A DNA stretch of 64,000 bases from contig KQ965780.1 of the NCBI GenBank assembly GCA_001574975.1, positions 226,137 to 290,136 of the forward strand. The letters are read 5' to 3'. The stretch is from Gonapodya prolifera JEL478. Taxonomy: Eukaryota; Monoblepharomycota; Monoblepharidomycetes; Monoblepharidales; Gonapodyaceae. Below the pieces are notes generated by a model. That model was not told the DNA's origin. It saw only the letters and a list, made by a program, of their open reading frames with translations, and did not search any database. This document shows positions 1 to 64,000 of this stretch, in pieces (the first letter of the stretch is position 1; the number at the start of each line of letters is the position of its first letter). Both the position numbers and the translations under genes were made by a program.

Positions 1-683
1 GTGGTCCTGTCTCGTTGAGATTGGAGAGGTTGAGGAAGTTGAATGAGATGGAGCGAGGAGAGGCGAGAAATAAGAGCGCCAAGAGTGCGCAAGAGGGAAT
101 CCGTCGCCACGAGCGTCGTGAGGCGAGGACATGCGAGGAGGTACGACGTAAGAAGTGGATGAGATCGGTGCAGGGATGCGAACGCCGTGAGCTTCATCGA
201 GAGTATGCAGGACATTGCTAGCTCGTCTGTGTCCGTAATTATGATGGGATCGGATCGCTTTCGAGCGTGGAGCAGCGTCAGGTCGATGGAGTGCACGACG
301 CCAACCGTCCACAAGCGAGCCGCACGGTGCTGCCACGACGAAAGACCCGTTTCAGGAGGCGACTGTGCACCGCGATGCAGCCTGCCTTGCACGTCGCGGT
401 GCCATCGCGGATCGGGATTCGTTTCGGGTGGATGGGCTGATGTTGCATTGCTCGCCTCGGTCACGGCCTCGGCAGCCCTTTTCCACCCTCGAAAAACTCT
501 CACGAGTCCTACCCATTGCTCCTCGGACCGGGGTCGCAGGTCCCGGAACAGCGCGGCGGTTGCCAGGTCGTCGAATGTGGTGTTTGCAAGACGGAGGAGC
601 GACAAGGAGTGGTGGTCCTGGGACATGTACAGAAACGCAATGATGCGAGAAAGAACTTCGGGAGGGAGGGACGGAGGCGCCAT
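1..683 (-). CDS. F-box-like protein, N-terminal part (runs off left edge)
   Basis: The minus strand is open from an ATG at 683 to the window edge, about 227 codons without a stop. The N-terminus (residues 6-45) reads like an F-box: LPPEVLSRIIAFL, then a Leu-rich stretch LLRLANTTFDDLATAALF, the usual spacing of an F-box that binds Skp1. The rest is helical and Leu-rich (LTSYLLACPRLTTLVATDSL), suggesting leucine-rich-repeat-like substrate recognition, as in many fungal SCF adaptors. The role as an SCF ubiquitin ligase subunit is inferred from the family. The C-terminus is missing and the target is unknown. It is divergently arranged with the F-box/EF-hand gene at 1085. Confidence 0.6.
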   Translation of the reverse strand, partial: MAPPSLPPEVLSRIIAFLYMSQDHHSLSLLRLANTTFDDLATAALFRDLRPRSEEQWVGLVRVFRGWKRAAEAVTEASNATSAHPPETNPDPRWHRDVQGRLHRGAQSPPETGLSSWQHRAARLWTVGVVHSIDLTLLHARKRSDPIIITDTDELAMSCILSMKLTAFASLHRSHPLLTSYLLACPRLTTLVATDSLLRTLGALISRLSSLHLIQLPQPLQSQRDRT

Positions 684-1084
684 CGTGGTGGAGACGGACG
701 GGAATCGTGGCATGGAGGGTTCGCGCAAGGGCAGAAGGGACTCATTCCCATTGATTTGAGGCTGCGACCATCTCAAAGTCATTGTAACCAGCTTAAAAGG
801 ACTAAGGCTATTTGTCTTAATGGTTCTTTGCTGCTTCTCATATCCGCGGGAGGTTCCATTCATCGTGCATGGAATCGTTGATACTTACACACACACAACC
901 AATGAATCTCTGGTAAATACAGTCATTGGGTATGCATACTATGTCACACAAAATGATTGGAGCGCACCGCTTGAATTATCATGTTTTCATTTTCTCCAGG
1001 GAGGAGGGGTTAGAGACCTTTACTTTGACAATGGCTTATGTTTGTACTGGTGGCCACAGCTGCTAAGAGAAATCGTCGAACACG
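684..1084. promoter_or_regulatory. Divergent intergenic region between two F-box genes
   Basis: About 400 bases lie between two divergent start codons and must hold both promoters. The sequence is more AT-rich than the flanking genes. I see no convincing TATA box or repeated operator. Open frames crossing it on the plus strand are short and have no recognisable content. Confidence 0.4.
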
Positions 1085-2739
1085 ATGCCCCCGTCACCGC
1101 AGGCCGATTTTCCCAGTCTGCTGACGATTCCAGTTCCACTGCTTCGAATCGTTCTCTCTCACCCGCTCATCACACCGAAAGATCTCGTTCGATTCCAATC
1201 CGCATCCCGCTCACTCCGCAGCCGCGTGTATGAAGCCGGCGTGTGGGAGCGCACGTTTTCGGCGAGGTTTGGCAGGGCGGCGGTGCTGGCCTCGATGCTT
1301 GTGGACTGCGGAGTGGACGTGGAGGACTCGTTTGCAGCTCCGGACGGCCTGAAAGGGGACGAAGAGTGGCAAGGAGCGGTGGTTGGAAGATGGAAGAGAA
1401 TGGAAAGACAATGGGCCGACAAGAGGCACGAGGAGGGCGCGGAAGTAGAATCGCCGGCAATGGAAGAGGAATCTGCAGCGGGTGATGACGATGTGGGCCA
1501 GAAGGGCGCTGACGAGGCCCTTGAATCCGATTCTGGTGATGAAAACGATACGGAATCTTCAGAGTCGGAAGCAAGCGAGGCAGAAGAATCGGAAGTTGAT
1601 GATGAGCCTGACGGAATTGCGGTCGCGGTTGCACGTGAAGGTGACGAAGCGGATGACGAAAACGCATGCTTGGACAGCGCAAACGAGCAATCCCAAAAGC
1701 TGAGTGAGGACGACATAGTGAACGAGGATGGCGGACCGACCCAAGAGCTTGGCAGTGGCGCCACTGCCGTCGCAAGTTTCGATCCGTCGACCGCCATGTC
1801 TGCTTGCTTCGCCTTGCTGCAGGAATTCGACGAATCGGGACGTAAAAATCTGGGGCTGCTGGCAGACGCCGCGAATGGGGCTCTTGCCGTTGTCGGTACG
1901 TTTCCCCTTGGACCCCATTTTGTTCGTGTCAACAATCAAACGCAACCCCCCCGCCTCCAACCTTTTCCAGAGCACTCCCCGTCCTTAGTGCAACCATATC
2001 ACATTCTTTCCTTTGTCGCTTTCATCACCAACAACCTCACCCACGCTACTCGCATCACGGCCCTGGGGCGCTCACTCGACCCGTCCTTCGAGCCGCTCGC
2101 AGACCTGCAGAAGGAGATTGCGGACGTGCAGCAGAAAACAGGGCTTGACACTGGATCGGGGGAAGGGTCTTCAGAGCAAGGTTGGTTCACTTCAACACCA
2201 CATCAGTTCCGTTCAGAAGCTGACGTGTTCAATGGTCCCGCAGTACCCCTCCTTGTGTCAACCCCCGGCTCCTCCCGCCCGACCCTCTCTCCACCTTTTA
2301 CGCGCCTGCTGCATGACCTTCACGCACGGTACGACCTCGACCGCGACGGTGTACTGAACCACTCCGAGCTCAGCACGCTCGTCCAGGCCGCCAACGGCAC
2401 CAAGCCCCAACCGAGGCAGATGGAGGGCCTCGTGCAGGCGTTTGGCGTGCCCGGTGCCGGTGTGAGCGACGCAGGGAGCGGTGGGAAGAAGGCCAACGGA
2501 CGGGACAAGGGCAAGTCGAGTCGAGCAAAAAAGGCCGGACTGGACGTCGTAGGGTTGGCCGAATTCTTCTTGGTGCAGACGCTGGAAGATGCGGATGTGA
2601 GTGTCGTTGGTGTCGTGGTTGGTGTGGAGATTCTGGGAACCTTATTCGAACAACGTCGTCGCCGTTACAGGAGACACGACGCGACCTCGAGAAGTTGGGA
2701 TACAGTCCCAAGACCCTCGAAGCGATTTCGACCGTGTGA
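1085..2739 (+). CDS. F-box-like protein with acidic linker and C-terminal EF-hand
   Basis: The gene starts at ATG 1085. The first 60 residues resemble an F-box (IPVPLLRIVLSHPLITPKDL, then WERTFSARFG). A long Glu/Asp/Ser-rich linker follows at about residues 110-235, then a helical stretch. Near the C-terminus is a canonical EF-hand loop, DLDRDGVLNHSE, with Asp at positions 1, 3 and 5, Gly 6 and Glu 12. Introns: one after 1896 (GTACGT to TTTTCCAG, in phase), one at about 2595-2670 (GTGAGT to GTTACAG), after which the last exon reads ETRRDLEKLGYSPKTLEAIS and stops at 2739. A further intron near 2180-2242 is possible. The layout suggests a calcium-responsive SCF adaptor; that is inference from the two domains. 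Confidence 0.6.
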
Positions 2740-2867
2740 TGATGGACCCCTGTTGCACCACCTTTGTTTGTTGGAGGTCTCAATCACCATTCCCATCATG
2801 GGTTTAGGAGCGTCGATGGAGTGGCGAGTTTCTCGTTGGGACTTCCCAGTATCAGAATACCTCGAGT

Positions 2868-3465
2868 GTATTTATATACGTGTAACGGAACAGATGTGCA
2901 GTCTCTTCGTTGTTGTTTCGCACTCCACGTTACTTTCTATCTCAAAGCACAATTTTGTAGGACCTTCACTGAAGTTTTTAATCTTATTACTGCAAATGCA
3001 AGAGAGGAAACAATGCACACTACCCTAAAGAACAAATACTAAGCAAATCTTCCAACTCTTCCACACCTTCTCCATCGCGAATGTTGATTTTCCAGCACAT
3101 TAGTCGTCGAGGTCACCTCTCAACCGCGTTCCGAGTGCTGATGGCTCTTGATATTCTTGCCACTACACAAACACCATGTCAGCATCACTTCCTAACTTTC
3201 ACTGATCGGCTACACGCACCTGCACACAAAACGATGCACACCGTCACGAAACTTGCACTCGTTGCACACGTACAGTCTGGTCTTCTTGAGTTTCCCCTTG
3301 TTGAGGACGCGGCACTCGAGCACAATCCACTCTTTGTTGCACAAATGCTCCACTCGGTAAAGCGGCCAGTCCACCTCAGGGATGCACGGGAGGCTCAAAA
3401 TGGACCAACCACGAGTATTGCCAGGGGCTCTGAGGAGCGATATTGAAACAAGATTTGAGAACAGG
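2868..3465. repeat. Duplicated block, copy A (partner at 56541-57153)
   Basis: This block is repeated in the same orientation at 56541-57153. The right 400 bases are nearly identical by eye; the left 200 bases are clearly related but more diverged. It covers the last exon of gene A (minus strand), part of the intron before it, and about 340 bases beyond its stop, probably the 3' untranslated region. Similarity starts about 130 bases past the stop of the F-box/EF-hand gene and ends inside the last intron of gene A. It is a segmental copy of a gene end; I see no transposon features. Confidence 0.75.
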
Positions 3466-5055
3466 CTTGGCCTGACGTCGAGTCCTGGACGCGAACTCAC
3501 CGACCGCCGGCACCATGGCACCTTGAGCAGCCCCGAAAATTGCCGCTGATATCCACGAGGAGAGCTTCGTTGTCGTGCTTTGGGACCCAGAGATCGCCTG
3601 GGATGTTTGGGGGCGTGCTCCCTCCGGAGGACAAACTTCCAAATTCAGAGCCCGAGGGGCTTCGGGCAATAGAGACCGGGCTGTTGAAGAGTGCGAGTCA
3701 TTTGAGTTTTGCGGGAGATACAACAGGGACAGGATGTGTTTGGTACACATACCTGGAAACAGGAGACTGAATGGGCGACCAATTGCCTTGACGGGGAACT
3801 TGCCAGTGCTGGAAGGGTCACGTCGTCATTATGAATGTGGCCGAAAAATGAACAATACGATCAACGCACTGCAGCAATGCCGTCGCCGAGCAATTCGGAG
3901 AGAATTGCTTTGGGCAGGAACTGCACGCCTGTGGAAGTTCTGACGGGCCAGTTGTCGCGCTAGCAAAGCAGTGGCATGATGTTTTTCAGTTTTCTGTGAG
4001 GCAAGCGAGACTAGAAGACTGTGTTCTCACCATCAAGTCCGCCATCTCCTCTTGACGGACGACAGACTAGAAGAGTTTCAAGGTGAGAAGGCGATTTCTG
4101 GCCATCTGGCATGAATGGAACAGCGTGCGAGCTCACCAATATGGTGGTAGTGGGCTGCGCGGTGAAGAGATTGCATAATGTTGAGCACTTTGCAGTAGTT
4201 CGAGAAGAATTACATTTGGCATACCTGAGAAGGACCCGGAACCGGCGCCACTGCCACTTGAGGCATTGCAGTCATCTGAATCATAAAAGGGTACTTTTAG
4301 ACCGTTGGGTCTTTTATTTTGGGGAGAAAAACTTACCGTGCTTGGTGGGAAACCTCCACCAAAGGAATTTACGTAGGTGGAAGGGTTGATCCCAAGCTTT
4401 CAGAGAACGCGAACGCGTCATTCAAGGCATAATTTGGTTCCACGCACGTCGAAGAAACATACCGTTTGAGGGACTTGGTGGGGGCGCAGCACGATTGCTT
4501 GTTGGGGTCGTTGGAGAGCCAGGGCCTAAAGCACAACCATGGGGTATCATGGACCATTTGACTGCCTTAATACGCAATGAAGTCTCACCAAAATTGTTGG
4601 TTGTGGGACCCCGAGATTAAGTGGGTCGAACGTTCCCACGCCAGACGCAATGGCGGCTTGGTTTTGGAGTGCGCCGATTTGCGGGAGCTGCTACAGAGTT
4701 AGTTTGTATTCTGTGAAAATAATGAACATCACAACAAAAGTGTGGAACGTACCCCGTAAGGACCGCCGGGGTGGTGAAAGTCTTGAGTAATAAATGGCGA
4801 TCTTGACAAAGTCACAAAAAAGTTGGGTCGGTGCTAGACTCGTGAACCATGATTGCTTGAGCTTACTGGACAGGCGCATCGCTGTTGAAGTCGTTTTCGG
4901 GATGAGTTGTCGTTTGAGATAGGAGTTCATCGAAGGTAGAGAAGTCAAAGTTACTGCGGGTATTGATGGTCGACATCGGTGTCTTTGGGTGAAATATGAG
5001 CGTGGAACATACCTGCCGTCGTCAGAGAAGCCGTCCTCGTGGGATCCGAAGTTCA
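3210..5055 (-). CDS. Gene A: Q/P/S-rich protein with C-terminal six-cysteine domain (possible transcription regulator)
   Basis: This multi-exon minus-strand gene starts at ATG 5055 (MNFGSHEDGFSDDG). Good GT-AG joins give an acidic, aromatic N-terminus (FDFSTFDELLSQ), then Q/P-rich exons (QLPQIGALQNQAAI; ALALQRPQQAIVLRPHQ; TAMPQVAVAPVPGPSQ) and a Ser/Pro linker. The C-terminal domain has CSRC, then an intron, then PCIP, YRV and an ending VCNECKFRDGVHRFVCR, with the stop at 3210. Six cysteines in CxxC pairs suggest metal binding. Acidic and Q-rich regions plus a Cys-rich domain look like a transcription factor, but I do not recognise the family. The same domain, with the intron in the same place, occurs in the gene at 58176, and the last exon is copied at 56541-57153. 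Exons between about 3780 and 3930 are uncertain. Length is near 400 residues. Confidence 0.6.
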
Positions 5056-5165
5056 TTTTGCGTCTTCCGTGTCTCAAGATGCAGGTTGCTTTGTGCTTTC
5101 ATTGCGCTTTCCTTCCGCTGTTTAAATATTGCGGGGCTACGTGGGCATCCTGACACCATATCTTG

Positions 5166-5241
5166 GGCGCTCCCGGTGTCGCTCCCAGTGTCGCTTCCGG
5201 TTCGCGCTCCCGGTTCGCGCTCCCGGTTCGCGCTCCCGGCA
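5166..5241. repeat. GC-rich short tandem repeat
   Basis: About six imperfect copies of an 11-14 base unit (core GCGCTCCCGGTTC, earlier copies GCTCCCAGTGTC) lie head to tail. The array sits between the start of gene A and the last exon recognised in the next minus-strand gene, either in an intron or in the promoter of gene A. Confidence 0.75.
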
Positions 5242-5264
5242 AAACCTGGCTGTGGCCGGCTCAC

Positions 5265-6212
5265 CCCTTCATCGAGCGCGAATAGATTCTTCTGATTACA
5301 TCATTCGATAAACACCGTGCAAAAATCACTATTCCAGGCATCGTTCGGTTGGGAAACCCGACCAAATTTGCAACGACATCATACCTTGTTCTGAATGCGA
5401 TCGCCTGGAACAAAGGGGACATTCATAGCCTGCATGTCCAAGTCCGACGTGATGGTTGTGGAATCGGTGGCGCGTAAAAAGGATTGATTGGACGAAACTG
5501 AACACCAAAACCTACCCTACAATGAAATCGAAGGAAGCGCGAAAGTAACTGGTCAACAGGACCATACGCTTCGTTGAATTTTTGTTTGCTGCTCGTGGCC
5601 GCGGCATCTGAGTGCGAGCGCCTTGAGAGTGTTGAGGGACGTCATGTTTGGGAGGTAATTGCAAGACCATCAACTCACGCTTTCGCACTCACACGGAGCA
5701 GTCGCCATGTCAACTCGCGTACTAAAAAACGTTCGAATGTTTTCAAAAAAGAACCTTGGGAAAGCAAAGAAGTTCCAGAAAACGCCACCGGATGCCCTTC
5801 CAGTTTGAAATTCTACGGTGGGACAACCGAGCGAGTTCGCAACGAACAATAAGGTTGTTCAAGTTCAGAAGCAGCTGCAAGCGTGATGAATTTCAAAAAG
5901 AAAGTTGAAGCCGTCGAAATGTTGATCAGATACCTGCGCCAATGCAATCCATCATGCAACACATAATACAACTCTGTGAAGAGTCGCAGCTGGGGATCAA
6001 GCGCGTCATACCACATGCTTAGCGCAATTAGGCGCTGATGATATTAAGCTGGAGTGCTGGCTGAAGCTAAGCGAAGGAGAGCTTAGCGAGTGCTTAGCCG
6101 TTCTCCCTCGCTTCTCCCGACTTTGATTTCTATTGATCTTGCAGTACGCTTGCAGGACATAAAAGATGCGATTGTCACGTTTTGTGTAATTCACGAAATC
6201 ACTCAACTTCAA
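5265..6212 (-). CDS. Unresolved multi-exon gene
   Basis: Several short coding-looking exons lie on the minus strand with usable splice sites. They begin at ATG 6212 (MKLSDFVNYTKRDNRIFYVL), then an exon near 6016 (DPQLRLFTELYYVLHDGLHW), one near 5800-5690 (FLKTFERFLVRELTWRLLR, donor GTGAGT), one near 5610-5530 (KRMVLLTSYFRASFDF), one near 5500-5400 (MNVPFVPGDRIQNK), and a short one ending at 5265 (KNLFALDEG). Not all phases can be joined with certainty. The first two exons are faintly like PEX11 peroxisomal proteins, but this is too weak to name. It could also be an upstream part of gene A. Confidence 0.3.
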
Positions 6213-6826
6213 ATTTTGACGGTGAACGTCTCATTCCCAGTGCACTTGACACGACGCACGTCGACAAAACTGAAGCTCGACTTAGTCAGAGCTATCGAGA
6301 GAGGATTGCGCTCTGAATTTCCCAGTGGCTTGGTGCATTCTCAGCAAATGCCTCAATGACCCACCCACTAATAAATATACGAGAATGCACAGAGCGAAAG
6401 TGAATGAAATGAGCTTGAGCAGGGACACTACTCGTCACGTTTAAGCACGAGTCTTGTACGGAATTTCACCAGTCCACCAGTCCAACCTCTGGGGCATTTC
6501 TTTCGTCACCCAAAGACTGTCATAATACATTACATAACGGAAAACGTCGTCACTACGAAATAGAAAATCTAATTTACACATTTATTCTTTTTCGCGCCAA
6601 TAATAGTTTGCTCGAGGGGGAGTCTCACCGAGAACAAGCGCAACACCTTTGCGGGTGCTGATTCCACCGGATCGAAGGACTCATTGGACAAAATCTGCAC
6701 CATCCGCGGTATCGAGAACAGAAAGAGCGTGGCGTATCTTGAAACACGACCGTTGACATCCCAAACGGGCGACGCCAACCAAAAACACGGAATCGAGTGG
6801 TAACCTGGCGGGAGCAGCAGGAGACG
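6213..6826. other. Intergenic region with weak coding signal on both strands
   Basis: No gene can be assigned here. Between about 6580 and 6800 both strands are open for some 65 codons. The minus frame has a plausible stretch (RYATLFLFSIPRMVQILSNE) ending at a GTGAGA donor-like site. The plus frame (DSTGSKDSLDKICTIRG) stops just before the ciliary gene. One may be an unrecognised exon. The region must also contain the promoter of the gene starting at 6827. Confidence 0.3.
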
Positions 6827-9800
6827 ATGAACACCCACGCTCGAATGGAGGTCGAAACGAGAGTTATGGAAAAGGGGGGAGGGTTGATGGAAGGGGAGGG
6901 AACTTCGGAGATGAATGATGATGGAATGATTGAACATCAACAGGAACACGAATCAGAGGGCGACGCAAATGCAGGAGACGATGTTGGGACAGAGACAGAC
7001 GGCGAAAATGTGACGGAGCCAAGCGCGAGTGAGAGCGAAGTACTCTCCGACTCCATGAGTCTCACCCCAGAGGACTCGGACGCAGACGACGATTTGCGCA
7101 GCGACGTATCGGATTCGCAGCTGTTTCCTGGATTTGAGTTGGCGCTCGCACGAGCCCACGAGAGTAAACCATCCCTCGACAACACCACAATGCCCGCCTC
7201 ACAACGGCGTCTCAACCTCTCAACATCAACTACTACCGGGCGTGTGCCAATCAAAACAGTAAAGCTGCCTGATGTGACTCCCCCTGCTGCCACGAAAACG
7301 TCCACACAGCGTACAAATGACCCTCGGCCGATCCGGGCAGCGCTCGTTGCCAGAACTCTCAGAGACGTCAGACGCGCGCGTACTTCCTGGGAAGATGCGG
7401 CAGTGCACTTGGAGGATGCCATGGCCGAGTTGGATCATTGGGAGGTGCGTTAGCAGCCCGTTCAAGTACACCTCGAATGTCTTCTCCATCCTAATTTTTT
7501 ATACCGACTCTCTGTCAGGGCCAAGCACAGACCCTTCATGAAGACGTATCTGTCCTCTACACTGCCCTGTCTCCATTCCTTTCTCATCAGGCCGGGGACC
7601 CAAGACACCATATTGGTGGACATGAAAGAGTCCACGCTGGTGGACTCGCGGGCCAATCGGAGCAAAGATGGAGTGGTGATCCAGAGGTACACTGAAGCGA
7701 GGGGGTAGGCGGCTCAATTTCAGCTCTTAACCAACCTTTGACACACCGAATCACACAGACCCTTCCACATTCGCCATTCGCCAACCCAGTCACCGACCCA
7801 CCTGCCAACCTCATCCCCCTATCCATTCTCCTTAACCACCGCCCGCCGCCGCCCACAAACGTTTCTCTCTCCCGGCGTCCTACCTACTCAATTGCGTTTC
7901 GAGACTTCAATGACGCCCGCTCGCACCTTTCCAATGCAATCTCCCAAGTCGACGAAGTGAGATCGGCGATACCCCACCTGACACGCAGTCTGGAAGAGAC
8001 CGCCCTGGAGGCCGGACATGTCGCAATGGACGCTAGGGGGATTGTCAGCGATGCAAGGGAGGCCGGATTGTTCGGTAGAGGGGTGCTGGAGGAAGAAAAT
8101 TGGGAAGCTGCAGAGGATGCTCCCGTAGCACACATTGTAGACGTTGTGGAGAAGAGCCTCGTCGGCATCCTCGCACAGCTCAAGGAACGAGAGTCTGTCA
8201 GGCGGAAAAATGCCACCGCAGCTGCGCAATCTCAGAGAAATCCGAACAATAAACCTCCTTCCAGAAGCCCGCGCCGGCCTCCGTCTCCAGGAGACGAGGA
8301 AAAGGCCCGAGTTGCTGCAGAAAGGGCCGCGCAAAGAGTGCGTGATAGGACTGCGGCGAGAGGTGCGAGCGGAGGTGCTGGCAGGGAAGAGCGAATGGAG
8401 AGGGTGGCCAGGGTGCTGGAACGGGCGAAGGCCGCGGTTGGCCCAGCTGGGGCTCGCGGAAAATCTACAGGCAGCTCTGGGGCACCGAGAGGTAGAGCCC
8501 CTGAGGTGAAGCACACAACGGGGATTGCGAGACCTGTGCCACCGCTCCCTTCAGCTCCCGGAGGAGGCATGACAGGTTCCCTGAACGGCTTGGCGGCTCT
8601 CCTGGAATCCTCCTTGCGCGCAAAGCGGGAGAGAGAGGAGAGGGCGAAGAGGATAGAGAAGCGAAGAGGGAAGGGGACAAAGCAGGAGAAAGCTAAGGAG
8701 GGGCTGAGCGAGACAGGCGAGAAGGAGGCTGACGAGGAGGATGTGAAGGCGAAAGATGAGAATATGTCTGGATACCAGGATGCGGAGTCAATGGAGGTCA
8801 TTGAGCCGATGATACAAGCCTTGCATGATGACCTGGGTGTTACTGGTTTGGACCCAACCAAAGATCCCCCGTTACCCCAGTCGCTCATCTGTCCACTTCC
8901 TCCACTCGATTCTCGGAGAACACCGTCGGTACCTCGGTTGCCTACACCGGCTCACTTGGAGGTCGCTGTACCAGTGGTAGAGAGCGAGCGAGGGGTTTGG
9001 GCTGCTGTGGAGGCTCTCACGGGGGAGCAGAAACCAGCGTCAATGGAGGGGCCTCGAAGGGTCGGGAGCTTGGGTGGATTGAGGACGGGGAAGGACGAAA
9101 AAATGAGAAGGATTCCCAAAGGGAATGGCTTTTTGGGAACGAAAAGCAAGGGTCAAAGAAAGGGGGAGGGAACGGGTCGGCAACTTGAGTCGGTGGAAGG
9201 AAAGAACGTTAGTATGGACGGATGGGTGGTGCCCAGGGTGACGGTGGTCGAAAAGCCCGGTGCAAGGAGCAGAGAAGTTGAGAATCCGGGCGGCTCTTCT
9301 ATGAAACAGTTATCTGGCCCACAGGAAGATGAAGCAAATGAGGTCGCTGTGCTCCTGGGGGGAATGAAGGCCAAGCAAGGACCAGATGGGTCATGGATAT
9401 GGGATAAAGCGACTCATATAGAGCTGGAAAATCCAGGTGTCGGTGGGTGGGCGTGGGCCGTGGAGCTCGATGAAGTTGATCAATGGAAAGGAAAAGGGCC
9501 GCGTTGGACGATGGAGGTTGATAAGACGGGTGGCACGTTAGGAGGTGCTGAGAAGACTGTTTTGACAGTGAGGTTGATAGGGTCGCGGGCTCCATTTGAA
9601 TACGAGGAATGGGCCCAGGAGATGGGAGGGGAAGGCGGGGATGGAGCAGCAAAAAGCCAAAAAGAAGAGGTTGAGGTGGGCAGGATGTTTGGACTCAAAT
9701 TCAACCCAATACAGCACGAGAAAGCTGACCCCAATTCAACCTCTTTGGACGAGTGGTCCTGCGATATGCCGGCTCCCGCTGAAGTGATGCTTCGATGTAG

Positions 9801-12800
9801 AGGTATCCTTATGCCTCCAGCGATGACGGTATACCCACACGTGATCGATCTGGGGGTCATGGTGGCGGGGCAAGTTTTCGAGCGGACCATCGCGATTCGG
9901 TGGAGGGGCAAGGGGGGCACTGGCGTTGTGGTGGCGGTAGTGGCGCCCGAATTCGCATCCGGGAGGAGAAGTGGTGGTAGGGGTGTGAAAGATGGAAAGT
10001 CTGGGGACAATGTTGTCGCGGAGGTAACCGGATTGGGCGAGGTCATGGTAGAGCCCGGGAAGGCCTTCGTTCAGAATGGTGGTGTGTTGAGCGTGTTGGT
10101 AAGAATTGTGCCGCGGACGAGAGAACTGGTCAGGGTGGAATGTGATGGAGCTTTAGAGAGGCGGATCACGTTCATGGTCGTGGTTCGGAGTGCCGGGGGA
10201 ATGGGAGGAGCCAGACACACCGCACAGGTGCCCTTTTCCGGATCCGTCACTCTTGGCGATGTGATGGTGGCACTGAGCGGTGCGCAGGGGCTTACAAACC
10301 ACATTCTCACCTTCCCCCGCACGAATGTGTCCTCCACTCGTGATGCGCGCTTCTCGCTGCACAATCTTGCCGCCCTGGGCCAAAGGGCAGAGATAGCGGT
10401 GAAGGGTGGCACTACCGCCGCGTTTTCTTTGGAGGGACTGGATAATGGCGGTGGGTTGTGGCTTGGACCAGGTGAGAGGAAGGAAGTTGGCGTGATTTTC
10501 GCGCCCAAGATCAAAGGAGAGGCTAGGACAATCGTGAGGGTACGTCCAGGCTTAGGTGGAGAAGGAGGTCAGTTGCAGCTTGTGGGGATAGGGACAGTTC
10601 CTGGCGCGACTTTTGTGGAAGATTTGGTGGAATTTGCCGGCACCGCGGCGGGTGGCAAAAGAACGGTTATGGTGCGGATGAGGGCATTGGGTATTGGAGG
10701 TGCATCAGCCGATAGGGAGAGAGGCCCCCCAGAGTTGGTGCTGGATCCCGATGACCCGGAGGAGTTCGTTCGGCTCGCAAACGAGAAAGGGTGGACTTTC
10801 GAATTCGGGACACCTCTCTGCTGTGGGGTGATGGTGAGAGACGCAAATGGTGAAGGAGAGTATGTGGAGCTTGATTCCGCAAAGGAGATTGGCAAAGACA
10901 CTGTGGAGGGAGAAGAGGGAGGGTTGCTCCGAGCGCCGAAAGTCACTGTGATTTCAGGAGAGCTAGTATCAATAGTCCCACGCAAAGGTTTCATTCGGGC
11001 TGGCCAAGAGCGCGTCGTTGAGGCGGTGTTTTCACCAACATTTGATCCGGTCACGAAATCGTATGGAGGACTCTTGTTCCAGGGACTCGAACATCTAGGA
11101 CTATTTGGTCCGCCTGTGCTAGCACAGGCACTGTCGTCGCAGGGAATAGAGAGTGGTGTGTCAGGCGAGCCAAATTCCGCAGAGACCAGTGTCCTCCCTT
11201 TAGAGAGTCCCGCGGTTGCGAAGTTGAAATTGAACGCGACTGGCAAATCGAGTGCTGAGCTTCGTGGTTCTGGTCAGCTGAAACTGCCAACTGGAAGAAA
11301 AGGTGACACAAAGCTATCGCAAGCACAACTGGATGCGAGCAAGCAGGCTCTGGCAGAAAAGACAGCAGCCGATGTAGCGATGGAAGAAGAATTAAAGAAA
11401 CGCCAGCAAGAGAGAGATGCCAAAGAAGCTCTCAGGTCAATGAAAGAGATAGCCTTGGACTTGAAGGTGCCATGTTTGGTGAGAAAATGGTCGCCCACCC
11501 ACGACAGCTCAAGGGAAACGGACTTTGTGGCAGCGGAAGAGACGATGTATTTACACGTGATTGCTCCCATACTGCGACCCGCTGTGCAAATCGTTGAGCC
11601 CATTTCTTCATCTCTGGAATTCTTACCTATCCCTGCGGGACAGACTATCACGAAGAAGCTCATTATCCGGAACTTGATGGACCAACCACTGACACTCAGT
11701 CTTGTGGACGTGTCGCAACCACGAACATTTCGTATTCTCAAAGATTGCGTCAATGTGCCTGCCATGCAGGAAGGAGCCCTGGACGTTCAGTTTTGTCCAG
11801 AGACCCCTCATAGGTTCAGAGCGACAGCTGTGCTCACTGATGGGGCCTTCACGAATGCCCCGATTACGTTCAGGGGTCGAGGCTTCATTCCCAAGGTTTC
11901 CATCACGCCGACAACTGATATTTTGGACTTTGGTACAGTTCTCCTTACGGATGGCCCTGTGCAACGGTCTTTTTTGTCGGTCGCAAACGAATGTGACTTT
12001 ATTGTGTCGTTTAAAGCGACATTCGAAAATGTGGAGAGTGAGGCGGCAGTACCCAAAGTATTCACGTGCGAGGCTGGGGAAGGCATTGCGGCACCAGCGT
12101 CCAAAGCGTCGGTGAATCTGATTTTCGAAGTAAGTTCGGAAGTTCGTGTTTGAGTTGTCCTCAGTTGCTGATCACGAGCTCTATGTACAGCCAATGGCCG
12201 AAGGAGTTGTGTCTTCGGATCGCCTCAACGTCAACGTTTTCGGGATCAAAGAAGAATTCTCGTGGAAGGTTCACGGCCGCTCTACGGCCACTTCCCTGCA
12301 TCTTACTGGAATGGATTTCTTGACGAGCGACAATGATATGAACTCGACAGCAAGAAATTGGCGCAGGGAACTAGCGGACCTTGTCAACAGGATCGGCGGA
12401 AATCGTCCATCTTCCGCTTCCAAGAGTAAAGGAGGTGATCAACCACTTGAACTTGTGGATGCTCAACGGATCACTCTGGCCGACATCCAAAACTTCCCAG
12501 CCGATGTTGATTTCGGTAATGTTAAAATTCCGTTGTTCAGGTTGCTCAAATCGTACGAACGGATCCAATTCGCGTCTGTAACAATGAAATGGATCAAGGC
12601 AGAAGATGTGTGCATTTCCGACGGAAAGTGTTGGAAGCTGGAAATGAAAGATTTGTTAGTAGTCAATTCCAAGTCAAACCCTCCGTCAGCCATGCAAGTT
12701 GCAGGTGGTACAGGCTCACAATCAAAAGGGGTACCACCTAGTAAGCCTGCAAAAGCTGGGCAGAGCTTCCCCGGTGATTTCATCATCGAACGGTTCAAAG

Positions 12801-13333
12801 GCAAGATTGAAAAAGGAGCCAATAATCGATGGGAGGCGATTGCACTCGAGCCAACGCCAGATTCATCCGACATATCTACTCAGGGCGGTGGTTTTACTTT
12901 CAGGATTGACGAAATGAAAGGCATGGTAGAATATGGCGGTACAAAACGTCTATCCCTTAGTGTCGTCAATGAAGTCTCCAACGGGGGTACACTGCCAGCT
13001 CCTTCCTCGGCAGGCGTCAAGCGATCTTCAAGCTCTGTCAATTCAGGATCGAAAAAGGTGGCTCAAGGTGGTGGTGATATCACTGCATCGTCCAACGGTG
13101 TGAATGCGATCGGCTCAGACATAAGGACCATTCACTGGTCTTCATCATCCACTCCCATTGAAGCGTGCTTTCGTATCACTCTGCGAGGCGGTTTGAACGT
13201 TCTTGAGGGCAAAGGTGCAACTAGAAAGGTTGCTCCTGAATCTTGTCCTGAACTATATGAGCGAGCCAGCAACCTCGCCAATGAAGACCATTCCCTGAGG
13301 ATTTTGTTTTTAAAGGTCGTCGCAGAGGTGTGA
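6827..13333 (+). CDS. Giant ASH-domain cilia/flagella-associated protein (CFAP74/HYDIN class)
   Basis: Four exons join in phase: 6827-7444, 7519-7686, 7759-12129 and 12191-13333, giving about 2,100 residues. The N-terminus is acidic and Ser-rich, then helical and coiled-coil (about 265-330), then a basic Arg/Glu-rich stretch (about 350-480). From about residue 750 onward there are repeated immunoglobulin-like beta modules of the ASPM-SPD2-Hydin type: GILMPPAMTVYPHVIDLGVM, SSLEFLPIPAGQTITKKL and TTDILDFGTVLLTDGPVQRS, each with the typical LDFG-like motif followed by NxxxxP-type strands. Known ASH proteins of this size (HYDIN, CFAP47, CFAP65, CFAP74) sit in the axoneme, mostly on the central pair. 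The helical N-terminus followed by ASH modules favours CFAP74, but the subfamily is not proven. It implies that the organism makes motile flagella. Confidence 0.75.
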
Positions 13334-13550
13334 ATTTGCTAATAGTGTGGAAAGACTGTTACATGTAACTGCTGTGGTAAGGAAAATCGAAGCTGCCCTG
13401 CAGCGCAACGCTCCTCCAACGCCTTTCGAAAGAACCCGTTTGTTTCCGAGTTGGATCTTGCCCTTCAAATTGCCAAGTGCCGATCGTGTCGGCAGCGTAC
13501 GGTCGTCCCGACCCGATCGTAACGGCTACTACTCATAGTGCCGTGCAGTG

Positions 13551-14664
13551 ATGGAGGTGGTGTCAGCGGTCGTAACTGGAATCGTTCAGACAAGTAAGTA
13601 AGAGCATAGTTGCTATGACCCAGGTTTCGCGAACTAAAAATGAGCCTTGGGCGCAACTTATCAGTTGGGGCAGTGTTAAGCGCAGCTCTGGCAGTGGTTT
13701 ACCGTATTGCCACGACCTACGCCTGGATGGCCTCCTTCGCAGGACCCGTGCTTCTCTTTTTGATTCGAATTGTTGCATGGATCATACACATTGTCCTTCT
13801 TTCACTTCTTTACTGGTTGACTACACTTTATTGGATTGTGCGGGCTGGCATTGCATGGTTCAATACTGGAATTCTACGGTCGGACTGTTCGAAATGTGTG
13901 CTTCTCATTGAAGTTGTGGCGTACGTTGCTATCACAACGTTGTCAGTGCGAGTCGCGTGGGAGTGTGAGTTATCAAGTTATCTGCTCTCCCGTGGAGACG
14001 CTGTGAGCTGAAAATCGCAAAATGTCAGTTCTTCGAAGCTTAAGCTCCCGAGCCATGAATACCCGGAATCTGGATGGTCGTTTCGATGAACCTCTACCGC
14101 CCGTGGACTTGGGAATAGAAGATGAGGAGGTTCTACCAGACGCCTGGTCCTCAGTACCACAACAATCTACTGCGGAGCCTTCCGTCTATGTTCCAAATGA
14201 CCTGGCCTACGCTGTCGCCGACATTGCCGACTGTACTCCATCAACTGCTCGCGCTGTCCTTTCGAAAATGTACGCGGACAATGGCACATATCTACTCACC
14301 GGTCCTGTCGATGTGATTCTTGCCGCAGCGGCGGCCGAATTGTCATCTCAATGTGGGAAGGACTCGACGAGCGAGGCACAAAAGGGAGAAACTTGCGTGG
14401 GTACATATACTGCGAATCAGCCACTCAGGCAATTCACACTCCGCTTTCAATCTCAGATAATCTGCTGGGATCGATCACGAACCGCAGTTTTTGCACCATG
14501 GTGAGCTTGGCACATTGAACTACACTTTCGAAATTTCCAAAATACCAACTATTTTCCGGAATAGTGGCCATCATGCTGCTTGTGTGGAATGCAGCAAAGA
14601 GTTGACTCTCTGTCCCGTGTGTCGTACCAAAGTTCGGAGCGTTGTGAGGTATTTCCGCCCGTAA
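13551..14664 (+). CDS. Membrane-anchored RING-finger E3 ubiquitin ligase
   Basis: Five exons join in phase: 13551-13593, 13665-13964, 14029-14396, 14457-14500 and 14565-14664, for 284 residues. Residues 15-75 form two or three hydrophobic segments (FAGPVLLFLIRIVAWIIHIV, LLSLLYWLTTLYWIV), so the protein is membrane-bound. A short acidic linker and a helical region (LAYAVADIADCTPSTARAVL) resembling a small UBA/CUE-like helix bundle follow. The C-terminus is a complete C3HC4 RING: CIIC, APCGHHAACVEC, LCPVCR, then VRSVVRYF to the stop. A RING at the extreme C-terminus after membrane helices is the layout of RNF26-like and MUL1-like ligases of the ER or mitochondria. The compartment and substrate cannot be read from the sequence. 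Confidence 0.75.
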
Positions 14665-14945
14665 GAATGTGAATTACGGTTGTACAAACAGGACGAAACT
14701 GCTTTTCACATTTGCATGTCATGCTATTGTTTTTTTTTTTCACTTATGAACTACATACATCACCCCCCGTGTATTTCCTGTAAATAGAGGCGATGGGAGA
14801 GGAAAGAAGGTGCCTGTAAAGAACGTTAAACATAACCGGGCACAGACGCCCTAGAATTTGTTCACCGACTGGCTTGTCAGCTTAGTCAGCGCTCCTGTCT
14901 GAAACTGTCCAAAACAAGAAGGAGCATCGCGAAGCGAAAGTCATC

Positions 14946-21544
<6,599 letters not shown>

Positions 21545-21704
21545 AATTAGAACGGCGAAGTTCGTCAATATTATATAACGTCGCCTGCGTAAACATGGAA
21601 CGCCAGAAAAGAGTGCCAAGCCGGTTACCGGTAAAAGGCGAGTTGAACCGAGCAAGGCATTGAGCCTTCGACTTCAAAAGGCCCCCTCTGCCTCTCTTTC
21701 GCAG

Positions 21705-23525
21705 ATGCATTTGACGGACATTCTCTCGGATTTTGGGGTGACTCCGTTTCTGCTCGCGCTTGTGCTCGCACTGGTGCTGCTCTCCCAACCTCGTGCCAAA
21801 CCACTTTCGGCGATCCCCACAAGTCGCCTCGTGGAATGGCTCCCCTTCTACCGAATGGCCATCATAGCCACAGGACAGTCTCATTTGTTTGAGCTGTCGC
21901 TGCATAAACGATTCGGCAGTGTCGTCAGGTATGGTCGTCCCTGCAGGTTCTGTCCCCCCCTGCTCTTCTATGGCATTCTGATTACAGACTCAATGACACT
22001 GCGATATCAGTGGCAGACCCGGATATTGCCTACAAGTTCCTTCGCATCGACGACATAAAAAAATCGAGGTTCTACGAGCGCCTGAGACGAAACAACGATC
22101 CCCCCAACCTCGTCACGCATCGGGACCCCGTGGAACACAAGGCCATGCGGCACCTCGTCTCCCCGGCGTTTTCGATCCGCTACCTCGCCGGTCTTGAACC
22201 GCTCATGGGCGAACTGATCGAGGAGCTGGAAAAGTCTCTTGGGAGCTCCCCTCGAGTGGACATGGGCCGGGTGTACCACCTGTTTGCGATGGATTTCATC
22301 TCGAAAGCGGCGTTTGGGCAGTCCCTGCACGCGGTCGTCAATGGGACGCACCCGTTCATAGCGAACCTCAAGTCGGGCCTCCTGTGGGCGGTGGTTGGAT
22401 TGGCCTTTCCTTTCATTCCCACCCACAAATTCCCAGCTGTGAAACGACTGAGGCAGTCCAACGACTCGATCATCGACTCATTCATCTTCGATAGGCGCAA
22501 AATGAACGAAGAGGGAAAAGTGAGTTTTTCCACGTGCATACTCAAAGTTTGTTCTCACTCGCATGCTCATCTGCGTATCAGCGGAGGGATGACATTCTGC
22601 AAGTGCTCATGGACCAGAATTTGGACCACCTACCGCTCCGAACAAACCTGCGCGTGTTCTTCACGGCAGGGTCAGAGACAACCGCCAACACCTTAACATG
22701 GGCGACATACATGCTCCTCAGGAACCCACAGACGCTCGAGCGACTTCGGCAGGAGCTGGACTCGGCGTTCCCCGACGGGCTCCGCGTCGTGTTACCCGTG
22801 TCAGCGCTCAAAACCCTCCCGTACCTCAACGCTGTCATCAAAGAGACGCTTCGACTTCGCCCAGTGGCCGCCACCGTAAGCCGCGAAATCGAAGAGGACA
22901 CGACCATAACTGGACACCGCGTGGACGGAACGCCGGTTGTGTATCACGTTCCGGGCGGGACGCATGTGGATGTGTCGATCTGCGCGCTTCAACGAAATCC
23001 ACAGAGTGGGTTGTCTTTTCTCTGACTTGTGGTTTGCGCAGGACAGCCGTGAATTGACAGCGTCATTTGTGTTTCGTTTCCCGGACAGTTTGGATCCGCC
23101 CTGACGACTTCTGGCCAGAACGGTGGCTCGCCGAGATCAGCGGCGACGAGGAAGCGTGGGGTGTTGGGAGCGAGGGCAAGGGTGACGAAAAGCACTCTGA
23201 GAGATTCGTTTACGGGACCCCCAAGGTTGTCTGCAGGGAAGCGTATATACCGTTTTCGATGGGTTCAAGGGACTGTATTGGGAGGAACTTGGCGTGGAAT
23301 GGTACGTTGCCCATCGCGGTTCTCGAGCTTGCACGGTATGAGACTGACGATGTGTCCTCGGTGTCGTCACACACAGAACTGCGAGTGGTTCTTGCCCATG
23401 TCGTGCGACGATATGACATCACAGCGGAGTTTGACACGTCACTCGATCTGCAGGGGAAAGAATACGTGACGGTGGGGTTAGGCTCGAAAACGGGGCTTCC
23501 CGTGAAGCTTCACAGGCGTCAGTGA
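21705..23525 (+). CDS. Cytochrome P450 monooxygenase
   Basis: The start is ATG 21705; an upstream in-frame TTG is not needed. Residues 10-27 (FLLALVLALVLLSQ) form an N-terminal ER anchor. The I-helix oxygen-binding motif is FFTAGSETT, the K-helix ExxR is ETLR, the PERF region is DFWPERW, and the haem loop FSMGSRDCIGRNLAW supplies the Cys thiolate ligand. Introns lie near 21929-21990, 22519-22583 and about 23004-23088, all GT-AG and in phase. It is a microsomal class II enzyme needing an NADPH-P450 reductase. The substrate is unknown. Sitting between two drug-type transporters suggests detoxification, but co-regulation is not shown. Confidence 0.9.
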
Positions 23526-23564
23526 TTATGTTCTATGTTCATTGAATTGAATGTACAAAATACG

Positions 23565-24073
23565 TCACTTTTTTATCGAGAAATCTTCGTATTGGAGCGC
23601 TTCTATGTCCGTCTCGTTCGAAAACTCTACTCGGTCAATTCGGGATTGTGGTGAGCCACGAGTTCGGAGCCAAATCTTCCTGCTCAGAGCATTGAGGCGA
23701 AATATATCGTCGCATCGCAACCATCATCGTGCTTACATGGTCTCGACCTGTTGGCGGAGAAGTGGTTTCCACCGGCGTTTCCCAAGAAAGCGCAGACATG
23801 GAGACATCCACTCACTTTCTTTCGTTCTCCCTCCATCACCCCCTGTACCGTTCCCCTGTCCGTGTTCTTCACCCATCCAACCAGTCCAAGCTCGATCGCC
23901 CGCCGCGATGTGTACTTTCTAAAGAACACGCCCTGCACGACACCCCACACCTCGAATGCTGAGCTGATCGCGGTACAGGCACATGAAGTCAGCGTTGTGG
24001 GATGAGCTCGGAGTTGGATACGGACCTCACTAGAGGTGACGATGCCATGCTTTGGTTGTGTTTGTGCCTTCAT
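23565..24073 (-). CDS. Acylphosphatase
   Basis: Three exons on the minus strand give a protein of about 103 residues, the normal size. Exon 1 starts at ATG 24073 and ends at GTGAGG. Exon 2 carries the signature VWGVVQGVFFRKYTSRRA and LGLVGWVKNTDRGTVQGV, with the phosphate-binding loop and the catalytic Arg (in FFRK) and Asn (in VKNTD). A short exon adds VET, and the last exon gives MKIWLRTRGSPQSRIDRVEF to the stop at 23565, closely matching the C-terminus of animal acylphosphatases. It hydrolyses acyl phosphates such as 1,3-bisphosphoglycerate in the cytosol. It is tail-to-tail with the P450 gene, with 39 bases between stop codons. Confidence 0.9.
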
Positions 24074-24625
24074 TTGTACCGACACGGACCAACCTGGATT
24101 TTCATCGTCAACCTTTGACGCGGCCCCCCCGCACTTAGCTCCAAAGAGCTACTCATGTCCAAAGGTCTGAGTAGCATATGTGCTGTTGGCACTTTGCGAT
24201 GAAACACTCGATTCTGGGCGCGTCCGGAGCACGGCGTTGAATACTCGCAGCTCTCGATTCAAGCGCATTGCTCAAAACTCCGAGTATTACGAGGATACCT
24301 CTTACAGATACATGTTGCGAACCAGGCCCTCATCCACACTAAGGAAGCCCCATGTCAACTACTGTTACTTTTGCGACGCCACAAGAGGAGCGAAACGACA
24401 GCGAGCTAGGGGAGAACCATTTCTTCAGACAATCTCAACCCTGAGCTGTGCTAAGTGGGGGGCGGCGTATCCTAAACCTTTCAGGGGCCGTGGTAATACA
24501 AGTGCAACCGTCCACACCGTCCACCAAGGAAAATCTCTTTGCTCCCACACACATACAAAACCCATTCTTGACACTCCTCCAACACACAGCCTTCCCATTC
24601 GATCGAACTAAGAAATCCTTTTTCC
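24074..24625. other. Intergenic region upstream of the MFS gene
   Basis: About 550 bases lie between divergent genes. A 143-codon open frame on the plus strand (24180-24611) has no recognisable domain and irregular composition, so I do not call it. A CT-rich stretch just before 24626 could be part of the leader of the MFS gene. Confidence 0.35.
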
Positions 24626-27197
24626 ATGAGCAATTTCACGACCGCCGCAGACACAGATCAAGATCTCGAGAAGAAAGCGGTGCTTGTTCTTGATATCAAC
24701 CTGACAGAGTCCGCCAAGCTTGATCTGGAAGAGCAAAAAAATGACCAAAAACTTCCATTCACGACCTTGGTCACGGTGCTGTCTTTGTCACTCATCAGTA
24801 AGCACACGTTTTTTTGCGCCATAAATATAACACAATTCACAGTTCCGTTCTACTTCTTTACTCCCCGATAGTGGTGAGCTTTTTCATGACCATAGCGCAG
24901 TTCCGACCTCCACCCCCTCAATTCCCGTGTGATCAACTGTAGGCAATCGCCACACTGTGCTCGACTCTTGTTGGTGAGTGCACATATTCTTTGTGTGCCG
25001 CCCGTTTGTTCGTCCACCTCTCGTTGTACTTCTCGTGAACAGCCCAAATGCTCCCTACGATCGCTAGAGAACTTGACGGGCAGTCCAATTACGCGTGGGT
25101 CGGAACAGGGTACTTGCTTTCAAGTAAGTAGCACGTTGTCTCAACTTTTTGCACGTGATCTGAACTTTTGCATTTCGCTCCGTGAATTCAATTCAGGCAC
25201 CGCGCTCTCCCCTGCCTGGGGCTCTCTCTCCGACATTGTGAGAACTGAGCTCTCGCTTCCCCACTCTGCTCCTTCCATCTCACTGTGCCTTACCCGTTAC
25301 CTCCCCCTCCAGTTTGGTCTGAAGAATGTCCTCATATTCAACATTGTCGAGCTCATGGTGTTCACTGCCGTCTGCGGCGCCTCTACGTCCATGACCATGC
25401 TTATCGTGGGTAGAATCATGCAGGGTATCGGCGGCGGAGCCCTAATCGCACTGGCCTTTGTCGTCATTGGAGAAGTCAGTAAGTAACTTTGGAGCGTGAT
25501 TCTTCATGATCTCCGAAATAAACCGAGACAAACTATGCACATAGTCCCTCCTTCGGAACTCGGAAAGTACACCGGCATCTTGGGTGCTATTGTCGGATCC
25601 ACAGCCGCCATCGGGGTGAGTTGACGCCTGTTCTTTTCACACAGCCCCGAATCTGAACTCTCAATTCCCTCTCTCATCCACGACCCCCTCACCGTAAAGC
25701 CCCTCATCGGCGGCCTTATTGTCGACAACCTTGGCTGGCGCTGGGGCTTCTACATCGTGCTTCCCTTTGCCGGATTGGCTCTCGTGGGCGCCATATTCGG
25801 CGTCAAGGTCTCGCACCCAAAGGGAACGTTCCGTGAACAAATCTTGCGTGTCGACTACCTCGGCTTCGCTCTCCTCACCGGCGCATGCATCGCCTTGCTC
25901 CTGGCCCTCTCATGGGGCGGCAATACCTACGGATGGGCCAGCGCAGAGGTCATTGGGTGTTTCGTGGTCTCGATTGTTTTGGTCGTGGCGTTTATACGGT
26001 AGGAGGGCCGGTACGCGAGGGAGCCCATCGTGCCGCTGGAGCTCTTCAAGTCGTGGAACTATGTGGTATCAGTCACGTCTCTTTTCTTTGTGGGGTGGGC
26101 CATATATGGGCTCTCGTATTTTATTCCAGTACGTGACTGGTGACGATGTACCTCTGTAACTCCCCGACCATCTTCTAATTCGTCATGCACTTTCTCAAGC
26201 TCTACTTTCAGACTGTCCGCGGAATGAGCGCGACGGACAGTGGGGTCAATAATCTGCCCTTTACGTGAGTGCTTTTCTTGCTCAAGTGCCTTCCCACGAG
26301 CCAACGCAACTTGTCCCAGTGTTTTTATGATTGTGTTTTCATTGGTAGCCGGCATTTTTGTCGCCCATACCGGCCAATACCGGTTCATATCTGCGATTGG
26401 GCTTGCCCTCCTCGCCATTGGCGTTGCGGTATTCTACATCTGGGATACGGGCAGCCCCGCTGTGGTGTATATTGCACCGCAATTGGTCGCCGGGGCGGGG
26501 GCAGGGTTCGTCACAAATGTGGGGCAGATGGTTGCTCAGACGAGCGCGCCCAAAAAGGTGGGTGCGGCGTATGACCCGGCAAGGGGCCCGGTGTTGAGTT
26601 TCAAATTGACAAGTCTTGGTATCGTCTTGCTTCCCTCGCTAGCTTAATGGCCCAGCATCGACAATTGCAAACTTTGGACGACTTGTTGGCGGGTAAGCGT
26701 CATCCTCGCTGGTGCAATGGTGGACGTGCACAATCCAACGTTTCGTTTTTCCTGCTTTTTCGCGCTGCTCATTTCACCAGGGCAATCGGTATCGCCGTGT
26801 TCCAAACCATTTTCTCCAACATTCTCAAGTCCAAGGTTCCGGGTTACTTTACCGCAGTTGCCATCCAGTACCGGCTCAAGCCCGAGCAGCTCGCGGTGAG
26901 TTCAAGTTTACAACTGCATGTATCATGCTCTCACACAACACTCTTCCTGAAACTGTCGTCCCACAGCTCTTCAACTCCTTCCTAAACAACCGCTTCTCGG
27001 CCCAAAGAACAGACATCTCCAGCATACCCTCCGACGCCCTGGCCGCCCTCGGTGGAGCATACAAGCAAGCGACTGTGGACTGGCTTCGCTTGTTGTTTAT
27101 CTCGGGGGCTGCCGTTGTGGCAGTGGGGGCTGGGCTTGCGCTGTTTGTCAGACACGTCCCGTTGAGGAAGACTCTTAAGGATGAGGATGAGTCGTAG
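24626..27197 (+). CDS. DHA2-type (14-helix) MFS drug:H+ antiporter, with an in-frame stop
   Basis: The start is ATG 24626, with a soluble acidic N-terminus of about 50 residues. The helices carry family motifs: LCSTLVAQMLPTIARELDG (helix 1 to loop), WVGTGYLLS, IVGRIMQGIGGGALI, GPLIGG-like PLIGGLIVDNLGWRWGFYIV (motif C region), then 14-helix features, SAPKK and NGPASTIANFGRLVGG, and the stop at 27195-27197. At least eight short introns join in phase. At 26000-26002 a TAG interrupts the frame between VAFIR and EGRYAREPIVPLE, and no GT-AG intron of plausible length removes it. The frame on both sides is otherwise well conserved. Either the allele is a recent pseudogene, the base call is wrong, or the stop is read through. 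Confidence 0.75.
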
Positions 27198-27230
27198 GTG
27201 GGACAGGTGTAGGGCAAATAGGGGAGGCAG

Positions 27231-27245
27231 GGGGGGGGGGGGGGG
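27231..27245. repeat. Homopolymer run of 15 G
   Basis: An uninterrupted run of 15 G lies 33 bases after the stop of the MFS gene. It could fold as a G-quadruplex and is also a likely site of sequencing error. Confidence 0.8.
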
Positions 27246-27510
27246 ACGGCTCTGATAGCCTGCTAAGCATTGTAGCAACCGAGGAATTAAATATTTTTTT
27301 CTATCAACTAACACAATCCCACATCTCCCACAATTCAACGCCTGAATGCGCCTGAATGCGCCTGAAGCACGCCTCTCTCCCAAAGCGCCCGCTCTGCCCA
27401 CTCTTTCCCGTGCACCAAGGCTATACCAAAAAAATGCTGGTACTTTTCGCGTGTAGATCCGACAACTTCCGAGTCGCTCACGCTCTCTAATGCAAAAGAA
27501 ACGTTTTATT

Positions 27511-27951
27511 TTACATTTGACAAGATAACTGGCACGGCCGGAGCCTCCGTTGATAACCTGCCGGCAGAACTTGTTTGCCGTTCCAACACTTCTGCACACT
27601 CCGAACACGTGGGAGCACGGACACGCCGGAACTCTCGCTTGACTCCCGGCGCCCCTGTGCCCGCCGCTCGGTGACCACCGATGACGCCAGACCCGGCCCA
27701 CGCGGCTTTGCAAGCTGCATCTGGTGGAGTTGCCGTGTCGTTAAGCCGACCGGTGCGCCTCTGGACCCGGCAATAGAGGAGACGGCCGGTGGCTCCGCCT
27801 GCGTGATAGAGCGGCTTAAGTGGTGGGGCATGGAGTACATGGCAACAGCGTCCTCGGCGCGTACTCTGGAAACATCTGTGCAACGCAGATGGCTAATATT
27901 TGCCGCGCAGACTAGCATACAATCTTTCTGTACCAGCGCTTGGAAATCCAT
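27511..27951 (-). CDS. Hypothetical 146-residue ORF
   Basis: This single open frame on the minus strand starts MDFQALVQKDCMLVCAANIS and has Arg/Ser-rich composition toward the end. There is no domain, signal peptide or membrane segment. The plus strand is also open over much of the same interval (27575-27970), so this could be chance. It lies in the poorly coding stretch between 27.2 and 29.1 kb. Confidence 0.2.
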   Translation of the reverse strand: MDFQALVQKDCMLVCAANISHLRCTDVSRVRAEDAVAMYSMPHHLSRSITQAEPPAVSSIAGSRGAPVGLTTRQLHQMQLAKPRGPGLASSVVTERRAQGRRESSESSGVSVLPRVRSVQKCWNGKQVLPAGYQRRLRPCQLSCQM

Positions 27952-28210
27952 TGCTTCACTCCAATCTTGACCGTCCGCTTCTGTCCATCGAAATCATCTT
28001 ATGAGCTGGCTGGAAGACTGGGAGAGAGGGCGAAGACCTTGCGTCCGTCATTTTGTGATTTGCTCTTCGCTCCAGAGTTCAGAAGCGTCTGGCTTGCCGT
28101 CTGGTGGGCGATTCAGAATGGTAGTAAGAACGGAAGAGCGCCCAAAGACGCTGCGGCACCAGCGACAAGGCCACACGCCTCAAAACGACTCTACTGAGGC
28201 ATAACAAACG

Positions 28211-28936
28211 ATGCATGTGGCTATCGAGAGTAACGATGGCGTTGCGCGACCGGCGCGCCCAAATCGTCGACGTCACGCTCCACCCTCCACACCTCCAGCA
28301 AGGCCTCTTTCTGACCTCTACATCGAAGACTACACCTTAGAAAACTAGCAGCAGGTGATTTCAGCCTACAACGTGCCCGATAACGACGTCTCCGTGGTGT
28401 TTGGACTGGAGCAGCAACGCAGCAACGGCCCTCATCTCTTTGATGATTGCTTTCGGACAGCGTAATCACGTAGATGCGTCTAAATGACACATGTCTCAAA
28501 TTCACTGCTTTACGTCCCCATCTCGTGCGCAAACAGGGTGTTCCGCGTTCATCGTTGGGAGCACGACGCCGCAACGGCTTCCCCTCGTTTCGCTTCTCTT
28601 TTAATCTCATCGCTTCAGCATGCGAAGCCGCGGATTCATTCCTGAACGTCCTACCCACCCACCCAACGAGTCGCCTCCGATGCAACTTGCCCACAGCCCG
28701 TCACGCCCAACTTCGACCAGCAACTCCGGCATCCTTTTGACACTCACGCCAAAGAGCGACCATCCTTCGCAATTTCCATAAGTCACCGCCCGATGCGGAC
28801 TCGTCAACCCTCCCTCTTTACACCGTGACCTTCCTCTGCATGATCATCTTCTCACCGAGCGTCTCGCTTTCGCAACCGGCGCTGCCCACTCTGGACCCAC
28901 TCGACATGCGCGCGTCTGCGGAAAACGAGGACTGAC
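28211..28936 (+). CDS. Weak candidate gene, possibly degraded
   Basis: From ATG 28211 the frame reads MHVAIESNDGVARPARP, then a Pro/Arg-rich stretch and PLSDLYIEDYTLEN. It meets a TAG at 28346-28348, but the same frame continues with coding-like sequence (QQVISAYNVPDNDVSVVFG, then GPHLFDDCFRTA). Further coding-like pieces lie in other frames up to 28936 (FLCMIIFSPSVSLSQPAL). Introns may explain the frame changes, but I could not join them. No family is recognised. Confidence 0.25.
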
Positions 28937-29133
28937 AGAAGTGGAGGCGCAAGGCAGTGTTACTGGAGACACCATTAGTCCGTTACCGCCATATAAATGA
29001 CGGAACGTTCTAATCGCAGAAGAAGGCAGAAGAAAAAGGAAGCCCTATGTCCACCAAAACTGAGATACAGAGCCATTCTTGAGTTGAATGTTATAATCTC
29101 GCATGACATGCCTGGTTCCTTCTCTGTTGGTGT

Positions 29134-29167
29134 AACTTCCATCACTTCCATCACTTCCATCACTTCC
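29134..29167. repeat. Nine-base tandem repeat before the DUF4202 start codon
   Basis: Nearly four copies of ACTTCCATC run head to tail and end about 14 bases before ATG 29182, so they are probably in the 5' leader. Pyrimidine-rich leaders are common in fungi; no specific function can be assigned. Confidence 0.75.
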
Positions 29168-29181
29168 CCCACAATCCCAAC

Positions 29182-30356
29182 ATGGAAAATTCTCCACGAC
29201 TTGTCACAACTCTCCCCCTACCAGAACTCTCCAGTCTTCCTGCGGGATCGATCGCATCAGTTCCACTCCTTCATTCCACAATCTCCATCCTCTTTGCCCA
29301 ACATGCCCTCGACCCAACAATCGCGCCCTTTCCACCAGGCGATCGTGTGATTCCAAAGAGTCTCGCCTACCATGCTCGGCTGATCGAGACCACGCTCATA
29401 CTTCTGGGCCTCTGTGAAGTCAGTGACGAGGGTGACGGTACCGACGTCGAAGCTGTTTTGATCGCCGCGGCGGGCCAGCACGTCAGGAGGTGGGAGGTCA
29501 AGAGAGAATCGTTCCCAGAGGGGCTTTCTGGGTGGGTAGAGAAATGAATTGGCGGCTCGGGTGGAAAATGGTTCACGATCAGGATCTCTCGATGGATGGG
29601 AGGTTGAATCTTCCAACGAGGTCGCTCTTTTTCGTCAAAGTATATTCACAGGAAGCTTATGGAACTAAGTTTTAAGAGGAAACGGATCTCTGTGTGGAGG
29701 AAGCGAAGTACCCATCACACTCCCATCTCCACAGGTACAAAGCCTGGCGAACCCACCTTGGCCGGGTCCACGCCACTCACGTTGAATCTGCCATGCGCGA
29801 AGCCGGCTACGGTCTCCCCGTCGCACCGCGCACTGGCGAAACTCTGGACCAGGATCGTGGGGAGCGCACTGTTGCTCGGTGTAAAGAGCTCCTTGTCAAA
29901 AAGGGGCTTCCCGCGCTGGCTGGCTGGCGGGAGGCGCAAGCGGCGCAGTCTGGAACGGGGTCTTTGCCAGAACGCCTGACGGATTATCCCGCCGTACAGC
30001 TGTTGGAAGACGCAGTGTGCATCGTGTTTTTGGAACACGAGATGGAGGACTTTGCTGGGAAGATGGTGGAGCGCATAACCGAGGGCACCGTAGGGCCACC
30101 AGCTCATCCGTCCTCCAACAGTGGAGATCCTGGACCTGCACCTGCCGACGTTACCGCATCGGCCTCTTCTGCCGCCGCACGCACGAAACTCATTTCCATC
30201 GTCCGCAAGACATGGGCGAAGATGGGACCTCTGGGTAGACGCATTGCCGTCGAGGAGGTGGTGCAGAATATGCCTGACGGAAGGAAAGAGGTGGTCGAGG
30301 AGGCTGTGCGGGGATACAGCGCAAAGAGTGCCGAAGGTGGGGGTGGAGTGAAATGA
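29182..30356 (+). CDS. DUF4202 family protein
   Basis: Two exons (29182-29531 and 29735-30356) join in phase to give 323 residues. Exon 1 contains the Arg/His-rich core AAGQHVRRWEVKRESFPEGL. The join forms GLSGYKAWRTHLGRVHATH, matching the family pattern RxGYxxWRxxLxxxHA. Exon 2 adds VQLLEDAVCIVFLEHEMEDF and LISIVRKTWAKMGPLGR, the other two family hallmarks. DUF4202 proteins are widespread in fungi and bacteria. The conserved His, Asp and Glu pattern suggests an HD-like all-helical hydrolase fold, but no reaction is established. The extra length comes from a Pro/Ala insertion near residues 250-265. Confidence 0.85.
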
Positions 30357-30590
30357 ATGCTGCAGGGATTGGTCGAAGTGGAATTAGCGGTGAACCAAAA
30401 TTTTGAATCTCTTGTAATGATGAAGATCCTGAAACCATAATCGGTGATTTGAATCACGCCCATTATTGTTTGAACGCAAACGTAACTTGTGGTAATAAAG
30501 GTGGAAAAACAATGACCCTCGCAGGCGCCACCGCCAGTCTCCAAAAAGTTGATGAACTAGGACATGTGAAACAACTGAAATCAAATGTCG

Positions 30591-30652
30591 GCCAAGAGTC
30601 GGCTTCGATCCATCCACTACCAACCACGATCGATCAAAGCCGACTCTTGGAT
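30591..30652. repeat. Inverted repeat (hairpin) of about 15-bp arms
   Basis: CCAAGAGTCGGCTT at the left is mirrored by AAGCCGACTCTTGG at the right, with GATC next to both arms and a loop of about 25 bases. It lies 235 bases after the DUF4202 stop and could be a terminator-like or extruded hairpin. A second, weaker inverted pair (GAACGAAATT with AATTTCGTTC) lies at about 30744-30781. Confidence 0.7.
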
Positions 30653-30970
30653 GACACTTAGATCATAGAGGCAGGAAAGGACTCGTCCATTGCAGCCAGA
30701 TGTGCCGTATCCATCCACTTCTTGTGCTTCCACTGTAAAATTAGAACGAAATTCATTTTGCAGCACGTAATTTCGTTCGGAAGTTGTACTCATCTGTTGT
30801 AAACCCACTTCCAAAATCAAAATTTCACCCATTGTTGTTGCCTGGATGGAAACGTGGACGCCAAAGTTATGGATCGAGGAACCGACACCGCAGCGCGGTA
30901 TGACGTGGGATCACACGTCCCTCACTCCATTGCTGTCGAGCCCGGATCACATGACGCGACGAACTTCCCA

Positions 30971-32114
30971 TTAAGCGATCTCTGGGCTGCCAGGCGCTGG
31001 ATCCAGTCCTCCAGCTTCTCCGTTTTCCCAGTTACAGTTGGCTTCTGCATATTTAAGTGCAGGTTGATGCCGTCCACTCTGCACTCGCACCTGGGGTTAA
31101 TGGAGGAAGGTTGACAATTACTAAATACGGAAAGGGGAAAAAGAGCCTTCTTTGAATTTTCAAAGTACTTACCTTGTAGCAACCCTGTGCCGTTGGTGTC
31201 AAAGTCCTGCCCCCGTCCAGTGTGGAAGTTTCAAAAAATTCAAACCTGGAAAATTTTCCACAGTGAGCCAAGGTGTTTGGAAGAGCTTTACCAAAGTTTG
31301 AGTAAAAGCTTTCCACATTGGAATGCAAAGGCCATAGATCTTCTTCTGAATGTTTTGAGATTTGGTGCCATTGTTGCGGAGGGTTTGTGAAGGCTGTAGC
31401 ATTTCATGAAAACCGTCCATAGTTAGCAGAACCATGCACCATTGTACTTCAGAGTGCGGTGACGGTGAGAAGGGTTTGAACACTTTCCTAGCATGGCAAG
31501 ACTCACGCAGCTATCCCATTCGACCTTCATGTTGGCGGGGTGATGGTCCATGCAACCGTACAGCCGGTACATGTCCACACCGCAGCTGTATGCTTCCCAA
31601 CAAATATCCTTGCGTCTGTGAGGAGCATGGTATGACCATGGGCTTGCCATTTGACTGCTTTTCAAATGAAGGCTTCGAGGCTCAATGGCATTACAGACCA
31701 ATCATGATATCCGGGAAGAACGTGCACATCCAGATCAACCTAACTGATCCGGATGTGCACGTTTGTCCAGGGGATCATGTTTTTAACGATTGTGTGGAGT
31801 TGTGTAATGACTCCACCAACAATTGAGTCCAAGCCTGTTGTGATACCTCGTCATTTCAACTCCATAACATGGACAAAGGCGACTTCCTTACCTTGAGTAT
31901 GACTGCAAGCCAAATCTCTGTGTTCTGTAGAAATTTTCGTTGCACAAAACGTTTGGCGGGTCTTCGGAGTTGTGGGATAGATCACTGCAAAACGTGGCAA
32001 TCCTTGCGCAACGTGTGCCACGAGACCTTGGTCAACCTGGAATTAGCATTAATTTTGCAGCTCTTGACTGCCCCTCATATTAGGGAGACTTACAGGAAAG
32101 GCGAGCGGAGCCAT
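30971..32114 (-). CDS. Unrecognised multi-exon gene
   Basis: On the minus strand a short first exon (MAPLAFP at 32114, donor GTAAGT) joins well to VDQGLVAHVAQGLPRFAVIY through to KISTEHRDLACSHTQ (donor GTAAGG). That joins in phase to GLDSIVGGVITQLHTIVKNM and IPWTNVHIRI. After that two readings compete (KWQAHGHTMLLTDARIFVG, or a Cys/His-rich frame ending EWDSC before a GTGAGT donor). Later exons probably include LWPLHSNVESFYSNF and TLTPTAQGCYK, with a possible stop at 30971. No domain is recognised. A plus-strand frame (31434-31826) overlaps it and is treated as a shadow. Confidence 0.4.
31723..31765. repeat. Near-perfect 18-bp inverted repeat
   Basis: The left arm ACGTGCACATCCAGATCA is answered by TGATCCGGATGTGCACGT after about seven bases, with one mismatch. 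It lies inside, or at the 3' edge of, an exon of the unrecognised minus-strand gene, at the point where its reading becomes ambiguous. Confidence 0.7.
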
Positions 32115-32156
32115 GGTGCGTGGTTCGCTTGGGTAAGGAATTGGGAAAAATTCATT

Positions 32157-32182
32157 TACATGTGATAACTGTTATCACATGC
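32157..32182. repeat. Palindrome of about 24 bp
   Basis: CATGTGATAAC is followed, after a single centre base, by its complement GTTATCACATG. It sits about 45 bases upstream of the first ATG of the minus-strand gene at 32114, so it could be a dimeric transcription-factor site. Confidence 0.65.
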
Positions 32183-32416
32183 ATTGTCGTGCTGCACTTC
32201 ACGAATGAAAAGATTCTCAAAGTGGTCCTTAACCACTGATCAACAAAGCAGCATAGTTTCTGGGTCTAAATGCAACAGTTGTCGTTGGCCACCTGAACAA
32301 AACTATGAGAACTTCGAGTCACCGTCAATAGTACGAGGAGGATACTTGGCGCACTGACTCGGCCCAGGAAAGAATTCGGATCATTGCATCGCACCGGAAC
32401 ATACCATCGAACGACC

Positions 32417-32786
32417 ATGGATCCCTATTACGATACGCCTGGAATGGAATCAACGAGCGAGGTCAGTAAAAGATTCTGCAACAAGTGCAGTTGAATCTCA
32501 ATCTCACCGGAATCGAAAGGTATTCTGGATGCTTGACCAGGATGGTGGAAGATCCGATTGTGGCGAGATTTGGAGAAGGCCTTGCGTGATGAATGAGTTC
32601 CTGAGACATGAGAGCAATGCCAGGCGTGTCGGAACGCTGTCATCGAAGTCTCTTCTGAAAGGCGTCCGAACGAGTGGACAACCTGATGCCGCACGGTCCC
32701 TGAATCCGACCGAAGCCAGAGTCACCAGCATCACCTTTATTGAATTATTATCCTTATCCTTGTTGTTTCGTTGCTGGCACCATTAA
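32417..32786 (+). CDS. Weak candidate two-exon gene
   Basis: Exon 1 (32417-32461, MDPYYDTPGMESTSE) ends at GTCAGT and can join in phase to an exon from 32541. That exon reads DGGRSDCGEIWRRPC through EARVTSITFIELLSLSLLF and stops at 32786. The C-terminus is hydrophobic enough for one membrane segment. No family is recognised, and the second exon could instead belong to another frame. Confidence 0.3.
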
Positions 32787-33172
32787 TTGGAATTATTTGT
32801 ATGTATGACTGCACGGAAATGGTTCACATTCTCCAATAGCACGTATCTATTCCACGAGAGCGCCCAAGCCTGCTCGTTCCCCCACGCTCGGCAAAGTGTG
32901 AAACGAAATGTATATCTAAAACATGCAGCTCTACACAACACCAACAAACTGAAAACTAAAACCACCAACGTGCGACTCATTTTGGGGCTCCAGTTCACTC
33001 GTCACTTGGGCTCATACTTCATGTCGAACTTGTGCATCCGTACCCCCGTCATGCTCTCAATCCTGGCCATGCGGGACCGGTTCACAGAGGCTATCACTGC
33101 AGGGGCACGCGGGCGCACGAAGGCAAATCGGCTTTAATCTTCTCATTCCGCACACAAACATCGAACGCACGC

Positions 33173-35125
33173 TCAAACCAACTCACACGACCCCAACCAG
33201 GGAGCATAATACGAAATCCTCGACGCGACCCACCACCACCCAATCAACAACGACGCCGCCACGCGCTGCCCAAACGTCGGGCGCCGCAACGCGAGGTACG
33301 CCGTGCACTGCGGGCCAATGAGGCGGATCGCGATGTCGGTGAGCACGCCGTGAGCGAATGTTTGCACGCGTTGGACCGAGGCTTGCGTTTTAGGGTCTTC
33401 GAGGAGACGCGATTTGGCGGCCTCGGACGTGGGCTCCTTCGCGGCTTGGGTGTGTTCGAGCGCGCGGAGTTCGGCGACCCCGCGCGCCATGCCACGGAGA
33501 AGTACTTGAGCGAGTTTGCGCGGAGTTTCGTCGGTGGTTGTCATGACGCAGTTGCTGGGTGGTAAAAGGGGTTGTGGGGGAGGGTGTGAGTCTTCTGCGC
33601 GATGACGGTGAAACAAAACAAAAAACGGAGGAAAAACCCACTGCAAACAAAAGCTGTACCCAAACGACGCGCAACAATCGATCCCCCTCGTGAGCGGCGT
33701 GAACTCGTCGCGCACGCCCGAGAGGTAGCTGACGTAGCGCCACATGTGGAGGTAGTCATCCGTGTTCTGCGCCGTGACGAGCTGGCCCATGGCGCGCATT
33801 TTCATCAGCGGGCCTGAGCAGAAGTCCAGGATCGTGTGGATCATGTCTTCCTGGAGGTGTGAGAGGTCATGGGCAGAGGGGAGTGCAGAAGTAAGCATGC
33901 CGAGAGTCAGTGGGCTAATCTCGGGTTGCGTTGAGCAGAGCAGGAAGAACTACCGACCTGGTTAATAGGAACTCCGTACTCCTTCTCATCATACACCTGC
34001 GGGTTCTTTACCGCCATCTTGCGGATCCGCGTGCGGACGTGGCCGTGCAGGAACCGGACTTTCACGGTCGTCGCCCAGCCTTGGTGTTCTGGGAGGAGAG
34101 CTGTACGCGGGGGTGTGGGTGTGGGAGATGGGGGAGATGAGGTCAGTGGTGAGACACAAGATACAAGGCATGCGCAAGGCGATGCACGTCGAAGTCGATG
34201 TACGCTCCGCGAGACTATATTCCGTTCCGCCCTGTATAGTTCGCCATCGGCGGGAATATGCGCATCGCGCTGTCTCATTTGCACTTCGCGAGTCACTCGC
34301 CTCCAGAGGACAGCCTCGGTCAGCGCCTTACGGGATGTACGGTCCGCGAGTATATACCACTCCCCGGGGTATTCGCCTCCGGTGGACATCGAGCGAAAGT
34401 GCCTAGCGGCGCTTAGGCCTCGGTCTTCCGTGCTTCGCACTCCAGACTTCGCTCGACGCCCCGCCACCCCCTTACTAACCATCTTCGAACATCATGGAAT
34501 TCACCCATGCCGAGGTCTCAATCAACCGTCGGAACACACTCCGTTCAGCGGTGAGATACCCGGTCGAGAAGAGGACCTTTTGGATCTTTGCAAAGCTCGT
34601 TCCGAGGACGAGCGTTGTGAGCTGCAGGATTCCGAGCAGGTCAGAGTTTCGCCAGTAGAATGCCTTTATGGGTGTTGCGTGAGTCGGTAAGGTATTGCGC
34701 AAGACAAGAAATGTGTGGAGGATGGCCAACGAACCTGAGCTCGCTTGATGGTGTCTTGATCAACCCATTCTGGAACCGTCGTGAGGTGCTCCCACAGCGC
34801 GACAGCCTCTGGCATTCCGCTAGCGTGCGTGCGCAAAGCATTGGAAAAGTTGCCAGAGGTGTACGCAACAATTAAAACGACGTCGATCACATGTGGCAAG
34901 GTGACAACCACCTCACCTCTTGGCATCGCTCTTGAGCCTCTCCACTGCATCATCTCTGATCGTGATCCCCGACGCTGCAATGTAGGCGTCGACCACGTCG
35001 TCCGAGATTAATCGCATCTTGTCCAGCGTGACCATTGGCGCGGGGGGGAATCGAGCCAGCACGCCGTGCGGGTCCGGTCCAAGCCAGAAGGCGCCGATGT
35101 CCGATGCGTGGCAGTCTAAAGACAT
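33173..35125 (-). CDS. MpaB/rubber-oxygenase-like (DUF2236) protein
   Basis: This multi-exon minus-strand gene has its start chosen at ATG 35125 (MSLDCHASDIGAFWLGPDP). Exons give SGMPEAVALWEHLTTVPEWV, then IKRAQ, the core LQLTTLVLGTSFAKIQKVL and TGYLTAERSVFRRLIETSAW, then WATTVKVRFLHGHVRTRI and KEYGVPINQ. After an intron come EDMIHTILDFCSGPL, YLHMWRYVSYLSGV and a C-terminal hydrophobic end. PEWVD, VRxLHxxVR and YGVPINQ are hallmarks of the fungal MpaB-like group, haem proteins related to bacterial latex-clearing protein; MpaB itself cleaves a farnesyl chain in mycophenolic acid synthesis and is ER-bound. No biosynthetic partners are visible nearby, so the substrate is unknown. The intron at about 34100-34480 is unusually long and stays open in frame. 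Confidence 0.8.
34196..34385. repeat. Diverged direct repeat inside an intron of the MpaB-like gene
   Basis: Two related units of about 55-60 bases start near 34196 and 34333 (plus-strand reading). Both begin GATGTACG(C/G)TCCGCGAG, run through TATA-rich sequence, then TTCGCC-TCGG-TGGA-like sequence. They lie in an intron several times longer than its neighbours, so the extra length may come from an inserted or internally duplicated element. Confidence 0.5.
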
Positions 35126-35231
35126 TGCAGGTGTGGATCGCGGGTGGGAAGGTCTCGCGGGGTTCCCATGGACGGCGCTTTTGAGTGACGAGAATGGATT
35201 CGGCGGGGAAGTTCAGCCGCACCGTCCCTGA

Positions 35232-36998
35232 AGCATATTCAGCCAGCAGGTTACCACGGGGTGATTACATCCATTTCTACTGCGGAAAAGAAGTAAATCT
35301 GATGACTGTAAAAACCTGGCGAGCCCAAAAAGACATACATAGATTTACAATGGGGAGTTTTACTCCAGGCGTGGGAACGTCTCAACAAGACACCTAACTT
35401 TGTTCTCGCTTTGAGCTATCAATGTGTAGGCGTTTGCGAGCAGTGAGTGTCTTACTCTTAGCACAAATTTCTCTTGTTCGCGCTGACCTGTTAATCTCTG
35501 TGCCGCACCATGCCCTCCAAGGTCACTTGCCCACTTAAAAAGCCCATTTTGCCCAAATTTCCAAGAACGGTCCGACCGAATGGGCTTATCTCAACCTTAA
35601 GAATCTGAAACTACGCCCGTTCATCTCTAAGAGTGTTCTTTTTTGTCTCGCAGCAAACTGGACATTGCCCCACGGTTGCATTTTTGGCTTCGAGAAGCAT
35701 GGTCACGTGTAAAGAGCATGCACTGCAAGTCAACCTATTGAAAGCGTTCGACCAAGCCCCAGGCTATGGCCACTCATCGCTTGCCCGCAACCTTTTCTTT
35801 TTGGTTCTGCACCACCATCGCCATGTACACTTTTTGTTTTCACCACGTGGGTCCGCGCGGACGGGGACGCGGGCGTCGGCGAGACGTAAGGGATAGCGCC
35901 CGCCACCCGGCTGATTCAGCTTGCTTATTGGGTCATGATTGGTATGGCTTTGTGTCCGAGATGAAAGGTATGGCCAGAATCAGCGGTGAGTGGCTGTTGT
36001 GAAGATCGCAGATGCGTCGAGTATTCCAGTCCATGTTCTCTCAGGCAGAGTAGACAGTACGAAATACAGTGGTCACGATATGGACAAAAATGAGTTTAGT
36101 CGATCTCTGGGCAGTTGGAATTGGTGTTCGTGAATAGCTATTGTCCAGAACCACCATATCGCCCTCGCACCTCCATTTCCTTCATTGCGACTTCCACGGC
36201 GCGCAGACGAAACGGATGTATCGCCAAATTTTCTCAACCTGAAGTAACTTGGATTTTAACGGGCCGGTTTGTTCGCTGGTGTGCGACTTCGCTTGCCCAC
36301 TCTTTTAATTCACCCCTTTTTGCTTTTTTTTGCACACATTTCCCAAGGATGGTCCGACCGACTGGGTTTATCTCAAACTTACTTGAATCTCCATGACCCG
36401 ATCGAATCTTAGACCGTTCTTTTTTTCCCCTTCACATTCTGTTTGCTCCTCCACAGTCCGGAATTTCGCGGTTGGGAAGCACTTGGGAAGGAACGCGGGC
36501 ACGAAATGAGCGCTCTATCACCTTCCATTTCCTAATTGCTGAAGGTTTGTGTATAAGTGTTTGAAGGGGGCGGACCCCAGACTTGGCAGGGTCTCACTCT
36601 GTCCATTTAGATTTGCAGCCCTTGCCTGTCCGAGTCCAATCAAATGTCTTGAATGTGCAATATATTTCCTTTGAAGACGATCTCTGAAGATTAGCGTGCT
36701 TCGAGTACATCGATAGACCACAGGGAGCCTTTACTTCTGCATTGCATACACAAGTGCATCAGCTGCCCGGCACACCTCCAGCAGTACAGCAATGCGATGA
36801 CTGGATCCAGCAATACCGATGCTGCATCAAACCCCTCGTCTTTTCGTTTTTTTTTTTTCATTCCTTCTCGATCGATGGAACAATCCTCGCCTCCTCAAAG
36901 AAGGAATCGCGGGCCACGGCAAACCCCGCCTGCCTTCCACAGCGAAAAGCTTAAAGCTAAAAGACCATGCCAAGCCGTCTCCATCTCCCCACCACACG
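35232..36998. other. Gene-poor interval with a duplicated segment
   Basis: About 1.75 kb separates the MpaB-like gene and the MFS gene, with no supportable gene. A segment at about 35545-35606 is repeated in diverged form at about 36328-36390 (GGTCCGACCGA followed by GGG(C/T)TTATCTCAA). Flanking similarity extends on both sides (TTGCCCACT before, GTTCTTTTTT after). Short open frames here have no recognisable content. Confidence 0.45.
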
Positions 36999-39123
36999 AT
37001 GCCGAGCGCTCTCCAGCAATCCTTCAATGGATCCCCACGTGCCATATCACGGCCCTCCCTACGGGTCCTCCCACCTCAGCTCGGACTCGGCGTCCACACC
37101 ACTCCATCATCCCCAGCTCGCTCCATAACCATACCCAAAGGAACTACTCCCATCGACCCGCACGCGTGGACACCCGCATCCCTCAAACCCGACGACGACG
37201 ACCGACTCGCCGAGGAATCGCTCAAGGATCCCGTCCTCCCAACCAAGGCCGGACCCGTACCCCGCTCCGAACCCACCTCCGACCCTTCCACTTCCACCTC
37301 CCACCTGAGCATCCCCGCATGGCTCCTCTTTGTCCTCGCAGCCGCCCTGCTCTCGTCATCCATGAACGTCGTCCCCCCGCTCCTCGTCGAAATCGGCAAG
37401 GAGTTCGACGTCGGTGAGAGGGAATCAGCCCTCGCTGCAACGGCGACAAGTTCAGGCTTTCTGGCCGGTATCAGCATTATTGGACCCTTGGGCGATGTTT
37501 TTGATAAGAAAGTGTATGTTGTTTATTACGTGGGGTTTTCAGTCACGATTACGAGGAAAACACTCCAACCTCCGCCGTGTCCCGCTACCAACTTATTGAT
37601 CTTCTTCTAAATCAATTGCCCATCATCGTAGTGGCCGCCGTCGCCATCGCAAGCATCTCCAACATCCTCCTCGCGCTTGTACCCTCTTACCCGGCCTTTC
37701 TCGTCGCGTGCTTCTCTGTTGGGTTGTTTTGTCAGGGCGCTGTAAGCTTTGTTTTTCTTCGTGCTTCGTGTTCCTGTTAGTGTTGATGATATCCAACGCA
37801 CTTCATCCCACCATCATCCCAAACACGTCATCCTACACTCCATCTCACACGACACCGCATCGCACCAAGATCAACGTCCCATTCGCCGTCGACCTCGCCG
37901 CGCCCAACCGAAGAGGCGCCGTCGTGGGAACTCTTGCAGCAGGGGCCAACGCCGGGTACGTCTTTGTCCTTCTTCCTGTCACCACGATCCCGTCACAATC
38001 ATTACCTCCCCCCCCACCCTTCCCCCAACACGCCTGCTCACTCACCGCCCACTGCCGCCTCCTAGATCCCTCCTCGGCCGCGTCCTCGCCGGCCACGTCG
38101 CCGAGAAATTCGGCCTGCGGGTCGTCTTCCTGTGCATGGCAGTCGAGACTGCACTTATCGCGGCGGGGATGGGACTGCTCCTTCCTCGCAAACCCAAACA
38201 GCAACCCAAGGCGTCCAAAAGTGGCAGCGCGGGGACGCGTGCAGGTGGATCCCTTGCGACACTAGTGCACGTGTTGGGGAACGTCGTCACGGATGGCGCG
38301 TTGCTGCGACGTGGGTGCTGGGTCTCTTTTTGACGTGTGGAAATTTGTGATCTGAAACGATACGACTCCAAAAGTGTGCGCAATGGCGTTTGTCCAAGTT
38401 ACAGCGGTGAGTACGTTGCCCAAGAGACAGACTCCACTTAATTGGCTCTCCTCCGTCTTCCTCTACTCTCAACTGTACAAAACCAAAAGTTTGGCACGTT
38501 TTGGACAACGAGCACTTTTCTGTTGACCCACCCCCCGTTCAACTTTTCGCCGGGCGAGGTCGGTATGCTCAGCTTGGTCGGCGTCGCGGGCATTGCGGCC
38601 ACTTTTTGCCTCGGATTTATTAGTGACGTTGTTCCCAGAGGTTATGTGAGTATTCCCCGTCTTCGTTTCTCCCCCGTTCCCTTCCATTGAGTTGTGCATC
38701 TTATAACCCTTCAACCCCGAACCCCCCCACATCCTCTGACGCCAGCTCACCATCACAGGCACGCTCATTGGACTGAGCGTATGGACACTCCTCCTCGCCT
38801 TCGGGCAAACCCACGTCTGGGCCGTCTTCGGCGGGGCGTTCTGGCTGGACGTGGGCAGCCAAATGGTGACCATTGTGAACCGCGCCGCGTGCATCAAGCT
38901 GTACCCGGCACACATCTCGACCGTTAACACGATCTACTCCCTCTTCTTTGTTGCCGGGTTGACCACGGGAAACACGCTGGGGCCCGCGATGTGGGTTTCG
39001 TACGGGTGGCCGGGCGTGTGTGTGGTAGGGCTGGTGTGCGGGGTGGGAGTTCAGGCGATTTTCCTTTCGGGGATTGCGAGGCGATGGGTGCGGGCAGGGC
39101 AAGGGTACGAAACCATTTCGTGA
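36999..39123 (+). CDS. MFS transporter (DHA1-like, 12 helices)
   Basis: The start is ATG 36999 (MPSALQQSFNGSPR). A soluble Pro/Ser-rich N-terminus of about 100 residues precedes helix 1 (IPAWLLFVLAAALLSSSMNV). Helix 2 to loop reads SGFLAGISIIGPLGDVFDKK, the place of motif A (GxLaDrxGrk). Later exons give LLALVPSYPAFLVACFSVG, VVGTLAAGANAG, GRVLAGHVAEKFGLRVVF, then the second half FSPGEVGMLSLVGVAGIAAT and VNTIYSLFFVAGLTTGNTLG, ending with the stop at 39121-39123. At least six short introns are needed. The pattern resembles bacterial YnfM/arabinose-efflux-type permeases. The substrate is unknown. Confidence 0.75.
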
Positions 39124-39382
39124 AGGACGTACAGATTCGAGGGCGAGCCGTAGTGCATTACAAACGTCTATTTGCTTTCCAAAATACTATGTCTCAGTTT
39201 CAGTGTCGGTTCAAACAACAGCAAATCCAAGCGACGCAACAAAAAGTTCCAAACAACAGCATAGCCAACGACACGCTACAAAACATCGACACTTTGACAT
39301 GCACCCGCAGACAGAAAACCATCATTAACAATTTACGACGCAAATAAAAACGGGATGTCCACGCGATGAAGAGGGGATGCGC

Positions 39383-41277
39383 TCAAAAGTACGAATAAAT
39401 TCCGCCTGGGCGGTCCGCCATCGCAGCAAGAGCCTTCACCGATGCTTTTGCAAACACTCTGACCTCGGTGTAGAAGCCCGACTCAAGATACTGCCTCATA
39501 AAGATGGGGCATGTGAATCCCATGATAATCCACATGCTGAGTATTTTCACGGGTTTGGGGAGATCGTTTAATGCCCTGTTGATCGTAGCGGGAGCGAGGT
39601 ACTTGAAGGCGACCTGCAGCGTCGTCAGGAGACCGTGGATAAGGAAAAATAACATGTTATCGCCGCGGAAAGTGTGGAATGCGACAAAGTTGAGCCAGCT
39701 GGCAGTGACATTTGATGAGCCGTCTGCGGTGGACAAGAGAGTGATGTTTCAACTTACTCGTGGGAGACACCCGAAACCAAGAAGACTTGCAAGGAAGCAA
39801 GAGTTGAGGATAGCGTGAAGCCCTTTTTCTTTCCCTTGCCGTGGTGGCTGGCTTCTTTAGCATGTCCGTTCACGCCCTTGTGTTCTGCGTCACCATTCAC
39901 GTGTCCGTTAGTAACCTGCTCACCCCACGTTGGTCATCAACAATGCTGACGGCTACTCGTGCTACACGGAAACACGTACGGGTTTCGTCTCAGTGCTCTG
40001 CTTCAACTCTTCCTTGGAATCGTTCGATGACAAGACGACCTTCTTCACCATGTTTTGGATAGGCTCCAAGGAGTGGTTGGACACGACTTCCTTGACTACT
40101 TGTATCTGCTCTGAGATGTTCTGGACCGAAGGGTCGAAAACGGCCCTGTGAAAAGTGTTCTAGATGGGCGAATGTCAATCATCAATCCAACTGGTGAAAA
40201 GTCCGTTTAGAATCACCTTGACCAACATATTCCACTGAAAATAAATCATGGACAAATGTCAGTAAATTATCCAATGGTACTTTTCGACATCACTCTCACT
40301 CTTCCGCTCCAAAAGTCGCGCACTAAAGAGAATCGTGATGAGGAAACGAGGTTCATTGTAATTCCAAAAATTTCACTTACTTGATGTCGAAAACAGCGGA
40401 TTTTGGAACAATGGGTTCATGGGAACCCCCGTGACGAGTTCACCAAAGGCCAAGATGAGGTCCTGGTTCGGCATATCAGATACTTCAAATAAGATTCATT
40501 GAGGTGACGCGTTACCAGCAACTCACAAATGGTATCGATAGAGTCGGATAGAAGCAGCATCCGAGCATCATCCCGCCAATAAGGTAACGCAACGTGAACA
40601 TGTTCCAGGTAAACAGGTCCCGCAGCATCTGCTTTTCGAAATCGTCTGTCACAGGACCGAGCAGAAGCAGAAAGAGGATCATGGCCTTGGTTGGGAGAAC
40701 CGCCCCGACTGTCCACGTAGGGTGCACAAAGCGTTTGTGATGCCGTCGTGGCTTTTGTTGGAAGTAGCTCGGTTCGGGATTGAACAAGAGGATGGCAAAG
40801 AATTGGAGTGCGGGCATTGATTTGATCTCCGTGGGTTCGCGAAGGTAGACGAGGTCATAGATTCTGGAAATTCAGGTGTTGACTCTGACTCACGAACACG
40901 AGACGAGCTTAAGAACACCGCACCTCAGAGCCCCAACAAAGGTCACGCATGATACCAGCCACCATGCGCAGAGCGATAGCGTTTCCACCCGAGCGTCGGG
41001 CCAAGCGAGGTAAGGGGCAATCGGAGCAACCAATAGGCTCCCGATACATGACGCGGCTGCGATTCCCCTCCGCACTTTGGAAGCGAGGATGTAATCATTC
41101 CGAGCCGCAATGAATGATCCTAGGACAATGATCTGTAACGGTGGAATGGTTGAACGATCCCGGTTCGCGAGGCGGAGCGAGAATCGGTGGATTCCAACAT
41201 GAGGACCCGACACTCACCAAGTAAATAGCGAGAGTAATCCATATGACCCCAATTGGGGTTGGAGAGAGCAGCGCCAT
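39383..41277 (-). CDS. Wax-synthase-domain membrane O-acyltransferase
   Basis: This multi-exon minus-strand gene starts at ATG 41277 (MALLSPTPIGVIWITLAIYL); ATG 41289 is also possible. Hydrophobic exons follow: SLLVAPIAPYLAWPDARVE, PTKAMILFLLLLGPVTDDFE and LRYLIGGMMLGCCFY. A short exon SLRDFWSGRWNMLVKNTFH matches the wax-synthase signature SLxxFWxxRWH. A charged loop of about 50 residues comes next (EQIQVVKEVVSNHSLEPIQN). The last exon gives NMLFFLIHGLLTTLQV, with the likely catalytic His, ending at 39383. Family members transfer fatty acyl or acetyl groups to alcohols in the ER membrane. The charged loop between FWxxRW and the HG motif looks longer than usual. The acceptor cannot be deduced. 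Confidence 0.75.
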
Positions 41278-42100
41278 GGCAGAGGGCATTGGGCGATAAT
41301 CGGCTGGATGTAATGAGATAAAGTGGGTCGGACTGGCGAGGTTCAAGATTGCCGATTATATCACATGGGAGACGAGCCGAACCTCCCAGCGTACGGCGCA
41401 CCTGAATTTACGCAAATCCCGTCCCGAGGTTCCGACGGATGACGCAGAATTCGATGGCGTGAGATCGCACGGCAATTCGAGTTTCGGTGCCAATCTTTCA
41501 GAATTGTCCGCGCCAAAGGATGACTCAGGCGGACGGGCGATGCCCCGCCGAATGTATTGATACGGTATTGTTATTTGATCATTGCAAATAGAACGCTCAG
41601 TACAATATCACGTAATATCGGCCTGAATGAAATCACCGCAAAATTTTAAAGCACAGGCTCATCGATCACTCAATCAGAGAGCTAGTACCAGTAACTTAAA
41701 AAGGCGGAGAGTATCATGAATTTCAATAAACCAATAAGCTGTTGCTTGGTTATCATCCCATACTTTACGGCGGTTGCGGTCAAGAGCTGGTCATGCGAGC
41801 CGCTGTTTGTTTATGATGCACACAAGCCGCCCAGCAGTCGCCCGAAAAGCGCTATAATCTACCCGCTTGAGCTGCTACCAAGCTATGCTAAATCGATAAA
41901 AGAATGCACCACGAATCACCACAGATAAGCCACTTGTGTTTCTCGATCTAGACATAACTTATGTGGATACTTTGGAATTACATCGATAAACTGGTTCTTG
42001 CAGCTCTTGCGATGGTGAAGCATCGTTCCGCCCTTCATTCATGTCACCATCACGGCACACTGGACCGGTTCCAACATTCACCGAACATCATCGACCCATC
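41278..42100. other. Intergenic region
   Basis: About 820 AT-rich bases lie between divergent genes. A 70-codon frame at 41716-41928 begins with a hydrophobic, signal-like stretch (ISCCLVIIPYFTAVAV), but its remainder has no secreted-protein character and no splice context, so I do not call it. Confidence 0.35.
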
Positions 42101-43501
42101 ATGGCCACCGTTACTGCCAGACCATTCAAAATTGCACTTGTCCAGGTACATGCCTCCGAATTGTTGCAATCACGCTTGATGCCCTCTCAATCGAGGGTCT
42201 GCGGGCTTCAAACTTGGAGATACTGATGCAATAGACCGATTTCAGTTAATGGTGGGGGCCAACAAGGCCGAAAACCTGTTACGAGCGAGAACAAAAGTGC
42301 TCGAGGCAAAGGATAAAGGAGCCAACGTTGTCGTGCTCCCCGAATGCTTCAACAGGTGAGCTCTCCAAAGTTTCCCGATTGCGCAATCGCCCGTTTATTG
42401 CAGAACGACTCACTGATTCATTTATGTTGCCTCGACGGTCATCAACGTGGCCTGATGATGTCCTGATTGTCCGTATCAGTCCTTACGGTGTGAAGTTCTT
42501 CCCCGACTATGCCGAGGTCATCCCAGGCGAATCGACCAACGCACTTTCAGCGATTGCAAAAGATGCAAGAGTGTGGCTTATTGGAGGTAATTGTTACTTT
42601 TGATTCGGTGGGAGCAGCGAAAGTCTGAGAGTGCTCAGACAAGGTGGAGCCGGAGCTCATTGAGGAACGATCGAAGCGAGCATCGGAAGATCGAATCCTT
42701 GCGCTCTGCTCAATATCTGACGTCTTGTGCTGCGCCTTCTCCCTCAAGGATCCATTCCCGAACGGGATCCTTCCAACTCCCGTCTCTACAACACCTGCAC
42801 CGTCTACAACCCAACCGGCACACTCGTCGCCACGCACCGAAAAGTCCACCTTTTCGACATTGACGTCCCAGGCAAAATTCGATTCAAGGAAAGCGAAGTC
42901 CTCACCGGCGGAGACAAGTGCACCATTGTGGACACCGAGTACGGCAAGATAGGAGTCGCCATTTGCTACGACATTCGATTCCCGGAGCTTGCGATGGTTG
43001 CGGCAAGAAGAGGGGCAGTGGCCATGATCTATCCTGGAGGTGAGGGCGTTGTCAGATGCTTACCCCATCTCAAGGAAGAAGACTGAACGTCCCATTCATG
43101 CCACACCAGCGTTCAACACCGTCACTGGTCCTTTGCATTGGGAGCTCCTTCAACGGGCTCGTGCGGTTGACAACCAGATATATGTCGCCTGTTGCTCGCC
43201 TGCGCGCGTTCAGGAACCGAAAGAAGGTATGCCGTACAAGCGAGCAGAAGTCTGTGGGCGCCGCGAGGCTCCATTGGACTTACACCCTTTTATGGCAGGG
43301 GACTATCTGGCGTGGGGCCACTCAACGGTTGTGAACCCCAGCGGTGCTGTCGTAGCGACGACGGACGAGGCGGAGGCAACTGTGTATCACGACATTGACC
43401 CTGCCGAAATTGCCCACTGGCGATCGTCAATTCCGGTCGTGTCGCAGAGGCGGTTTGATGTGTACGACGATGTGAGCAAGGTTTTGGTTTATGAGAACTG
43501 A
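42101..43501 (+). CDS. NIT2: Omega-amidase / Nit2-type nitrilase-family amidase
   Basis: The start is ATG 42101 ([15 protein letters not shown]). Introns follow at 42146, about 42356 and 42586-42748, and one after IYPG near 43042, all in phase. The catalytic triad is visible: Glu in [12 protein letters not shown], Lys in [15 protein letters not shown] and Cys in [13 protein letters not shown]. The exon join [20 protein letters not shown] and the later [20 protein letters not shown] closely match Nit2. Nit2 hydrolyses alpha-ketoglutaramate and alpha-ketosuccinamate in the cytosol or mitochondria, clearing transaminase by-products. An insertion of about 25 residues after CCSPARV ([19 protein letters not shown]) is not in animal Nit2. 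Confidence 0.9.
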
Positions 43502-43596
43502 GATGTAATGGTGTCAGAGCAAACCCGAATGTTCGGAACAACACAGACAGTATTATTCGAAATTCGAATACACCGTGCGTACAAAATTAAAATCGC

Positions 43597-46479
43597 TCAA
43601 TAACCATCCCATAGACCCGCAACTTCGGGACCGTCCCAAACCAGGGGCAACGACGTGTTCAACGGTCGGTTGGGGAACGCGTTGGCACTGGACAAATCCC
43701 AGGCCTCGAAGTTCCAGAAGGACGCCTGTCCGACGTTGAGCCACGCACCAACTTCGGTGGCATCGTCCGCCCAAGGGTAAACGCGAGTCGTGAGCGTCAG
43801 AACGTCGTTGACGTAGATTTCGATGAGGCTGTTGTCGCAAAAGACCTTGAAGGACAGGCTTTGACGTGATCCCGTAGATTTTAGTGTCCATAGACGCAGA
43901 GGCGCAATTTCGGTGGAGTTGACAAAGTCTTTGACGACTGTATAGGTGATTGTGTGGAACGTCAGAATCACATAACGGGAGTATGAAACAGTGGTGCTTA
44001 CTTGAGCTGTTTTGGCGGTACACCACGACGGCCTCATATGAGGGATCGTATGCAAGAATTGTCCGCTCACCGCTTGTCCTAAAGTTGGCTTTTAGAAACC
44101 GATTCTGATCAAAGTCAGCGAAGCAAACTCACGGTGACAGTCGTAACACTATTCCATTCAGCCACGTGGCGTTTGTAGCGTCGGCTGGCGGAGGAGAGAG
44201 CTCAAACCTCACCTTGAATGCGCTGGAAGGAAGCTTGGCAAGCTTTGTGTAGCCCGAACCGGGCGCCAATTTGCGGGCGGAATCTGCAAGGTCGTATCGA
44301 GTGGCGTTGTTGAAAAGGAGCTTAGTTTCTGCAACTGGTCGCTGAGCGAGGGTCTAAACACAGGCCATCAGATACTTTTCAGGATTTTCACCTCTCTCGA
44401 GACTCACTTTGACACGGTATGATCCATCTGCATTTTTGGTGGCTGTCCAAGACCCCTTCTCCGTCACGCGGTCAACGGGGTCCAAAACGTCCGCACTCCA
44501 TATGTAAGCTTCGCGAGGCAGAACGTGCATTCCTTGCCATCCGAAGGCATACGGATCTAGGGAAAGCGGATGAGGGCATAGTACTCAAGGAGCCACACAA
44601 GTCCATGCTTACCGAATGTGAAGTCTTCGAAGGACCACGCCAGTAATATCCTCCGATACTTCTTGCTCGCTGTGTTGTGCCTCTTCTCGTGGGACTTTTG
44701 CTCTTCGACCGAAGGTGCGAGGAACGTGTTGTACGCGTAAGTTTCACCGAAATCCGGCACCCCGCTGTTACACCAAAAAGATATCAGTGTCGCCTAAATT
44801 ACGGCCAAAACGCCACTTACACCATGGCCAGTTCCAAGTATGACGAGTCCAAATCGGGCTTGTCACCGAGAGCAGCCCCTTGCTTCAGCTTGCCGCAACC
44901 CCACCAAACCCAGTTCGATCCTTTGGAAAGTTCCAAGATCAGTCCAAGACGCTACGACGAATGAAAGCGCGGTCCACAAACCTTTTGCGGGGTCTGGGTC
45001 TTTCCTGTCACCTTGGCTTGACGAGGACACACACCAATGCTCCTCTCCATCATCATCCGTCAACACTAAAAAAATGAAGCAGTTGGTACCACGAACGGCA
45101 ATACATGGGCAGCGTGAGCGCGCCACTCACAAAATGCGCCCGACATTTCAAAACCTCCTCCGAAAGATCCACTCCATTTGGAAGACCAGGAATCGCTAAT
45201 GTTGGATCTGAACAAGTTCCCTGCGTAGGCCCATTCCGTCAGATGTTTCGCGTTCGGGTTCACGGTCTTGTACTGTTCGCGTAGACGAGTTCAGTGACGC
45301 TTCCGTGAATGACACGTCCGCACGCCATACTCACTAAGAAGAGTCGAGGACCAGGAACAGGGTACGGAGCCTTGAATCCCCCAGCGAGAACAGCATACAC
45401 GGTCCCTGGAGAGTCGCCGGGGAACACAGCACGGCGGAACTCGTCGGCTTCGAGTATGGGCAAGGGGTCCTACGGAGAAGTGAACCTTCTAAGTGCTGTT
45501 GTGGAGAGGAAAAAGTGGCTGCACACTAACCCTCCAACCGGTGATATTCCACTCTTCACTTGGGCTTGGGATGACGGGGTTTCCGGCATACTTGACCCAC
45601 GTGATCCCATTGTCCGTTGTTTCGACCAGGGAGACAGTTTCGGTGTTGTTCTTGTACCTTTTTGGGTGGAAAAGAGCGTGAGTGCGTTAAGTTGCAATCG
45701 GGGGGAAAGCAACGTTTTGCAGATGATGTCTTACCAACAGCTCCAACACGTCGGAAGCTCCTGAACGGACGTGTAAAGCACACTGAACCCCTTCGAAAAG
45801 TCTGAAGGGTCATTGGGAAATGCACCTCCGGAGAAAACGCCGTATCGGTCGTAGCGCAAGGATCCATTGGGGGAATCTCGATTCACCCAGCTCGTAACGA
45901 TCGCGCTGGGGAAGAGAGGGTCGCTGGAAAGGAGAGGGTTCGGAAGGTCGTGCCAAAAAATCATGTCCTTGGAAACGGCGTGTGCTGGGAGATCATCAAA
46001 GGTCAAAGCCACGTTCGAAGCGGACTGACATGGAACTCACAGTTGGAGATGTTGCCCCATTTGATATGCTGGGGGTGGTGCTGGAAGAGGGAACGTATGA
46101 TGAGCACGCCGTCCCAAGCGGCCCCAGTTAGAATACTCACTTGATAGAACAAATGGTACGTTTTCGTGTTCTCGTCAAAATATGGCGCGACAGGGTCGTT
46201 GATCCAGCCCTGCGGGCCCATGAAGTGATATCTCCCTCGCCTAAATGAGGGAGGTTGCGGATGTTGGGTTGGTGCGATAGATGGGTTGAAGGAAAGGTGG
46301 TTCAAACGGTGAGGTGAGGGAATGCTCAAGAGTCGTTCTTCTCGACAGTATGGTACGCACCATTTTAAGAACAGAGTGTTATTCCCCGCGCTTTTAACGT
46401 TTGGGACTGGTGTGTCTCCGCTGACTGCCGCAACGAGTGTTGCGAGAGCGACACCACAAAAGCCGAAAGCAAGCTTCAT
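43597..46479 (-). CDS. Secreted GH32 beta-fructofuranosidase (invertase-like)
   Basis: This gene of about ten exons lies on the minus strand. It starts at ATG 46479 with a signal peptide (MKLAFGFCGVALATLVAAVS). The nucleophile motif is GPQGWINDPVAPYFDE (family WMNDPNG; the Asp of NDP is the nucleophile), followed by YHLFYQ and KWGNI. Further exons carry SVLYTSVQELP, TWVKYAGNPVIPSP, YAVLAGGF, GGGFEMSG, FGETYAYNTFLAPS and RILLAWSFED. The C-terminal beta-sandwich includes CDNSLIEIYVNDVLTLTTRV, as in GH32 proteins, and the gene ends at 43597. The enzyme cleaves sucrose or fructans outside the cell. Length is near 640 residues, normal for fungal members. I did not identify the WEC-type acid/base motif with certainty. 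Confidence 0.85.
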
Positions 46480-47221
46480 CGACTCGAACGGATGAGACGT
46501 GTCCGATGCGACGGGCTTTATACATGGTGGACCTGACAGTTGAAGGGCGCTGGACACACGTCAGTGGTCGTCAGGCATTCCGACAAAACGTAGGACGTCC
46601 AGCCAATCTGACGGTGAAATCGCACCGATTTCTCTGTAAACAAGTGACATCCCTGTCGGTTCTCAATGGGTGATTGCAGTGCGTGGGTGATTTGGGGCTC
46701 AGGCCGGGGCAGTGCCGGGGGACATGAAGTGCAACGTCCCTTTAGACAGGGACCAGTCGTTGTCAGGTTTTCTGGCAAAGTGCAGACATCGACGCGTGTA
46801 ACAGTCGTCAGAATACGGTGGGAGATTTCAATAATGTCTTGTTGTCAGGTAATGTCCAATTCAATCGATCCAACTATGATTATCTTTCGCTGAATCTGTC
46901 TTTATTCATCTTTTGTCCATAAACTAATAACCACGGTATTGAATGACTGTAGAGAAGAAATGGGAAGGGGGGGGGGGGGGGGGGGGGGGAAGGAATAAAT
47001 AATCAGATTCTGTGCACGGGAGTGACCGAAGGGTACCAACCACCACCATTTCATTAATCCACTTGATTTGGATCTAACAACCGTCGGACGCTTCTTCCGT
47101 CAATTGAAGTGTGGTTTCCCATTGATTTCCTTCCCTTTCGAGGGGAACAACTCCCAAATCAACTCCATACGGCGAACACGGCATCGGGGAACCTTGTGCG
47201 ACATTCAAATGATTTCAGTCG
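46480..47221. other. Divergent intergenic region with a 23-G run
   Basis: About 740 bases lie between the invertase and the Tousled-like kinase, both transcribed outward. The only notable element is an uninterrupted run of 23 G at 46967-46989, a strong G-quadruplex candidate and a likely source of length variation or sequencing error. No gene is supportable. Confidence 0.6.
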
Positions 47222-50200
47222 ATGCCCTCTCATAAGAACGCTTCACTGGACTCGATTTCCGGACAACATGTCCCATCCATGCTCCAAGCGACAGAAACAG
47301 GTCCCTTGCCCCGTTCCTCCAAACGTCTGCGCCAACTCGACGATCTTTCCAGCAATGTTGTGGAGGACAATAAACAAAACTCGGACACAACAAACGTAAA
47401 GCGTCCTCGGACGGGGAAGGAAGCTCTGCCTGGGTCAAGAAGCCCGTTCGATGGTGGAGACCATTCGCGGCAACCTTCACCAGCGACAGACCCTGATTCG
47501 GTGGTTGAGGGGTATGGTGGCCTGTCTAACTCCTCAAAGATTGTTGATAGTCGTGCGAGCACTCCGGCTGGCTCTGTAGACCAATCACGTGAGTTTGGCC
47601 CTTTTTGGAAACTATTGAATTGAATCAACCTGACAGCATCTCCCGTCTATCAGGTAGGACTTCACCCAACCTTTCACCTGATGTTCTTGGGCTCCCCGCA
47701 CTCGATCAACGCAAACTTGAGCTCCTCGAGGCTCGTATTTTGGGACGTGCGGTTCAGTCTACCACGTCCGTTCCAGTGACAGGCCTTCGTGTTCCACTTT
47801 CCCCACGCTCCGATCAAATCTCTCCACAGTCTCATTTGATTACCACACCGAGTAAACGCAATGGGACCCGCTCTGCTTCTCCGTCGAGCTCAAAATCTGC
47901 CGGGAGATCGAAGAGTTCCCGGGGTGGCCAAACTCCTCATCGCAAAACGCCAAAATCGTACCAATCACCCATGTTTGCAGCGTCCCCTCTGTACGAAGGA
48001 GCACTTGTTGTTGGAACACCGACTCAAAGTGCTCGACCCTCCTTTAATGTGCTCATGTCCCCCTGCCCGTCCACTTCGGCACGCCCTCCCTCCACTTCCA
48101 CATCTTCGCGAACGGACGAGAGACAAAACCAACTAAACTCTCAAAGTGGACATGTTCGCCTGCCTACGATGTCTTTCGAAGGGATGGAGACACATTCGGA
48201 TGATCGACGCACATCAACCTCTCGACAAAGCACTTCCATTCAACACGAAAAAGCTCATTCGGAATTCGAGCCTTTCTTCGTCCCAGCGACTCTTCAGCCG
48301 CCGGAAGATCACGGTCAAGGTCCGTTTGGCGCAGGGCGTGGGGCAGACGCAGACGCGGAACAGTCTGCCTACGAAATGGTGGAGAAGTCCCCTTTTGCGA
48401 GAGGAAGGAAACTTCGCTTCACCGCCGATGACATGGGACCCAGTGTGCCGCTCGAAATGAACCGAGATGGGCGGAATCCTGACGAGACCTCTGACTTCGG
48501 TGAGCTTCTTTGTCACATGACTGCCCACCATATTTTTTCTGTTCTTAACGTACGTCCCCAAACCAGAAGCTGGAAGTAGCACCTTGAATCCTTTCCCGCC
48601 GCCCACGTCCAATTCAGCCCCTCCCTCACACGCTCCCAACAAACGAAAAAACTTTAGCGAGGCTGAGGATCTTCTCATTGCCCGACTCTTCGCCGAGCAC
48701 GGATCTGAGTGGGATCGCATTGCAAAGGAGATGGGAACAGATCGGACGGGAGACCAGGTAAAGGCGAGGTACCGAAGGATGCAACTGCGCAAGAAAAAGG
48801 ACGGCGAACCCAACGGACCAACTTCCTCCGCACCAGGCTCGGGAAGCGGAGCTCACGGAGTTTCAGCCAGACCCCCGGGATCGATTGTCGTAGGATCAAG
48901 CCCCCTTCAGGGACATGAGGGAGGAGGATCCCATCGGGCTGCTTCACCGGAGCAAACGAGCGTTTCGGGATCGCCAACCAGGTCTCGTCCTTCTTCAGCG
49001 AAAAGAGCGACTTCTCCAACGCCTACACCGCACGCCTCGGCGGGGAGCAATGGGACACAAGCGGGAATTAAGCCCATATACCAATACTTCACGCGACCGG
49101 GCGAGCGGGACAAAACTGATAAAGAGAGAGACAAAGCGATTCTGGAAGCAATGAATGCAGTGGATGACTACAAGGTGAGAAACGTGTGGCATCGCGAAAG
49201 ATCATTCGGTGTCTCTAATGACTTCCGACTTGTACCCGTGTATCTGTATTTGTTGGTACCACATATAACCCTCGAATAGCAAAAGCTTTCACAAGTAGAG
49301 AGGCGTCTTCGGGAGGTGGAGTCGGAGCGGGATGACGCTGAAAATCTTGCCGTGAGAGTCTCGCATGATGCCCGCGAGAAGCTCACTCGCGCCGAGCGTG
49401 AGAAGAAGGAGAAATCCGAAAAGGTAAGTCAACAGCGTAGTTGTCGCTTCTGCCGATGCTTCAAGTAAGTGACCCCGTTTGTACAGTGCTGGTCGGTTCT
49501 CTCCGATCTTCTCATATCACAAGCACGTGAGAAGGCGAGGTCGGCGCGTCTGAAAATGTATGAGAACACGTTGCGGCTTGCTAGCGTGACCATGGAAAGG
49601 TGCGTAGCCATCGAGATGCAATGCCAGTGCGGGGTTAGGTGACATCGTACTCCGACTTTCAGGCATGGGATGGACTTTCGCGAACGGTGGCAAGAAGGGT
49701 ATGAGTTCACTGCTATAACGGATCAACTCGCACGGATAAATAAAGAGCGGGAGGAACTAGAGAAGAAGAAGAAAGTACTCAACAAGCGGAAAGCCCTGGG
49801 TGAGTCTGAAGTCTTCCATCGGAAACCCAAAAATATGAGATAACAAGTTGGTGTCCTCCAGGAACTAAAATAATGAACGAGAATGGTGACGCGTCTGGTG
49901 GAACCTCGGCTTCATCGGCTTCAAAAGGTCGGACATCGACCACCGGTAATGCTTTATCCGAAGGCAATCTTGCGCCAATATCTATTCAGGAGTACACCGA
50001 GTACGACGAGATATTGAAGCTACGAAATGCTGCGCTTAAGAAAGTAAGTCGATGTTGTGTAGTTGTTTGGGTGGTTGTTTGTAACACTCGGCCATTCAAA
50101 CTAAACCAGGAGGAGGGTGATCTCCTTGCACAACAAGAGCGTCTGTCGGTTGAGCGAGACCATCACGTTCGGGAACTCCGCCGGATTCGAGACGAGGATG

Positions 50201-51532
50201 CGTCGCGATTCAACAAACATCCCATGTTGAATGGACGCTACCTGCTTCTGGAGTTGCTTGGTCGCGGAGGGTTCAGTGAAGTGTGGAAAGGTTTTGATTC
50301 CGAAGATATGCGTATTGTGGCAGTTAAGTGCGTACGATGTTGTTGCTCGAGTACTTAGTCTTGGTGTTAACAGGTGCTCTTCATCCGCAGAATTCACTCT
50401 CTGAACTCTCAATGGTCCGATGAACGGAAGAAGACATACACTCGCCACGCGATGCGCGAATACGCGATACACCAACGCTTGTTGCACAACCGAATCGTCC
50501 GGCTGTTTGATGTGTTTGAAATCGACGACCAGTCGTTTGCGACCGTGCTCGAATACTGCGATGGTACCGACCTCGAGAGCCACCTTCACTCGGTGAAAAT
50601 GTTGCCCGAAAGGGAAGCGCGCAGCATTGTCACCCAAGTGTTCAGTGGTCTGAGGTACCTGAACGAAATATCGCCCCCTGTCATCCATTACGATTTGAAA
50701 CCCGGTAAGTACCGTTGTTGCCTGATGTTATTTGCGGGCCATCTTGTTAAATCGTACTCCTCGGAACCACAGGAAACATCCTGTTCCACAACGGAGAAGT
50801 GCGGATAACAGACTTTGGACTTTCGAAAGTTGTCGAACCAGACGTGGATGACGGTGCAAAGCAAGTCATGGGACCGCCACGACCAGTTGCGAAATGGGCC
50901 AAAGAGATTGAGCTTACCAGCCAGGGAGCGGGAACAATTTGGTGAGCTCGCGGTCGTGGGCCAGTTTTTGTTTCTCGACTGACCAGTCGGTTTCTGGGCT
51001 GGCTGGTGAAACTACGATTGTCTCTCAGGTACCTCCCGCCAGAATGCTTTGAGAGCTCCAAAACCGGTGATGCGCCTCGGATATCTTCCAAGGTCGACGT
51101 TTGGTCCATGGGTGTGATTTTCTACGAGCTACTCTACGGAGTGAAACCGTTTGGGCGAGATCAGAGCCAGCAGACGATCTTGAGGAACGACTCCATTACA
51201 AATGAGGCGCACTTGCTTACGTTCCCGGCGAAGCCGACCGTGGGCCAAGAAACCAAGGTGTGTTGAAATTTTGCAGTCGGAAAGATCACCACAAGATCAA
51301 GAGATTGAACATGCTGTTTATTATTTGATAGGACTTCATCCGCAAATGCCTTGAATACAGGAAGGAGCGCCGACCGGACGTTCTGACCCTCTGCAACGAC
51401 AGTTACCTCAACCCGGCCGCGAAGAATGCGAGCGGAACTGCGTCCGCCGGAAGTGGAAATGCGGGGTCGAGCTCGCGAAGCGGATCTGGTGCCGCTCTTT
51501 CCAGTGTGATGAACGGACTTTTAGACCAGTGA
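47222..51532 (+). CDS. Tousled-like protein kinase with an N-terminal Myb/SANT domain
   Basis: About twelve exons (47222-47588ish, 47654-48499, 48567-49174, 49280-49423, 49487-49599 and so on to 51532) give about 1,175 residues. A Ser/Pro-rich N-terminus contains a Myb/SANT domain at about 425-480 ([41 protein letters not shown]). A PIYQYF motif and Tousled coiled coils follow ([38 protein letters not shown]). The kinase domain has [17 protein letters not shown], the TLK-specific HYDLKPGN (Tyr in place of Arg in HRD), ITDFGLSK and GTIWYLPPECF. TLKs phosphorylate the histone chaperone Asf1 in S phase. Coiled coil and kinase match animal TLK1/2 along their length; the Myb/SANT domain does not occur in them. 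Confidence 0.9.
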
Positions 51533-51790
51533 AGGGACACACCATTTGCATTGTAGAATACGTTTTTTGCACACGATAATTGTTGATTGAAATTACATGT
51601 TCTAGTACTGTCTCATGGCCACTTGAATGTAATTCGAAAGATTCGGATGAGGGACAAAACGAGGTAAAAATCAAGCGGGAGCGTTGCCGAGTGCTCCGTC
51701 GATTGATCGGCTGGGCCTTACCAACGAGTGATCCAGCGCGAGCACGGCTGCCAAATCCCCATTCCATCTACTCTGACTCGCATCGCAGCC

Positions 51791-53700
51791 ATGCCATCGG
51801 TCGCCGAAAAGAGCGCAAAGGAGCGATTCCTGACAAAGGTTGGTTCGCTGGTGAAGACAACTTCATGTGCCATCACGTTCGATCGACAAGCAAAATCACC
51901 GCGTCATCGTTAGGATACAACCGGATTCGTCGACGAGAGCGTGGCAGCAGAGGAGCTGAGCAAGACATTCAAGGTGATTCATCCTCGAGCACAATGGTGC
52001 CTTTCTCGAGTGAAACGACGACATGATCGAGCATAGGCGCTTCCCATTCTCGATATGGCAATGTACGACGGTACTCCGGAGGAAAAGGCACAATTTCTGC
52101 AGCAGCTCCGAGACGTTTTCCTCCAAGTTGGGTGAGTTGCACCTGCACTTCGAGCTCGGTCTTTCGAAACGAGATCAATGCCATTTTTTTTGCATCAGCT
52201 TCATGTACATTAAAAACCACCCGATCCCTGCCGATCTGATGAATAGCCAGTACGAATACATCAAGAAAGTGTTCGCGCTCCCCCGGGAAGAAAAGGTACG
52301 TGTCTGCAACAATCCTACCATCCACAACCATTGAGGTACACTCACCTTCACCGTAGCTCAAATTTGCCATCGAGCACTCGCCCCACTTTCACGGATGGAA
52401 CGAACTCGGCAAAGAGGTCACATATGGCAAGACCGATGTGAGTTGCACTTACCAGTTTTCAATCAGTCCTCTCAACAGACTCACACTCACACTCGCACTC
52501 CTAGATGCGCGAAATGCTCGTTTCGGGATTCGAGCTCCCGGGGAAAGCTCCCGACGAGCCAAACTGGAGAAATGCCGTCGGGCCCAACAACTGGCCCTCA
52601 GAAGAAGTTCTCCCTGGTTTCCGCGCTCAGAACGAGGCGTACATCGAAGCCGCATACAAAGCGGCTCGAAAACTTCTCGCAGCGGTGTCCGAGACGCTGG
52701 AACTTGCTCCTGACGAGCTTGAGAACATTTTCTTGGATAAGCAAAGACCGAATCACGTGAGTAGTTCTTATCTACTAAACGCAGTCACTCTAATCTCTCA
52801 AATACGACGATTTTCTGCGTGATGTAGCTATTTGGACAAAACCATTACCGTAACTATTCAACTCGTGCGATGCTAACCCGAAAAGAACATGCAAACCATC
52901 TTGCTCCATTCCACAGCACACGTCAACGTCGGAGAGCACCCCGAGTACGCAGCGAACCTGGGTGACGCGGAGCACATCGACGATCCCGTCATCCTCACTC
53001 TCCTCGCCCAAGATCTCGTTGGAGGTCTGCAGGTCCAAAACTATGACGGTGACTGGTACGCAGAACCCCACACCCCCTTACCAACCTCAACCTCCCAATG
53101 CACTCTGTAACTTAAAATCCCGCTGCTCGCTGTAGGATCAACGTCAAGCCCATCCCTGGAACCATTGTCGTCAACACCGGGTCCTTCCTCCAGTTCATCA
53201 CCGGCGGGCGCTACGTCGCCACATCCCACCGCGTCTGTCTCAATACCAGCGGGATGGACCGATACTCGTGGCCCTTCTTCCTTATTCCGCGCCTGGACGG
53301 ACCGAGGATCTGGCCCGCTCTCCCCGAGGATAAGATCCCCGAATACGTGAAACAGAACGCGAGGCAGGCGAAAGATAGGTGCGTGGATTTGAATGCGATG
53401 GGACTGCGTTGAAAGTGTGGTCGGTGACGCGTTTCGATGTTGGTGATGATTGTGTGACAGGTACGAGCAGTTGGACTTCAACCTCCGTGTCGCGAAGAAC
53501 GTGGGCGAGTACGCGTTTTACGTGAAGGTGGGAATTTAGGTTCCGTACGAGTACAAGTAGTGTTTGGAGAATCACACGTGTCTTGTCCCCCTCTGCAGTC
53601 CATGAAAAGCTACCCGCAAGCCACAGCTCTTTTGTACCCCGGTTTCGATTGGAAAGCCGAGCTGGGCATCAGCCCGGAAGACGCCAAGAAGTACCTTTAG
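51791..53700 (+). CDS. 2-oxoglutarate/Fe(II)-dependent dioxygenase (isopenicillin N synthase-like)
   Basis: This multi-exon gene starts at ATG 51791 (MPSVAEKSAKERFLTK) and stops at 53700. The DIOX_N part includes QLRDVFLQVG, FMYIKNHPIP and FALPREEKLKFAIEHS, then FRAQNEAYIEAAYKAARKLL. The double-stranded beta-helix carries EHIDDPVILTLLAQDLVGGL, where His and Asp of HxD bind iron, and PIPGTIVVNTGSFLQFITGG. The distal His is in VATSHRVCLN, and Arg and Ser of DRYSWPFF bind 2-oxoglutarate. The C-terminus ends EDAKKYL. This is the layout of fungal IPNS-like enzymes that hydroxylate, desaturate or cyclise small molecules. Isopenicillin synthase itself is unlikely without a partner NRPS. The substrate is unknown. 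Confidence 0.85.
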
Positions 53701-53784
53701 TATTCAGTATCACTTACAATTTCTTATGATAGATGTTTGTGTTTGTTTCGTAATTACATTTGTACGTCTAGTTCGTGAGTGAGG

Positions 53785-54582
53785 TCATTTGCCCGCGCCG
53801 TTTTTCCCTGCAACGACAAGCACTAACGACGACTCGTAGCTCTCTTGCTCTCTCAAATGACCGTGCTTTCGGTCCCACTCCCCACTGTCCAGGTCTGCTT
53901 TCAACTTCTCCAGAATGTCCTGTTGTCCGGCTTGGTCTATGAAGCTCCACGCGGAGCACGCCCTCCTCGCGCCCTCGTCAAACCACATCTCTGGCCGAGT
54001 CCAATAGGCCTCCATAAACCCGTCCGTGCAGTCTCGTGGCAAACGGACTCGAATAACTTGCACCGGACCCGCCCCAAGCCCCGCTGAGATCCTTGACAGG
54101 GGAGGCATTCGTTTGGTCTCCCTCGCGATAAGCTCTGGCGCATAGTCTGCGAGCCAGTACTCGCCCATGTGGTCTGGATCCTGCGTGAGCATCACAACAG
54201 GCCCCTTCGTCACTCTCCGAACCTCCGCCAGCCCCTTCTCCAAGTTCTTCCACTGATGTATGGTGAAAATTGCCATTGCTGCATCAAATTCTCCGTCGGC
54301 GAACGGCAGTTCCTCCGCCACCGCGTCGATCGCCTGAGGGAAGGTTTGGGGTCGTTGCCCCCTCATTGTCGCGTCGGGCTCCACGGCCGTGACGGTGCGG
54401 GTTTGGACGGGCTCGTAGGAGCCTGTGCCAGCGCCCACGTTGAGCACGGTGCGAGCGGAGCCCAGCTTTGCATCGATGAGGCGAGCAATGGATTGCTCGG
54501 GACGACGGTACTTTGAGTAGCTGATGCCCCAAACTCCGTAGTCGACGTCGCCTGCAGGTTTGCGTATAGGTGGTGCTGACAT
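53785..54582 (-). CDS. Class I SAM-dependent methyltransferase, intronless
   Basis: A single uninterrupted frame of 265 codons starts at ATG 54582. The SAM motif I is TVLNVGAGTGSYEP, the acidic motif II end is VTAVEPDATM, motif III is AVAEELPFADGEFDAAMAIF and the post-motif is IHQWKNLEKGLAEVRRV. This is the Methyltransf_11/UbiE-like arrangement common in bacterial metabolite methyltransferases. It has no intron, whereas every neighbouring gene of similar size has several, and the sequence is closest in style to bacterial proteins. A bacterial origin by transfer is therefore plausible but untested. It is tail-to-tail with the dioxygenase gene (85 bases between stops). The substrate is unknown. 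Confidence 0.8.
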   Translation of the reverse strand: MSAPPIRKPAGDVDYGVWGISYSKYRRPEQSIARLIDAKLGSARTVLNVGAGTGSYEPVQTRTVTAVEPDATMRGQRPQTFPQAIDAVAEELPFADGEFDAAMAIFTIHQWKNLEKGLAEVRRVTKGPVVMLTQDPDHMGEYWLADYAPELIARETKRMPPLSRISAGLGAGPVQVIRVRLPRDCTDGFMEAYWTRPEMWFDEGARRACSAWSFIDQAGQQDILEKLKADLDSGEWDRKHGHLREQESYESSLVLVVAGKNGAGK

Positions 54583-54925
54583 TTCTGTTCCTCGGGTGGG
54601 ATCTGCGGCGCGTTTATGTGAAGTCGGATGCCAACTGTGCCGATTGCTGCACGGTTGCTGCGGCCTTTGTCAGGCAACACTTGCAACTGATTCGAGAGGC
54701 AAATGGGGAAAGCGGGGGGGCATGGGAGTAAATGTGTGAATTGGTTTTGCCAGGAATTGCATGAATTAATAGTATCATCGTCACAGTGCAGTCAGGCCCT
54801 CCATATTATGCCTTTCACCACTCAGTGCTCAGCTTGGTCTCTAAGCTGGTAAGCCAGTATGTAAGCAAGGTCAGGCAAATAGGCAGATGCGTTTGCTTGC
54901 GCTTAAAACTCATACTCGCACAGTC

Positions 54926-55823
54926 GATGCTCACTCCGGAGGAGATGGACCATCGCACACGACTCCAAGCTTCCCAAGTCTTTGAAGACCTTGTCCGCTA
55001 TAGCGACAGCACTAACAGATTATGCCTTGACGATGGTGGCTTGAGCATGCCGCCTTTTGACACATCCTCGGGATCCAAGTACGATCTCGTTCACTGCATC
55101 GGGGTCACGTGTGCCGTGGCTCGTTCATCACTCATAATGGCAGCGTCGGAAAACAAGAGTTTGAGTGGAAGAGTTGCCACACAATTAATGGACATATGTA
55201 CCCATCCAATGACGGAGTCACGAGTCTTCCAAAGCGCGGGTGCTGTGGACAGTCGCTTGCACAGCGCTCTCAACAAGATGGACGTGATACTTGAACGTGG
55301 TCCACAATCGACTGTCCCCACTCTCAGCAGACAACTGGCACCCATCCGATCCGCGTCTCTCCCTCGCACAGCAGCAACGTCAACGCCCTCAAAAACAGCG
55401 GCAGCGCGTCCATTTCCATCGCCCGAGTCGCCACACGACACCCTCCACCAACCCACACACCACATCACCTCCAAGGACCCGCACTGCCCCAGTGGCCCCG
55501 CGCACAGATCCTTCGCAACTTCCACCCAACACTGCTTCTCTGTCCTCGGGCGGCGTCGCTGCGCCTGCTCCTACTCCTTCTCCTACTCCCATTTCAACTG
55601 CACTGCCACAACCTCAAACTTGATACCCACCTCCGCATGTGCCTCCGTGCCCGAGCAACAGCACACCTGCGATAAGGACCAGGATGAGGACAGGGACAAA
55701 ATACGGACAAAGGACAGACTTGTAGGACGGCGCAAGCGTGGGATCGAGGAGGGCGTCGCTCGTGCGGGGGGGAAAAGGGGGAGGGTATATGCAGTTTGGA
55801 AAGGTATGAAACAAGGGGGGTGA
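54926..55823 (+). CDS. Hypothetical ORF running into the SDS3-like copy
   Basis: An open frame from ATG 54926 (MLTPEEMDHRTRLQASQVF) reads about 130 residues of coding-like sequence with a helical start (EDLVRYSDSTNRLCLDDGG), then continues through Pro/Thr-rich sequence into DRLVGRRKRGIEEGV. That last stretch corresponds to residues of the SDS3-type gene at 59350-62613. The frame therefore looks chimeric: an unknown 5' part joined to a diverged copy of SDS3 sequence. It may be a real chimeric gene or two fragments open by chance. No domain is recognised in the 5' part. Confidence 0.35.
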
Positions 55824-56535
55824 CGGCTGGTGGGACAAGTGGAGGTTGGAGGTGGACGGGTGGAGGGATGGGCGTACGGGGTATGGGATCGGAGAATGGT
55901 TGGAGATCTAGAGGCTGGGAACGGTCGAGTGGACAGCCGTGAGGGTGTTCGCGACCCTCGGAGATGGTGGGACTCGATGGAAGGGCGCGGTGGAGTCGTA
56001 GGATGGCTGGCGGGTATGGGAATAAGGTGGGGAGTTGCTGGACGACCCCTGAACCGTAAATGTGCGACCACCGCCAGAATGCGCGGGGACTGGGAGTGCT
56101 CAGTTGTTTGGAAGCGGCGCGCTGCAGTTCTTGGCCGACGATTGCCCCCATACGTTTCCTCACCGCCTTCTCCCGGAACTCCGCAGACTCTACGTAACGC
56201 ACTTCTCCCACATCCACCTCTTGTACTCTCAACCCCTCGACAGGCCCGATACCTCCTTCTGTCTCGCCTGATCCGGGCGCGCCGCTACAAGTAAGAATAG
56301 AGAGGGACGCGAGGAGGGATGGAGAGGTGGAGCGGGAGCGGGTCATGAATGAGGCGGAGAAGGGAGAATCGATGGTGGATTTTATGTTGAGTGAAGATGG
56401 GTGCAGTTTGAAGTGTTCGAGTATTTGGTCGCCGCGTTCACGGTGACATTCGTGTCGCGGGCAATATTAGTGGGGAGGACGGCGCGGGTACGTCCGAGCA
56501 GCAGAAGAAGAGTCTTGGAGCGTCGGCACAGGCTC
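55380..56535 (+). pseudogene. Diverged partial copy of the SDS3-type gene
   Basis: This segment aligns by eye with the middle of the gene at 59350-62613, in opposite orientation. It matches SSGGVAAPAP (gene: ASGGVAASAP), then DRLVGRRKRGIEEGV (gene: RLQLAGRRKREIEEGV), the long intron, and the Sds3 core exon RRLYVTHFSHIHLLYSQ (gene: HRLYFMHLSHLHHLRTQ). Next come RDARRDGEVERERVMNEAEK (gene: EARRDGEIERERAMYEAG) and the following intron. Intron sequence is copied too, so this is a DNA duplication, not a retrocopy. The frame changes at least twice: the GGVAAP part, the RRKRGIEEGV part and the two halves of the core exon do not share one frame. No intact Sds3 domain remains. Confidence 0.7.
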
Positions 56536-56540
56536 GGGTA

Positions 56541-57153
56541 TTTGGTGTATTTATATTCATGTGGCGGAACCAATGTACACTCTCTTTGTCGGTGTTTCGC
56601 TATCCTCAATAGGTTGCTCTTAAAGCCTCAAATTGAGCTGGACCATTTTCGCTCTACATTTTGTATTATTGCAAATGCAAGAGGGAGAACCATGTACATT
56701 ACACTACTGAACAGAAACCGAGCAACACTTCCACACTTCCACCTCTTAAGCTCCTATTTTGAATGTCGATTTTCCAGCACATTAGTCGTCGAGGTCACCC
56801 CCTCAACCGCGCTGCGAGTGCTGATGGCTCCTGATATTCTTGCCACCACACAAACACCATGTCAGCATCACTTCCTAACTTTCACTGATCGGCCACACGC
56901 ACCTGCACACAAAATGATGCATACCGTCACGAAACTTACACTCGTTGCACACGTACAGTCTGGTCTTCTTGAGCTTCCCCTTGTTGAGGACGCAGCACTC
57001 GAGCACAATCGACTCTTTGTTGCACAAGTGCTCCACTCGGTACAGCGGCCAGTCCACCTCAGGGATGCACGGGAGGCTCAAAATGGACCAACCACGAGTA
57101 TTGCCAGGGGCTCTGAGGAGCGATATTAAAACAAGATTTGAGAACAGGTTTAC
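56541..57153 (-). pseudogene. Copy B: duplicated 3' end of gene A (last exon plus flank)
   Basis: This is the partner of the block at 2868-3465. The minus strand keeps the splice acceptor and the whole last exon of the six-cysteine domain (SLPCIPEVDWPLYRVEHL, VCNECKFRDGMHHFVCR) with only a few amino-acid changes. The stop of gene A is changed here, so the frame runs on for six codons (WPISES). There is no upstream exon of the family: sequence beyond 57153 belongs to another gene, and the left edge abuts the SDS3-like copy with no gap. It is therefore a gene fragment unless spliced to something unrecognised. Confidence 0.65.
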
Positions 57154-57188
57154 TTTTTGGATACTAGTTTAGAATCCAGCCATCTCAA

Positions 57189-57737
57189 CTAACTCATACG
57201 TAAACGCAGCTTTCGCACATACTCATCCTTTTCATGATTCGACTGGCGCAGATAAGTAATTTCATGTTCTGTTTGTTCCAGTTCTTCGTTTTTGTTCCGC
57301 AACAAAAGAGCCACTTTTTGTAAATTTCTTTCTGCATAGAACTTCAGTAGACGATTCTAGGATGGAAAAAAAAAAACATAGAAAACGTGGTCTCACGATT
57401 CAGATCCGAGTAGTTAAACTGTTTAAAGTCTTTCGAAAGATAAGGCGTGTCCAGAATAAAACCCAAAATGGAACAGGCATGTTGTTGACACACAGCTAGG
57501 GAAGTTATGACTGAGCACGCTTGCAAGTCTGCTGAGAGCCTCTGAGTGTCACAAACGCACGTTGTCAGCTAATGGACAAGATGGAACGGTGGTTTCCTTA
57601 CCGTCAGAGTTCGCGCTAATGTTGATAGCTTCCAGTTCCGTCAGAAAAGGATCATTTGCGTTAGTTGCCCCCGCTTTTGCGGGCGTCACCTCTATCTGGA
57701 ATATTCTCTCCACTGTATTTGGGGTGAAAACGGCCAT
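57189..57737 (-). CDS. Small coiled-coil protein, unknown function
   Basis: Three exons lie on the minus strand. The first starts at ATG 57737 (MAVFTPNTVERIFQIEVTPA, then NDPFLTELEAINISANSD) and ends at GTAAGG. The second reads DLQACSVITSLAVCQQHACS and FILDTPYLSKDFKQFNYSDL, ending at GTGAGA. The third is a clear coiled coil (NLQKVALLLRNKNEELEQ, TEHEITYLRQSNHEKDEY) ending at the stop 57189-57191. Exons 2 and 3 do not join in phase with the obvious sites, so one boundary is misread or shifted. A small beta/alpha N-terminus followed by a coiled coil is the size of XRCC4/XLF-type or kinetochore small subunits, but I cannot identify it. Confidence 0.5.
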
Positions 57738-58175
57738 GGCACTGAGCTCCAGCCAGCAGAGTTAAGAGGCAACAGGTTGGATTCCAATCCCAAGATCCGC
57801 ACTGCACCTCCCCAGTGGTTTCTGGGGAGTGCTCCATGGAGTTTGCCTTGTTCTCCCAGGGGTTTGAGGCGGAAGGGCACTATGCGCAACTGGGTCTCGG
57901 ACGCTTGGCGGCATCTCAATCCAGTTCCGTCTCTCCCATTTGACAAGACTGGGGCCCGGGGATCACTGCATCTATTGATAGGCTATTCATACCTAAAAAA
58001 ATTTCGGCGCCTGCGGCGGGCAGGCTGAATTCGCAAGCAAATTCAAAGGGGTGCCCCATGACATATTCAAAATGCCGGCGGGGTGGCACTTATCAGTGCT
58101 TAGATGAGCTTAGGATCACGTTTTCGTCCTTAAAGTCCAAGCAGGTTCAAGTCTACCAAACCACATTCTCTGACT
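57738..58175. other. Intergenic or unresolved 5' part of gene C
   Basis: About 440 bases with partly open plus frames (for example EFALFSQGFEAEGHYAQLG and FSSLKSKQVQVYQTT). These could be upstream exons of gene C, since gene A has a long multi-exon N-terminal region, but no splice joins convinced me. Confidence 0.3.
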
Positions 58176-58946
58176 ATGGGCTACTCTCTTCCAAGCACGA
58201 GCTCGAGTCCACAGGGTGCGCCACACTCGACTTGGCAGGAGAGCAACCCCAATGTGCTTGAAGCCCCACGACGGCATGGAAATGTGTCGATCAAAAGACT
58301 CAACGGCAATTTCGGGTCATGTGTTGACTGCCGCGCGGTGGGAGGGCGGTGAGTTTTGGTGGCCGTGACCTATGCCATTGCATTTTGCAACATTGCCGTT
58401 GATAACCACACCTGCTACCACAGCGCAATCGGCGGCAGCAACAGATGGTCTCTCAGCAACTTTCCCTGCATCCCACGATCTGAGTACCACCGTTACCGCG
58501 TGGATTACCTCTCCGACGACACGTGGGATGTGCTGCAATTCGGCATTATGGAGGAAGATGGCACAATCAAGCAAGGTCGAAAAATGTTCGTGTGCAAGGT
58601 GTGCAAATTCCGCAACGGCGATCATTACTTTGTGTGCAGGTACGTGTATGAAGGGCTGAACGACCGGGATGAGATGCTGATGACTTTGTGTATCCGGCAG
58701 CGGCAAAAACAAAGCCAAACACAGACACTCTGCCAATGGTTTCCAGGCTTGAGCAATACGGATACGTCGACATTTTCAACATCGTCCAGCCACCACAACC
58801 TCTCTCATAGCAGAGATTGCACCACATCAGTGGTTTCACTCAAAATGTCGAGTCTTTGCGTAGTTCGACAATGGGCGATCCGGCGATCAGCAAAGCATTT
58901 CACTTTCTCATATTTTTTTTTATCACACGCTGTGCCAATAAGATGA
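58176..58946 (+). CDS. Gene C: second member of the six-cysteine domain family
   Basis: Exon 1 (58176-58348) reads MGYSLPSTSSSPQGAP, a Ser/Pro-rich linker, then LNGNFGSCVDCRAVGGR. After a GTGAGT-CACAG intron, exon 2 (from 58424) gives WSLSNFPCIPRSEYHRYRV, DDTWDVLQFG and MFVCKVCKFRNGDHYFVCRY, and runs to a stop at 58946 (231 residues if it does not splice again). Gene A has the same order: GNF-xx-CxxC-GGR, intron in the same codon phase, PCIP, YRV, VCxxCKFR-x-G-x-H-x-FVCR. The two differ at more than half the positions, so the shared residues are likely constrained. The 5' end may be incomplete. Function is unknown; a metal-binding DNA- or protein-binding domain is inferred. Confidence 0.55.
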
Positions 58947-59349
58947 ACGTCCTAGCTGTTCCGTGTGTCATTGATCAGTATGATCTAATGTCTCAATATC
59001 GATTTGGCACTTTCCCACCCCGCCTCAAGTTGGTGATTGCACATCGCTAGTGCTCAAGGCAATCCCCAATAGCCGTCATGAGTAGCATGTCCACGAAGCG
59101 CACTCTGAATACAAACACCAGGATCGCCCGAAAACAACACATCCATGACATCTTCCTCTGCAATGAGGGTCATTAGGGTCTCATTATATTCCACAACGAA
59201 AAGAAAACCAGCGAGGCATTTGTTACAGCCACGTTCTACCGCTACGTCTCTACCACCGGGCAACTCGTTCGTCTCTGCAAGGTTTATCGTCCGTGTCTGC
59301 CCCACAAGGTCGATCCACCCCAAACCAGACTACACTACCCCGTCTACCC
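58947..59349. other. Intergenic region between convergent genes
   Basis: About 400 bases between the end of gene C and the stop of the SDS3-type gene. Open frames on either strand are short and have no recognisable content. Confidence 0.35.
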
Positions 59350-62300
59350 TCACGCAGGCCCTGAGTCCACCTCCATCGCCAACGCTCCACTCCCGCTCCC
59401 ACTCGTAACCGCATTCACACCCGCATTCCCACCCGCGGCTCCTCCACCACCTCCTTCCCCATGGTCCTTCCTGACGCGCTCCCTCTCCCTCTCCCTCTCC
59501 CGTTCGGCGACCCTACCTGCCAGGGCGCCCCAGCCATTGCGCATCCTCCTCAAATCCTCCCCGCCGTCGTGCTCCCGAACCGCCCACAACATGTCGCCCT
59601 TGGTGCCACCGACACGGGTCCGGCGCCGACCTTGTCGCGTTTCGAGCCACGCCGTCGCGTACAGGTTCATGCTTGAGTGCAGGCTGGTCGGACCACCTGG
59701 GACGGGGTGCAATGCCGGAGGGGGTGGCGGTGGGCGGAAGAACAGGTACGGGCCTGTCGTGGCGGGTGCTGCAGGGGCGCCGGCATCTTTCGCTGCTGCT
59801 GATTCCTTTTCCTTATCCTTCTCCTTCTCTTTGTTCTGCTCACTTTCTTGGTCCTTGCCCTTCTCCTTTTCCTTCCCACCTTCAACCTCCTCCACACTCG
59901 GCACATACACACCCAAGCCGACACTCCCCGGCCGGGGGAACGCAAAGGACCCCAGCGTCAAGTCCACGGGCCACCCACCCGGCCGCACAGGGGCCGATGC
60001 GCGGGTGGCGGGTTGCGAAAGAAAGTCGCTCCGTGTGCCGAAGCGGCGGAGGCGGGGGGCCTCTGCAAGGGGAGAGGGGCGACGACGGGTTTTTTGGTAT
60101 ATGCTGGGGACAAACACTCTCCTGGACATCCGCAAACTCACCCTCGATGGCCTCGAATTTGTTCAGCTCGGGATCCCTCAGCTGCCGCTTTCGTTCCTCG
60201 ATGCGGGCCAGGATGCGGTCGCGGGCGAGGTGTTTCGATTTCTGTGTGGGGTGGGGTGGGGTGGGGAAGAGACGGAACGTGTTGAGGAACACTTTGTACC
60301 GCAATGAGAGAGCCCGTCAAACGCTCCAAGACTGCTCCGACACGGCCGCTCGAACGTGCCCGCGCAGTCCTCGCCACCGATGCCGCCCACACATACGTAT
60401 GTCACAGGGAACACGGCGTCCGAAACGACGAAATTCCAAACCAAGAACGTCGCACCAACCACCACCACCAACGCCCCGCCGCACACTCACCATAAACTCC
60501 GCAATCGCCTCCCCCTTCCCCGCCTCATACATGGCGCGTTCCCTCTCGATCTCCCCATCCCGTCTGGCCTCCTCCCGTCGAATCTGCTCGTCGCGCCGAG
60601 CGCGGGCCAGGCGGGCCAGGTGGAGGTATGTCGGGTGCGTCTGCGATAGGGTTTGTGTGCGCAGGTGGTGCAGGTGCGAGAGGTGCATGAAGTAGAGTCT
60701 GTGAGTGGTGCCGAGAGGGTGAAGTGGGAGGTGGATGTGGTGAGAAAACCGTTTAAGTGAGCGGTTCCACCCAAACACCCGTCGCACATGTACAGCCCAC
60801 ATTTCCGAGCCTCCACCCGTTCCTCCGCACGTCGCACACAGCCCCAACCGTCCAAGCCTCAACCCGTCCCTCCACACGTCGCACACACCAGCAACTCTCC
60901 AGCCCTCCAGCCCTCCTCAACACCTCGAAGCCTGGATCCACCCGCCCCTCCACACCACACACCAGCAATCCTCCAGCCCTCCAACCCTCCACCCGTTCCA
61001 CTCCCACACCCCACACCCCACAAACCCACAATTCCACCCACACCCGTCCCCCACAAGCCCCAACAATCACCACCCTCCCACGTCTCCAACCCCAACAAGC
61101 CCCAACACCCAACCTCCACCCCCCAGCCCGAACACACTCACTGCTCGATATTCCACCCAACCTCGTCCTCCATTCCCGCGACGCCCTCCTCGATCTCGCG
61201 CTTTCGCCTACCGGCAAGTTGCAGTCGGGCGCGTGGTCTGTCCTTGTCCTTGTCCTTTTCCCTAACCCTTTCCGGGTCCTTGTCTTTGTCCCGTTCTTTT
61301 TCTTTCTCTTTTTCTCGGACGGGGACGTGGTCGTGCTCCGGGGCGTTCGCGGAGGCAGTGGAAGCAGGAACAGATGTGGGGGCAGGCTGATCGAGCGAGG
61401 TAGGTTTTGCAGGTGCGGAAGGAGTTGGGGTGGGGGCAGACGCAGGATTAGCAGCGCGTTGTGGGGCGGCCTTGGGAGGAGCAGGAGCAGGAGCAGGCGC
61501 GGGGGCAGAAGCAGCGACGCCACCCGAGGCGGGAAGAGAAGGTGCAGCCATGTCGGGAGGAACAGGCGAGGGTCCGGTGCGCGGGCGTTTGAGCGTGTGG
61601 GTTGCTGGGTCGGCTGGCGGGGGCGCTGGTCTGTGGATGTGGTGCGCCGACGCCGATGTCGAGTCGGGAGCAGGACGGGCGGGGGAGAGGGAGAGCGCGG
61701 GAAGGGTAACCTGGGGAGGTGAGTGGATTGGTTGAGCAGAGGGGGAAAGTGCGGGTGTTGAGGAGGGGGGAGTGAGTGAGGACGTGGCGGGGCGGAATGA
61801 AGAGGTGGAGGAAGGGGGGACGCGCTGTCCCTGCGCCTGCCCTTGCTGTTGTTGGGAGAGTTGTTGGTGTTGGGAGAGGGAGAGCTGCTGCTGCGGGATG
61901 GTCGGTGTGATCTGTCTCGCGAGCGTGGGGTGTGCGGAGGGGTGTGCAGGGTGTGCCGCCGGGTGGGACGGTACGTGAGATGGGTGAGGAAGTGGGTGGG
62001 ATAGGTGGGGTTGGTACGAGGGCTGTGCGAGAGGCGGGAGTGTCGGGTGGGGGAGTGGCTGTGTCGGCTGTGTGGGCGGTGGGTAGAGCGGATGCGCAAT
62101 GTGCTGGGTGTGTTGCGGATGCTGTGCGAGCTGCGGGTGCTGCGGGTGCGGGAGGGAGTGTGCAGGGACGGGTAGTTGCGCTTGCGGAGGGTACACGGGC
62201 GGCATGTACCGCGGGGCGAGTTGGGGCGACGACATCTGCGGCAGCGCCAGCTGGTGGGCGAGCGGGGGCAGCGGCATTAAGGGTGCAGAAGGTCCGCCGT

Positions 62301-62613
62301 ACTGCGGGTGCATCTGCTGGTTGAGCGGCTGCGGAGTCTGCGGGTGTGTCGAGTGTCCCATCTGCCCCGTCTGCCCGCCCTGCGCGTACTGCCCGCCGTT
62401 CCCACCACCACCGCCGACGACACGCAGACGTACGGGGTAGACTGCCGACCTGCCTGGCTCTGTCTTGACGCCCTCCGTGCCCACTGCACCTCCAGCGCCA
62501 GCCCCGACTCCCCCCGCTCCTCCCACTCCGCCCAATCCCCCCGCGGCCATCGCCGGCTGCCCATCGCCCCGCCTGTCGCCGCCGCCGTCCTGTCCGCTAG
62601 AAACGCCGCTCAT
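59350..62613 (-). CDS. SDS3: Sds3/BRMS1-family subunit of the Rpd3L/Sin3 histone deacetylase complex
   Basis: The minus-strand start is chosen at ATG 62613 (MSGVSSGQDGG); ATG 62856 upstream is in frame but opens into Arg/Cys-rich sequence. A Pro/His/Gln-rich low-complexity region of about 480 residues (such as LPHPQHPQLAQHPQHTQHI) ends in a basic DKDKDRPRARLQ stretch. The Sds3 core follows: GRRKREIEEGVAGMEDEVGW, a long intron, then LYFMHLSHLHHLRTQTLSQ, HPTYLHLARLARARRDEQI and EARRDGEIERERAMYEAGK, another intron, and HLARDRILARIEERKRQL. The last exon is basic and Lys/Glu-rich, ending at 59350. In yeast Sds3 holds Rpd3 in the Sin3 complex for gene silencing. The length (near 820) exceeds yeast Sds3 because of the low-complexity arm. 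Confidence 0.8.
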
Positions 62614-63085
62614 TGCGCACTCTGCGCGACTCCACTGGCAACTGTCGCTGCTGCAGTCGCACCGTCCTCGTCCGCGTCCGCTCTGCTCGCTCTGTCCAGT
62701 TGCTGACCTCTTGCGCCTTCCCGCGTGTCCGCGAGTGCTTTTCTGTCTCGCTTCGCAGCGATGACGAACTTGGTTGGACCTGAACCTTCGTGCCCGAGCC
62801 ACTTTGTACACCGAACCCCTCAGCCCAACCTTACTCACACCTCGCGCATCGTTCACTTTATTGCACCTCAGAAATAAGAGGATTCTGACTTGGTCACCAG
62901 GGAGCCCGTTCCTACGGGATGGTCGCCCCCTCGTTAACCCATTCTTTTTGTTTCATTTTGTGGCACATTGAGCTGTTGACTCGTTTTGCCGATAAAGGGG
63001 GAGAAAATAAATCTAGTTGCTTTTGGGTGTGGCCGCCAATTGATTTAATAATTTTGGACCGTCTCCCAAACCAACAAATCCCCAA
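62614..63085. promoter_or_regulatory. Divergent promoter region between SDS3 and the acidic-protein gene
   Basis: About 470 bases separate two outward start codons, one for the Sds3-type gene and one for the gene at 63086. The half next to 63086 is AT-rich (runs of A and T near 62990-63060) and could carry the core promoters. No specific site is recognised. Confidence 0.4.
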
Positions 63086-64000
63086 ATGGCGGACACGCAC
63101 ACCGCCGCTCGCCGCCGCAGACCCGGAAACCCCCAAGACAGAGACGACGACGACGCACCGATGGCCGACGCGGACCGTGTCGGAGATTCCGAGCCGGAGT
63201 TGGAGGATGGCGGTCACGAGGAGAGCGAGGGAGGCGAGGAGAGCGAGGACGAACTGCAGCCACCGCGTAAAAGAACGCGACGCAGCCGACGAGTGAGCTG
63301 AGTGAGCCACGTGATGGCTGATGCGGGCGGTCGGGTCCAGAGAGGTGTTTTTTGTCGCACATGGCATGGGCGGAGGCGAGAGTCACGTTCGGCAGGACAT
63401 GGCGAGGACTGCACTGCACACTTATGATTCGTTTTTGGCATGCGCGAATTCGAACCGAGGATCACGTAGCGACAGGGCACGTCGAGGAACCTGATACTTG
63501 CGTGTTTCGGTTTCCCCTTCAGTGAGGATGGCGAAACATCGCGGAGCAAAATGTATCGGGCACTGCGCTTGCGTTATGGCTTCATCTGCTTTAATTTGGC
63601 GAGGGTCGTTGGGTGACAGGACGTTTCAAGGACTGCTCTTACTTGATGGGATTTTAGCCTCACTTCGCAGCGAGGCTCACCTTTTCCTCTGTCCCCCGTC
63701 ATCCCCTCTTCTACCTTCCACCTTCCACCCCCTTGTTTCTACAAACAACAACCGTCGCTAGCACGCGGCACTCATGTACCTCGACATGCAAGTCGAAGTT
63801 GACGACGACGAGGAGGAGGAGGAAGAGGATGAAGGCGAGTGGGAGGAGGGTCAATGGGAGGAGGAAGGATCAGGTCTTGGTGGTACGTACATGTCTGCTG
63901 CACGCACAAAACAGGGGCACTCGAACCCGCGCTCTGCCCCCCTCCTCCCATCCCCGCAACCCGACACGTAGACGCCACCGATGGCGCTGCACACCGCGAC
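63086..64000 (+). CDS. Acidic nuclear-type protein, 5' part (runs off right edge)
   Basis: Exon 1 (63086 to about 63297) reads MADTHTAARRRRPGNPQD, then an acidic Glu/Ser-rich stretch, and ends with a basic cluster (PPRKRTRRSRR) that looks like a nuclear localisation signal, before a GTGAGC donor. A later exon (from about 63762, acceptor CGCTAG) gives MYLDMQVEVDDDEEEEEEDE and a Glu/Trp/Gly-rich stretch ending at GTACGT near 63881. A further acceptor (ACACGTAG at about 63970) starts an exon cut by the window end. The 460-base gap between exons 1 and 2 may hide another exon. The acidic and basic blocks suggest a chromatin-associated protein; the family is not recognised. Confidence 0.45.

What the first reader, a model, noticed from the sequence alone, without database searches (positions are those of the whole stretch)
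58176..58946. An apparently undescribed six-cysteine domain family (genes A and C, plus copy B)
Gene A (3210-5055, minus) and gene C end in the same domain: GNF-xx-CxxC-xxx-GGR, an intron at the same codon and phase, PCIP, YRV-xx-L, W-x-VL, then VCxxCKFRxGxHxFVCR. Overall identity by eye is well under half, yet all six cysteines, the CKFR and FVCR motifs and the intron are kept, which points to selection on a metal-binding fold. Gene A has acidic and Q/P-rich regions upstream, as in transcription activators. I cannot match it to GATA, Zn2Cys6, WRKY/GCM, FLYWCH or BED domains.
Basis: partly seen in the sequence, partly recalled or inferred. Interest (0 to 1): 0.75.

Follow-up and report, generated by a model that had tools for sequence, protein, structure and literature searches.

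The report
Orphan zinc-domain gene family in Gonapodya
A small family of genes in the aquatic fungus Gonapodya prolifera ends in a shared, probably zinc-binding domain that matches no catalogued protein family and was found in no other organism searched; the proteins look like gene regulators, but this has not been tested.

Summary
The window is from Gonapodya prolifera JEL478 (Monoblepharomycota). It adds an SG-x-N-x3-H tail, so the motif is C-x2-C-x19-22-PC-x38-41-C-x2-C-x10-C-x7-H-x1-2-H: six Cys and two His, enough for two zinc sites. A, P0001 and P0002 also share a second module and further intron positions; C is a domain-only version. No Pfam family reached its cut-off, solved structures gave no significant match, and a profile search of 5.8 billion proteins returned three proteins, all from this species. 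Comparison with WRKY and GCM was not significant, although ligand order and low-confidence models resemble that class. Best explanation: a lineage-restricted family of zinc-finger transcription factors (acidic N-terminus in A and P0001, basic zinc domain). The family is well supported; zinc and DNA binding are inferred.

The parts
3120..5056 (-). Gene A, 14 exons, 362 aa: 5056-5013, 4953-4867, 4801-4753, 4690-4589, 4525-4463, 4396-4337, 4275-4225, 4154-4137, 4066-4031, 3959-3870, 3808-3753, 3680-3501, 3429-3220, 3162-3120
   Evidence: Hand-built model; 13 of 13 introns GT-AG, 57-72 nt. The script printed the last exon to 3116; the stop codon in its translation falls at 3122-3120.
3120..3544 (-). 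Zinc domain of gene A, from GNFRGC (end of exon 12, exons 13 and 14)
   Evidence: Alignment of four genes: 29 of 97 ungapped columns invariant, all six motif Cys among them
3753..4066 (-). Second conserved module of gene A (exons 9-11), about 45 aa, shared with P0001 and P0002
   Evidence: 0 of 200 shuffles reach the observed score in each of three pairs; helix-hairpin-helix in both models, block pLDDT 68-76 for P0001 191-220 (48 for 221-230) and 66-70 for P0002 111-150
4867..5056 (-). Acidic N-terminal part of gene A (first 44 residues: net charge -10, no K or R)
56545..57151 (-). Copy B: 3' fragment of gene A (part of intron 12, exon 13, intron 13, exon 14, 3' flank)
   Evidence: 85.6% identity over 613 columns; acceptor AG of intron 13 lost; Ser at the conserved Trp
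58176..58752 (+). Gene C, three exons 58176-58348, 58424-58639, 58701-58752, 146 aa, zinc domain only; the public model M427DRAFT_45878 (P0003) has another last exon
   Evidence: Spliced model; public model maps exactly to 58176-58810 with a 107-nt second intron
58305..58752 (+). Zinc domain of gene C, from GNFGSC

Best explanation
A, C, P0001 and P0002 are a paralogous family, found only in Gonapodya so far, that share a ~100-residue C-terminal domain binding two zinc ions through six Cys and two His. Shown here: shared motif, shared introns, dN below dS, and homology of A, P0001 and P0002 beyond the domain. Inferred: the basic domain (net +6 to +10) folds as a small beta-sheet held by zinc and contacts DNA; the acidic N-terminus of A and P0001 recruits the transcription machinery; the middle module mediates pairing or partner contact. 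That is, these would be sequence-specific transcription factors with a lineage-specific zinc-finger domain, C being a domain-only form that might compete for the same sites.
For: Six Cys and one His invariant in 4 of 4 genes; 6 of the 8 Cys of A's domain are invariant against 29 of 97 columns overall (hypergeometric p 0.008). NG86 dN/dS: A-P0001 0.30/2.67, A-P0002 0.52/2.01, C-P0001 0.42/1.54; in the other 3 of 6 pairs dS could not be estimated. Two domain introns, phase 2 after GG and phase 2 after FVC/FKC, at the same codon in all four (both introns also in the public models of P0001 and P0002, and both donors in P0003). Second module with a phase-0 intron at the same alignment column in A, P0001 and P0002. 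Zinc domain net charge +10 (A), +6 (C), +10 (P0001), +8 (P0002); first 44 residues net -10 (A), -8 (P0001), -3 (P0002), with 9, 11 and 7 F/W/Y/L/M.
Against: No DNA-binding, zinc or localisation data, and no named relative from which function could be transferred. P0002 has only a weakly acidic N-terminus; C lacks the N-terminus and the module. Structure models of the zinc domain are of low confidence (block pLDDT 35-54 in P0001, 31-60 in P0002). No database protein corresponding to gene A was returned, so its expression has no support here. YN00 failed for 6 of 6 pairs and dS is near or beyond saturation, so the ratios are rough.
Confidence: 0.55

Rival explanations
1. The domain is a highly diverged member of the WRKY-GCM1 zinc-finger superfamily (WRKY, GCM, FLYWCH, FAR1, yeast Aft; the last two recalled), with the second CxxC and the terminal HxH as the usual ligands and the first CxxC and PC as an added site.
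For: Ligand order C..C...H-x-H at the end of a predicted run of strands. In the non-significant GCM alignment the HxH of A falls on the HxH of GCM. PMC4350883 (passages read) reports Babu et al. 2006 as giving WRKY, GCM1 and FLYWCH a similar zinc finger and four-strand fold, and says that the Cys-His spacing varies greatly between them.
Against: No Pfam match of that superfamily was listed. hhalign P-value 0.084 with WRKY (HxH not aligned) and 0.24 with GCM; the control WRKY vs GCM gave 0.007. An invariant third Cys lies between CxxC and HxH.
Confidence: 0.2
2. A zinc-binding module used for protein-protein contact (for example zinc-ribbon or treble-clef type) in a regulator that does not bind DNA.
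For: The only Pfam hit listed is a zinc ribbon, below its cut-off (Zn_ribbon_10, E 0.048 with C, 0.037 with 1 of 6 rows); the C-x2-C-x10-C-x7-H spacing would suit a single C3H site.
Against: Basic charge of all four domains and the acidic N-termini of A and P0001 favour nucleic-acid binding, without proving it.
Confidence: 0.2
3. A disulphide-held domain without metal, or recent non-functional duplicates.
For: Cys-rich; one fragment (B) shows that copies decay.
Against: CxxC pairs plus a terminal HxH are typical of zinc sites (general knowledge); no signal peptide seen by eye; dS well above dN in the 3 pairs that could be estimated.
Confidence: 0.05

Closest known systems
WRKY-GCM1 superfamily (WRKY, GCM, FLYWCH, FAR1, Aft)
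   Same: Cys pair followed by a terminal H-x-H; predicted strands (weak models); C-terminal, basic, DNA-binding-like domain
   Different: CxxC rather than the wider Cys spacing of WRKY (C-x7-C in group 3, passage; C-x4-5-C in the others, recalled); extra CxxC and PC; invariant third Cys; no WRKYGQK-like signature; no significant profile match
Lunapark zinc ribbon (PF10058)
   Same: CxxC, an NG turn and a later Cys; the only Pfam hit listed (E 0.037-0.048)
   Different: 13.9 bits against a cut-off of 24.2, 24 residues only, found with gene C alone

Membership tests
WRKY-GCM1 superfamily | Match to a Pfam model of the superfamily (PF03106, PF03615, PF04500, PF03101, PF08731; accessions recalled except PF03106) | tested here: not met
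   No such family listed up to E 10 for the A and C domains or for the 6 rows of A4; HMMER filters drop most weak matches
WRKY-GCM1 superfamily | Profile similarity to WRKY and GCM domains with ligands aligned | tested here: inconclusive
   hhalign P 0.084 with 5 WRKY sequences (HxH not aligned) and 0.24 with 2 GCM sequences, one of them recalled (HxH aligned); small alignments; control WRKY-GCM 0.007
WRKY-GCM1 superfamily | Zinc ligands C..C..H-x-H/C | tested here: inconclusive
   Order present, as H-x-H in 3 of 4 genes and H-x2-H in P0002, but with an extra invariant Cys
WRKY-GCM1 superfamily | Four-stranded antiparallel fold | tested here: inconclusive
   Strands predicted at low confidence (block pLDDT 35-54 and 31-60); no Foldseek match at E <= 0.001
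WRKY proper | WRKYGQK signature | tested here: not met
   Absent from the alignment of the four genes
Zn_ribbon_10 (Lunapark) | Score above the Pfam cut-off | tested here: not met
   13.9 of 24.2 bits
GATA, Zn2Cys6, BED | Pfam match | tested here: not met
   None listed

The most novel reading that the evidence does not exclude
A new class of zinc-coordinated DNA-binding domain, with two zinc sites and a fold of its own, that arose inside the Monoblepharomycota and founded a private transcription-factor family that duplicated and diversified there.
Probability: 0.2. Interest if true: 0.7.

Novelty: new variant of a known kind. Interest (0 to 1): 0.45.

Why it matters
New DNA-binding domain classes are rarely recognised, and early-diverging fungi are poorly sampled. 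A four-gene family with conserved ligands and introns and no detected outside relative is a compact test of how new zinc-finger families arise. It also suggests that the public annotation of this genome may lack gene A and gives gene C a doubtful last exon.

Full report
Source. The window is G000:C50:226137-290136 of a 47.6-Mb genome. The only database relative found with gene A is M427DRAFT_142675 of Gonapodya prolifera JEL478 (P0001), on a contig of 995,747 bases, the length of C4 of this genome. The public protein P0003 of the same strain maps exactly onto gene C in the window. The organism belongs to the Monoblepharomycota.

Gene models. Gene A can be read as 14 exons with 13 of 13 GT-AG introns of 57-72 nt, giving 362 aa. 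Behind FVC lies an intron (3219-3163), and the last exon gives SGKNIKSHQHSERG and a stop. Gene C is three exons (58176-58348, 58424-58639, 58701-58752) with the tail SGKNKAKHRHSANGFQA. The public model of gene C joins to 58747 instead, through a 107-nt intron. The corrected 61-nt intron is closer to the 57, 75 and 53 nt at the same place in A, P0001 and P0002, and it restores the SG-x-N-x3-H tail that the other three genes share.

Copies. With the A exon, the own genome has five places: A itself, B (94%), P0001 on C4 (59%), C (42%) and P0002 on C6 (40%); the P0002 exon returns the same five. B is a direct 613-column, 85.6% copy of 2866-3468. It starts inside intron 12, lacks the first CxxC exon, and has lost the AG acceptor before the last exon. 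Its exon 13 differs from A at 8 of 207 bases, dN 0.025 and dS 0.097, so the exon itself is not clearly relaxed. I read B as a 3' fragment, not a third gene.

The domain. Of 97 ungapped columns 29 are invariant in the four genes, among them six Cys and one His. The motif is C-x2-C-x19-22-PC-x38-41-C-x2-C-x10-C-x7-H-x1-2-H. A and P0001 have two more Cys, which C and P0002 lack. Both domain introns sit at the same codon and phase in all four; for P0001 the mapping script cut the 75-nt first one into two adjoining pieces and listed four possible starts, of which I take 969799. dN lies well below dS in the 3 of 6 pairs where dS could be estimated; in the other three it could not, and the YN00 method failed in all six, so the ratios are rough.

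The rest of the protein. A, P0001 and P0002 share a second module of about 45 residues; 0 of 200 shuffles reach the observed score in each of the three pairs, though for P0001-P0002 the margin is small (9.7 against a best shuffle of 8.9). It carries a phase-0 intron at the same alignment column in all three. It is the best-predicted part of both models, a helix-hairpin-helix (block pLDDT 68-76 for P0001 191-220, 66-70 for P0002 111-150). Gene C has no sign of this module. The zinc domains are basic (+10, +6, +10, +8 for A, C, P0001, P0002); the first 44 residues of A, P0001 and P0002 carry -10, -8 and -3.

What it is not. The A and C domains and the six rows of A4 (P0001, P0002, P0003 and three window exons) gave no Pfam hit except a sub-threshold zinc ribbon. 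Gene A was scanned as its domain and exon pieces, not whole. In 5.77 billion proteins, 0 of 4 candidates, 1 of 48 and 3 of 3,894 scored E <= 1, and all three are G. prolifera proteins without Pfam domains. These searches need shared 5-residue words and a limited length range, so remote relatives can be missed. Gene A itself was not returned, which suggests that it is not annotated within 0.55-1.75 times the query lengths. Profile comparison gave P 0.084 with WRKY and 0.24 with GCM, against 0.007 for WRKY with GCM as control; in the GCM alignment the two HxH do coincide.

Mechanism. Two CxxC pairs, two single Cys and a closing HxH give eight possible ligands, enough for two zinc ions; this count is from sequence, and the pairing of ligands is unknown. 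A basic zinc domain at the C-terminus and an acidic N-terminus is a common build of an activator, hence the proposal of a sequence-specific transcription factor; this step is inference. The ligand order resembles the WRKY-GCM1 class, for which PMC4350883 (passages) reports a four-strand fold and widely varying Cys-His spacing, so a very distant relationship is not excluded.

Verdict. A real gene family, so far known from one species, with an uncatalogued, probably zinc-binding domain; function and fold are open.

Noticed in passing
window 3120-5056 (-): No protein corresponding to gene A was returned from the 5.8-billion protein set, although its paralogues were: it may be missing from the public annotation or modelled at a very different length.
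   Followed up: partly
window 58640-58810 (+): The public model of gene C (M427DRAFT_45878) probably uses a wrong acceptor for its last intron.
   Followed up: yes
window 7738-12153 (+): Long frame with Ig-like domains of the Cep192/CFAP65/HYDIN kind near its end (E 2e-7 to 7e-4; one of four above its cut-off), fitting a zoosporic fungus with a flagellum.
   Followed up: no
window about 15200-27200 (+): ABC transporter and cytochrome P450 (Pfam) followed by what looks by eye like a major-facilitator transporter: a possible small transport/metabolism cluster.
   Followed up: no
window 29182-29547 (+): DUF4202 protein fragment, just over its cut-off.
   Followed up: no
G000:C50: Contig length is 307,535 here but 312,780 for the record that holds P0003; the cause of the difference is unknown.
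   Followed up: no
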